Source of the DNA: an uncultured Pelagibacteraceae bacterium
GTDB lineage: Bacteria; Pseudomonadota; Alphaproteobacteria; Pelagibacterales; Pelagibacteraceae
Direction: 5' to 3'
DNA: 36,450 nt
Assembly: GCA_902535255.1 (NCBI GenBank)
Contig: CACASQ010000008.1
Span: forward strand, 1-36,450
The notes under the pieces are model-generated. The model saw only the letters and a list, made by a program, of their open reading frames with translations, did not search any database and was not told where the DNA came from. The first letter of the stretch is position 1; each line of letters opens with the position of its first letter. This document shows positions 1 through 36,450 of the stretch, piece after piece. Both the position numbers and the translations under genes were made by a program.

Positions 1-14
1 CTGAAAAATTGCAT
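1..14 (-). CDS. 5' end of a gene continuing past the left edge
   Basis: An ATG on the reverse strand shares one base with the lysA stop codon (TAATG junction) and opens a frame reading Met-Gln-Phe-Phe before the window ends. The same one-base junction marks other real gene pairs here, so translational coupling to lysA is likely. In many alphaproteobacteria lysA is followed by a large membrane protein of the TIGR02302/DUF4175 family; that identity is a guess from gene order only. Confidence 0.35.
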
Positions 15-1243
15 TAAGAATTAATCAATTTAAGTAAATTTTGTTTCTTTCTAATATATCTAAATTTATTTTTATTGATTAAAATTTCTGCAATTAATGG
101 TCTAGTGTTATAATTTGAAGATAATGATGAACCATATGCTCCTACATTAGTTATAGCGACAAACTCATTCTCATTTACTTTAGGATAGTTCTTATAAACT
201 CCAAATTTACAAGTACTTTCACATATAGGCCCAACAAATTCTATTTTACCTTTCATTCTTGATGATCTTTTTGAAACAGGAATAATTTTATGAAATGCTT
301 CATACAATGCAGGGCGCATAAAATCATTCATACCAGCATCTAGTATAACAAAGTTTTTTTTAGCTCCTTTTTTTATAAATTGTATTTTACTAATTAAAAG
401 ACCAGTGTTACCAATGATAGATCTTCCCGGTTCAAAAATTATTTTACAATTTAATTTTTTAGAAAAATTATGTACTAGTTTAGAATATTTAGTAAGATTA
501 ATTGGTTTTTCTTTATCTGTATAATTAATACCGAAACCTCCGCCCAAATCGACATATTTTAAATTCAATTTTAATTCTTTAATTAATTTACTCATAACAT
601 TTAGAGTTTTTTTGAAAGGTGCATCTTTTAATATTTGGCTGCCGATATGCACACTTAAAGCATCTAATTTAATATTATGAAAAGATTTAATCTTTCTAAG
701 AAAAACTTTAAAATTTTTTATTGATAATCCAAATTTATTTTCTGCTTTACCTGTGGATATATTTTTATGTGTTTTTGCATCAACGTTTGGATTTAATCTA
801 AACCCTATAGAAACTTTCTTTCTCAATTTTTTTGCTAAATTATTTAATAATTTAGCTTCGCTTTCAGATTCACAATTAATTAATAATATCTTTTTGTTGA
901 TTGCAATTTTTAATTCCTCTTCAGTTTTGCCAACTCCAGAAAAAACAATTTTGTTTGGTTTAATGCCTGCTTTTAATGCTTTAAGAAGCTCACCACCTGA
1001 CACCACATCAGCTCCAGAACCTAATCTACCAAGGGTGCGTAAAATATTAAAGTTACTATTGGATTTTGCAGCGAAGCAAATTAAGGGATTTGTTTTTTTA
1101 AAAATTTTCTCAAATTTTAAAAAGTTTAAAGAAATTTGATTTTCTGAATAAATATAAAAAGGTGTTTTATTTTTTTTTAAAAAATTTTTTATTGAAAGCT
1201 TCTCAATAAATAAATTTTTACCTACATATCTTAAATTTTGCAT
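14..1243 (-). CDS. lysA: Diaminopimelate decarboxylase
   Basis: Cytoplasmic PLP enzyme that decarboxylates meso-diaminopimelate to L-lysine, the last step of the DAP pathway. It is 409 residues, normal for the family. Visible fold-type III motifs: the PLP lysine in FAAKSN (K60), HIGSQ (199-203), the phosphate-binding GGGFG (234-238), EPGR (271-274), the partner-subunit cysteine in CEST (C341), and the tyrosine in GAYGSS (Y370). The start is an ATG four bases after the stop of the small lipoprotein gene, so argH, the lipoprotein and lysA form one reverse-strand unit. This order is common in alphaproteobacteria. Nothing looks damaged. Confidence 0.96.
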   Translation of the reverse strand: MQNLRYVGKNLFIEKLSIKNFLKKNKTPFYIYSENQISLNFLKFEKIFKKTNPLICFAAKSNSNFNILRTLGRLGSGADVVSGGELLKALKAGIKPNKIVFSGVGKTEEELKIAINKKILLINCESESEAKLLNNLAKKLRKKVSIGFRLNPNVDAKTHKNISTGKAENKFGLSIKNFKVFLRKIKSFHNIKLDALSVHIGSQILKDAPFKKTLNVMSKLIKELKLNLKYVDLGGGFGINYTDKEKPINLTKYSKLVHNFSKKLNCKIIFEPGRSIIGNTGLLISKIQFIKKGAKKNFVILDAGMNDFMRPALYEAFHKIIPVSKRSSRMKGKIEFVGPICESTCKFGVYKNYPKVNENEFVAITNVGAYGSSLSSNYNTRPLIAEILINKNKFRYIRKKQNLLKLINS

Positions 1244-1247
1244 TATA

Positions 1248-1358
1248 TTATGAAATTACACTCATCTGATTTATTTTACCCTGATATTCAGGGTCAGATT
1301 TTTTTCCGCAACTAGTTAAAATAAAAATCATTAATAATAATATTGTTAAAATTTTCAT
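1248..1358 (-). CDS. Small lipoprotein, LptM/YifL-like, 36 residues
   Basis: Short gene between argH and lysA. Its ATG overlaps the argH stop (ATGA), and its TAA lies 4 nt before the lysA ATG. The product starts MKILTILLLMIFILTSCGKK: a hydrophobic signal followed by a lipobox LTSC with the lipidated cysteine at position 17, then a short tail containing DPEYQGK. Tiny lipoproteins with Cys-Gly-x-Lys just after the lipobox sit beside lysA or dapF in many proteobacteria. The E. coli member (YifL, now LptM) stabilises the LptD/LptE complex that delivers LPS. Function here is inferred from position and motif; lipobox and overlaps are seen directly. Confidence 0.82.
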   Translation of the reverse strand: MKILTILLLMIFILTSCGKKSDPEYQGKINQMSVIS

Positions 1359-2737
1359 TTAATTTCCTTTTTATATTTTTTTATCATTGATTTAACACTA
1401 ATTACAGATGTTCCCCCATGGGATTTTTTCATATTCATAGAATTTTTTACATCAAACACTTTAAGAACGCTTTTATCTAAATCTTTATGAAATTTTCTTA
1501 TTTCTGCTAAGTTCAATTCTGAAAGTAATTTTTTACTTTTTTCAGCGTAATCAACAAGTTTTGCAGAAATAGCATAAGACTCTCTAAAAGATAAATCTTT
1601 GTGTTTAACAAGATAGTCTGCAAAATCAGTAGCTGTAGTATAACCCTGATTAGCCATAGATAGCATATTTGACTTCTTTGCATTTACTGAATTAATTAAT
1701 TCTGTACTCATAGTCAGAGTATCTTTTAAAGTATCATAGCCATCAAAAACCAACTCTTTGTCATCTTGCATATCTTTAAAATAAGACATGGGAAGACCCT
1801 TCATGATTGTTAATATTGCATTTAGTTTTCCATAATTTATTCCAACTTTACCTCTTATTAATTCTGCTGGGTCCGGATTCTTTTTTTGAGGCATAATAGA
1901 AGAGCCTGAAAGCATACTGTCTTTAAATGAAATTAAATTGAAAGCATCAGAATTATAAATAATAAAATCTTCTGCTAATCTAGAAAGGTGCATCGCGCAA
2001 ACTGCAGAAGCATATAAAAAATCTATTGCAAAATCTCTGTCTGATACACTGTCAATTGAATTATCAGTTGGTTTTTTAAATCCAAGTTTTTTCGCAGTAT
2101 AAGTTCTGTCAATTTTATAAGATGTCCCCGAAAGCGCTGCCGATCCCAAAGGACACTCATCTAAAAGCTCAAGATTATTTTCAAATCTTTTTTTATCTCT
2201 TTTTAACATTTCATAATATGACAAAAGATAGTGAGCAAAAGAAATGGGTTGCGCATTTTTTAAATGTGTAAACCCAGGCATGACAGTATCAATATTTTTT
2301 TCAGCTTTTTTAATTATGTTTTTCATTAAAAAAGAAATATCTTTCAATATTTCTTTAGACGCCTCTTTAATCCATAATTTAAAATCAGTTACAACCTGAT
2401 CGTTTCTTGATCTAGCGGTGTGCAGATATCCAGCTGAAGGGCCAGCAATTTGAAATAAAGCCTTTTCAATATTTAGGTGAATATCTTCAAATTTTTCTTT
2501 AAAATTAAAACTACCTTTTTCTATCTGAATTTTAATTTTTTTTAGTCCATTTATAATTTTATTACCATCTTCTTTTTTGATGATTTTTTGCTTCATAAGC
2601 ATTTGAGTATGCACAATTGATGCAGTTATGTCTTGCTCATAAAGTCTTTTATCAATATTAATCGACGATCCTATTTTTTGAAAAGAAAGCGACATTTTAT
2701 TTTTAAATCTATTAGACCAAATTGTTTTATTTTTCAT
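1355..2737 (-). CDS. argH: Argininosuccinate lyase
   Basis: Splits argininosuccinate into arginine and fumarate, the last step of arginine synthesis; a cytoplasmic homotetramer in the fumarase/aspartase superfamily. The 460-residue length is typical. Superfamily motifs are present: HTARSRNDQ (106-114), the catalytic histidine in PGFTHLKNAQP (H159), and the flexible-loop signature GSSIMPQKKNPD (278-289) with the catalytic serine. It is the first gene of the argH / lipoprotein / lysA unit and is divergent from the TlpA-like gene, with only 30 bp for both promoters. Confidence 0.97.
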   Translation of the reverse strand: MKNKTIWSNRFKNKMSLSFQKIGSSINIDKRLYEQDITASIVHTQMLMKQKIIKKEDGNKIINGLKKIKIQIEKGSFNFKEKFEDIHLNIEKALFQIAGPSAGYLHTARSRNDQVVTDFKLWIKEASKEILKDISFLMKNIIKKAEKNIDTVMPGFTHLKNAQPISFAHYLLSYYEMLKRDKKRFENNLELLDECPLGSAALSGTSYKIDRTYTAKKLGFKKPTDNSIDSVSDRDFAIDFLYASAVCAMHLSRLAEDFIIYNSDAFNLISFKDSMLSGSSIMPQKKNPDPAELIRGKVGINYGKLNAILTIMKGLPMSYFKDMQDDKELVFDGYDTLKDTLTMSTELINSVNAKKSNMLSMANQGYTTATDFADYLVKHKDLSFRESYAISAKLVDYAEKSKKLLSELNLAEIRKFHKDLDKSVLKVFDVKNSMNMKKSHGGTSVISVKSMIKKYKKEIK

Positions 2738-2767
2738 TTTACTGTGTTATTTCTAATTTAAATTAAT

Positions 2768-3295
2768 ATGAAAATTAGTAAATCTTTTAAACTCTATATT
2801 CACATAATAGTTTTATCTTTCTTTGCCCAAAATCTAGTTGGAGCGGAAGATTTTTCAAAAAATGTTGTTATTCATGAAAAACCAATATCTATTAAAGAAA
2901 TTAAATTTAAAGATTCCGATCTACTAGATGTCGATTTAACTAACAAAAAAGGCAATATCATGATTATTAATTTCTGGGCAACTTGGTGTGCCCCTTGCAA
3001 AAGAGAAATGCCATCACTGGAAAAATTAACGTTCAAATACCCAGAAATAAAGGTCTTTGCAGTTAATACAGAAAAACCAAATAAAATAAGGACGAGAGAT
3101 TTTTTTAGAAGTGTAGGAGTGACAACACTAAATACTTATTATGATCCTCAACTTAGCTTAGTAAAAACTTTTAAACTTAGAGGTCTTCCTACAAGTATAT
3201 TGATTGACAAAGAGGGGAAAGAATTCGGAAGAGTAATTGGCGAAGTCGATTTTGCGAGTGAAGATTTTCTTAATTTAATGAAAAAGTTTATTTAA
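2768..3295 (+). CDS. tlpA: TlpA-like thioredoxin-fold protein, exported
   Basis: Periplasmic thiol-disulfide oxidoreductase of the TlpA/ResA group, 175 residues. A hydrophobic export signal covers about residues 8-25, so the protein is secreted or membrane-anchored. The thioredoxin domain carries FWATWCAPCK with active-site Cys74 and Cys77, followed by EMPSLEKL. The cis-proline before the last strands is Pro141 in RGLPTSILID. Relatives reduce cytochrome c apoproteins or copper-site cysteines for oxidase assembly; the specific partner cannot be read from sequence. It lies divergent to argH, an arrangement also seen in other alphaproteobacteria. Its stop codon overlaps that of the convergent next gene. 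Confidence 0.88.
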   Translation: MKISKSFKLYIHIIVLSFFAQNLVGAEDFSKNVVIHEKPISIKEIKFKDSDLLDVDLTNKKGNIMIINFWATWCAPCKREMPSLEKLTFKYPEIKVFAVNTEKPNKIRTRDFFRSVGVTTLNTYYDPQLSLVKTFKLRGLPTSILIDKEGKEFGRVIGEVDFASEDFLNLMKKFI

Positions 3296-3492
3296 TCTTT
3301 GAAAAAATAAGCTAAAAGAACCAAAACAATAATTGCAATAAATTGCAACAGAACTCTTAGTTGCATAAGTTTATTGGAATATTTTTTACTAGTACTTCCG
3401 CCTTTAAATAAAGTATAAATACCCATAATTAAAACTATGGCAACAGCGCCTAATAGTGTAAAACCAATAAAATTAAATAAAAATTCTGACAT
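3292..3492 (-). CDS. Twin-transmembrane HIG1-domain-like protein
   Basis: 66-residue protein with two membrane helices (about 7-28 and 45-63) joined by a short basic loop containing FKGGSTSKKYSNKL. Two helices around a small basic loop, followed by QLRVLLQ, resemble the HIG1 domain motif (x3-R-x-R-x3-Q, here with Gln at the first Arg position). Mitochondrial HIG1 proteins (Rcf1/Rcf2) associate with cytochrome c oxidase, and alphaproteobacteria have short homologues. A link to respiratory complexes is inference. The stop codon overlaps that of the TlpA-like gene, and the start is 15 bp from the divergent hydrolase gene. Confidence 0.7.
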   Translation of the reverse strand: MSEFLFNFIGFTLLGAVAIVLIMGIYTLFKGGSTSKKYSNKLMQLRVLLQFIAIIVLVLLAYFFKD

Positions 3493-3507
3493 TAATATTT
3501 TATCTAT

Positions 3508-4164
3508 ATGACCTTCTCATTAAATACAATTATTTTAGAGCCTCTTTCTAAAGAAAAACCTAAAAACGCAGTAATACTTTGCCACGGATATGGCGGTGAT
3601 GGTAAAGATATATCCATACTTGCCAGCTACTGGAGAGCACATTTGCCTAAAACAATTTTTATTTGTCCTGATGCTCCAGAAAAATGCGCAGCAAGTCCTA
3701 CTGGATTTCAATGGTTTGATCTTATGGATCAAACACCTGAACAAATTTTATCCAAGTCTTTTGTTGCAGAAAATAAATTAAATAAATTAATAGATGAAGT
3801 AAAATCAAGATATAGCTTTTCCGCAGACCAAATTGCAATTACAGGCTTCAGCCAAGGATGTATGATTTCGCTGCAAACTGGCATTAAAAGAAAAGATAGA
3901 ATTAATTCAATTATCGGTTACTCCGGAAGAATTATTAGCACAGATCACTTATCAAAAAATATGAACTCAAGGCCAAATATAATATTAATGCATGGTGATC
4001 TTGATCAGGTGGTTACAATCGAGTCGTTTTTAGAGGCCAAAGAATTTTTTGCAAAACAAAATTATACAATAGAGTCTAAAATATTTAAAAATTGTGAACA
4101 TCGAATACCAACAGAGGGGTCAAGTTTGGGTCTACAATTCATAAAAAAACATTTTAATATCTAA
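3508..4164 (+). CDS. Alpha/beta-hydrolase, carboxylesterase/phospholipase family
   Basis: 218-residue single-domain serine hydrolase of the Abhydrolase_2 family, with no signal peptide, so cytoplasmic. An oxyanion-loop motif HGYGGDG lies at 26-32. The nucleophile elbow GFSQG places Ser115, HGDLDQVV places Asp166, and CEHRIP places His198, giving a complete triad in the family's order and spacing. Relatives hydrolyse short-chain carboxylic or lysophospholipid esters; the real substrate is unknown. The ATG leaves only a 15-bp gap to the divergent HIG1-like gene, so transcripts probably have short leaders. Confidence 0.87.
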   Translation: MTFSLNTIILEPLSKEKPKNAVILCHGYGGDGKDISILASYWRAHLPKTIFICPDAPEKCAASPTGFQWFDLMDQTPEQILSKSFVAENKLNKLIDEVKSRYSFSADQIAITGFSQGCMISLQTGIKRKDRINSIIGYSGRIISTDHLSKNMNSRPNIILMHGDLDQVVTIESFLEAKEFFAKQNYTIESKIFKNCEHRIPTEGSSLGLQFIKKHFNI

Positions 4165-4195
4165 TAAAATAGGCTGTAACATAATTATAACTTGA

Positions 4196-4201
4196 TATAA
4201 T
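4196..4201 (+). promoter_or_regulatory. Putative -10 box (TATAAT) for the HNH gene
   Basis: A perfect TATAAT lies 24 nt before the ATG at 4226. Transcription would start near 4208, which would leave out the TTG at 4205 as a start codon. No convincing -35 box is visible. Confidence 0.4.
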
Positions 4202-4225
4202 TTTTTGTATCAGTTAGCTTTAGAT

Positions 4226-4795
4226 ATGATTATTTCCTCCGCGGAGAAAGTTCCTTTAGAAAAATGTCCAGCATTAGTTTTAAATGCTGACTTTAGACCA
4301 TTAAGTTACTACCCATTATCCATTTGGTGCTGGCAGGACGCTGTCAAATCAGTTTTTCTAGATAGAGTGAGCATTGTTTCAAATTATAAAAGAAAAATAA
4401 GAAGTCCCTCGTTTGAAATGAATTTACCAAGTGTAATAGCTTTAAAAAATTTTATACAACCAAGTAAAAATCCAAACTTTACTAGATTCAATGTATTTCT
4501 AAGAGATAAATTTGCATGCCAATATTGCGGAGATAAAAAAGATTTAACTTTTGATCATCTTTTACCAAAATCAAAAGGAGGATTAACAGATTGGAATAAT
4601 GTAGTCACTGCTTGTTCAAGCTGTAATGTTAAAAAAGGTGGAAAACTTTATAAAGACTGTGACTTAAAATTGAACAACAAACCTTACGCACCAACTGTGG
4701 AAGATCTACACAGAAATGGTAGAAACTTTCCACCTAATTTTTTACACGAAAGCTGGATGGATTATCTTTATTGGGATATTGAACTAGAACCGTAA
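4226..4795 (+). CDS. HNH endonuclease family protein
   Basis: About 189 residues. The N-terminal half includes LVLNADFRPLSYYPLS, typical of a conserved alphaproteobacterial HNH family. The C-terminal half holds the HNH core: CQYCG, then FDHLLPKSKGG with the metal/catalytic histidine, WNNV, and CSSCN, making a zinc-binding CxxC...CxxC frame around the beta-beta-alpha-metal site. Length and N-terminal domain match chromosomal housekeeping-like members, not restriction or intron enzymes; the biological role is not known. I chose the ATG at 4226; an in-frame TTG at 4205 would overlap the probable -10 box. The stop directly abuts the stop of the convergent coq7 gene. Confidence 0.85.
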   Translation: MIISSAEKVPLEKCPALVLNADFRPLSYYPLSIWCWQDAVKSVFLDRVSIVSNYKRKIRSPSFEMNLPSVIALKNFIQPSKNPNFTRFNVFLRDKFACQYCGDKKDLTFDHLLPKSKGGLTDWNNVVTACSSCNVKKGGKLYKDCDLKLNNKPYAPTVEDLHRNGRNFPPNFLHESWMDYLYWDIELEP

Positions 4796-5329
4796 TTAAA
4801 TTTTTTCAGAAATTGTAATGGCTATTCTTGATGAGGTTTTGATAACTTTATCTAATACCCCGAATAAACCTTTTTTTGTTGCGCCATTATCATAAGCTAT
4901 ATCTTTATGGTCAAGTTCATCTTGCCTGAACTTCATAATTTTCTTTTTTAACTCTTCCTCATCTTTGCCGAGTTTATAAGTTTGATCTTTGTAATGACCA
5001 TCTATTACCTCTTCAACAGAAGCAGTACATAACATAGCTGCTTTCTCACCCAGCATCGCAGTTCCAAAACCTAAAGTAACTCCCATTAAATCCCAGAGAG
5101 GCAAAAGTTTAGTCGGCTGAATATTTCTCTTTTTAATTTCGTTGTCAAAGTATTCGTAATGCTCTCTCTCATGTTCTTTCATCTCTTCAATTTTTCTTTT
5201 TAAAGAAGCGTTTTGTTTGAAAGTCTTAAGAGCAAGTAACTGACCTTCGTAGATTTTAATAGCTCCACGCTCTCCAGCGTGATCTACTCTTATGATTTCT
5301 TCTAAAGTTTTTTTATTAGTTTTTTCCAT
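4796..5329 (-). CDS. coq7: Ubiquinone biosynthesis hydroxylase Coq7
   Basis: Diiron monooxygenase that hydroxylates demethoxyubiquinol, the penultimate step of ubiquinone synthesis; peripheral on the inner membrane face. The 177-residue protein has the ferritin-like ligand set: Glu20 in RVDHAGERGA, ExxH at 54-57 (EREH), Glu106 or 107 in SVEEVIDGHY, and ExxH at 138-141 (DELDH). Length fits the alphaproteobacterial form. Its start lies 14 bp inside the 3' end of dsbB, so the dedA-dsbB-coq7 genes are probably co-translated. Confidence 0.95.
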   Translation of the reverse strand: MEKTNKKTLEEIIRVDHAGERGAIKIYEGQLLALKTFKQNASLKRKIEEMKEHEREHYEYFDNEIKKRNIQPTKLLPLWDLMGVTLGFGTAMLGEKAAMLCTASVEEVIDGHYKDQTYKLGKDEEELKKKIMKFRQDELDHKDIAYDNGATKKGLFGVLDKVIKTSSRIAITISEKI

Positions 5330-5798
5330 AATTTTTAATTACTCTTATCATAATACCACTTATTAGAATTGATATAATTGTATTTATTGTAGCAAGAGAA
5401 AGTCCTAAAAACCTAAAACTTACGTCTTTACAGCTTACTGGAGTTTTATTTTGGAGTTGTTTTAGCAAATCTTCTTTAGACATATTTCCTTTTGCTGAGT
5501 CCAAATCACACACTAGAGATTCACTAAAAAATCCTTGTTCAATCCCTACATGGTAAAAAGAAACTAAAGATCCAAAAATAAAAAATAATAGTACAATACC
5601 AGCAATCAATTTTTCAAACTTATTGATTATAAATATTAATGAAATAAGTATTAAAGACGCTAAATAAGGAATTCTCTCAATTAAACACAAATTACAAGGT
5701 TCATGTCCTAATACATATTGAATGAAATAAGCTATAGTCAAAGATAAAAAACTAAAGGCTAATATAATGTTTAAAATTAGCTTATTATTACTTAACAT
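5316..5798 (-). CDS. dsbB: DsbB-family disulfide bond formation protein
   Basis: Inner-membrane quinone reductase that re-oxidises the periplasmic thiol oxidase DsbA. From the chosen ATG the protein is 160 residues with four membrane helices. The first loop holds CNLC (Cys35 and Cys38), the quinone-linked pair. The second loop holds Cys97 and Cys123, the pair that would exchange with DsbA. A longer reading upstream at 5864 is possible but would run inside the DedA gene. The ATG at 5798 shares a base with the DedA stop (TAATG), which supports it. It sits next to coq7, which makes the quinone that DsbB would use. Confidence 0.88.
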   Translation of the reverse strand: MLSNNKLILNIILAFSFLSLTIAYFIQYVLGHEPCNLCLIERIPYLASLILISLIFIINKFEKLIAGIVLLFFIFGSLVSFYHVGIEQGFFSESLVCDLDSAKGNMSKEDLLKQLQNKTPVSCKDVSFRFLGLSLATINTIISILISGIMIRVIKNYGKN

Positions 5799-6397
5799 TA
5801 GGTGAAAATTATATAAAGGACGACGGCTAAAACCACAATAAAAATTCCTGTTAAAGTGAACCATAACGTACCTCTTTTCTCGATGAAATCACCAAATTTT
5901 TTACCGAAAAGAAATGTTAAATAAGAAACTAAGAAAAATCTTAGTCCTCTAGTAAATAAACATATAAAGAAAAATACTGGAAGATTATAGGCGATCACTC
6001 CACTCGTAATAGTAAAAACTTTAAATGGAAGTGGGGTAAAGCCGGCTAAAAACATAATTCCAAGCCAAGCTAAAAATCCACCTTTTGTAGACATCTTATC
6101 CTGCATCTCAAAAACTTTTTCTTCGTACCCATAAAATTCAATAATCACCATCGATGCATCTAAAAAGAAAACTCCTAGCATGTATCCAAACAACCCTCCT
6201 AAAACAGAGCCCGTTGTAGCTATAAGAAATATTTTAAGATAATCCTCTCTCTTTGCCACTACCATTGGAACAATCATTAAGTCAGGTGGAACTGGAAAAA
6301 AGAAACTTTCGATAAATGCTACAAAACCTAATAAAGGCTTTGAAAATTTATGTCTAGCAAGCTCAACGCATCTATCGTATAATTTTTTTAAAATCAT
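5798..6397 (-). CDS. DedA/YqaA-family inner membrane protein
   Basis: About 199 residues with several membrane helices and the DedA-family (SNARE-associated/VTT) layout: an early amphipathic segment FIESFFFPVPPDLMIVP, then GSVLGGLFGYMLG, and FLAGFTPLPFKVFTITSGV. The last two resemble the G-x3-G-x3-G-Y and F-x-R/G-x-x-P patterns of DedA proteins. Related proteins flip or scramble undecaprenyl phosphate or phospholipids; which applies here is unknown. Start options are ATG at 6397 (chosen) and GTG at 6412. The ATG overlaps the start codon of the divergent gene at 6396. First gene of the dedA-dsbB-coq7 run. Confidence 0.8.
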   Translation of the reverse strand: MILKKLYDRCVELARHKFSKPLLGFVAFIESFFFPVPPDLMIVPMVVAKREDYLKIFLIATTGSVLGGLFGYMLGVFFLDASMVIIEFYGYEEKVFEMQDKMSTKGGFLAWLGIMFLAGFTPLPFKVFTITSGVIAYNLPVFFFICLFTRGLRFFLVSYLTFLFGKKFGDFIEKRGTLWFTLTGIFIVVLAVVLYIIFT

Positions 6398-6581
6398 GAA
6401 TTTAAAATGCACAATCCTTAGGTATCTGGCAAGTTTAATATTATCTACAGTTGCTATTTATTCAATCGTTATAGTTGCAGGGATGTTTGGTGCTGATTAC
6501 GGGTTTTCACCGGAAGGAACATTTATTATTTGGATTTTGATGGCTATTTTAATCAATCAAAGTGTAACGTGGAAAAAATAA
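6396..6581 (+). CDS. Small two-helix membrane protein, unknown
   Basis: 61 residues, not recognised. Two hydrophobic helices (about 11-30 and 40-55) are separated by a glycine- and acid-containing turn (ADYGFSPEG); the protein ends in WKK. The TAA is immediately followed by the ATG of the next gene with no gap, so the two are very likely co-translated, which is the best evidence that it is real. A TATAAT lies about 12 bp before the start, inside the 5' end of the divergent dedA gene, so the mRNA may be nearly leaderless. Confidence 0.62.
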   Translation: MNLKCTILRYLASLILSTVAIYSIVIVAGMFGADYGFSPEGTFIIWILMAILINQSVTWKK

Positions 6582-7631
6582 ATGTCTAAACCAATAGATC
6601 TTAAAACTGTAAGAATTTTTGAGCCTTTAAAAAAGAAACCATCTTTTGAAAACAAAATTTTTAATACAATAAATACAGATGAGGTTTACGATGTGTTATC
6701 CAGTCATTCTAATGAAACGGTAACTTTGTGGTTTAAATTACAACAATCATGGTGCAATAATGCTTATAGCACCTTTAAAGATTATGATAGTTATCTAATT
6801 TTAATTTATTTAGTAAATCAAGTTTTTCAAAAATATTCAGATCGTTTTCAATATCTTTCATTTCAAGAATTCTATGAAAAAAACGAATTAAATATCGATA
6901 AGATTAACCTCATTGAGATTTCAAAAGAGCTTAATATTCCTAAAGAAACAATAAGAAGAAAAGTTAATTTTTTGCAAAATCAAAATATAATTTTTAGAAA
7001 AGGGAAAACTATTTTTTTTAATAACTCAATAAATCGTGTGCAAAAACCATCTAATTCAAAAAAAATGTTGGTAAATTTTCTAGAAAAAACTAGCTCTATT
7101 CTTGGGAAAGAAGAATGGTTTGGAAAATCATTTTCTAAAGAAGAAATCGAGGAATTTATAAATAAATACTTTACAATATGTTGGCAACATTGGTTAAGGC
7201 TTCAAATTCCTTATTTAGTAAGATTCAGAGCTTTTTTTGGTGATTTAGAAACGTGGAATGTTTGGGGTGCGATTGGTATTTCACAATTTACTGATTATTC
7301 AAAACAAGTAAAAAATAGAGTTGTTGAAGATCCGAGAACTTACGCAGACTTATACTTACATCTTTTAAGGCATACCCCTAAAAATGGAATTAATGCATCC
7401 TCTATTTCCGAAATTTCAACGATCCCTAGAGCCACTGTTATTAGAAAATTAAAATATCTTTTAAAACAAAAATTAGTTACGAAAAATAAAAAGCTTGAAT
7501 ATATGCTTCTACCATCTCCTAAAAATATCAAATCTTTCGAACAAAATTATATGTATAACCAAAAACATAAAGCTGGTTTCGTAACAACAATTTTCGACCT
7601 TATGAAGTTTTCGTCATTTAAAGTCGAATAA
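6582..7631 (+). CDS. Unknown protein with two duplicated winged-helix domains
   Basis: 349 residues, no named family recognised. Two winged helix-turn-helix segments are visible: 111-147 (EISKELNIPKETIRRKVNFL...) and 274-309 (SISEISTIPRATVIRKLKYL...). Each is preceded by a helical block that also matches: LW-x2-LQ...FKDYDSY at 49-71 against HW-x2-LQ...FGDLETW at 203-225, a constant offset of 154 residues. The protein therefore looks like an internal tandem duplication of a roughly 150-residue unit, a shape suited to reading a two-part DNA site as one chain. No ligand-binding or enzyme motif is seen. A transcription regulator is the likely role; its targets are unknown. Coupled to the small membrane protein upstream. 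Confidence 0.75.
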   Translation: MSKPIDLKTVRIFEPLKKKPSFENKIFNTINTDEVYDVLSSHSNETVTLWFKLQQSWCNNAYSTFKDYDSYLILIYLVNQVFQKYSDRFQYLSFQEFYEKNELNIDKINLIEISKELNIPKETIRRKVNFLQNQNIIFRKGKTIFFNNSINRVQKPSNSKKMLVNFLEKTSSILGKEEWFGKSFSKEEIEEFINKYFTICWQHWLRLQIPYLVRFRAFFGDLETWNVWGAIGISQFTDYSKQVKNRVVEDPRTYADLYLHLLRHTPKNGINASSISEISTIPRATVIRKLKYLLKQKLVTKNKKLEYMLLPSPKNIKSFEQNYMYNQKHKAGFVTTIFDLMKFSSFKVE

Positions 7632-7648
7632 ACAATTTATAAAAAGAA

Positions 7649-8494
7649 ATGGAGATAGTAACTACAATAGCACCCGTATGTCTTGCCATAATAATGTTCG
7701 GTTTAGGTCTTGGCTTAACGATTGGGGATTTTACAAGGGTTTTAAAAAATCCAAGAGACTTCTTAGTAGGATTTATATGTCAGGTTATTTTGCTTCCAAT
7801 TATTGCTCTTATATTAATTAACATTATTTCACTACCACCAGAAATAGCTTTAGGAGTTATGGTCATAGCCGCAGCACCAGGAGGAGTAACCTCTAATATT
7901 CTTACTAAATTTGCAGATGGAGACGTTGCTTTATCAGTAAGTTTAACAGCGATTGTCAGTTTATTAAGTATTCTCATTGTTCCATTAATAGTCATTAATT
8001 CGGCTGAATTTTTAGGGATTGGAATTACAAAAGATATCTCAATGATTAACATAGCTTTAAAAATGTTTTTTGTTGTAACTGTTCCCGTAATTTTTGGAAT
8101 GATTGTTAGAAGTTTAATGACAGACTTTATAATATCCAAAACATTAATAATTCAAAGATTTTCGATAATTTTGTTTTTAGTCGTATTTATGGCAATTTGG
8201 GTAGAGGAATGGGATAGGATTGTTTCTTATATAACTAGAGCAGGGTTAATAGCTCTCATTTTAAATATGACTATGATTTTTGTTGGATATTATGTTGCAA
8301 AATTTTGGACATCAGGAATTAAGCAAAGAAAATGTATTTCATTGGAATGTGGCTTACAAAACGGAACTTTAGCAGTGTTTGTAACAACACAATTATTTGA
8401 TGATATTGTATTCATGATACCAACAGCAGCTTACGCTTTAATAATGTTTTGCACCTCAATTATTTTTGTTCTCATAGTAAGAAAAATCAATTAG
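7649..8494 (+). CDS. Bile acid:sodium symporter (BASS) family transporter
   Basis: 281 residues with about nine or ten membrane helices. Family features include the N-terminal MFGLGLGLTIGDFTRVLKNP, the helix-break segment AAAPGGVTSNILTKFADGD, and LECGLQNGTLAVF near the C-terminus, resembling the second crossover region with a polar E-x-G-x-Q-N motif. BASS proteins import organic anions (bile acids, pantothenate, 2-keto acids) with sodium; bacterial substrates vary and cannot be assigned. It follows the winged-helix gene by 17 nt and precedes tRNA-Leu by 13 nt, so all may share one transcript. Confidence 0.9.
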   Translation: MEIVTTIAPVCLAIIMFGLGLGLTIGDFTRVLKNPRDFLVGFICQVILLPIIALILINIISLPPEIALGVMVIAAAPGGVTSNILTKFADGDVALSVSLTAIVSLLSILIVPLIVINSAEFLGIGITKDISMINIALKMFFVVTVPVIFGMIVRSLMTDFIISKTLIIQRFSIILFLVVFMAIWVEEWDRIVSYITRAGLIALILNMTMIFVGYYVAKFWTSGIKQRKCISLECGLQNGTLAVFVTTQLFDDIVFMIPTAAYALIMFCTSIIFVLIVRKIN

Positions 8495-8507
8495 ATTATC
8501 TAAAAAA

Positions 8508-8594
8508 GGGCGAATGGTGGAACTGGTAGACGCGCCGGACTCAAAATCCGGTGGTAGCAATACCTTGAGAGTTCGAGTCTCTCTTCGCCCACCA
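8508..8594 (+). tRNA. tRNA-Leu (anticodon CAA)
   Basis: Cloverleaf of 87 nt including an encoded CCA. The acceptor arms GGGCGAA and TTCGCCC pair fully, and the anticodon stem CCGGA/TCCGG encloses a CTCAAAA loop giving anticodon CAA (reads UUG). A long variable arm (class II, expected for Leu) and a GTTCGAGTC T-arm follow. The gene lies 13 nt after the BASS stop and 4 nt before the start of the acyl-CoA synthetase. Confidence 0.97.
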
Positions 8595-8598
8595 AGTT

Positions 8599-10272
8599 AT
8601 GGATATAAGTAAATTAAATAGCTTAGTTGAACTTTATTTTAAAAAGACAGAAGAAGTCGAGGGTAGAAGACCATTCTTAAAATGGTTAAAACCAGAAAAA
8701 AGAACTTATAATTGGGAAGATATAACTCAAAGAATTTTTAAATTAACTGCAAAAATTAAATCGTTAATTAGACAAGGGGACAGATGTTTAATCCTATCTG
8801 AAAATAGACCTTACTGGTTAATGACCGATATTGCCATTATGAATGCTGGAGGTATTTCAGTTCCAATTTTTACAACTTATTCCGCAAACGATTATGAATA
8901 TATTTTAAATGATTGTAAGCCCTCATTGGTATTTGTATCAAATCAAAATCAATTTGATAAAATTAAAAAATTTATAAGAAGCGATGTAAAAATAGTATCT
9001 TTCGAAAAAATAAATACTGATAGTTTATTAATTAAAGAAATATTAAATGAAGAAGTTAATGAAAAAATAGTTAATAAAGATTTAAAACGAAATATGCCTG
9101 CTTGTATAATTTACACATCAGGTACTTCTGGAAAACCAAAAGGAGTTGTATTAAGTCATGGTGGTATTCTATCTAACTGTGAAGGTGCAGTTGAATTATT
9201 AGAAGTTTTAACTAAAAAAAAAGATCCGGTTTTTTTGACCTGGTTACCTTTATCACATTCTTATGAACATACAGTTCAATTTATACAAATTATAGTTGGA
9301 GCAAAAGTTTTCTATGCTGAAAGTTTAGAAAAACTGATTTCTAATATGGGTATTGCAAGACCTACAATCATGACAGCTGTACCTAGATTCTATCAAAATC
9401 TTTATACAAAAATAAATATGAATTTTGAAAAGCAATCTGGATTAAAAAGAAAACTTATAAACCAGACTTTAGATTTAGGTAAAAAAATACTCAAAAAAAA
9501 GGAACTGAAATTAGGTGAAAAAATTGTAAATTTTTTGTGCGAAAAATTAGTAAGAAAAAAAATCAGAAATCAGTTTGGTGGCAATCTCCAAGCCTTCGTA
9601 TCTGGGGGAGGGGCTTTAGATCAAAATATTGGAGAATTTTTAAATTCTGTTGGTTTACCCACGCTACAAGGATATGGCCTAACCGAAGCCTCTCCAGTCG
9701 TAAGCTGTAATTTACCAGATCTAGTCAAGGTCGAATCAGTAGGACCACCGTTTAGGACTAATAAAGTGAGAATAGCAGAAGATGGAGAAATACTTATTAA
9801 AGGTGAAAACGTTATGTTGGGATATTGGAATTTGAAAGAGGAGACAGAAAAAGTAATTAAAGATGGATGGCTTCATACTGGGGACATAGGAGAACTTGAT
9901 AATAATAATTATTTAAAAATTACAGATAGAAAAAAAGATATTATTGTAAATCTTGGTGGAGATAATATTTCTCCGAGCAAAGTAGAAAATATTTTGTGTT
10001 TAAATGAAAACATTAAACAATCTTTTGTTTATGGAGATAAAAAAAATTATTTAGTTGCGTTAATTGTTAGTGAAAAAGGAATTAATAAAGAAAAAATTAA
10101 ACTTATAATTGAAAACATAAATAAAAATTTAACATTAATAGAAAAAATTAAAAAATTTATCTTAATTTTCGAGGAATTTACAATTAAAAACGGAATGCTA
10201 ACACCAACTTTAAAGTTAAAAAGAAAAGAAATAATAAAAAATTATAAACAACAACTAGAAAATCTTTATTAA
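8599..10272 (+). CDS. AMP-dependent long-chain acyl-CoA synthetase
   Basis: 557-residue ANL-superfamily enzyme that activates fatty acids to acyl-CoA through an acyl-AMP; cytoplasmic. Motifs in order: the P-loop YTSGTSGKPKG (172-182), the WLPLSHSYEH region, YGLTEASP (359-366), the hinge-side TGD (427-429) and DRKKD (443-447), followed by NLGGDNISPSKVE. The layout is closest to bacterial FAA1/FadD15-type long-chain enzymes. The usual C-terminal catalytic lysine is probably within TPTLKLKRKEI. The ATG is 4 nt after the CCA of tRNA-Leu with no Shine-Dalgarno, so after tRNA processing the mRNA would be essentially leaderless. Chain-length preference is unknown. Confidence 0.9.
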   Translation: MDISKLNSLVELYFKKTEEVEGRRPFLKWLKPEKRTYNWEDITQRIFKLTAKIKSLIRQGDRCLILSENRPYWLMTDIAIMNAGGISVPIFTTYSANDYEYILNDCKPSLVFVSNQNQFDKIKKFIRSDVKIVSFEKINTDSLLIKEILNEEVNEKIVNKDLKRNMPACIIYTSGTSGKPKGVVLSHGGILSNCEGAVELLEVLTKKKDPVFLTWLPLSHSYEHTVQFIQIIVGAKVFYAESLEKLISNMGIARPTIMTAVPRFYQNLYTKINMNFEKQSGLKRKLINQTLDLGKKILKKKELKLGEKIVNFLCEKLVRKKIRNQFGGNLQAFVSGGGALDQNIGEFLNSVGLPTLQGYGLTEASPVVSCNLPDLVKVESVGPPFRTNKVRIAEDGEILIKGENVMLGYWNLKEETEKVIKDGWLHTGDIGELDNNNYLKITDRKKDIIVNLGGDNISPSKVENILCLNENIKQSFVYGDKKNYLVALIVSEKGINKEKIKLIIENINKNLTLIEKIKKFILIFEEFTIKNGMLTPTLKLKRKEIIKNYKQQLENLY

Positions 10273-10404
10273 AAATTAAATTAAAACTTATTTAATTTGC
10301 TTAAAAAAACATTGATATTACTAACTTTTTTTTAATCTTATTAAAAATTAAAAAAATAATTAAAAAAATTAAATTTTGAATCAAATTTGCAAATTAATTT
10401 ATGT

Positions 10405-10432
10405 TTGACATGAATTTTTAATTAATTAATGT
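10405..10432 (+). promoter_or_regulatory. Putative promoter of the basic micro-peptide gene
   Basis: A perfect -35 box TTGACA (10405-10410) is followed after 16 nt by TAATGT (10427-10432). Transcription would begin near 10439, a few bases ahead of a stem-loop. The 130 bases upstream of it (from 10273) are almost pure A/T, with a 12-bp palindrome AATTTGCAAATT near 10384, and hold no gene. Confidence 0.55.
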
Positions 10433-10442
10433 AAACATTAAC

Positions 10443-10465
10443 AAACGAATCATTAAGATTTGTTT
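10443..10465 (+). promoter_or_regulatory. 5' leader stem-loop of the micro-peptide mRNA
   Basis: AAACGAATC and GATTTGTTT form a 9-bp stem with one G-U pair around an ATTAA loop. It would start about 4 nt from the predicted mRNA 5' end. Stem-loops at that position are known to stabilise bacterial mRNAs such as ompA; that role here is inference. Confidence 0.45.
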
Positions 10466-10483
10466 ACTAACAAGGGAGAAAAG

Positions 10484-10555
10484 ATGGCTAAAAGAAGAAA
10501 AAAAGCTAAAAAGAAAACTAAAAAGAAAGCAAAAAAGAGAAGAAGAAGAAGATAG
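10484..10555 (+). CDS. Lys/Arg-rich 23-residue peptide
   Basis: A tiny gene preceded by a strong Shine-Dalgarno (AGGGAG, 5-6 nt before the ATG), its own promoter and stem-loop, and followed at once by a hairpin terminator. The product has 11 Lys and 7 Arg in 23 residues, begins MAKRRKKAKKK and ends in five Arg; the rest is Ala, Thr and Met. This composition resembles histone H1 tails, protamines or AlgP-type tails, so nucleic acid or polyanion binding is the natural guess. No known family is recognised. The complete expression unit argues that it is a real, probably abundant, product and not a low-complexity accident. Confidence 0.72.
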   Translation: MAKRRKKAKKKTKKKAKKRRRRR

Positions 10556-10569
10556 TTTTCTCTTTAACT

Positions 10570-10607
10570 AAACGCCCTTTTTATTTTTTAAAGAGGGCGT
10601 TTTTTTA
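10570..10607 (+). terminator. Intrinsic terminator after the micro-peptide gene
   Basis: A GC-rich stem AAACGCCCT (10570-10578) / AGGGCGTTT (10594-10602) is followed by a run of T. The T run contains the stop codon of the convergent carD gene. In an otherwise AT-rich gap this is clear; the reverse direction has a shorter T-rich exit. Confidence 0.9.
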
Positions 10608-11276
10608 TTCCATCTGCTCTGAAATTTTAGTTCTTCCTAAAGCCTTATCCATTTTTTTCTGAACTTCTTCAGGGCTGACTTTTAACACCGCTTCAAATTC
10701 AGATTTTAGTCTCTCGTATGCTTTTTCGAATAACTGTCTTTCCGAGTAAGATTGATCTGCAATAATATCTGTATTTTTATTTAGATCCTTCACCACTTCA
10801 GCTAATTCATATATCTTACCCGAGTTGATTTTTTGGTCGTACTCTTGTGCTCGTCTACTCCACATAGTCCGTTTTATTTTCGGTTTAGTTTTTAATATTG
10901 AGACACATTTGTTTATCTGATTAATTGTCGCTATTGGACGTAATTTTGATTGTTGGTTTATTGGAACCGTTAATGTAAGTTTTTCTTTCTCTACTAAAAT
11001 TTTATAAAATTGAATATCTATTTCACCTATCTTCGCTTTTTCTATACTGGTAATTTTTCCTACTCCATGCTTAGGGTAAACTACAAAGTCTTTCAAATTA
11101 TAAACTCTTTTTTCTGTTGGCTGTTTTTTTACTTTTTTAATTTCGGGTTTATCCTCTTGACCTGAAACTAAATTTTTTTTCTCCGGTACTTTTATATTTG
11201 ATTTAAGCTTGAGGCTTATTATTTTCTTTAATTTTTTTGTTTTATTAACCTTTTTATTTTTCTTTTTTCTTGGCAT
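10605..11276 (-). CDS. carD: CarD/CdnL-family transcription regulator
   Basis: 223 residues. The CarD RNA-polymerase interaction domain (Tudor-like) starts near residue 59 with YNLKDFVVYPKHGVGKITSIE; the rest is helical (MWSRRAQEYDQKINSGKIYELAEVV...), the part that contacts promoter DNA. CarD proteins bind the RNAP beta subunit and stabilise open complexes at rRNA and other promoters. An unusual feature is the N-terminal extension of about 58 residues, very rich in Lys (starts MPRKKKNKKVNKTKK), which may bind nucleic acid. It begins 2 nt after the fdxA stop, the last gene of the helicase operon; helicase/ferredoxin/carD order is common in alphaproteobacteria. Confidence 0.93.
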   Translation of the reverse strand: MPRKKKNKKVNKTKKLKKIISLKLKSNIKVPEKKNLVSGQEDKPEIKKVKKQPTEKRVYNLKDFVVYPKHGVGKITSIEKAKIGEIDIQFYKILVEKEKLTLTVPINQQSKLRPIATINQINKCVSILKTKPKIKRTMWSRRAQEYDQKINSGKIYELAEVVKDLNKNTDIIADQSYSERQLFEKAYERLKSEFEAVLKVSPEEVQKKMDKALGRTKISEQME

Positions 11277-11278
11277 AC

Positions 11279-11620
11279 TTATTTTCCGGGTTTTTCCGAA
11301 AAGTGTTTTTCATACTTGTTTTTAATATCTCTAAATTTTTCGTGATTTTCCATTGGATCTTTTTTTTTCGAAATATTAGGCCATATTGCAGAAAACTTTT
11401 TATTAAGCAACAACCATTTTTCCTTATCTTTTACGCTTTCGTCCGTATCAGCTTTTATTGCATCTATAGGACATTCAGGTTCGCAAACACCGCAATCAAT
11501 ACATTCATCTGGATTAATAACAAGCATATTTTCGCCCTCGTAAAAACAGTCAACTGGACATACTTCTACACAATCTGTCAATTTACATTTTATACACTCG
11601 TCTTTTACAATATAAGTCAT
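11279..11620 (-). CDS. fdxA: 7Fe-8S ferredoxin FdxA
   Basis: 113-residue electron carrier. Cysteines at 9, 17, 21 and then 40, 43, 46, 50 ([12 protein letters not shown]) fit the 3Fe-4S plus 4Fe-4S pattern of alphaproteobacterial/Azotobacter FdI-type ferredoxins, and an acidic loop (ADTDES) follows. The C-terminal 50 residues are the usual family extension. The ATG overlaps the stop of the TerB-like gene by the ATGA pattern. The redox partner is unknown. Confidence 0.95.
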
Positions 11621-12006
11621 TTTGAATTTATTAATTTAAGTTTTATTTCTGCACACTCCTTATCTGAAAAATAGATTAGGCCACAAATTCTTCTCATTAA
11701 ATTCGCTTCATACTGGTCTACAGAGTTATCCGAAATTATTACTTTCCACAGATGTTCAATTATATCTTTCTTAATATCAGTTGGATTCTTTTTTATTATA
11801 TTTGTAAAGCTTAATAATTGATTTGAATTTTTTTCAATTTCTTCTGCTCTTTTTAACATTGAGCTTGCATCCTCATCTTTCAAATATGATTTAATAAAGT
11901 TTCTTACTAAATCTTTCTCATGATCAGAATAAATTTCATCTATATTAGCTGCATGAACTAATAAAGCTGAAATACCTAAAACACTCTCTTTATCTAATTT
12001 ATTCAT
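11617..12006 (-). CDS. TerB-like protein
   Basis: 129-residue all-helical acidic protein of the TerB/DjlA-N type (COG4103-like), with [20 protein letters not shown] near the start and [25 protein letters not shown] near the end. Repeated helix pairs with Asp/Glu at the loops are typical of this fold, which can bind metal. Despite the tellurite name, the role in most bacteria is unknown. It sits between the helicase and fdxA with overlapping stop/start codons on both sides. In many alphaproteobacteria that position holds a small S4 RNA-binding protein, which is absent here. Confidence 0.72.
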
Positions 12007-14468
12007 TTAATATTCAAAGAAAGAAGCTTATTAAATGGATTTTCTTTTTTGTCAAATCGCAAAATTCTCTCTTTTTTCTTCTTTTCCCCTTTGAAAACGT
12101 AAGTATCTGCAGTTTTATCTTTTTTGTAATCCATGTAGGTCATTAATTTATAAAAATTTTCCTTAGAGCACCCTAATAAGTTCATCATTTCAGCATTAAC
12201 TTTAAATTTTTTATTTTTAGTAATATCAATTATTTTCAGAAATAATTTTTCCAAAATATCAATTCTGACAAAAAATTCTCTGAATTTCTCAAAACCGCAC
12301 AATAAAAGAAAATTTTTATCATAATTTTCGCTAATTAAGAAATTAAGACCCGACTTCGGTATTTCATTTCTATCTGAAAGATTGTGAAATATTTTCCAAA
12401 GATTAACTCTAAATTCCACCGCTTTTGGTTTTAACATTTTAGGCAAATAGATATGATATCTTCCTATTTTTATTCCCATACCCCACAATTTTTTCCTTTC
12501 TTCTGAAGGTATCAATTTGACTATTTTATCAACTTCATTTCTTTTTATTACGCCATTATTTTCGTAAAGCTGGAAAACTAAACCTCTCAAATATTGATTG
12601 CTTATCTTGTGTTCAGAAAGTTTTATGAGGTCACCAAGCACTTCAATAATATGATTATTTAACCATTTACATAAATATTGAACTAATTTGTATTTTGACT
12701 CTTCATTTAGTGCGTCATCAGCAATAATATCTATTTCAGGATTCAGGTAGTCATTACCTTTTTTAAGTCTAGCTATTGGGTTATTTTTCCAAATAATTTT
12801 ACATTCATTATTAATTTCAATATTAGTAGTTGATAAAATTTCGTCTACTCGTTTAACTAGTTCTACTTCCACACCTTTTCTTGCAGCTTTTTTAATAGAT
12901 TTTATATCCGTGTCTAATGTTTTTGAAGTAACTTCGATAAGAAATTTTAATCCTTTTAATTCACCTACCAGTTGGCCATTAATGTGAATTTTATTATCGT
13001 CATTAATCTCTGTATTTAAAACAAGATCTTGTTTGAGACTTCTAGAAAGTATACTTATTTTTTTATCAATAAAACTTTTTGTTAATTCTTCATGTAATTT
13101 ATCTGATAACTTATCCTCTATACCTTTAGTTAGTTGCACCCAATAATCTGAGTTTTCTACCCAATTTTTCTTGTTAGCTACGTAAGACCAAGTTCGTACG
13201 TTTGATAATCTATGAGAGAGCAAATCAACGTTACCGTGATCTCTATCTAAACCTTTCAATTGTTCTTTCATAAATGTACTTGGTATTCGTTTCTTTCTTG
13301 TTGATAAAAACTGAAATACTTTATCAATTACATTAATGTGCTGACCATATGCTTTTTTTTCAAAATCAGGTATTTGGCAGCATTCCCAAAGTAGCTCTAA
13401 ATTTTTGTGGTAAATAATGTTGTTCATTCCCTTTTTAAGAAAAAATCTTAAAACGCTTTCATCGAGAGAATCTACTGTTCTTAAGAGATTTTTTTGTTTT
13501 GGTTTCAATTCAAGTGAGAAAATAAGCTTCTCTGGATTTTCGAAACTTAATTTAGAATTTCTCCAAAAAATTGTTTTAGTATCCGGTAGTTGATGTTTTT
13601 CGATTTTTTCTATTTCATCTGAGTTTAATGACTCACATTCACCTGTAGTTCCAAATCCCCCATCATTTTTATATCTGCCTGCCCGACCTGCAATTTGAGA
13701 CATTTCGATTAGATTTAACCTTCTTGTTTTTTTTCCATCAAATTTTTTAAGATTTGAAAAGTAAATTTCGTTGATATCCATGTTTAAACCCATTCCAATA
13801 GCATCTGTAGCTATTAGATAATCAACATCGCCAGATTGGTATAAACCAACTTGAGAATTTCTAGTTTTAGGACTAAGAGAACCCATTATTACAGCAGCAC
13901 CCCCTTTTTGACGCCTGACTAATTCTGCGATTGCATAAACTTCTTCTATTGAGAATGCAATTATAGCTACTTTTCTATCAAGTCTTGAGATTTTCTTAAT
14001 TCCCGAGTAGGTTAAATTTGAATACCTTTCTTTTTTTTCAAATTCAACATTTTCTACTAGTTCAGAAATAATTTTTTCCATTACCTGCGAACCCAAAAAC
14101 ATTGTTAATTTTGTTCCTCTAGACTCCAACATTCTCTCTGTAAAAATATGCCCTCTTTCACGATCCGCACACATTTGAATTTCGTCTATTGCAATAAATT
14201 CAACTACTTTATCCTTTGGCATAGACTCGACTGTACAAATAAAATAGTCAGCACTACTTGGGATTATTTTTTCTTCACCTGTAATAAGCGCAACTTTATC
14301 AAAACCAACTCTTTTTACGCATTTGTCATAAACCTCTCTAGCTAATAGCCTTAGAGGTAACCCAAAGATCCCATTTGAATACTCAAGCATTTTCTCAATG
14401 GCCACATAAGTTTTTCCAGTATTTGTTGGACCTAATAATGCTATAATTCTTTGAGGCTGGCTTTTCAT
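12003..14468 (-). CDS. SUV3-like DExH-box RNA helicase
   Basis: 821-residue superfamily-2 helicase. Walker A GPTNTGKT (13-20), the DExH-type motif II reading DEIQ (95-98), the motif III region FLGSQVM, motif V TDAIGMGLNM (221-230) and motif VI QIAGRAGR (258-265) are all intact. The C-terminal 500 residues include the SUV3-type helical region and a Lys-rich end. Mitochondrial SUV3 works with an RNA exonuclease in RNA decay; the bacterial homologues' partners are less clear. First gene of the helicase/terB/fdxA/carD operon. A TATAGT box lies on the reverse strand at 14494-14499, about 25 nt before the start. Confidence 0.92.
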   Translation of the reverse strand: MKSQPQRIIALLGPTNTGKTYVAIEKMLEYSNGIFGLPLRLLAREVYDKCVKRVGFDKVALITGEEKIIPSSADYFICTVESMPKDKVVEFIAIDEIQMCADRERGHIFTERMLESRGTKLTMFLGSQVMEKIISELVENVEFEKKERYSNLTYSGIKKISRLDRKVAIIAFSIEEVYAIAELVRRQKGGAAVIMGSLSPKTRNSQVGLYQSGDVDYLIATDAIGMGLNMDINEIYFSNLKKFDGKKTRRLNLIEMSQIAGRAGRYKNDGGFGTTGECESLNSDEIEKIEKHQLPDTKTIFWRNSKLSFENPEKLIFSLELKPKQKNLLRTVDSLDESVLRFFLKKGMNNIIYHKNLELLWECCQIPDFEKKAYGQHINVIDKVFQFLSTRKKRIPSTFMKEQLKGLDRDHGNVDLLSHRLSNVRTWSYVANKKNWVENSDYWVQLTKGIEDKLSDKLHEELTKSFIDKKISILSRSLKQDLVLNTEINDDNKIHINGQLVGELKGLKFLIEVTSKTLDTDIKSIKKAARKGVEVELVKRVDEILSTTNIEINNECKIIWKNNPIARLKKGNDYLNPEIDIIADDALNEESKYKLVQYLCKWLNNHIIEVLGDLIKLSEHKISNQYLRGLVFQLYENNGVIKRNEVDKIVKLIPSEERKKLWGMGIKIGRYHIYLPKMLKPKAVEFRVNLWKIFHNLSDRNEIPKSGLNFLISENYDKNFLLLCGFEKFREFFVRIDILEKLFLKIIDITKNKKFKVNAEMMNLLGCSKENFYKLMTYMDYKKDKTADTYVFKGEKKKKERILRFDKKENPFNKLLSLNIK

Positions 14469-14552
14469 TTTTGTGTCAGTTAATTTTTTTTACACTATAT
14501 GTAGATCAAATTTGAGAACAAAATAAGATTAAAACATGACCGAATCAATTTG

Positions 14553-14578
14553 TCAAATGTTCCTATTTGAACATTTGA
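14553..14578. repeat. 10-bp perfect inverted repeat, operator-like
   Basis: TCAAATGTTC and GAACATTTGA face each other across CTATTT. The repeat ends two bases before the TTGACT -35 box of the aminotransferase promoter, where a regulator dimer could block or activate RNA polymerase. It could also affect the divergent helicase promoter. Confidence 0.55.
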
Positions 14579-14579
14579 A

Positions 14580-14609
14580 TTGACTTCTTATAGGCAGTCC
14601 CCGTATAGG
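14580..14609 (+). promoter_or_regulatory. Putative promoter of the aminotransferase gene
   Basis: TTGACT (14580-14585), 18 nt, TATAGG (14604-14609). TATAGG also occurs at 14589-14594. The predicted start is near 14616, leaving a leader of only about 7 nt before the ATG at 14623. Confidence 0.45.
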
Positions 14610-14622
14610 TTTTAATGTTAAA

Positions 14623-15861
14623 ATGTCTTCTAAAGTAAAAAAGAAAATTCTGAAGTTAAAAGAATCTTCTACACTTGTAATTAACGAAAAGTCTAAAGAA
14701 CTTATAAATAAAGGTAAAAAAGTATATCAATTTGGTTTTGGGCAATCTCCATTCCAAGTTCCAGAAAAAATTGTAGAGGCATTAAAAAAAAATGCTCATA
14801 GAAAAGAATACCTCCCTATTCAAGGATTACCTGAACTTAGGGAAAATATTTCCAAATACTTATTCAAAAGAACCGGAAATGATTATCCGAAAGAAAATAT
14901 ATTGATTACACCGGGCTCAAAGGAAGCAATGTTACTTATTCATATTGCGTTTAACGGTGAAATAATTATTCCTGCACCTGGTTGGGTCTCTTATGAGCCT
15001 CAAGCAGAAATAGGTTCAAACAAAGTTAATTGGCTTGAAACTTCAAGATTAAATAATTGGTTCCCGACAGGCAAAGAACTTGAAAAAAAAATTAAATCTA
15101 TCAGAAAAAAGAAAAACCTTATTTTAATTCTTAACTCACCAAATAATCCCTCTGGTACTATTTGTGATAATTTAGAAGAGCTCGCTAAAGTAGCAAAAAA
15201 AAATAAGATTATGATTTTATCAGATGAAATCTATACAGATCTTTCATTCTCTAATGAATATAATTCTATTTCAAAATTTTATCCTGAATCAACCTTTATA
15301 ACCGGTGGCCTAAGTAAATGGTGTGGAGCAGGCGGTTGGAGGTTAGGATTTTTAGCTGTTCCAAAAAAATTAACAGAATTTCTTAAAAGTTTAAAATCTC
15401 TTGCAAGTGAGTCTTATTCAACAGTTAATACTCCAACCCAATATGCTTCTATAGAAGCTTATGCTTCTGAGCATGAGATTTATAAATTGAAAGTAAGAGC
15501 AATATTAAAAGCTGTTGGCAATTATGTATACAATAATTTGAAATCAAATAAAATATTGATCGCACCGCCACAAGGTGCATTTTACTTGATGCCAGAATTT
15601 AAAAACAAAAAATATAAAACATCATCTAAATTATGTGAAGCAGTTTTAAAGGATACCGGTGTAGCAATGTTACCAGGTTCAGATTTTGGTTTTTCTCCTA
15701 AAAAAATGTTAACCAGATTAAGTTACACTGATTTTAACGGAACAGAATTTTTTAAAAACGTTACAAACTGCAGTATGATAGATGATGATATGATTAAAAA
15801 GTTCGCTCCAAATGTAGTTGAGGGAGTAAATAAATTATCAAATTGGGCTAAAAATTTATAA
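14623..15861 (+). CDS. Class I/II PLP aminotransferase
   Basis: 412-residue fold-type I aminotransferase, aspartate-aminotransferase-like. Motifs: PGSKEAML (97-104), NSPNNPSGT (171-179), DEIYTDL (201-207), the Schiff-base lysine in GGLSKWCGAGGWRLGF (K232), R240, and a substrate-carboxylate arginine candidate in TRLSY near the C-terminus. It transfers amino groups between an amino acid and a 2-oxoacid; the exact pair is not readable. It lies 63 bp upstream of the TAXI binding protein, so the imported compound may be a substrate or precursor. The short leader and the upstream palindrome suggest separate control. Confidence 0.9.
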   Translation: MSSKVKKKILKLKESSTLVINEKSKELINKGKKVYQFGFGQSPFQVPEKIVEALKKNAHRKEYLPIQGLPELRENISKYLFKRTGNDYPKENILITPGSKEAMLLIHIAFNGEIIIPAPGWVSYEPQAEIGSNKVNWLETSRLNNWFPTGKELEKKIKSIRKKKNLILILNSPNNPSGTICDNLEELAKVAKKNKIMILSDEIYTDLSFSNEYNSISKFYPESTFITGGLSKWCGAGGWRLGFLAVPKKLTEFLKSLKSLASESYSTVNTPTQYASIEAYASEHEIYKLKVRAILKAVGNYVYNNLKSNKILIAPPQGAFYLMPEFKNKKYKTSSKLCEAVLKDTGVAMLPGSDFGFSPKKMLTRLSYTDFNGTEFFKNVTNCSMIDDDMIKKFAPNVVEGVNKLSNWAKNL

Positions 15862-15869
15862 GATTCTCT

Positions 15870-15898
15870 TTGACCTCTAACTAATAACGTAGTTAAAT
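15870..15898 (+). promoter_or_regulatory. Putative promoter of the TAXI binding protein gene
   Basis: TTGACC (15870-15875), 17 nt, TTAAAT (15893-15898), with the -10 inside a small GTTAA-A-TTAAC palindrome. A strong ribosome site AGAGGAG (15913-15919) follows, unusual in this window and consistent with high expression. Confidence 0.45.
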
Positions 15899-15924
15899 TA
15901 ACCATTATAACAAGAGGAGTACAC

Positions 15925-16929
15925 ATGAAAAAAATGATGTCATTGATTTCAGCGGTAATAGTAATGTTTGCTTTTTCAAGCCCTATTACTTCGATCGCAA
16001 AATCAGCAGAGTTCTTTACAATAGGAACTGGCGGACCAACTGGAGTATATTTCCAAACAGGTAACGCAATTTGTAAAATGTTACATAAATCAGCAATAAG
16101 TGCTGACCATGGTAGAAAAAAAGGTACAGCTAAAGCTTATAGATGTACTGCGCCTTCAACAGGTGGTTCAAACTACAATATTGGACAAATCAAAGATGGT
16201 GAGTTTCAATTTGGTGTTGCTCAGTCTGACTGGCAGTACCATGCTTACAATGGTTCAAGCAAATGGGAAGGAAAACAATTCAGCAACTTAAGAGCTGTAT
16301 TTTCTGTTCACAATGAACCTTTCCAAATTTGGGCAAGTAAAAAATCTGGAATTAAAAATTTCAAAGGCCTAAAAGGAAAAACAGTAAACATAGGTAACCC
16401 AGGTTCTGGTCAAAGAGGAACTATGGAAGAGCTAATGAAAGCTATGGGAGCAGATATGAGTATGTTCAAAGCAACTACTGAACTTACTTCTTCTGAGCAA
16501 GTTAAAGCTCTTTGTGATGGTAAAATAGATGCATTTGGATATTCGGTTGGATTTCCTAATGGTGCTATGGAGCAAGCAGCTACTTGTAAAGCAAAAGCTA
16601 GTCCAATTAATTTAACTGGTGCACCAGTACAAGGACTGATTGATGGTGCTGACTACTATGCAAAGGCTGTAATTCCAAAAGGAACTTACTCTAATCAGAA
16701 AAAAGACGCTACAACTTTTGGTGTAAAAGCTACAGTTGTTACAAGCGCAGATGTTTCTGATGAGCTTGTATACTTAGTAACAAAAGCGGTAATGGAGAAC
16801 TTTGATGACTTCAGAGCTCAACATCCTGCTTTTGGACCTCTGGAAAAGAAAAATATGATAGCTGATGGTTTATCAGCTCCGTTACATCCAGGTGCAATTA
16901 AGTACTACAAAGAAGCTGGATTAATGTAA
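15925..16929 (+). CDS. TAXI-family TRAP transporter solute-binding protein
   Basis: 334-residue periplasmic binding protein. A signal peptide covers residues 1-28 with a likely cut after IAKSA. The mature start EFFTIGTGGPTGVYFQTGNAIC is the hallmark of TAXI proteins, followed by APSTGGSNYNIGQIKDGEFQFGVAQSDW and later VNIGNPGSGQRGTMEELM. It delivers its ligand to the fused permease encoded downstream; TAXI ligands include glutamate and other dicarboxylates in some species, but the ligand here is unknown. Strong Shine-Dalgarno, own promoter and a terminator after the gene indicate that it is made in excess over the permease. Confidence 0.95.
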   Translation: MKKMMSLISAVIVMFAFSSPITSIAKSAEFFTIGTGGPTGVYFQTGNAICKMLHKSAISADHGRKKGTAKAYRCTAPSTGGSNYNIGQIKDGEFQFGVAQSDWQYHAYNGSSKWEGKQFSNLRAVFSVHNEPFQIWASKKSGIKNFKGLKGKTVNIGNPGSGQRGTMEELMKAMGADMSMFKATTELTSSEQVKALCDGKIDAFGYSVGFPNGAMEQAATCKAKASPINLTGAPVQGLIDGADYYAKAVIPKGTYSNQKKDATTFGVKATVVTSADVSDELVYLVTKAVMENFDDFRAQHPAFGPLEKKNMIADGLSAPLHPGAIKYYKEAGLM

Positions 16930-16949
16930 TTCAACTTTTTAGTTTAATT

Positions 16950-16984
16950 AAAAAAGGCCCAATATTTCTTGGGCCTTTTTTTTT
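16950..16984 (+). terminator. Intrinsic terminator between binding protein and permease
   Basis: A 13-bp stem (AAAAAAGGCCCAA / TTGGGCCTTTTTT) with a 6-nt loop TATTTC runs into nine T. It ends 22 nt before the permease ATG, so it should cut most transcripts and let only read-through reach the permease. Confidence 0.93.
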
Positions 16985-17006
16985 AGAATAATGTATCTTA
17001 AGTGAA

Positions 17007-19343
17007 ATGAATCAAACTATTCAAAATAAAATTAAAGACAAAATTCAAGAAGATATTTCTCCTACTCGAAATTTATCAGGAATTCATTTAAAAATAGTTT
17101 TTGGAATTGCTATTCTTTGGACATTTTTTCAACTCTGGTATGCCTCTCCTTTTCCTTTTTGGTTTAATTTTGGAATGTTCAAAGGATTACCCGCAAGAGC
17201 TATTCACTTAGGTTTTGCTTTAACACTAGCTTTTTTGATTTTTCCAGCAGTGAGGGGAAAAAAGATTTCTATTTTTGATATTCTAATAAGTATAACCGGT
17301 GCATTAAGTTGCTTATATATTTATTTTTTTTATGACGATTTAGTAAACAGAGGCGGCATTCTTTTAGTAAAAGAAATATTTGGTTTTAAAGTTCCTGTTG
17401 AACTCATTATAGGAGCAACAGGCATATTAATTTTATTAGAAGCGACTAGACGAGCTATTGGCTTGCCTCTAGTCATAATTGCAGTTTGTTTCCTTTTATT
17501 TTCTTATTTTGGAAAATATGCGCCTGACATTATTTCTCATGGAGGGCTTTCCGTAAAAAGATTAGTAGGATTCCAATGGTTTGACCAAGAAGCAATATTT
17601 GGAATTCCAATAGGAGTTTCAGTTGATTTCATATTTTTATTTGTACTCTTTGGAGCTTTGTTAGAAACCGCCGGTGGAGGAAAGTATTTTTTAGATTTAG
17701 CTTTTGCAATGGTTGGAAAAATGCGAGGTGGTCCAGCCAAGGCTGCAATATTGGGATCTGGAATGACTGGTATGATTTCAGGTTCTTCAATTGCAAATAC
17801 TGTAACAACTGGAACATTTACGATTCCCATAATGAAAAAAACAGGTTTTTCTCAAGAGAAAGCAGGAGCCATTGAAGTTTCTTCATCTGTTAATGGACAA
17901 ATAATGCCTCCAGTTATGGGAGCTGCAGCTTTTGTAATGGCAAGTTTTATAGGTGTTACTTATTTTGAAGTTGTAAAACATGCTTTTTTACCAGCAATAA
18001 TTTCCTATATCGCTTTATTTTACATCTCTCATTTAGAGGCTCTTAAATTAGGATTAAAAGGAATGGATGATGCTGATGTTCCTCATTTAAAGAAAACTTT
18101 TTTATCTGGTTTACATTTTTTAATACCCATTTTTGTTTTGATTTTTTTACTTGTTTATATGAGATATACAGCAGGTTTTTCAATCTTTTACGCAACGTTA
18201 TCTTTAATATTAGTAAACTTAGTAAGTCGTATAATAAAAAATCCAGATTTAAAAACTGGTTTAATTGATTGGTATAATCAAACAATAGTTGGTCTTCAAA
18301 AAGGTGCTATTAATATGGTGGGAGTAGGGATTGCAATTGCTACAGCAGGAATAATTGTGGGAGCAGTAGGGTCAACAGGGTTGAGTACTAATTTAATTAT
18401 AGTCATTGAAACGATAGCAAGAGACAATGTAATAATTTTAATATTATTAACAATTATTCTTTGTTTGCTACTTGGTATGGGTCTCCCAACAACTGCAAAC
18501 TATGTTGTTGTGGCATCATTAATGGCAACTGTATTAGTTGATGTTGGTAATGCATCTGGATTTATCTTTCCATTAATCGCAGTTCATTTATTTGTATTTT
18601 ATTTTGGCTTAATGGCGGATGTAACACCCCCAGTTGGTTTAGCCTCTTATGCAGCAGCTGCAATTTCTGGCGGTGACCCTTTAAGAACTGGACTTCAAGC
18701 TATTTGGTACAGTTTGAGAACTGGAATTTTACCGATTGTCTTTTTGTTTAATCACGAGCTATTATTAATTGGAGTAGATAGTATTTGGCAAGCTTTATTA
18801 GTTATAGCTACTTCATTAATTGGAATTTTAGTGTTTACTGCAGCTACACAACAATGGTTTATAAATAAATTAAGGTGGTATGAGATTATAGCGTTCTTAG
18901 TTATATCTTTATCATTTTTAGCTCCAGATTATGTTTTAGGTAAATTCTATCCTAAATTTAATGAGCAAAAACTTTCGGCGGAAAGCATTCAAAATCTATC
19001 TTTTGACCCATCAAAAGAAGTTCATATAAAAGTCACACGAGTTACTGAGTATGGAGAAAGATATAAACTATTTGTAATCGATAAAGGGAAATTTGAAAAT
19101 AATTATAATCTCAAAGAATATGGAGTAACTTTAACAAACCAGAACGATCAATTGATGGTTGATAAATTAAACTGGAAAGGGGAAGCAAAAAAATCTGGTA
19201 TTCAAATGGGCGATATTATAAGCAACTTTAAAATTGAAAATCCAAAAAGACCCAATAAAGCAATTGTTTACCCTATAGCTTTATTACTTCTTATTATTTT
19301 TGGTTATTTTAATTATCGAAACAAGTCTCGTACAGCATCATAA
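17007..19343 (+). CDS. Fused TRAP transporter permease (TAXI type)
   Basis: 778-residue inner-membrane protein combining the small (DctQ-like, about 25-170) and large (DctM-like, about 190-600) TRAP subunits, as is usual for TAXI systems. DctM-type motifs include GSGMTGMISGSSIANTV, SSVNGQIMPPVMGAAAF, LLGMGLPTTANYVV and DVTPPVGLASYAAAAISG. The C-terminal 180 residues look like the DUF3394 extension found on these fusions and end in one more membrane helix. It would use sodium to import the solute from the TAXI protein. No Shine-Dalgarno is seen before the ATG, in contrast with the binding-protein gene. Confidence 0.95.
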   Translation: MNQTIQNKIKDKIQEDISPTRNLSGIHLKIVFGIAILWTFFQLWYASPFPFWFNFGMFKGLPARAIHLGFALTLAFLIFPAVRGKKISIFDILISITGALSCLYIYFFYDDLVNRGGILLVKEIFGFKVPVELIIGATGILILLEATRRAIGLPLVIIAVCFLLFSYFGKYAPDIISHGGLSVKRLVGFQWFDQEAIFGIPIGVSVDFIFLFVLFGALLETAGGGKYFLDLAFAMVGKMRGGPAKAAILGSGMTGMISGSSIANTVTTGTFTIPIMKKTGFSQEKAGAIEVSSSVNGQIMPPVMGAAAFVMASFIGVTYFEVVKHAFLPAIISYIALFYISHLEALKLGLKGMDDADVPHLKKTFLSGLHFLIPIFVLIFLLVYMRYTAGFSIFYATLSLILVNLVSRIIKNPDLKTGLIDWYNQTIVGLQKGAINMVGVGIAIATAGIIVGAVGSTGLSTNLIIVIETIARDNVIILILLTIILCLLLGMGLPTTANYVVVASLMATVLVDVGNASGFIFPLIAVHLFVFYFGLMADVTPPVGLASYAAAAISGGDPLRTGLQAIWYSLRTGILPIVFLFNHELLLIGVDSIWQALLVIATSLIGILVFTAATQQWFINKLRWYEIIAFLVISLSFLAPDYVLGKFYPKFNEQKLSAESIQNLSFDPSKEVHIKVTRVTEYGERYKLFVIDKGKFENNYNLKEYGVTLTNQNDQLMVDKLNWKGEAKKSGIQMGDIISNFKIENPKRPNKAIVYPIALLLLIIFGYFNYRNKSRTAS

Positions 19344-19360
19344 AAGCGCAGTGCTTTTAT
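19340..19360 (+). terminator. Small hairpin after the TRAP permease
   Basis: ATAAAAGC and GCTTTTAT form an 8-bp stem around GCAGT, overlapping the permease stop codon. There is no long T run, so termination would be weak at best; it may instead mark a processing or stability site before the next gene. Confidence 0.4.
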
Positions 19361-19384
19361 CTTTAAATCTAATTAAATATTTAA

Positions 19385-20083
19385 ATGCAAATTTTTTTAA
19401 AAGTTATAGTTTTTAGTCTATTCTTAAATGTATCAAGTTTTGCTGAAGTAAACTTTCAGCAAAAAAAATTTTATTATGAAAACCTTGTAAAAAACTGGTC
19501 TAAAATATTTCCGGACAGCAATAGGAATGCTGCAGGTCCAAGATTTTTTAAATACTTAATAGACCAAAACCTAACTTATGAGGAATTTAAAGAATACAAT
19601 AAACTTTACTGTCCTGTTTCTGGTTCACTAATAAACCCTGGGGAAAAACCCGATTATATTTTTGTCAAAGAATTAAGAACACAAAAAAATATTTGCGGTG
19701 AACTTTACAGATGCTGTTGGCCTTGTTCTTGCGATCTTATGAATTATACAAAAGTTAAAAAAATTAAACATAAATTTAAAGATGGTCCAAAAAAAATTGA
19801 CGTTTTGTTAATTGATAATCCTTGCACAAAAAAGGATTTTCCTAAGGAAGTAAATAAAAATTATTTTTGTAAAAAGCAAAGACTAAACGAAGATGAAGTA
19901 CTTGTCGTTGACGGTAAACTAGTAATAGGTCTTTTCTATGAAGCTAAAAAATGTCAAAAAGCAGATATTAAAAAAATAGAAGCTAACGAAATTACAGGTA
20001 GATTTTGTGCTTTTAAAAATGATATTCCATTAGAGGAAATGAATATTGGTATGGGTGATATTTTTATTAAGATGGCGAGATAG
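19385..20083 (+). CDS. Cys-rich secreted protein with CCxPCxC motif, unknown
   Basis: 232 residues, family not recognised. A signal peptide (1-20, cut after SSFA) leaves a mature protein with ten cysteines at 76, 104, 110, 111, 114, 116, 147, 162, 190 and 208. The core is RCCWPCSCDLMNY, which could bind a metal or form a dense disulfide cluster. The segments VLLIDNPC and VLVVDGKLVIGLFYEA suggest a beta-rich fold. It is 41 nt after the TRAP permease, on the same strand, so it may belong to that transcript. Its 3' end overlaps the convergent FG-GAP gene by 17 bp. Disulfide formation would fit the dsbB in this window. Confidence 0.65.
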   Translation: MQIFLKVIVFSLFLNVSSFAEVNFQQKKFYYENLVKNWSKIFPDSNRNAAGPRFFKYLIDQNLTYEEFKEYNKLYCPVSGSLINPGEKPDYIFVKELRTQKNICGELYRCCWPCSCDLMNYTKVKKIKHKFKDGPKKIDVLLIDNPCTKKDFPKEVNKNYFCKKQRLNEDEVLVVDGKLVIGLFYEAKKCQKADIKKIEANEITGRFCAFKNDIPLEEMNIGMGDIFIKMAR

Positions 20084-21518
20084 TCAATTTACTTTGTTTA
20101 AAAATATAAGTCTTACCTGTTTCTCCTATTTTATAATTATTTATCTTTCCATTTGTCCATTTAATTTGTACTTCAAAATCTTTCTCGCCATTTCTAATCC
20201 CATAGTGTGCAACAGGCTCCATTTGACACAGATATCCTGAACCAGAGTCTATTGTTTTAGAATGTTTTCTTAAATTAGATATTAGTGTTACGGTTGCTCC
20301 TCTTGCTGGTGCTCCATTTTTATTTAAAGCTTTTATTCTAAGATAATTCTTCTTTTTTTTTACGTTTGCTTTGTAAAGTGTAAGTATTTGATTTCCTGTC
20401 TCTCCATGTGCAATTAATAATTCTAAAATTCCATCTTTATCAATGTCTGCTACAGCAGCACCGGTTCCAAGACCATTAGTTTCAGAATTAGACGTGATAT
20501 CAATCTCTTCTAGTTTTCCATTCTCTCTAATTTTAAATAATTTATTTGGTTCACCGATATTATTAAGAAATATTTCGTCATATCCATCATTATCAAAGTC
20601 AGCTGTAATAACTGTTCGAATTTTAGATGGTCTTTTAAAATTGCTATCAGCAATGTCTTTAAAAGAGTTTTCTTTTTTTATAAATATACGGTGTTCACCA
20701 TCCCAATTTCCACTTACAATATCTAGCTGACCTCTGTACAAAACATCACTTAATGCTGTTCCTCTTCCATTTTCATAAGGGTCTAAAACATTGTACCCAG
20801 ATGCTACATCGTAAAAAGTACCATCAACGTTTTTATACAAAAAGTTTACACCTCTTTCATTAGCTGCGAAAATATCAATATTGTTTGATAATATATGACC
20901 AGCAACGACTGCTCTTCCTCCGGTTATTTTATCTAAGCCAAATTCTGTTGCTCTATCCTTAATTTTTCCCTTAAACTTTTCATAAAATCTTGTTGGCCCG
21001 CCATAATTAGCAACATAAATTCCGTATTTTCCATTTCCTTTTCTATCTACACAAACAACGGAGCGACCTGCTGTAAAGTTTAAATCTACTTGATTTTTCT
21101 TTTGTTCAAAAATATCAAAAAATTTATTATTTTTTAGATCTATTAAACGATCAGAATATCTCTTTTCACCGCTATACGTATCAGTATTTAAAAAATAAAT
21201 TTCTTCGTAACCATCAGAATCGATATCGCAAGCAGCTACACCAATGGTAAAACTCCTTCTATCTATAAACTTAGTATCATCTACAATATTTATCAGTTTA
21301 TTATTTTTGTATGTTAAAGCTAAATTTTCACTTCCAAAACCAGCTACTATAAACTCGTAAGCTCCATCATTATTAACATCAGCTACTGAAATACCATATC
21401 TCAGACTTTCATAGTTGTTTTCTATCAAATCTGTAATGTTATTAAAAAAATTTGCTGACGCACTTTTTATTGAAATTAGAATAAATATTATTGAAAAGAA
21501 GACAGATTTTGATCTCAT
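20067..21518 (-). CDS. Secreted FG-GAP/VCBS repeat protein with UnbV/ASPIC C-terminus
   Basis: 483 residues with an N-terminal signal peptide (about 1-22, cut near SASA). Several FG-GAP/VCBS repeats carry calcium-loop motifs: DVNNDGAYEF, DIDSDGYEEI, DFDNDGYDEI, DIDKDGILEL. These should build a beta-propeller, exported or on the cell surface. The last 80 residues (RGATVTLIS...SGSGYLCQMEPVAHYGI...VQIKWTNGKINNYKIG) match the UnbV/ASPIC domain of CRTAC1-type proteins. Such proteins are thought to act in adhesion or binding; a specific role cannot be assigned. It is followed 6 nt upstream by the thioesterase gene on the same strand. Confidence 0.88.
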   Translation of the reverse strand: MRSKSVFFSIIFILISIKSASANFFNNITDLIENNYESLRYGISVADVNNDGAYEFIVAGFGSENLALTYKNNKLINIVDDTKFIDRRSFTIGVAACDIDSDGYEEIYFLNTDTYSGEKRYSDRLIDLKNNKFFDIFEQKKNQVDLNFTAGRSVVCVDRKGNGKYGIYVANYGGPTRFYEKFKGKIKDRATEFGLDKITGGRAVVAGHILSNNIDIFAANERGVNFLYKNVDGTFYDVASGYNVLDPYENGRGTALSDVLYRGQLDIVSGNWDGEHRIFIKKENSFKDIADSNFKRPSKIRTVITADFDNDGYDEIFLNNIGEPNKLFKIRENGKLEEIDITSNSETNGLGTGAAVADIDKDGILELLIAHGETGNQILTLYKANVKKKKNYLRIKALNKNGAPARGATVTLISNLRKHSKTIDSGSGYLCQMEPVAHYGIRNGEKDFEVQIKWTNGKINNYKIGETGKTYIFKQSKLTISPS

Positions 21519-21524
21519 TAAATG

Positions 21525-21917
21525 CTACTTTAGTATTTTCCAAGTACCACTTGCAGAGGCAACTATGTCGCTTGAATTAGAAATTTCACAAAAAATAAAA
21601 ACCAGTGTTTTAGTTTTTTTTAATATTTTTACTTTTCCAATAAGTTTATCACCAAGTTGGCCTACAGAGATAAATTTCATATCTAAATTAATTGTTACAC
21701 ATCTCTTGTCACCAGCAACTCTATGCGCAGCCGTTCCCATCCCTGTATCAGCTATAGTGGAGATGAATCCACCATGGGCGATTTTACCAGTGTTCAAATG
21801 TATTTCTTTCACCTCTACCATAAACTCAAATTGAGTGTCGCTAATTTTTTTTAGCTCTAAACCGCCAAGATGTTTCATAAAACCTTGATTAGACTCGTCC
21901 ATACTTTTTTTTATCAT
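21525..21917 (-). CDS. PaaI-like hotdog-fold thioesterase
   Basis: 130-residue single hotdog domain. The signature GKIAHGGFISTIADTGMG (44-61) holds the HGG motif (48-50) and the catalytic acid D57, as in PaaI/YbgC-type acyl-CoA thioesterases. It would hydrolyse an acyl-CoA or aryl-CoA in the cytoplasm; the substrate is unknown. The start overlaps the 3' end of the DMT transporter gene by 29 bp; an internal ATG at 21902 is possible. Confidence 0.88.
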   Translation of the reverse strand: MIKKSMDESNQGFMKHLGGLELKKISDTQFEFMVEVKEIHLNTGKIAHGGFISTIADTGMGTAAHRVAGDKRCVTINLDMKFISVGQLGDKLIGKVKILKKTKTLVFIFCEISNSSDIVASASGTWKILK

Positions 21918-22788
21918 ATAAAGGAGCTAATTGTGAAAAAATAACAGCAAATAAAATAAGAATTATTCCTATAATTTTTATTTCGTTTAAAAACTGGCTT
22001 AAAATAATCCATCCAAAGATTGACGCAAATACACCCTCAAGTGAAAATATAATAGCCACTGGCGCTGGAGAAAGGTTTTGTTGTCCATAAATTTGTAGAA
22101 GAAAGGCCACGCCGCTAGAAAAAACTCCAGCATATATTATTTCTTTACCATCCAAAACCATATTTGAAAACTTAACACTTTCGAAAACAAAAGCAGGCAT
22201 TAATGCAAATATTGAAGCAATTAAACATTGAAGGCATGCAATAGTAATTGGATAATTAAATATTCTTAAAAATCTTGAAATAAAAACAATATGAAATGCC
22301 CAAAACAATGAATTAAAAACTGCAATACTATCTCCTATTCTTACTTGAATATTGTCAAACTCAGTTAAAAGGATACCACCAAATAAACAAATAACGATAG
22401 ATAGCCAAACAGACTTATGAATATTTTTTGAAAAAAAGTAATAAGCCACAAACGGAACTAAAATTACATAAAAAATTGTAAATACTGCTGTATTTGCTAC
22501 ATCTGTATACAGAAGAGCAAACTGCTGTAAAACATTGCCCATTGAAAGAAGAAATCCAATAAGCAAAAGATTTAAAATATTTTCTTTCTTAAAAATTATT
22601 GAATTAACTTTTTTATATTCGAAAATAAATAAAAAAGGGACTAATGTGAGAAATCCAAGAAATAGTCTACCAAAAGTAAAAGTAAATGGACCATTATAAT
22701 CCATACCCATATCTTGAGCGACAAAAGCAGACCCCCAAATTAAAGAGCAGCATATAGCACAAAGTAGAGAGAAAACTTTTTTATTCAT
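21889..22788 (-). CDS. EamA/DMT-superfamily transporter
   Basis: 299 residues with about ten membrane helices in two EamA repeats. The start CSLIWGSAFVAQDMGMDYNGPFTFTFGRLFLGFL and the second-repeat segment SGVAFLLQIYGQQNLSPAPVAIIFSLEGVFASIFGWIILS are typical of the drug/metabolite exporter family (RhaT/YdcZ side). It probably exports or imports a small metabolite; the substrate is unknown. It lies 23 nt after aceF on the same strand. Confidence 0.9.
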   Translation of the reverse strand: MNKKVFSLLCAICCSLIWGSAFVAQDMGMDYNGPFTFTFGRLFLGFLTLVPFLFIFEYKKVNSIIFKKENILNLLLIGFLLSMGNVLQQFALLYTDVANTAVFTIFYVILVPFVAYYFFSKNIHKSVWLSIVICLFGGILLTEFDNIQVRIGDSIAVFNSLFWAFHIVFISRFLRIFNYPITIACLQCLIASIFALMPAFVFESVKFSNMVLDGKEIIYAGVFSSGVAFLLQIYGQQNLSPAPVAIIFSLEGVFASIFGWIILSQFLNEIKIIGIILILFAVIFSQLAPLYDKKKYGRV

Positions 22789-22811
22789 GCTTTGTACTAT
22801 TTTATAATTGA

Positions 22812-24071
22812 TTAGACGGCAAGTTTAAAAGCAAAATCTTTGCCAAGGCACTTTCCTAAATAAACGCAAAATCTTGCACCCTCAGCTCCGTCAATCAATC
22901 TATGATCGTAAGATAAAGATAAAGGAAGTATTTTTCTTGAAACTATTTTCCCTTTTATTTTAACTAGTCTATCAAAAGTTTTTCCTACTCCAAGAATAGC
23001 TACTTCCGGCGGATTAATTATTGGAGTAAAAAAGGTTCCACCTATTCCCCCTAAACTTGAAATTGTCATTGAACCACCAAAAAACTCTTTTTTATCAATC
23101 TTTAATTCTCTACAAAGCTTACTAGTTTTCTTTAAAGCTTCTCCAATTTCTTTGATACTCATTTGATCCACATCCCTGATTTTTGGCACCATTAATCCAT
23201 GAGGAGTATCAACTGCAAAACCTATGTGAAAATATTTTTTATATACAATTTTATTTTCATTTGGATCAATAGAGGCGTTAAAATTAGGAAATTCTTTTAA
23301 AGCACTAACTAAAGCCTTGGCTATAAATGCTAACGGAGTTACCTTAATAACATCACCAGAGTAATAGTCATACAATGACGATCTAAATTGTTCCATTTCA
23401 GTTACATCTACTTCATCATGTTGAGTAACATGTGGGATCTCAGTCCAAGACCTAACTAAGTGTGGACCAGACAATCTTTTTACTCTAGGAATTTCCTTTA
23501 TTTCAATATGACCAAATTCTTCGTGAGAAAACTCTTCTTTATATTCTTTTTTCTCAACCGTTCCTTTGTTAACCGTTACTTGTGATCGAACAAATTCTTT
23601 TACATCTTCTTCTGAGACTCTTCCGGATCTTTGAGAACCAGGAATTTCTAACACGTTCGCCCCTAATTCTCTTGCGAATTTTCTTACCTTAGGACTAGCT
23701 AATTTTGTACCTGTTTTAGTTGTCTCCACAGCTGCAGGCGGAGGAGTTTTAATTTTCTTAGGTTGATCTTTTTTTACATCTATTTTTTTTTCTGGTATCT
23801 TTGCAACAGGTTCTTTAACTTGCTCCACCTTTTCAGATGATTTCAAAGTCAAAATGAGGTCACCTTGATTTACTTTATCACCAATTTTTACATTTATTTT
23901 ACTTATAGTACCTGATTGTGTTGATGGGACTTCAACACTGGATTTGTCACTTTCAAGAGTGATTAAAGAGTCATTTTTATTTATTGTTTGACCTTCTTTA
24001 ACAAGAACCTCAATAATTTCTACATCCTTAAAATCACCCATATCAGGAACTGTAATTTTAAGATCAGACAT
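22812..24071 (-). CDS. aceF: Dihydrolipoamide acetyltransferase, pyruvate dehydrogenase E2
   Basis: Core of the pyruvate dehydrogenase complex; moves the acetyl group from E1 to CoA. 419 residues with one lipoyl domain (1-77, lipoyl lysine K43 in ESDKSSVEVP), a linker rich in Pro/Lys, a peripheral-subunit-binding domain (about 124-161, ASPKVRKFARELG...), and the catalytic domain (about 190-419) with SYDHRLIDG (His390, Asp394). One lipoyl domain is few for an E2 paired with homodimeric E1; the E1 supplies another. It starts 2 nt after aceE. Confidence 0.96.
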   Translation of the reverse strand: MSDLKITVPDMGDFKDVEIIEVLVKEGQTINKNDSLITLESDKSSVEVPSTQSGTISKINVKIGDKVNQGDLILTLKSSEKVEQVKEPVAKIPEKKIDVKKDQPKKIKTPPPAAVETTKTGTKLASPKVRKFARELGANVLEIPGSQRSGRVSEEDVKEFVRSQVTVNKGTVEKKEYKEEFSHEEFGHIEIKEIPRVKRLSGPHLVRSWTEIPHVTQHDEVDVTEMEQFRSSLYDYYSGDVIKVTPLAFIAKALVSALKEFPNFNASIDPNENKIVYKKYFHIGFAVDTPHGLMVPKIRDVDQMSIKEIGEALKKTSKLCRELKIDKKEFFGGSMTISSLGGIGGTFFTPIINPPEVAILGVGKTFDRLVKIKGKIVSRKILPLSLSYDHRLIDGAEGARFCVYLGKCLGKDFAFKLAV

Positions 24072-24073
24072 AA

Positions 24074-27000
24074 TTATAAGTTTGCAGGAAATTCTTTTTC
24101 TTTATCGATTTTATACTTCTTGATTGCTTTCTCTGCTTGTTCAGAACCTATCAGCTGTTCTTTAGCTAATGCACTCAAAGTGTAAGCAACAATATGTTCT
24201 TTATCAACTTCAAAAAACTTTCTTAAATTTTTTCTAGTATCACTTCTACCATAACCATCTGTTCCAAGAGAATAAAATGATTTTTCAGTGTACGGTCTTA
24301 TTTGATCAGAAAACGCTCTTGTATAATCAGATGCAGCTATAATTGGACCATCTCTTTTTTCTAAACATTTTTCAACATAGGACTTTTTCTTTTTATTTGA
24401 ATTTAATAAATTCCATCTTTCAGTTTCCATTCCATCTTTTCTCAATTCATTAAAACTTGTAACACTCCATACATCTGAGTCGATACCATATTCTTTTGAT
24501 AATATTTCTGATGCTGAAATTATTTCCCTTAAGATTGTTCCTGAACCTAGAAGTTGTACCTTTGTTTTACCTTTGTTATTATTTTCTTTAAATAAATACA
24601 TCCCTTTTAAGATTCCATCATCACTTCCTTTTGGTTTCTGAGGGTGGGCGTAGTTTTCGTTCATCGCAGTTATGTAATAAAAAATATTTTCTTTCTTCTC
24701 ATGCATTCTTTTAAGACCATCTTGAAGTATGACTGCCATTTCATAAGCGAAAGTAGGGTCATAACTTACACAATTTGGTATATTAGATGCTAATAAGTGA
24801 CTGTGACCATCCTGGTGTTGAAGACCTTCACCAGCTAAAGTTGTTCTTCCTGCTGTAGCTCCAATTAAAAAACCCCTAGCTTGGGAGTCACCTGCGGCCC
24901 ATGCAAGGTCACCGACTCGTTGAAAACCAAACATAGAATAAAATATATAAATCGGTATCATTTCTAAATCATGATTTGTGTAAGAAGTTCCAGCAGCGAT
25001 CCAAGAAGACATTGCGCCAGACTCGTTAATACCTTCTTCTAATACTTGACCGCTCTTGTCCTCCCGATAAGAACTTAACTGCTCAGAGTCCACAGGTTCA
25101 TACTTTTGTCCCTCATGAGCGTAAATTCCTATTTTTTGAAAGAAACCCTCCATTCCAAAAGTTCTAGCTTCATCCGGTATTATTGGCACGAGTCTTGGTG
25201 ATAAGTTTTTATCTCTTAGTAAAGCAGTTAACATCCTAACGAGTGCCATTGTAGTTGACATTTCTTTATCTCCAGTAGATTTCATAAAGTTATCAAAAAT
25301 ATCTTTTGGTGGAGCTTTGATTGCTTTTGCAAAAGACGATCTTTCTGGAATAAATCCACCAAGCTTAATTCTTTTTTCCTTTAAATATTTAATTTCTTCA
25401 GAATTTTCGCTTGGTTTATAATACTCAATATCTTTAACTTGTTTATCTGTGAGAGGAACTCCAAATCTATCTCTATAATAGAGTAAATCCTCCTCATCTA
25501 ATTTTTTTTGTTGATGTGTTGTATTAATACTTTCTCCCGACTTACCCATACCATAACCTTTAATTGTTTTGGCAAGGATCACAGTAGGAGTTCCTGTATG
25601 CTGCATTGCGGCATGGTAAGCTGCATACACTTTGTGTGGGTCATGTCCTCCTCTATTAAGCCTCCAAATATCTTTATCAGTCATTGAAGAAACCAGTTCT
25701 TTAAGCTTTGGGTATTTTCCAAAGAAATTATTTCTTACATATTCACCACCTTTAGCCTTAAATGCTTGATATTCACCATCAACACACTCGTTCATTCTTT
25801 TAACAAGTAAACCCGTTTTATCTTTTGCTAATAATTGATCCCAATAAGATCCCCATATAACTTTAATTACATTCCAACCTGTTCCTCTAAAACTTCCTTC
25901 TAATTCTTGAATAATTTTACCGTTACCTCGGACTGGACCGTCTAACCTTTGAAGATTACAATTGATAACAAAAATTAAGTTATCTAATTTTTCTCTTGCA
26001 GCTAAACCTATTGCACCTAAAGACTCCGGTTCATCCATTTCACCATCTCCAAGGAAAACCCAAATTTTTCTTCCTTCATCTTTAACCAAACCTCTATTAA
26101 TAAGATATTTTAAAAAACGTGCTTGATAGATTGCCATAATTGGCCCTAAGCCCATCGAGACAGTTGGGAACTGCCAAAAGTTTGGCATTAACCAAGGATG
26201 AGGATAAGAAGATAAACCACCTGAGGAAACCTCTTGTCTAAAACCGTCAAGTTGTTTAGCTGTCATTCTTCCCTCTAAAAATGCTCTGGCATACATTCCA
26301 GGTGCAGAGTGCCCTTGAAAATAAATGAGATCTCCACCAAATTTGTTATTTTTGGCTCTCCAGAAGTGATTCATTCCAACATCATATAAAGTTGCAGCAG
26401 ATGCAAAAGTTCCAATATGTCCTCCTAGCTCAGAGCTTTTCTTATTAGCTTTAACTACCATAGCAGCAGCATTCCATCTAATGTAGGCTCTGATTTTTTT
26501 TTCTATATTTTGATCACCTGGAGATTTAACTTCTATTTCAGGAGGGATAGTATTTATATAAGGAGTAGTTCTAGTATCTGGTAAGACTAATCCAGACTTA
26601 TACGCTTGATCTATAACTTTATTTAAAAGATAACTTGCTCTAGGAGCTCCATCATTTTCAATTACTGAATTTAAAGACTCTATCCATTCATTTGTTTCAA
26701 CAGGGTCAATATCATCTTTAGAGGCAGGTTCAGCAAATACTTTTTTAATTTGTTTTACTGGATTTAAATTTCCATTAGATTTAGGTTTTTCTTTAATTTC
26801 TTCAACTTTGGTTTCTTTAATTTTTTTTGGAGCTTGAGCAGCTTGGCCATTTTCTATAGTAGCAAGTAAACTACCTTCTGAAACTTTATCACCAACTTTT
26901 ACTTTTAAATCTTTTATTTGGCCTGAGGATGGTGATGGAATTTCGACACTAGATTTATCACTTTCGATAGTAACTATTGGATCATTTTTATTAATTTGGT

Positions 27001-27079
27001 CGCCTGGTTTTACCAAAATTTCAATTACTTCTACGTCTTTAAAATCACCTATATCTGGAACTGAAATATTTTGAGCCAT
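24074..27079 (-). CDS. aceE: Pyruvate dehydrogenase E1 (homodimeric) with N-terminal lipoyl domain
   Basis: Decarboxylates pyruvate with thiamine diphosphate and passes the acetyl unit to E2. 1001 residues, about 115 longer than the usual 885-890. The extra part is an N-terminal lipoyl domain (1-77, lipoyl lysine K42 in ESDKSSVEIP) nearly identical to that of the neighbouring E2, then a Lys/Pro linker. AceE proper begins near residue 122 (DDIDPVETNEWIESL). The ThDP motif GDGEMDE...NCN spans 344-375 and later E1 regions (EGINESGAMSSWIAAGTSY, GFQRVGDLAWAAGDSQARGF) are intact. A tethered lipoyl arm on E1 is unusual. No E3 gene follows in the window. Confidence 0.96.
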   Translation of the reverse strand: MAQNISVPDIGDFKDVEVIEILVKPGDQINKNDPIVTIESDKSSVEIPSPSSGQIKDLKVKVGDKVSEGSLLATIENGQAAQAPKKIKETKVEEIKEKPKSNGNLNPVKQIKKVFAEPASKDDIDPVETNEWIESLNSVIENDGAPRASYLLNKVIDQAYKSGLVLPDTRTTPYINTIPPEIEVKSPGDQNIEKKIRAYIRWNAAAMVVKANKKSSELGGHIGTFASAATLYDVGMNHFWRAKNNKFGGDLIYFQGHSAPGMYARAFLEGRMTAKQLDGFRQEVSSGGLSSYPHPWLMPNFWQFPTVSMGLGPIMAIYQARFLKYLINRGLVKDEGRKIWVFLGDGEMDEPESLGAIGLAAREKLDNLIFVINCNLQRLDGPVRGNGKIIQELEGSFRGTGWNVIKVIWGSYWDQLLAKDKTGLLVKRMNECVDGEYQAFKAKGGEYVRNNFFGKYPKLKELVSSMTDKDIWRLNRGGHDPHKVYAAYHAAMQHTGTPTVILAKTIKGYGMGKSGESINTTHQQKKLDEEDLLYYRDRFGVPLTDKQVKDIEYYKPSENSEEIKYLKEKRIKLGGFIPERSSFAKAIKAPPKDIFDNFMKSTGDKEMSTTMALVRMLTALLRDKNLSPRLVPIIPDEARTFGMEGFFQKIGIYAHEGQKYEPVDSEQLSSYREDKSGQVLEEGINESGAMSSWIAAGTSYTNHDLEMIPIYIFYSMFGFQRVGDLAWAAGDSQARGFLIGATAGRTTLAGEGLQHQDGHSHLLASNIPNCVSYDPTFAYEMAVILQDGLKRMHEKKENIFYYITAMNENYAHPQKPKGSDDGILKGMYLFKENNNKGKTKVQLLGSGTILREIISASEILSKEYGIDSDVWSVTSFNELRKDGMETERWNLLNSNKKKKSYVEKCLEKRDGPIIAASDYTRAFSDQIRPYTEKSFYSLGTDGYGRSDTRKNLRKFFEVDKEHIVAYTLSALAKEQLIGSEQAEKAIKKYKIDKEKEFPANL

Positions 27080-27086
27080 AAGTCTT

Positions 27087-27092
27087 ATTATA
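27087..27092 (-). promoter_or_regulatory. Putative -10 box of the aceE-aceF operon
   Basis: A perfect TATAAT on the reverse strand sits 7 bp before the aceE ATG, so transcription would start at or next to the ATG and give a leaderless mRNA. No good -35 is seen at the normal distance. Confidence 0.35.
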
Positions 27093-27171
27093 AACTGGAT
27101 GGAACATATAAAAAAGTTATTGAATAATAAACTAGAAAGAATAGCGCTTATTGGTTGAATAGTTCAACTTT

Positions 27172-27199
27172 TGACACATTTTTTGCCACTTTTTGTCAT
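27172..27199 (+). promoter_or_regulatory. Possible promoter in the aceE/acetoacetyl-CoA synthetase gap
   Basis: TTGACA (27172-27177) and TGTCAT (27194-27199) are 16 bp apart; TGACA/TGTCA also make a short inverted repeat. It would serve the small frame at 27221 and the synthetase. The match of the -10 is weak. The rest of this 268-bp gap, apart from that frame and the palindrome at its end, shows no clear signal. Confidence 0.3.
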
Positions 27200-27220
27200 G
27201 TCTAAATGCTGTAATTAAGT

Positions 27221-27322
27221 ATGAAATGGTTAATTAATTTTTTGTTTAAAAAGAAGGAAATTAGAGGCAATCAAGGTCATATTGTTCAGAAATTTCTTCT
27301 AAAAAAATATATATTAAAATAA
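27221..27322 (+). CDS. Possible 33-residue upstream leader frame
   Basis: A complete short frame, beginning MKWLINFLFKKKEIRGNQG and ending in TAA two bases before the palindrome over the synthetase start. It is basic, with a hydrophobic start. No Shine-Dalgarno is evident and no family is recognised. Chance frames of this size are common in such DNA, so this is only a candidate; its position makes a leader-peptide role conceivable. Confidence 0.3.
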   Translation: MKWLINFLFKKKEIRGNQGHIVQKFLLKKYILK

Positions 27323-27323
27323 T

Positions 27324-27352
27324 TTCATAAGAGCTAAATTAGCTCTTATGAA
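27324..27352. repeat. 29-bp perfect palindrome spanning a start codon
   Basis: Two 14-nt arms (TTCATAAGAGCTAA / TTAGCTCTTATGAA) flank one central A. The right arm contains the acetoacetyl-CoA synthetase ATG (27348-27350). As DNA it could be a dimeric repressor site; as RNA it would be a 13-bp hairpin with a 3-nt loop holding the start codon in the stem. Confidence 0.85.
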
Positions 27353-29276
27353 TAAACCACTGTGGCAACCTTCTCAAAAGTTAAAACAGGACTCTGTCTT
27401 ACAAGATTTTTGTCATTTTATAAATTTCAAATCCTCAAGTAATTTCAAAGAATTATGGGAATGGTCAGTAAAAAATCCTGAAGAGTTCTGGTCAAAGTTT
27501 TGGGATTACTCAAAAATTATAGGAGACAAAGGATCAGAAATAATTCAAAAAGATAAAATTTTCAATAAATCAAAATTTTTTCCAGACTCAAAATTAAATT
27601 ATGCAGAAAACATTCTTAAGAAAAAATCAAATGATATAGCTATAAACTTTTTATCTGAAAAAGGTTTTGAAGAATATATAACTTGGAATAACTTATATAA
27701 AAAAGTTTGTAAATTTTCTAATTATCTTAAAAAGTTAAGTTTAAAAAAAGGTGATAGGGTTGCTGCGTATGTGCCAAATAAAATAGAAACCATAATCAGT
27801 TTTTTAGCCTGTGCTAAAAATGGAATTATATGGTCATCATGTTCTCCAGATTTTGGAGTTCAGGGAGTGGTTGATAGATTTAAACAAATTGAACCAAAAG
27901 TTTTAATTACAAGTGATTATTATTTTTATAATGGAAAAAAAATTAATATTTTAGATAAAGTTGATGAAGTGCTCAAACAGATCCCATCAATTGAAAAAGT
28001 AATAGTTTATAATTATTACAAAAAAGAAAAAGAAAACTTAAAAAATTTTATTGATTTTGAAGATACTTTAAATGTTGAATCAGATGAGTCTTTTGAAAGG
28101 TTTGAATTTAATCATCCAATTTATATTCTTTTTTCAAGTGGCACGACTGGAAAACCGAAATGCATTACGCATGGAAGTGGAAATGTGCTAATTGAACATA
28201 ACAAAGAGTTCATGCTTCATTGTGATATAAGAAAAAATGAAAAGTTGTTTTATTACACAACAACTGGTTGGATGATGTGGAATTGGCTGGTAGGGGGGCT
28301 TGCTACAGGATCATCAATTTTTCTTTTTGATGGAGCTCCAGTTTATCCCAAGATAGATGTTCTGCTTGAATATTGTCAAAATAAAAAAATTAATTTATTT
28401 GGTGTTAGTGCAAAATATATAGATCATCTTAAAAACGAAAAGTATAATAGTAAAAATTTAGATTTAAATTCTATTAAGATTATTACTTCGACTGGCTCAC
28501 CGTTAGCAGAGGAAAGTTTTAAATATGTATATGACAATATTAAGAAAGATGTTCACCTTGCTTCTATTGCTGGAGGGACAGATTTAGTCGGATGTTTAGT
28601 ACTTGGAAATCTTTTTTCAAATGTTCATAAAGGAGAGATTCAAGGACAAAGTTTAGGTATTGATGTAGATGTCTTTAGCGATGATGGAAATAGTACTTCA
28701 GATGGAGAGAAAGGAGAACTTGTTGTTAAACAACCTTTTCCTTCTATGCCAGTAAAGTTTTGGGGAGATGAGGGTGGAAAAAAATATCATAAAGCTTATT
28801 TCACAAAATTTGAGAACATTTGGTACCATGGGGATTTTATTGAAAGAACTGATAAGAACGGATTCATTATGCGTGGTAGATCTGACGCTACATTAAATCC
28901 AAGTGGTGTCAGAATAGGAACATCTGAAATTTATCAGCAAGTAGAAGATATAGATTTTATTACAGAGGGACTAGTTGTAGGCCAAGACTTTGAGGATGAT
29001 GTTAGAATTATTTTATTTGTCACTACTAAAAACGATCAAAATATTGATGATGAAAAAATTAAATTAATCAAATCTAGGATTAGAAAAAATTGTTCCCCAA
29101 AACATGTGCCTGCAATAATCATTAAAGTTCCAGAAATTCCAAGGACTAAAAGCGGAAAGATTGTAGAATTAGCAGTAAAACAGATAATTAATGGCGAAAA
29201 AATAAATAATAAAGAAGCGATCGCAAATCCTAAGTCCCTAAAATTTTTTGAAAATCTTCCTCAGCTTAAATTGTAG
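27348..29276 (+). CDS. aacS: Acetoacetyl-CoA synthetase
   Basis: 642-residue ANL-superfamily ligase making acetoacetyl-CoA from acetoacetate, ATP and CoA. The N-terminus (LWQPSQ...INFKSSSNFKELWEWSVKNPEEFW) and overall length are those of acetoacetate-CoA ligases, distinct from acetyl-CoA synthetase. Motifs: the P-loop FSSGTTGKPKC (262-272), TTTGWMMWNWLVGGL, GGTDLVG, the WYHGDF hinge region, and SGK near residue 604 with the acyl-adenylating lysine. Its start codon is inside the 29-bp palindrome, and there is no separate Shine-Dalgarno. With the thiolase at 31020-32192 it would feed acetoacetate into acetyl-CoA. Confidence 0.95.
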   Translation: MNKPLWQPSQKLKQDSVLQDFCHFINFKSSSNFKELWEWSVKNPEEFWSKFWDYSKIIGDKGSEIIQKDKIFNKSKFFPDSKLNYAENILKKKSNDIAINFLSEKGFEEYITWNNLYKKVCKFSNYLKKLSLKKGDRVAAYVPNKIETIISFLACAKNGIIWSSCSPDFGVQGVVDRFKQIEPKVLITSDYYFYNGKKINILDKVDEVLKQIPSIEKVIVYNYYKKEKENLKNFIDFEDTLNVESDESFERFEFNHPIYILFSSGTTGKPKCITHGSGNVLIEHNKEFMLHCDIRKNEKLFYYTTTGWMMWNWLVGGLATGSSIFLFDGAPVYPKIDVLLEYCQNKKINLFGVSAKYIDHLKNEKYNSKNLDLNSIKIITSTGSPLAEESFKYVYDNIKKDVHLASIAGGTDLVGCLVLGNLFSNVHKGEIQGQSLGIDVDVFSDDGNSTSDGEKGELVVKQPFPSMPVKFWGDEGGKKYHKAYFTKFENIWYHGDFIERTDKNGFIMRGRSDATLNPSGVRIGTSEIYQQVEDIDFITEGLVVGQDFEDDVRIILFVTTKNDQNIDDEKIKLIKSRIRKNCSPKHVPAIIIKVPEIPRTKSGKIVELAVKQIINGEKINNKEAIANPKSLKFFENLPQLKL

Positions 29277-29330
29277 CGCGTCAGTTTTATACGTTACGAT
29301 CAACTATTTTTAGAATTATAATTCACTTAA

Positions 29331-29374
29331 GTCTTGGCTTTAGTCCCTAAATTTAAGTCATCTAAAGCCAGGAC
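29331..29374. terminator. Hairpin between convergent genes
   Basis: GTCTTGGCTTTAG (29331-29343) pairs with CTAAAGCCAGGAC (29362-29374) with one G-U, around an 18-nt loop. It sits in the 101-bp gap between the synthetase and the histone-deacetylase-family gene. No T run follows in either direction, so it may be a transcript-end protector or an unusual two-way terminator. Confidence 0.5.
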
Positions 29375-29377
29375 CGA

Positions 29378-30271
29378 CTAAAAATAAGCAGCACAATTTT
29401 TATGAAGCATTGAATGAAGCTGTATTAGTTTATCAAAACTTTTATTATAGCCACCACCAAGTACTCCACATAAAGGTGTCTTCTTTGAGCGGAAATTTTC
29501 AATTACCATTTGATCTCTTTTGTTAATACCCTCATCAGTAATTTTAAGCTTACCAAGTCTGTCTTCATGGTGAATATCAACTCCAGCAATATAAAAAACA
29601 AAGTCAAAAGTGTTTTGGTTTAATTTTTTAAGATTATCATTTAAAACGTTAATATATTCTTGATCTTCCATATTATCTTCAAGTTCAATGTCGACATCAC
29701 TCTTAGATTTTTTTGCTGGATAGTTAGATGCACAATGCATGCTAAATGTAAGAACATTTTTATCATTTTGAAATATTTCTGAGTTCCCATTTCCTTGATG
29801 AACATCTAGATCTAAAATTAAGATCCTTTTTGCATATCCCTTATTTTTCAAATAGTTTGCAGCAACTGCAGTATCATTAAAAACACAGTATCCTGCTCCA
29901 AAATCAAAAGTTGCATGATGACTGCCTCCCGCAGTATTACAAGCAAGCTTTGAGTCTAAAGCTAATCTACTTGCCAAAACAGTTCCTCCAGTTGCCACAA
30001 AAGATCTTCTCACAACACTATCATTTATCGGAAATCCAATTTTTTTTTGCGCTTTAATATCTAGTGTCTTATTTTTGATGTCGTTTATATATTTTAAAGA
30101 GTGAGAGGTCTTCATAGTTTCAATAGAGCATTCTTTTGGTATTTGAAACTTTTTTACCACACCCTGATCTAAAAGGTGTTTTGCTAGTGCGCCAAATTTT
30201 TTAATAGGAAATTTATTATCATCGTTTATTTTGGCAACATAATCTGGATGATTTACTACAGGAAATTCCAT
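29378..30271 (-). CDS. Histone deacetylase family protein (AcuC/AphA-like)
   Basis: 297-residue zinc deacetylase of the arginase/deacetylase superfamily; cytoplasmic. Active-site residues are present: the HH pair (118-119, SHHATFDFGAGYCVFND), zinc ligands in DLDVHQGNGN (Asp156, His158) and a third Asp in AGVDIHHED. Bacterial relatives remove acetyl groups from polyamines, acetoin-pathway enzymes such as acetyl-CoA synthetase, or other amides. Proximity to acetoacetate enzymes hints at acetyl metabolism, but that is inference. Confidence 0.9.
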   Translation of the reverse strand: MEFPVVNHPDYVAKINDDNKFPIKKFGALAKHLLDQGVVKKFQIPKECSIETMKTSHSLKYINDIKNKTLDIKAQKKIGFPINDSVVRRSFVATGGTVLASRLALDSKLACNTAGGSHHATFDFGAGYCVFNDTAVAANYLKNKGYAKRILILDLDVHQGNGNSEIFQNDKNVLTFSMHCASNYPAKKSKSDVDIELEDNMEDQEYINVLNDNLKKLNQNTFDFVFYIAGVDIHHEDRLGKLKITDEGINKRDQMVIENFRSKKTPLCGVLGGGYNKSFDKLIQLHSMLHKNCAAYF

Positions 30272-30315
30272 AATATCTATCTATACTTTAATATTAAATT
30301 TTTTAAAGGGGACAA

Positions 30316-30861
30316 ATGATAAAAAAATATAAATGGAAATGCAGAATATTAATGATTAAAACACCTGATTATAAAAATTTAGAGTATAAAAAAGCTAAAG
30401 AATTATATCAAAAAAATATTAAAAACTTTCATAAAAGGGTAATCAAACTACTCTCAAAGAGAGTAAACGCCAACTTCTCAATAGAATTATTCGGTTTTGA
30501 CGGCTCAAAAAAAAAAGCATTTAAAACGTTTGATAGTCAGAAAATATTTAAAATTATTGATCAAATGCCAATGTCTAAAGTTTTAAAAAATGAAAAAATC
30601 AAACCTTTAAATCTATCATTATTTTCAGATTACAATCCTAAAACAACAACTCAAGGACTTGGGTTTAAAGATAAAGGCAAAGCATTACATACGATTAAAA
30701 TTATAAAAAACAGAGATTTAAAATATCAAGTGAACGTTATTGCGACTATGTTAGGTAGGGCGAGAAAACACCCCCATAAGACTAAAAACATGAATGAAGC
30801 AATCAAGGTTTTTAGTTTATGGATGAAAAACTACAAAAAAAATAGGAAGCCTAAAATTTAA
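30316..30861 (+). CDS. DUF4174-like protein with extra C-terminal segment
   Basis: 181 residues, very basic (many Lys), no clear signal peptide. The first 95 residues match the DUF4174 pattern: a start like YKWKCRILMI, a long middle helix, the strand IELFGFDGSKKKAF, and the closing IDQMPMSK. The last 85 residues (TTTQGLGFKDKGKALHTIKII...ARKHPHKTKNMNEAIKVFSLWMKNY) are not part of that domain; they look like a separate Lys-rich helical module. DUF4174 proteins are usually exported, so a cytoplasmic form is odd. The function is unknown. A good ribosome site (AAGGGG) precedes the ATG. HDAC starts 44 bp away, divergent. Confidence 0.6.
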   Translation: MIKKYKWKCRILMIKTPDYKNLEYKKAKELYQKNIKNFHKRVIKLLSKRVNANFSIELFGFDGSKKKAFKTFDSQKIFKIIDQMPMSKVLKNEKIKPLNLSLFSDYNPKTTTQGLGFKDKGKALHTIKIIKNRDLKYQVNVIATMLGRARKHPHKTKNMNEAIKVFSLWMKNYKKNRKPKI

Positions 30862-30885
30862 GCAGTTTGTTCAAGGCAAACATCT

Positions 30886-31020
30886 TTAATAGTAAGCTAG
30901 GTAAATAGAGATAATTACAACCCAAAAAAAAGCGTAGTAAAGAATGTATCCCTTTACTGTAAAAGGCATCTTTTTAAGTTTGCGTTTCCCTTTTCCTTTA
31001 TAAGCTTTTGAAATTTCCAT
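30886..31020 (-). CDS. 44-residue single-helix membrane protein
   Basis: A short gene whose ATG shares a base with the thiolase stop (TAATG), the same junction used by other gene pairs here. The product has a strongly basic N-terminal half (KAYKGKGKRKLKKM) and one membrane helix (YYAFFWVVIISIYLAYY) at the C-terminus, so a tail-anchored topology with the charged part in the cytoplasm is likely. No family is recognised. It would be co-translated with acetyl-CoA acetyltransferase. Confidence 0.62.
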   Translation of the reverse strand: MEISKAYKGKGKRKLKKMPFTVKGYILYYAFFWVVIISIYLAYY

Positions 31021-32192
31021 TATCTCTCCACACACATAGCTATACCCATTCCACCACCAATACACAATGTGGCCAAACCTCTCTTTACATCACGTCTTAT
31101 CATTTCATGAATTAATGTGACAAGGATTCTTGTTCCAGAGGCACCTATGGGATGACCTAATGCTATTGCTCCGCCGTTAACATTTACTTTTTCTTCTGGA
31201 ATAGAAAGTGTTTTTAAAACTGCAATGCTCTGAGCAGCAAAAGCTTCATTAATTTCAAACAAATCTACGTCTTTGACTGACCACCCCGCCAAATCTAAAG
31301 CTTTTTTTGAAGATGGTATAGGACCTGTTCCCATTAAAGCAGGATCAACTCCACAACTTGCCCATGATTTAATAGACACAAGCTTATCTATACCCTTTTT
31401 TTCTGCTTCATCTGACAACATCATTGCTACTGCTGCGGCCCCATCATTTATACCCGAAGCGTTTCCAGCAGTAACTGTTCCATTCTTTTTGAAAACGGGT
31501 TTCAATCTAGATAATGCTTCTAAATTTATTCCCTCTCTAGGATGTTCATCTTTTATGAAATCTATCTCAGCTTTTTTTGATTTAATTTTAAAACTAATAA
31601 TTTCGTTTTTAAATTTATTTTCCATTTGGGATTTTAAAGCTTTTTCTTGTGACTTAAGAGCAAATTTGTCTTGTTCCTCTCTAGTGACCTGAAATTTTTC
31701 CGCAACATTTTCTGCGGTTATACCCATATGATAACCATGAAAAGCATCCCATAATCCATCCTTAATCATCGTATCTACTAATTCAGTATCTACAAGTTTT
31801 TTTCCATCTCTTAAGTGAATTGCGTGAGGCGCTAAAGACATACTCTCTTGACCTCCGGAAACTACAATTTTCGAGTCCCCACATTGGATACTTTGAAATC
31901 CTGAGGAAATTGATCTAATACCTGAACCGCAAACTTGATTTACCACATAAGCAGGTTTTTCTTTTGGAATTCCTGATTTCATTGCTGCCTGCCGCGCAGT
32001 ATTTTGGCCACTTCCGCCAGTAAGCACTTGACCCATTATAACTTCATCAATTTCTTCACTTTTAAGCTTTGATTTTTTTATTGTTTGTGTAATTACAGCA
32101 GAACCTAGATCTTCTGCTTTTACATTTTTAAGAGATTTTCCTAAAGATCCCACAGCAGTTCTCAAAGCAGAAGTAATGTAAACTTTTTTCAT
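31020..32192 (-). CDS. atoB: Acetyl-CoA acetyltransferase (thiolase)
   Basis: Joins two acetyl-CoA to acetoacetyl-CoA or runs the reverse thiolysis. 390 residues, the size of biosynthetic homotetrameric thiolases (AtoB/PhaA). Active-site residues: the acyl-carrying Cys88 in NQVCGSGIRS, the histidine in GGAIALGHPIGASG (His347) and Cys377 in CIGGGMG; NEAFAAQ is intact. It likely works with the acetoacetyl-CoA synthetase encoded 1.7 kb away. Starts 18 bp after the stop of the polysaccharide ligase gene. Confidence 0.96.
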   Translation of the reverse strand: MKKVYITSALRTAVGSLGKSLKNVKAEDLGSAVITQTIKKSKLKSEEIDEVIMGQVLTGGSGQNTARQAAMKSGIPKEKPAYVVNQVCGSGIRSISSGFQSIQCGDSKIVVSGGQESMSLAPHAIHLRDGKKLVDTELVDTMIKDGLWDAFHGYHMGITAENVAEKFQVTREEQDKFALKSQEKALKSQMENKFKNEIISFKIKSKKAEIDFIKDEHPREGINLEALSRLKPVFKKNGTVTAGNASGINDGAAAVAMMLSDEAEKKGIDKLVSIKSWASCGVDPALMGTGPIPSSKKALDLAGWSVKDVDLFEINEAFAAQSIAVLKTLSIPEEKVNVNGGAIALGHPIGASGTRILVTLIHEMIRRDVKRGLATLCIGGGMGIAMCVER

Positions 32193-32209
32193 AAAATTAA
32201 TTTATATCT

Positions 32210-33538
32210 TTAAAGTTTATTTTCAATTGAATAATGGCGTCTTACAATGCCAATTAATATAGCAATTATCAAAATTAAATATGTGGTACTTCCTGTTGTA
32301 AAAAAACTTCCAGTGCTTTTTATAGGGAAAATTTCTGTAATAAATAAGAAAATAAAAGGGATAATAAAATTATTTTTATTAAGCTCTGAGTTTGAAAAAT
32401 ATTTTCTATACAAAGTCAGATATAATATTGAAGAAAATATAAATAAGATAATAAAAAATCCTACTAAACCGGTCTCAGTTAGAATTTCTAAATAGTAATT
32501 ATGTGGGTGCATATTGCATTTAAACTCTGAGTCTTTATCTATGTTATCTCGGAAATGACAATAATATCTAAAATTTTTAATACCTCCTCCTATATACTTA
32601 CTCATTCGCCAAGTATCGTAGAAAGTTGCAAACTCTTTCAAATATTGAGGATTATTTTTATTATTGAAATCTTTATTAATAATCGCCACAGATATCTTTG
32701 AAACTTGATTATAAAAAGATAGAAAATTGTGTCTTATTTGAACATTAGATTTGAGAATTATTGTAAATACTAATGAAAAAATTACTATAAATGGAATTAA
32801 ATATTTTCTTATTTGTTTATTAAAAATTGTTATTAAAATAATTGTGAATAAAAATAATATTAGAGGCATTCTATTTCCTGATAAAATTATTCCGATTATG
32901 AAAATTAAAAATAAAATTGGTAATAAATATTTCGTTATCTTTTGTGATTTTTCAGGGTAGAAAAAAGGTAAAAGAAAAAAAGCGAAAATGGAAAATCTTT
33001 GTAAATATCCCCCAGCAATCAATTCGTCTCCGAAAGGCCCGCCAAGTTTATTATCATTAAATTTTTTAAAGCCAAAAATATCTTGTCCAAATTTAAACTG
33101 AAAGAATATATCAAAGCACACAAACAACGAAGCGATTGTACTTGATAGAAAAAATAATTTTAAACTAATAATTTTTTTTTCAATCAAAAATCTTAAAGAT
33201 AAATAAAGAAGAAGATATTTTAAAAAAAATATTGATTTTAAGGTTGTGCCGAAAACACCCCGCAGAACAGAATAGTCGTTATAAAAATTATATAATATGT
33301 AATCATTATATAATCCAGTTAAAAGGATAAGTAAAAAAAACATAAAAATACCTTTATCTAAAAGGTAATATCTCAGCTGAAACAAATTTTTTCCATAAAT
33401 TATCAAAGTAGATAAAACAATTAAAACAAGATTGATGTTAATTATTAAATTACCTGCAATGAAGCTTATTGGGATTAAAGCTAAAAGAACACTAAAATAA
33501 TTTTTTTCAAATTTATCAGAAGCTGAAAATAATTTCAT
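32210..33538 (-). CDS. O-antigen ligase/polymerase-like membrane protein
   Basis: 442 residues with about eleven membrane helices, extremely rich in Phe, Ile and Leu. The large loop near the C-terminus (about 263-352) ends with HPHNYYLEILTETGLVG (344-360), the hallmark of the Wzy_C/WaaL superfamily, and GNRMP (221-225) fits the conserved arginine region. It should attach or polymerise O-antigen-type sugars on the periplasmic side. Ligase and polymerase cannot be told apart from sequence alone. It begins the surface-polysaccharide block and is followed upstream by the tRNA-Arg intergenic gap. Confidence 0.85.
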   Translation of the reverse strand: MKLFSASDKFEKNYFSVLLALIPISFIAGNLIININLVLIVLSTLIIYGKNLFQLRYYLLDKGIFMFFLLILLTGLYNDYILYNFYNDYSVLRGVFGTTLKSIFFLKYLLLYLSLRFLIEKKIISLKLFFLSSTIASLFVCFDIFFQFKFGQDIFGFKKFNDNKLGGPFGDELIAGGYLQRFSIFAFFLLPFFYPEKSQKITKYLLPILFLIFIIGIILSGNRMPLILFLFTIILITIFNKQIRKYLIPFIVIFSLVFTIILKSNVQIRHNFLSFYNQVSKISVAIINKDFNNKNNPQYLKEFATFYDTWRMSKYIGGGIKNFRYYCHFRDNIDKDSEFKCNMHPHNYYLEILTETGLVGFFIILFIFSSILYLTLYRKYFSNSELNKNNFIIPFIFLFITEIFPIKSTGSFFTTGSTTYLILIIAILIGIVRRHYSIENKL

Positions 33539-33580
33539 TTTTTTTTAAGGAAATTATGTTATTCATATCATGAATTTATT

Positions 33581-33586
33581 TATAAT
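33581..33586 (+). promoter_or_regulatory. -10 box of tRNA-Arg
   Basis: A perfect TATAAT, with transcription predicted near 33593, about 15 nt before the mature tRNA. An ATTCAT-ATC-ATGAAT palindrome (33561-33575) lies where the -35 box would be and could be a regulator site for either direction. Confidence 0.5.
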
Positions 33587-33607
33587 AAAATAAATCTAAA
33601 AGTTGAG

Positions 33608-33684
33608 GCGCCTGTAGCTCAACTGGATAGAGCGCTTGGCTACGGACCAGGAGGTTCTGGGTTCAAATCCTAGCAGGCGCACCA
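33608..33684 (+). tRNA. tRNA-Arg (anticodon ACG)
   Basis: A 77-nt cloverleaf including encoded CCA. Acceptor arms GCGCCTG/CAGGCGC pair fully, the anticodon stem CTTGG/CCAGG encloses loop CTACGGA with anticodon ACG (read as ICG after deamination), and the T-arm GTTCAAATC is normal. It is followed 5 nt later by the ATG of a glycosyltransferase gene. tRNA-Arg genes are frequent integration points, but no repeated tRNA 3' end was found nearby. Confidence 0.97.
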
Positions 33685-33689
33685 AGATA

Positions 33690-34943
33690 ATGAATATTTT
33701 TAACAGTCAAATAATTAGAATATTAATTCTCTCATTTTTTTTAAAATCAATATTTGTTATTTTCTTTCATGAAAAATCTTTAAGTGACGAGTGGGCCATA
33801 TTGTTTCAGAACTTTCAAATTTTTAAATCCTATAGTTTTTATATTTTTGATGGTCAAGACATTCCAAGTTCTTACATGCCCCCGTTATATTTTTTTTTTA
33901 TTTATTTAAACAAAATTTTGAGTTTTGATAAGATAAATTTTTTATATTTAATTTATTTAAATCAAATTTTAATATCCACATTCACTGTTTATTTATTCTA
34001 CACCTTATGTAAAAACTTTTTTGACGAAAGGTTTTCTCTTTTTGGAGCTTTAATATTTTCAGTATTTCCATTCATTATTTACAGCAACGGTTTAATATCA
34101 TCAGCATGCTTACAGTTATTCTTCTACTTATTATTTATTAATTTAACTCTAAAAATATTAACTGATGAATTTAATAAAAAAGATTTATTTTTTTTAATTC
34201 TTACAAGTGCTCTTACATTAATTTTGAGAGGTGAGTTTTTAATCATTTTTTTATTTTCGTTAGCATTCATTATTGTTCTAGACAAAAAAAAGTTTGTCCA
34301 TTCTTTATTAATACTATCGTTTACAGTATTGCTAATATCTCCTTACTTAATTAGAAATTATATCAATACCGGTAACATTCACCTAGTAAACGTGACTGGC
34401 TATGCTTTGTGGAAAGGTAATAACCATTTGGCAAAAGTCGAAGGTTTTCATAACCCACTACACCCAGATAGCAGAATATTTTGGCCAAAAAATCCAGAAT
34501 TTGAAAATTTATATAATAAACTTGATAAAATAAAAAAAGATAAAAAATACGAAATTAATCGTGATAAAATTTTTAAAGATGAAGCATTGAGCAATATTAT
34601 TAACGAAAAGAAAAAATATTTATTTTTATATTTAAAAAAAATATTAAGTTATTTTTTTTTAGATATAAACTCTAGCATAAAAAATTATTACAACCTTGCA
34701 CATATACTCCCAGTCCTTGTATTTTCTATTTGTAGTATACCTGGCGCTTTCATAGGTCTTAAAAAAATTAAAAACTCAAAAATTATCTACTTAATTATTC
34801 TAACTTGTTTATTAATTGCCTTCATATCAATATTTTTTATCCTACCAAGATATAAAATTTCAATAATAAGCTTACAAATTTTATTCTCTCTTTTTTTCTT
34901 CGAATATTTGTATGTAAAATTTATAAAAAGAAAATCAATTTGA
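33690..34943 (+). CDS. Multi-spanning glycosyltransferase (GT39/ArnT-like)
   Basis: 417 residues with about ten or more membrane helices. The first periplasmic loop after helix 1 holds LSDEW (Asp33-Glu34), the acidic pair that marks polyprenyl-phosphate-sugar-dependent GT-C enzymes, followed by SSYMPPLYFFFIYLNK, typical of the PMT_2/ArnT group. It would transfer a sugar from a lipid carrier to a surface glycan or lipid A. I start at the ATG at 33690; reading further upstream enters tRNA-Arg and is not credible. The mRNA would be leaderless after tRNA processing. It overlaps the next gene by one base (TGATG). Confidence 0.8.
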   Translation: MNIFNSQIIRILILSFFLKSIFVIFFHEKSLSDEWAILFQNFQIFKSYSFYIFDGQDIPSSYMPPLYFFFIYLNKILSFDKINFLYLIYLNQILISTFTVYLFYTLCKNFFDERFSLFGALIFSVFPFIIYSNGLISSACLQLFFYLLFINLTLKILTDEFNKKDLFFLILTSALTLILRGEFLIIFLFSLAFIIVLDKKKFVHSLLILSFTVLLISPYLIRNYINTGNIHLVNVTGYALWKGNNHLAKVEGFHNPLHPDSRIFWPKNPEFENLYNKLDKIKKDKKYEINRDKIFKDEALSNIINEKKKYLFLYLKKILSYFFLDINSSIKNYYNLAHILPVLVFSICSIPGAFIGLKKIKNSKIIYLIILTCLLIAFISIFFILPRYKISIISLQILFSLFFFEYLYVKFIKRKSI

Positions 34944-35635
34944 TGAAAACTTTATTTTTATATTTTTATAACCTAATTGAAGATAACTTTCATCTTTGGA
35001 GAATCAAAAGATTTCTATCTAAACATATTTTTTTAAAAGATCCCATAATTTTTGATATAGGCTCCCATAGAGGTAAGTTGGTTAAGCTAATGAATGATCT
35101 TTATGAGAACTCCTCATTGTACTGTTTTGAGCCTAATAAATCTATGAATGCTAGTCTCCAAAAAATTGGGAAAAATGTGAAAGTTTTTAATTATGCTGTA
35201 GGTCAAAAAAATGGAGAGCAAAAAATACTTATAAGCAAAATCGATTTAACACATACTCTTTCAAAAATTAATAAAGACTCTTTGTATCTGAAAATAAAAA
35301 ATTTTGTAATAACGAAATCTGAAGAAAAAGTCGTTTATAAAAAAATTAAAGTAATTTCACTTAAAAATTTTTGCAAAATACAAAAAATAAAGCGTATTGA
35401 TTTCTTAAAGGTTGATGTTGAAGGTTATGAATATGAGGTGTTAAAAGGTGCAAAGGAAATTATTAAAAATGTGAAATTTATTATGTTAGAAGTTCAAAAA
35501 AATGATATGTACGCAAATTACTCAAAAAACAAAATTGAGAATTTTCTTAAAAAAAATAATTTTATACTGATCAAAAGTTTTGACTTTCCATTAATGTTTT
35601 TTAAAGACTGTATTTACAAAAAAATTGAAAATTAG
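34943..35635 (+). CDS. FkbM-family methyltransferase
   Basis: 230-residue SAM-dependent methyltransferase. Motif I is IIFDIGSHRG (35-44), then SLYCFEPN (58-65) ending the second strand, and the FkbM signature FLKVDVEGYEYEVLKGA (154-170). FkbM proteins O-methylate sugars or polyketides; beside polysaccharide genes, methylation of a glycan is most likely. I chose the ATG at 34943 over a TTG one codon upstream because it forms the standard TGATG overlap. Its stop overlaps the stop of the convergent epimerase gene. Confidence 0.9.
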   Translation: MKTLFLYFYNLIEDNFHLWRIKRFLSKHIFLKDPIIFDIGSHRGKLVKLMNDLYENSSLYCFEPNKSMNASLQKIGKNVKVFNYAVGQKNGEQKILISKIDLTHTLSKINKDSLYLKIKNFVITKSEEKVVYKKIKVISLKNFCKIQKIKRIDFLKVDVEGYEYEVLKGAKEIIKNVKFIMLEVQKNDMYANYSKNKIENFLKKNNFILIKSFDFPLMFFKDCIYKKIEN

Positions 35636-36450
35636 TTCTTAAAATTTTCGATAAGTTCATCTATAATTTTTCTTGTATTGTATTTTTGTTTCCATTTTGG
35701 ATAGTGAACTTTAAATTTTTTCATATTAGTAATATACCAAATATGGTCACCTATTCTATTTTCCTTTTTTATTTTTTTTTTAATTTTAACTTTTCTTTTT
35801 TCCTCAATATAATTTAAAGCTTCAATTATTGAGCAATTTGAAAATCTTGTTCCACCAATATTGTAAACTTCACCTTTTTTTGGTTTTTTGTAAAATTCCC
35901 AAAAACTTCTGACCAAATCTTCACTATGAATATTGTCTCTTACCTGTTTGCCCTTATAACCAATTAACGTATATTCTTTCTTTTGTAGAGATATTTTTAC
36001 CAAATAAGATAGAAATCCATGAAGTTTTGCTCCTGAATGATTAGGACCGGTTATACAGCCAGCACGGAAACAAGCAGTTTTAAGTCCTATATTTTTTCCA
36101 TATTCCTGAACTACCAGGTCGGCGTATGCTTTTGAAGCTCCGAAAAAACTGTGAGTACATCTATCGATCGACATGGACTCATCTATACCTTTATAATATT
36201 TGTGATTTGAATTTATTTCCCAACGACTTTTTTTTTCTTTCAAGGGCAATAAATTAGGATTATCACCGTAAACTTTGTTAGTTGACATGAAAATAAATGG
36301 TGTTTCTGGACAATATCTTTTATTTAATTCCAAAAGATTTAAAGTTCCTTTTGCATTTATATCAAAATCGATAAAAGGACGGGTTTTTGCCCAATCATGT
36401 GAAGGTTGTGCCGCTGAGTGAATAATTAAAGAAATTTTTTTACCATATTT
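35632..36450 (-). CDS. Nucleotide-sugar epimerase (CDP-paratose 2-epimerase-like), 5' end missing
   Basis: Extended SDR-family enzyme of nucleotide-sugar metabolism, cut by the right window edge; 272 codons are visible. The upstream-most part reads HSAAQPSHDWA, a hallmark of CDP-paratose/tyvelose epimerase relatives, followed by NAKGTLNLLEL. The substrate region has STNKVYGDNP; the YxxxK position reads FFGASK, so the catalytic tyrosine appears as Phe. GPNHSGAKLHGFLSYL and GYKGKQVRDNIHSEDL follow. The exact sugar is unknown; the context suggests a surface glycan. The real start lies beyond position 36450; an internal TTG at 36333 is not it. Confidence 0.85.
   Translation of the reverse strand, partial: KYGKKISLIIHSAAQPSHDWAKTRPFIDFDINAKGTLNLLELNKRYCPETPFIFMSTNKVYGDNPNLLPLKEKKSRWEINSNHKYYKGIDESMSIDRCTHSFFGASKAYADLVVQEYGKNIGLKTACFRAGCITGPNHSGAKLHGFLSYLVKISLQKKEYTLIGYKGKQVRDNIHSEDLVRSFWEFYKKPKKGEVYNIGGTRFSNCSIIEALNYIEEKRKVKIKKKIKKENRIGDHIWYITNMKKFKVHYPKWKQKYNTRKIIDELIENFKN

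Follow-up and report, generated by a model that had tools for sequence, protein, structure and literature searches.

A minute lysine- and arginine-rich gene convergent with carD in SAR11 bacteria and its possible role as a histone-like tail

SAR11 bacteria rank with the Earth's most numerous cell types and have few regulators. Does a 23-codon open frame lying between an acyl-CoA synthetase gene and carD in one of their genomes represent a gene, and what might its product do? The frame belongs to a stretch of 36,450 nucleotides from an uncultured Pelagibacteraceae bacterium, hereafter the window. The acyl-CoA synthetase gene ends on the 5′ side of the unit, at position 10272, and carD (10605 to 11276, minus strand; Pfam PF21095 and PF02559) is its convergent neighbour. 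A first-pass annotation had described the unit as self-contained, with a perfect -35 box, a stem-loop at the predicted mRNA 5′ end, a strong Shine-Dalgarno, a 23-codon frame with 11 Lys and 7 Arg, and a GC-rich terminator. We recovered each of these parts on the plus strand. The -35-like box TTGACA occupies 10405 to 10410 and is followed, after a 16-nt spacer, by TAATGT (10427 to 10432), a weak -10-like hexamer picked by eye; a consensus scan of the plus strand of the window found no sigma-70-type site, there being no consensus -10. A GANTC (CcrM) site, CGAATCA, lies at 10446 to 10452, near +5 of the predicted transcript, and folding places the 5′ stem-loop AAACGAATC-ATTAA-GATTTGTTT at 10443 to 10465, with nine pairs including one G-U. 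The Shine-Dalgarno GGGAG (10474 to 10478) precedes the micro-gene MAKRRKKAKKKTKKKAKKRRRRR, which runs from the ATG at 10484 to the TAG at 10555 and specifies 23 residues (11 K, 7 R, 3 A, 1 T and 1 M), 18 of them basic (78% K+R), with a mass of about 3 kDa by hand estimate. The intrinsic terminator stem-loop (10570 to 10602) abuts the carD 3′ end. Its 14 pairs and T tail bear out the claim of a terminator (one found by the scan, against a mean of 0.0 in shuffled sequence), but with five G-C pairs it is only moderately GC-rich. The plus strand from 10425 to 10610 folds with z = -4.11.

The distribution of the unit was assessed across related genomes. At E <= 0.001, a DNA search with positions 10405 to 10640 had matches in 50 of the 61 related genomes; many of these matches were weak and of low complexity, and the strong ones all fell within the genus of the window. 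We used CarD as an anchor for locating the slot in relatives. It was present in 66 of 81 relatives and, across the order, in 217 of 247 genomes. The carD flanks examined came from the whole first group of 66 and from 32 selected members of the second, giving 98 Pelagibacterales genomes. At five loci (L028, L079, L080, L083 and L120) the contig ends at carD and the flank is unreadable. The first-pass annotation had suggested looking for basic frames beside carD in SAR11, with absence from relatives counting against the proposal, and all 93 readable flanks held a K/R-rich open frame at the corresponding position, likewise convergent with carD and preceded by TTGAC and CGAATC. The unit spans nine genera and two families. 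Frames are 20-25 aa long in the genus of the window (g1, n = 41), 22-23 in g9 (3), 21-35 in g6 (18), 31 in g7 (2), 36-38 in g5 (2), 34-58 in g8 (4) and 40-91 in the sister family f2 (genera g2-g4, 23). Over the 93 units the K+R fraction ranges from 0.53 to 0.86 and the net charge from +15 to +50, with K, A and R predominating. The units of relatives that were displayed carry GGGAG or GGAG as Shine-Dalgarno, and the rows of the window's genus share a CGCCC..GGGCG terminator stem. Given the low complexity of the products, protein homology is unprovable by alignment, and orthology rests on position, orientation and the shared leader. As a side observation on the same flanks, a long acyl-CoA synthetase-like frame at L086 (G021:C4:50800-52000), read by eye, has a GTG start and a very K/R-rich N-terminal stretch of about 50 residues.

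An independent scan of genome contigs used a pattern that covers the leader and start only (ACGAATCA, gap, RGGAG, gap, RATGSCTAARA). It returned at least 119 stretches, 116 of which lead into frames of 20-35 aa with more than 55% K+R, one of these frames being cut off by the end of its contig. Ordinary frames follow in the remaining three stretches, which lie on a Flavobacteriales MAG contig, in Roseivirga and at L215. Among the 80 pattern matches listed, 78 were in records titled Pelagibacteraceae, Pelagibacterales, SAR11 or Pelagibacter. A convergent carD was found within 600 nt in 111 of the 116 peptide loci, and the remaining five had too little flank. Outside the order, 28 carD loci of other Alphaproteobacteria, taken from the top-scoring of 162 matching genomes, were without such a frame (ATG or GTG, at least 18 aa, within 1.2 kb); two of them offered only 137 and 325 nt of flank. 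A single GTG frame with 43% K+R among them looks like chance.

Loss of the unit in genomes without carD was considered and rejected. Ten genomes, drawn from overlapping carD-less sets of 15 and 30, were searched for the helicase upstream of carD, with G035 as positive control. The helicase was missing from seven, and in three the contig ended inside it, so that an assembly gap is likelier than loss. The broken helicases next to carD lie at assembly ends in G006:C4, G217:C19 and G239:C22.

Selection on the frame was examined through codon differences among 23 distinct frames of the window's genus, taking pairs of the same length with at most eight differing bases and counting single-base codon changes only. 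Sixteen distinct codon changes were observed, 11 synonymous and five exchanging K and R, with none of any other kind. By comparison, a single base change to the frame in the window has 207 possible outcomes, of which 37 are synonymous, 18 conserve K/R, 134 replace residues in other ways and 18 create stops. The 39 frames of this genus differ in length, but each retains the Arg/Lys block at its C-terminus, and its stop codon precedes the terminator. Frames this basic are rare by chance: 400 kb of the related complete genome G083 contained no ATG frame of 15-110 aa with at least 50% K+R. With ATG, GTG and TTG starts admitted, about 400 kb each of G083, G000 and G037 yielded 2, 8 and 2 frames at this threshold; the best of the eight in the window's own genome (G000, 396 kb, 15-130 aa) reached 59% over 27 aa, and within the window the micro-gene is the only one.

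The first-pass annotation had also raised a non-coding transcript with frame-breaking variants. A regulatory RNA, whose working parts would be the hairpin and the terminator, with a frame that is either incidental or a leader peptide, would suit the strong conserved 5′ hairpin and the tightness of the unit, but we found no frame-breaking variant: the basic frame is open in all 93 units, codon differences preserve K, R and A, and the transcript ends at the terminator with the next gene on the other strand. We consider this reading very improbable. Attenuation of carD, or a leader peptide for it, is rejected because carD is convergent, on the opposite strand. A known structured RNA was also discarded, since Rfam at gathering scores gave two tRNAs only in the window and the main text of Meyer 2009 (PMC2704228) is without carD, lysine or ferredoxin, as was a phage origin, positions 10270 to 10640 having zero matches in the phage collection. 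Read at the level of sequence, the comparison attests to a conserved unit with a conserved frame, selection for K, R and A, a hairpin and an invariant GANTC.

Could such a gene have been missed? Genes of fewer than 30 codons are easily overlooked by gene callers, and a product this basic is shredded by trypsin; a core gene could thus have escaped both gene callers and proteomics. The Smith 2016 proteome used trypsin, and "histone" and "small proteins" are absent from its main text (PMC5069961). Among the matches listed from the open-licence PMC literature, none described such a gene.

The longer members of the series provided insights into the kind of protein involved. In the sister family f2 and in g8, which belongs to the same family as the window, the slot holds proteins of 34-91 residues that resemble the tail of histone H1 through Ala-Pro-Lys repeats, such as MEELKVIFAKARKKAKKKAAPKKKRKAAKRKPAKKKAAPKK... 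in f2 and MAKKRKKAAKKKAPAKKRKAAKK... in g8, and AAPKKK/PAKKRK repeats recur in these longer SAR11 forms. Proline occurs in all 23 frames of f2 and all four of g8, and in none of the 41 of the window's genus. Since the longer forms occupy the same slot, the 23-mer represents the short end of a graded series, and one locus spans a 91-residue H1-like protein and a 20-residue tail. The resemblance to a protamine or histone tail that had been proposed from the 23-mer is sharpened by these same-slot forms. Protamines and histone tails have an extreme basic content and a C-terminal Arg block, as does the SAR11 peptide; it differs from them in being bacterial, in having more K than R and in lacking Cys.

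Hc1/Hc2 of Chlamydia, AlgP of Pseudomonas and the tail of PhaF are bacterial H1-like proteins that share with the SAR11 series a lysine-rich, low-complexity composition; their repeat-driven variation in length has a possible counterpart in the longer SAR11 forms of f2 and g8. Chlamydia Hc2 varies from 165 to 237 aa through lysine-rich pentamers (PMC2848022), and the tail of AlgP is made of KPAA repeats described as H1-tail-like (PMC9239181). Unlike these proteins, the SAR11 product has no recognisable folded domain and no Pfam match, its gene is monocistronic and convergent with carD, and the form in the window is 23 aa long and devoid of proline. Searches of Pfam and NCBIfam with the 23-mer and an 85-mer returned no family at E up to 1, low-complexity 23-mers being nearly invisible to profiles; lacking a profile match, the product is filed as working like the H1-like proteins and not as a member. 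The kind, a bacterial H1-like polycation, is known; a variant with a length of 20-25 residues, an order-wide distribution, a fixed carD neighbour and a GANTC leader was not described among the literature matches listed.

What would the peptide do? With 18 basic residues, no acidic ones and no hydrophobic ones other than Met and Ala, the 23-residue chain would be unlikely to fold alone and should bind polyanions. The H1-like longer forms make DNA the first candidate ligand. The product probably coats nucleic acid, and we judge it probable, going by composition and the longer forms in the same slot, that it is a disordered polycation that neutralises nucleic acid with DNA as its main target. All ten genomes tested carry three HU/IHF-family genes; the peptide would thus be an accessory, and nothing suggests that it stands in for other chromatin proteins.

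Three other roles for a peptide of this composition were weighed. The first is a small basic peptide associated with the ribosome or RNA, filling a groove in the rRNA. Small basic ribosomal proteins of this sort include eL41, bTHX, bS22 and bL37. The SAR11 peptide is similar in size and charge. In the window's genus, Arg accounts for about 0.41 of its basic residues, and many genomes share a MAKRRKK start, the conservation of which exceeds the needs of a pure charge role and counts against a charge-only reading. However, a single locus whose products range between 20 and 91 aa and include repeats is unusual for a fixed ribosomal site, the neighbour is carD and not a ribosomal operon, and PDB sequences gave no match at E up to 10, a weak test given its low power for a 23-mer. 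We regard a ribosomal role as unlikely. On a related note, the window's own genome holds a tiny basic frame at L295:18476 (G000:C1:98476), MGYPKKHRGRRKIGSKKRRARKRNKKK, of 27 aa and 59% K+R with a strong Shine-Dalgarno, which could encode a small ribosomal-type protein.

Polyphosphate had also been named as a ligand, and an organising role of this kind has a precedent in AlgP, whose H1-like KPAA-repeat tail goes with an association with Pseudomonas polyphosphate granules (PMC9239181). PPK1, however, was found in only four of ten genomes, and five that are 99-100% complete (G081, G082, G083, G085 and G202) carry the micro-gene without it, which makes polyphosphate improbable as a general ligand; we would give this role little credence. 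A secreted or antimicrobial cationic peptide scarcely merits consideration: its charge is like that of cell-penetrating peptides, but in the window's genus the product consists of K, R, A, T and M only, leaving no signal peptide or hydrophobic face, and it is found order-wide.

The DNA-coating polycation remains our preferred reading of the product, and the leader bears on how its supply might be controlled. CGAATC is present in all 93 units, and the next base is A in all rows displayed except L096. TTGAC and CGAATC stand 38-42 nt apart in 92 of the 93; in the last, the script took a second, later TTGACT. When 67 distinct leaders were folded against 100 shuffles each, the mean z was -3.5 and 66 fell below -1.5. 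In the folds displayed (at most five per group), CGAATC forms part of the 5′ arm of the stem in g1, g6, g9 and f2. In g5, g7 and g8 the main stem has another sequence and starts at or just after the end of CGAATC, which is still invariant; for this reason the hairpin and CGAATC look like two constraints. The displayed folds of f2, g5 and g8 (for example L060, L115 and L110) contain a second hairpin that pairs CTCC/CCTC with the Shine-Dalgarno. It was not seen in the displayed g1 and g6 leaders, and suggests translational control where it occurs.

CGAATC conforms to GANTC. Read on the opposite strand, CGAATCA becomes TGATTCG, which matches the extended GcrA-activation motif proposed in Caulobacter (TGATTCG / YGAKTCK); the same source reports no preference for the extended motif in Brevundimonas (PMC7987155). 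A CcrM homologue has been stated for SAR11 (PMC3973325), and the GANTC sites of Pelagibacter are described as methylated and linked to the cell cycle (PMC9516812). We detected GcrA in all ten genomes tested, by a search whose control also matched in Sulfolobus, and a CcrM-type RAMA domain in all ten, the match in G202 being short and with a stop. The micro-gene thus has in common with GcrA/CcrM-controlled promoters of Alphaproteobacteria an extended GANTC and the encoded GcrA and RAMA domain. In a survey of Caulobacter, which considered sites lying no more than 50 bp upstream of starts, activation at 40-60 minutes went with a site position between -10 and -35 (PMC4287350). The micro-gene site, in contrast, lies about 40 nt after TTGACA, outside that zone and near +5, where it overlaps or abuts the hairpin.

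This position invites an alternative that is compatible with the protein reading and concerns the leader only, namely that CGAATC acts in RNA, as 5′ structure or regulator site, and not through DNA methylation. The motif sits at the predicted mRNA 5′ end, within the 5′ arm of the stem in four groups, and three groups have the second hairpin on the Shine-Dalgarno. In 400 kb of G083 the strict box-to-GANTC arrangement did not occur elsewhere and the loose one occurred four times against 4.7 expected; a wider promoter class with this spacing was therefore rejected, which also favours a role in RNA. Against it, CGAATC is invariant even in g5, g7 and g8, it is exactly GANTC, and as CGAATCA it is the extended GcrA motif. 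We see a role in RNA as a serious possibility, short of an even chance, and methylation-linked control of the micro-gene, judged from the motif and its conservation, as roughly evenly balanced for and against.

Specific avoidance of CGAATCA elsewhere in the genome was also rejected. On both strands of about 400 kb each, G083, G000 and G037 contain 4, 4 and 7 copies, where a sub-word model expects 4.7, 6.9 and 12.3; the model accounts for the low counts, so that the rarity reflects scarcity of sub-words and not special avoidance. In samples of the same three genomes (L271-L330), the scarcest GANTC 7-mers were mostly GAATC/GATTC and the commonest mostly GACTC/GAGTC.

Based on these findings, we postulate that a monocistronic gene at every readable Pelagibacterales carD flank examined produces a disordered polycation of 20-91 residues (here 23), whose action would resemble that of the C-terminal tail in histone H1 or in the H1-like proteins of bacteria. 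This polycation would bind nucleic acid without sequence preference through charge neutralisation, most probably the chromosomal DNA, and would help to compact or screen the nucleoid alongside the three HU/IHF-family proteins; in the lineage of the window, the peptide would be the bare tail. The 5′-terminal hairpin may protect the short mRNA, and the invariant GANTC in the leader suggests a possible link between replication and the supply of the peptide. Translation, DNA binding, cell-cycle timing and mRNA stabilisation are, in this scheme, inferred from sequence. More tentatively still, the peptide might be a free-standing minimal histone tail, a linker-histone equivalent cut to 20-25 residues in streamlined genomes, with its dose clocked by replication through a CcrM/GcrA mark at the transcription start. 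The peptide offers a handle on the packing of a streamlined nucleoid and on the role of GANTC methylation in SAR11.

The neighbouring operon, on the minus strand, comprises the helicase, a TerB-like gene (a label guessed by eye), a ferredoxin gene and carD. Its promoter has TTGACA at 14551 to 14556 and TTTAAT at 14528 to 14533 (coordinates by eye), and TGATTCG lies inside the 17-nt spacer, that is, between -10 and -35 as described for Caulobacter. At this position GATTC is present in all 44 loci whose sequence extends 260 nt past the helicase start, and the full TGATTCG in 29 of them; with a GANTC at both promoter regions, both convergent units carry the mark. The window holds three copies of CGAATCA: in the micro-gene leader, at 9732 inside the acyl-CoA synthetase gene, and at 14541. 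CarD is a possible partner for the basic peptide. The protein encoded in the window has a lysine-rich N-terminal extension, and g6 loci such as L091 have an acidic C-terminal CarD tail, seen by eye in the flank DNA.
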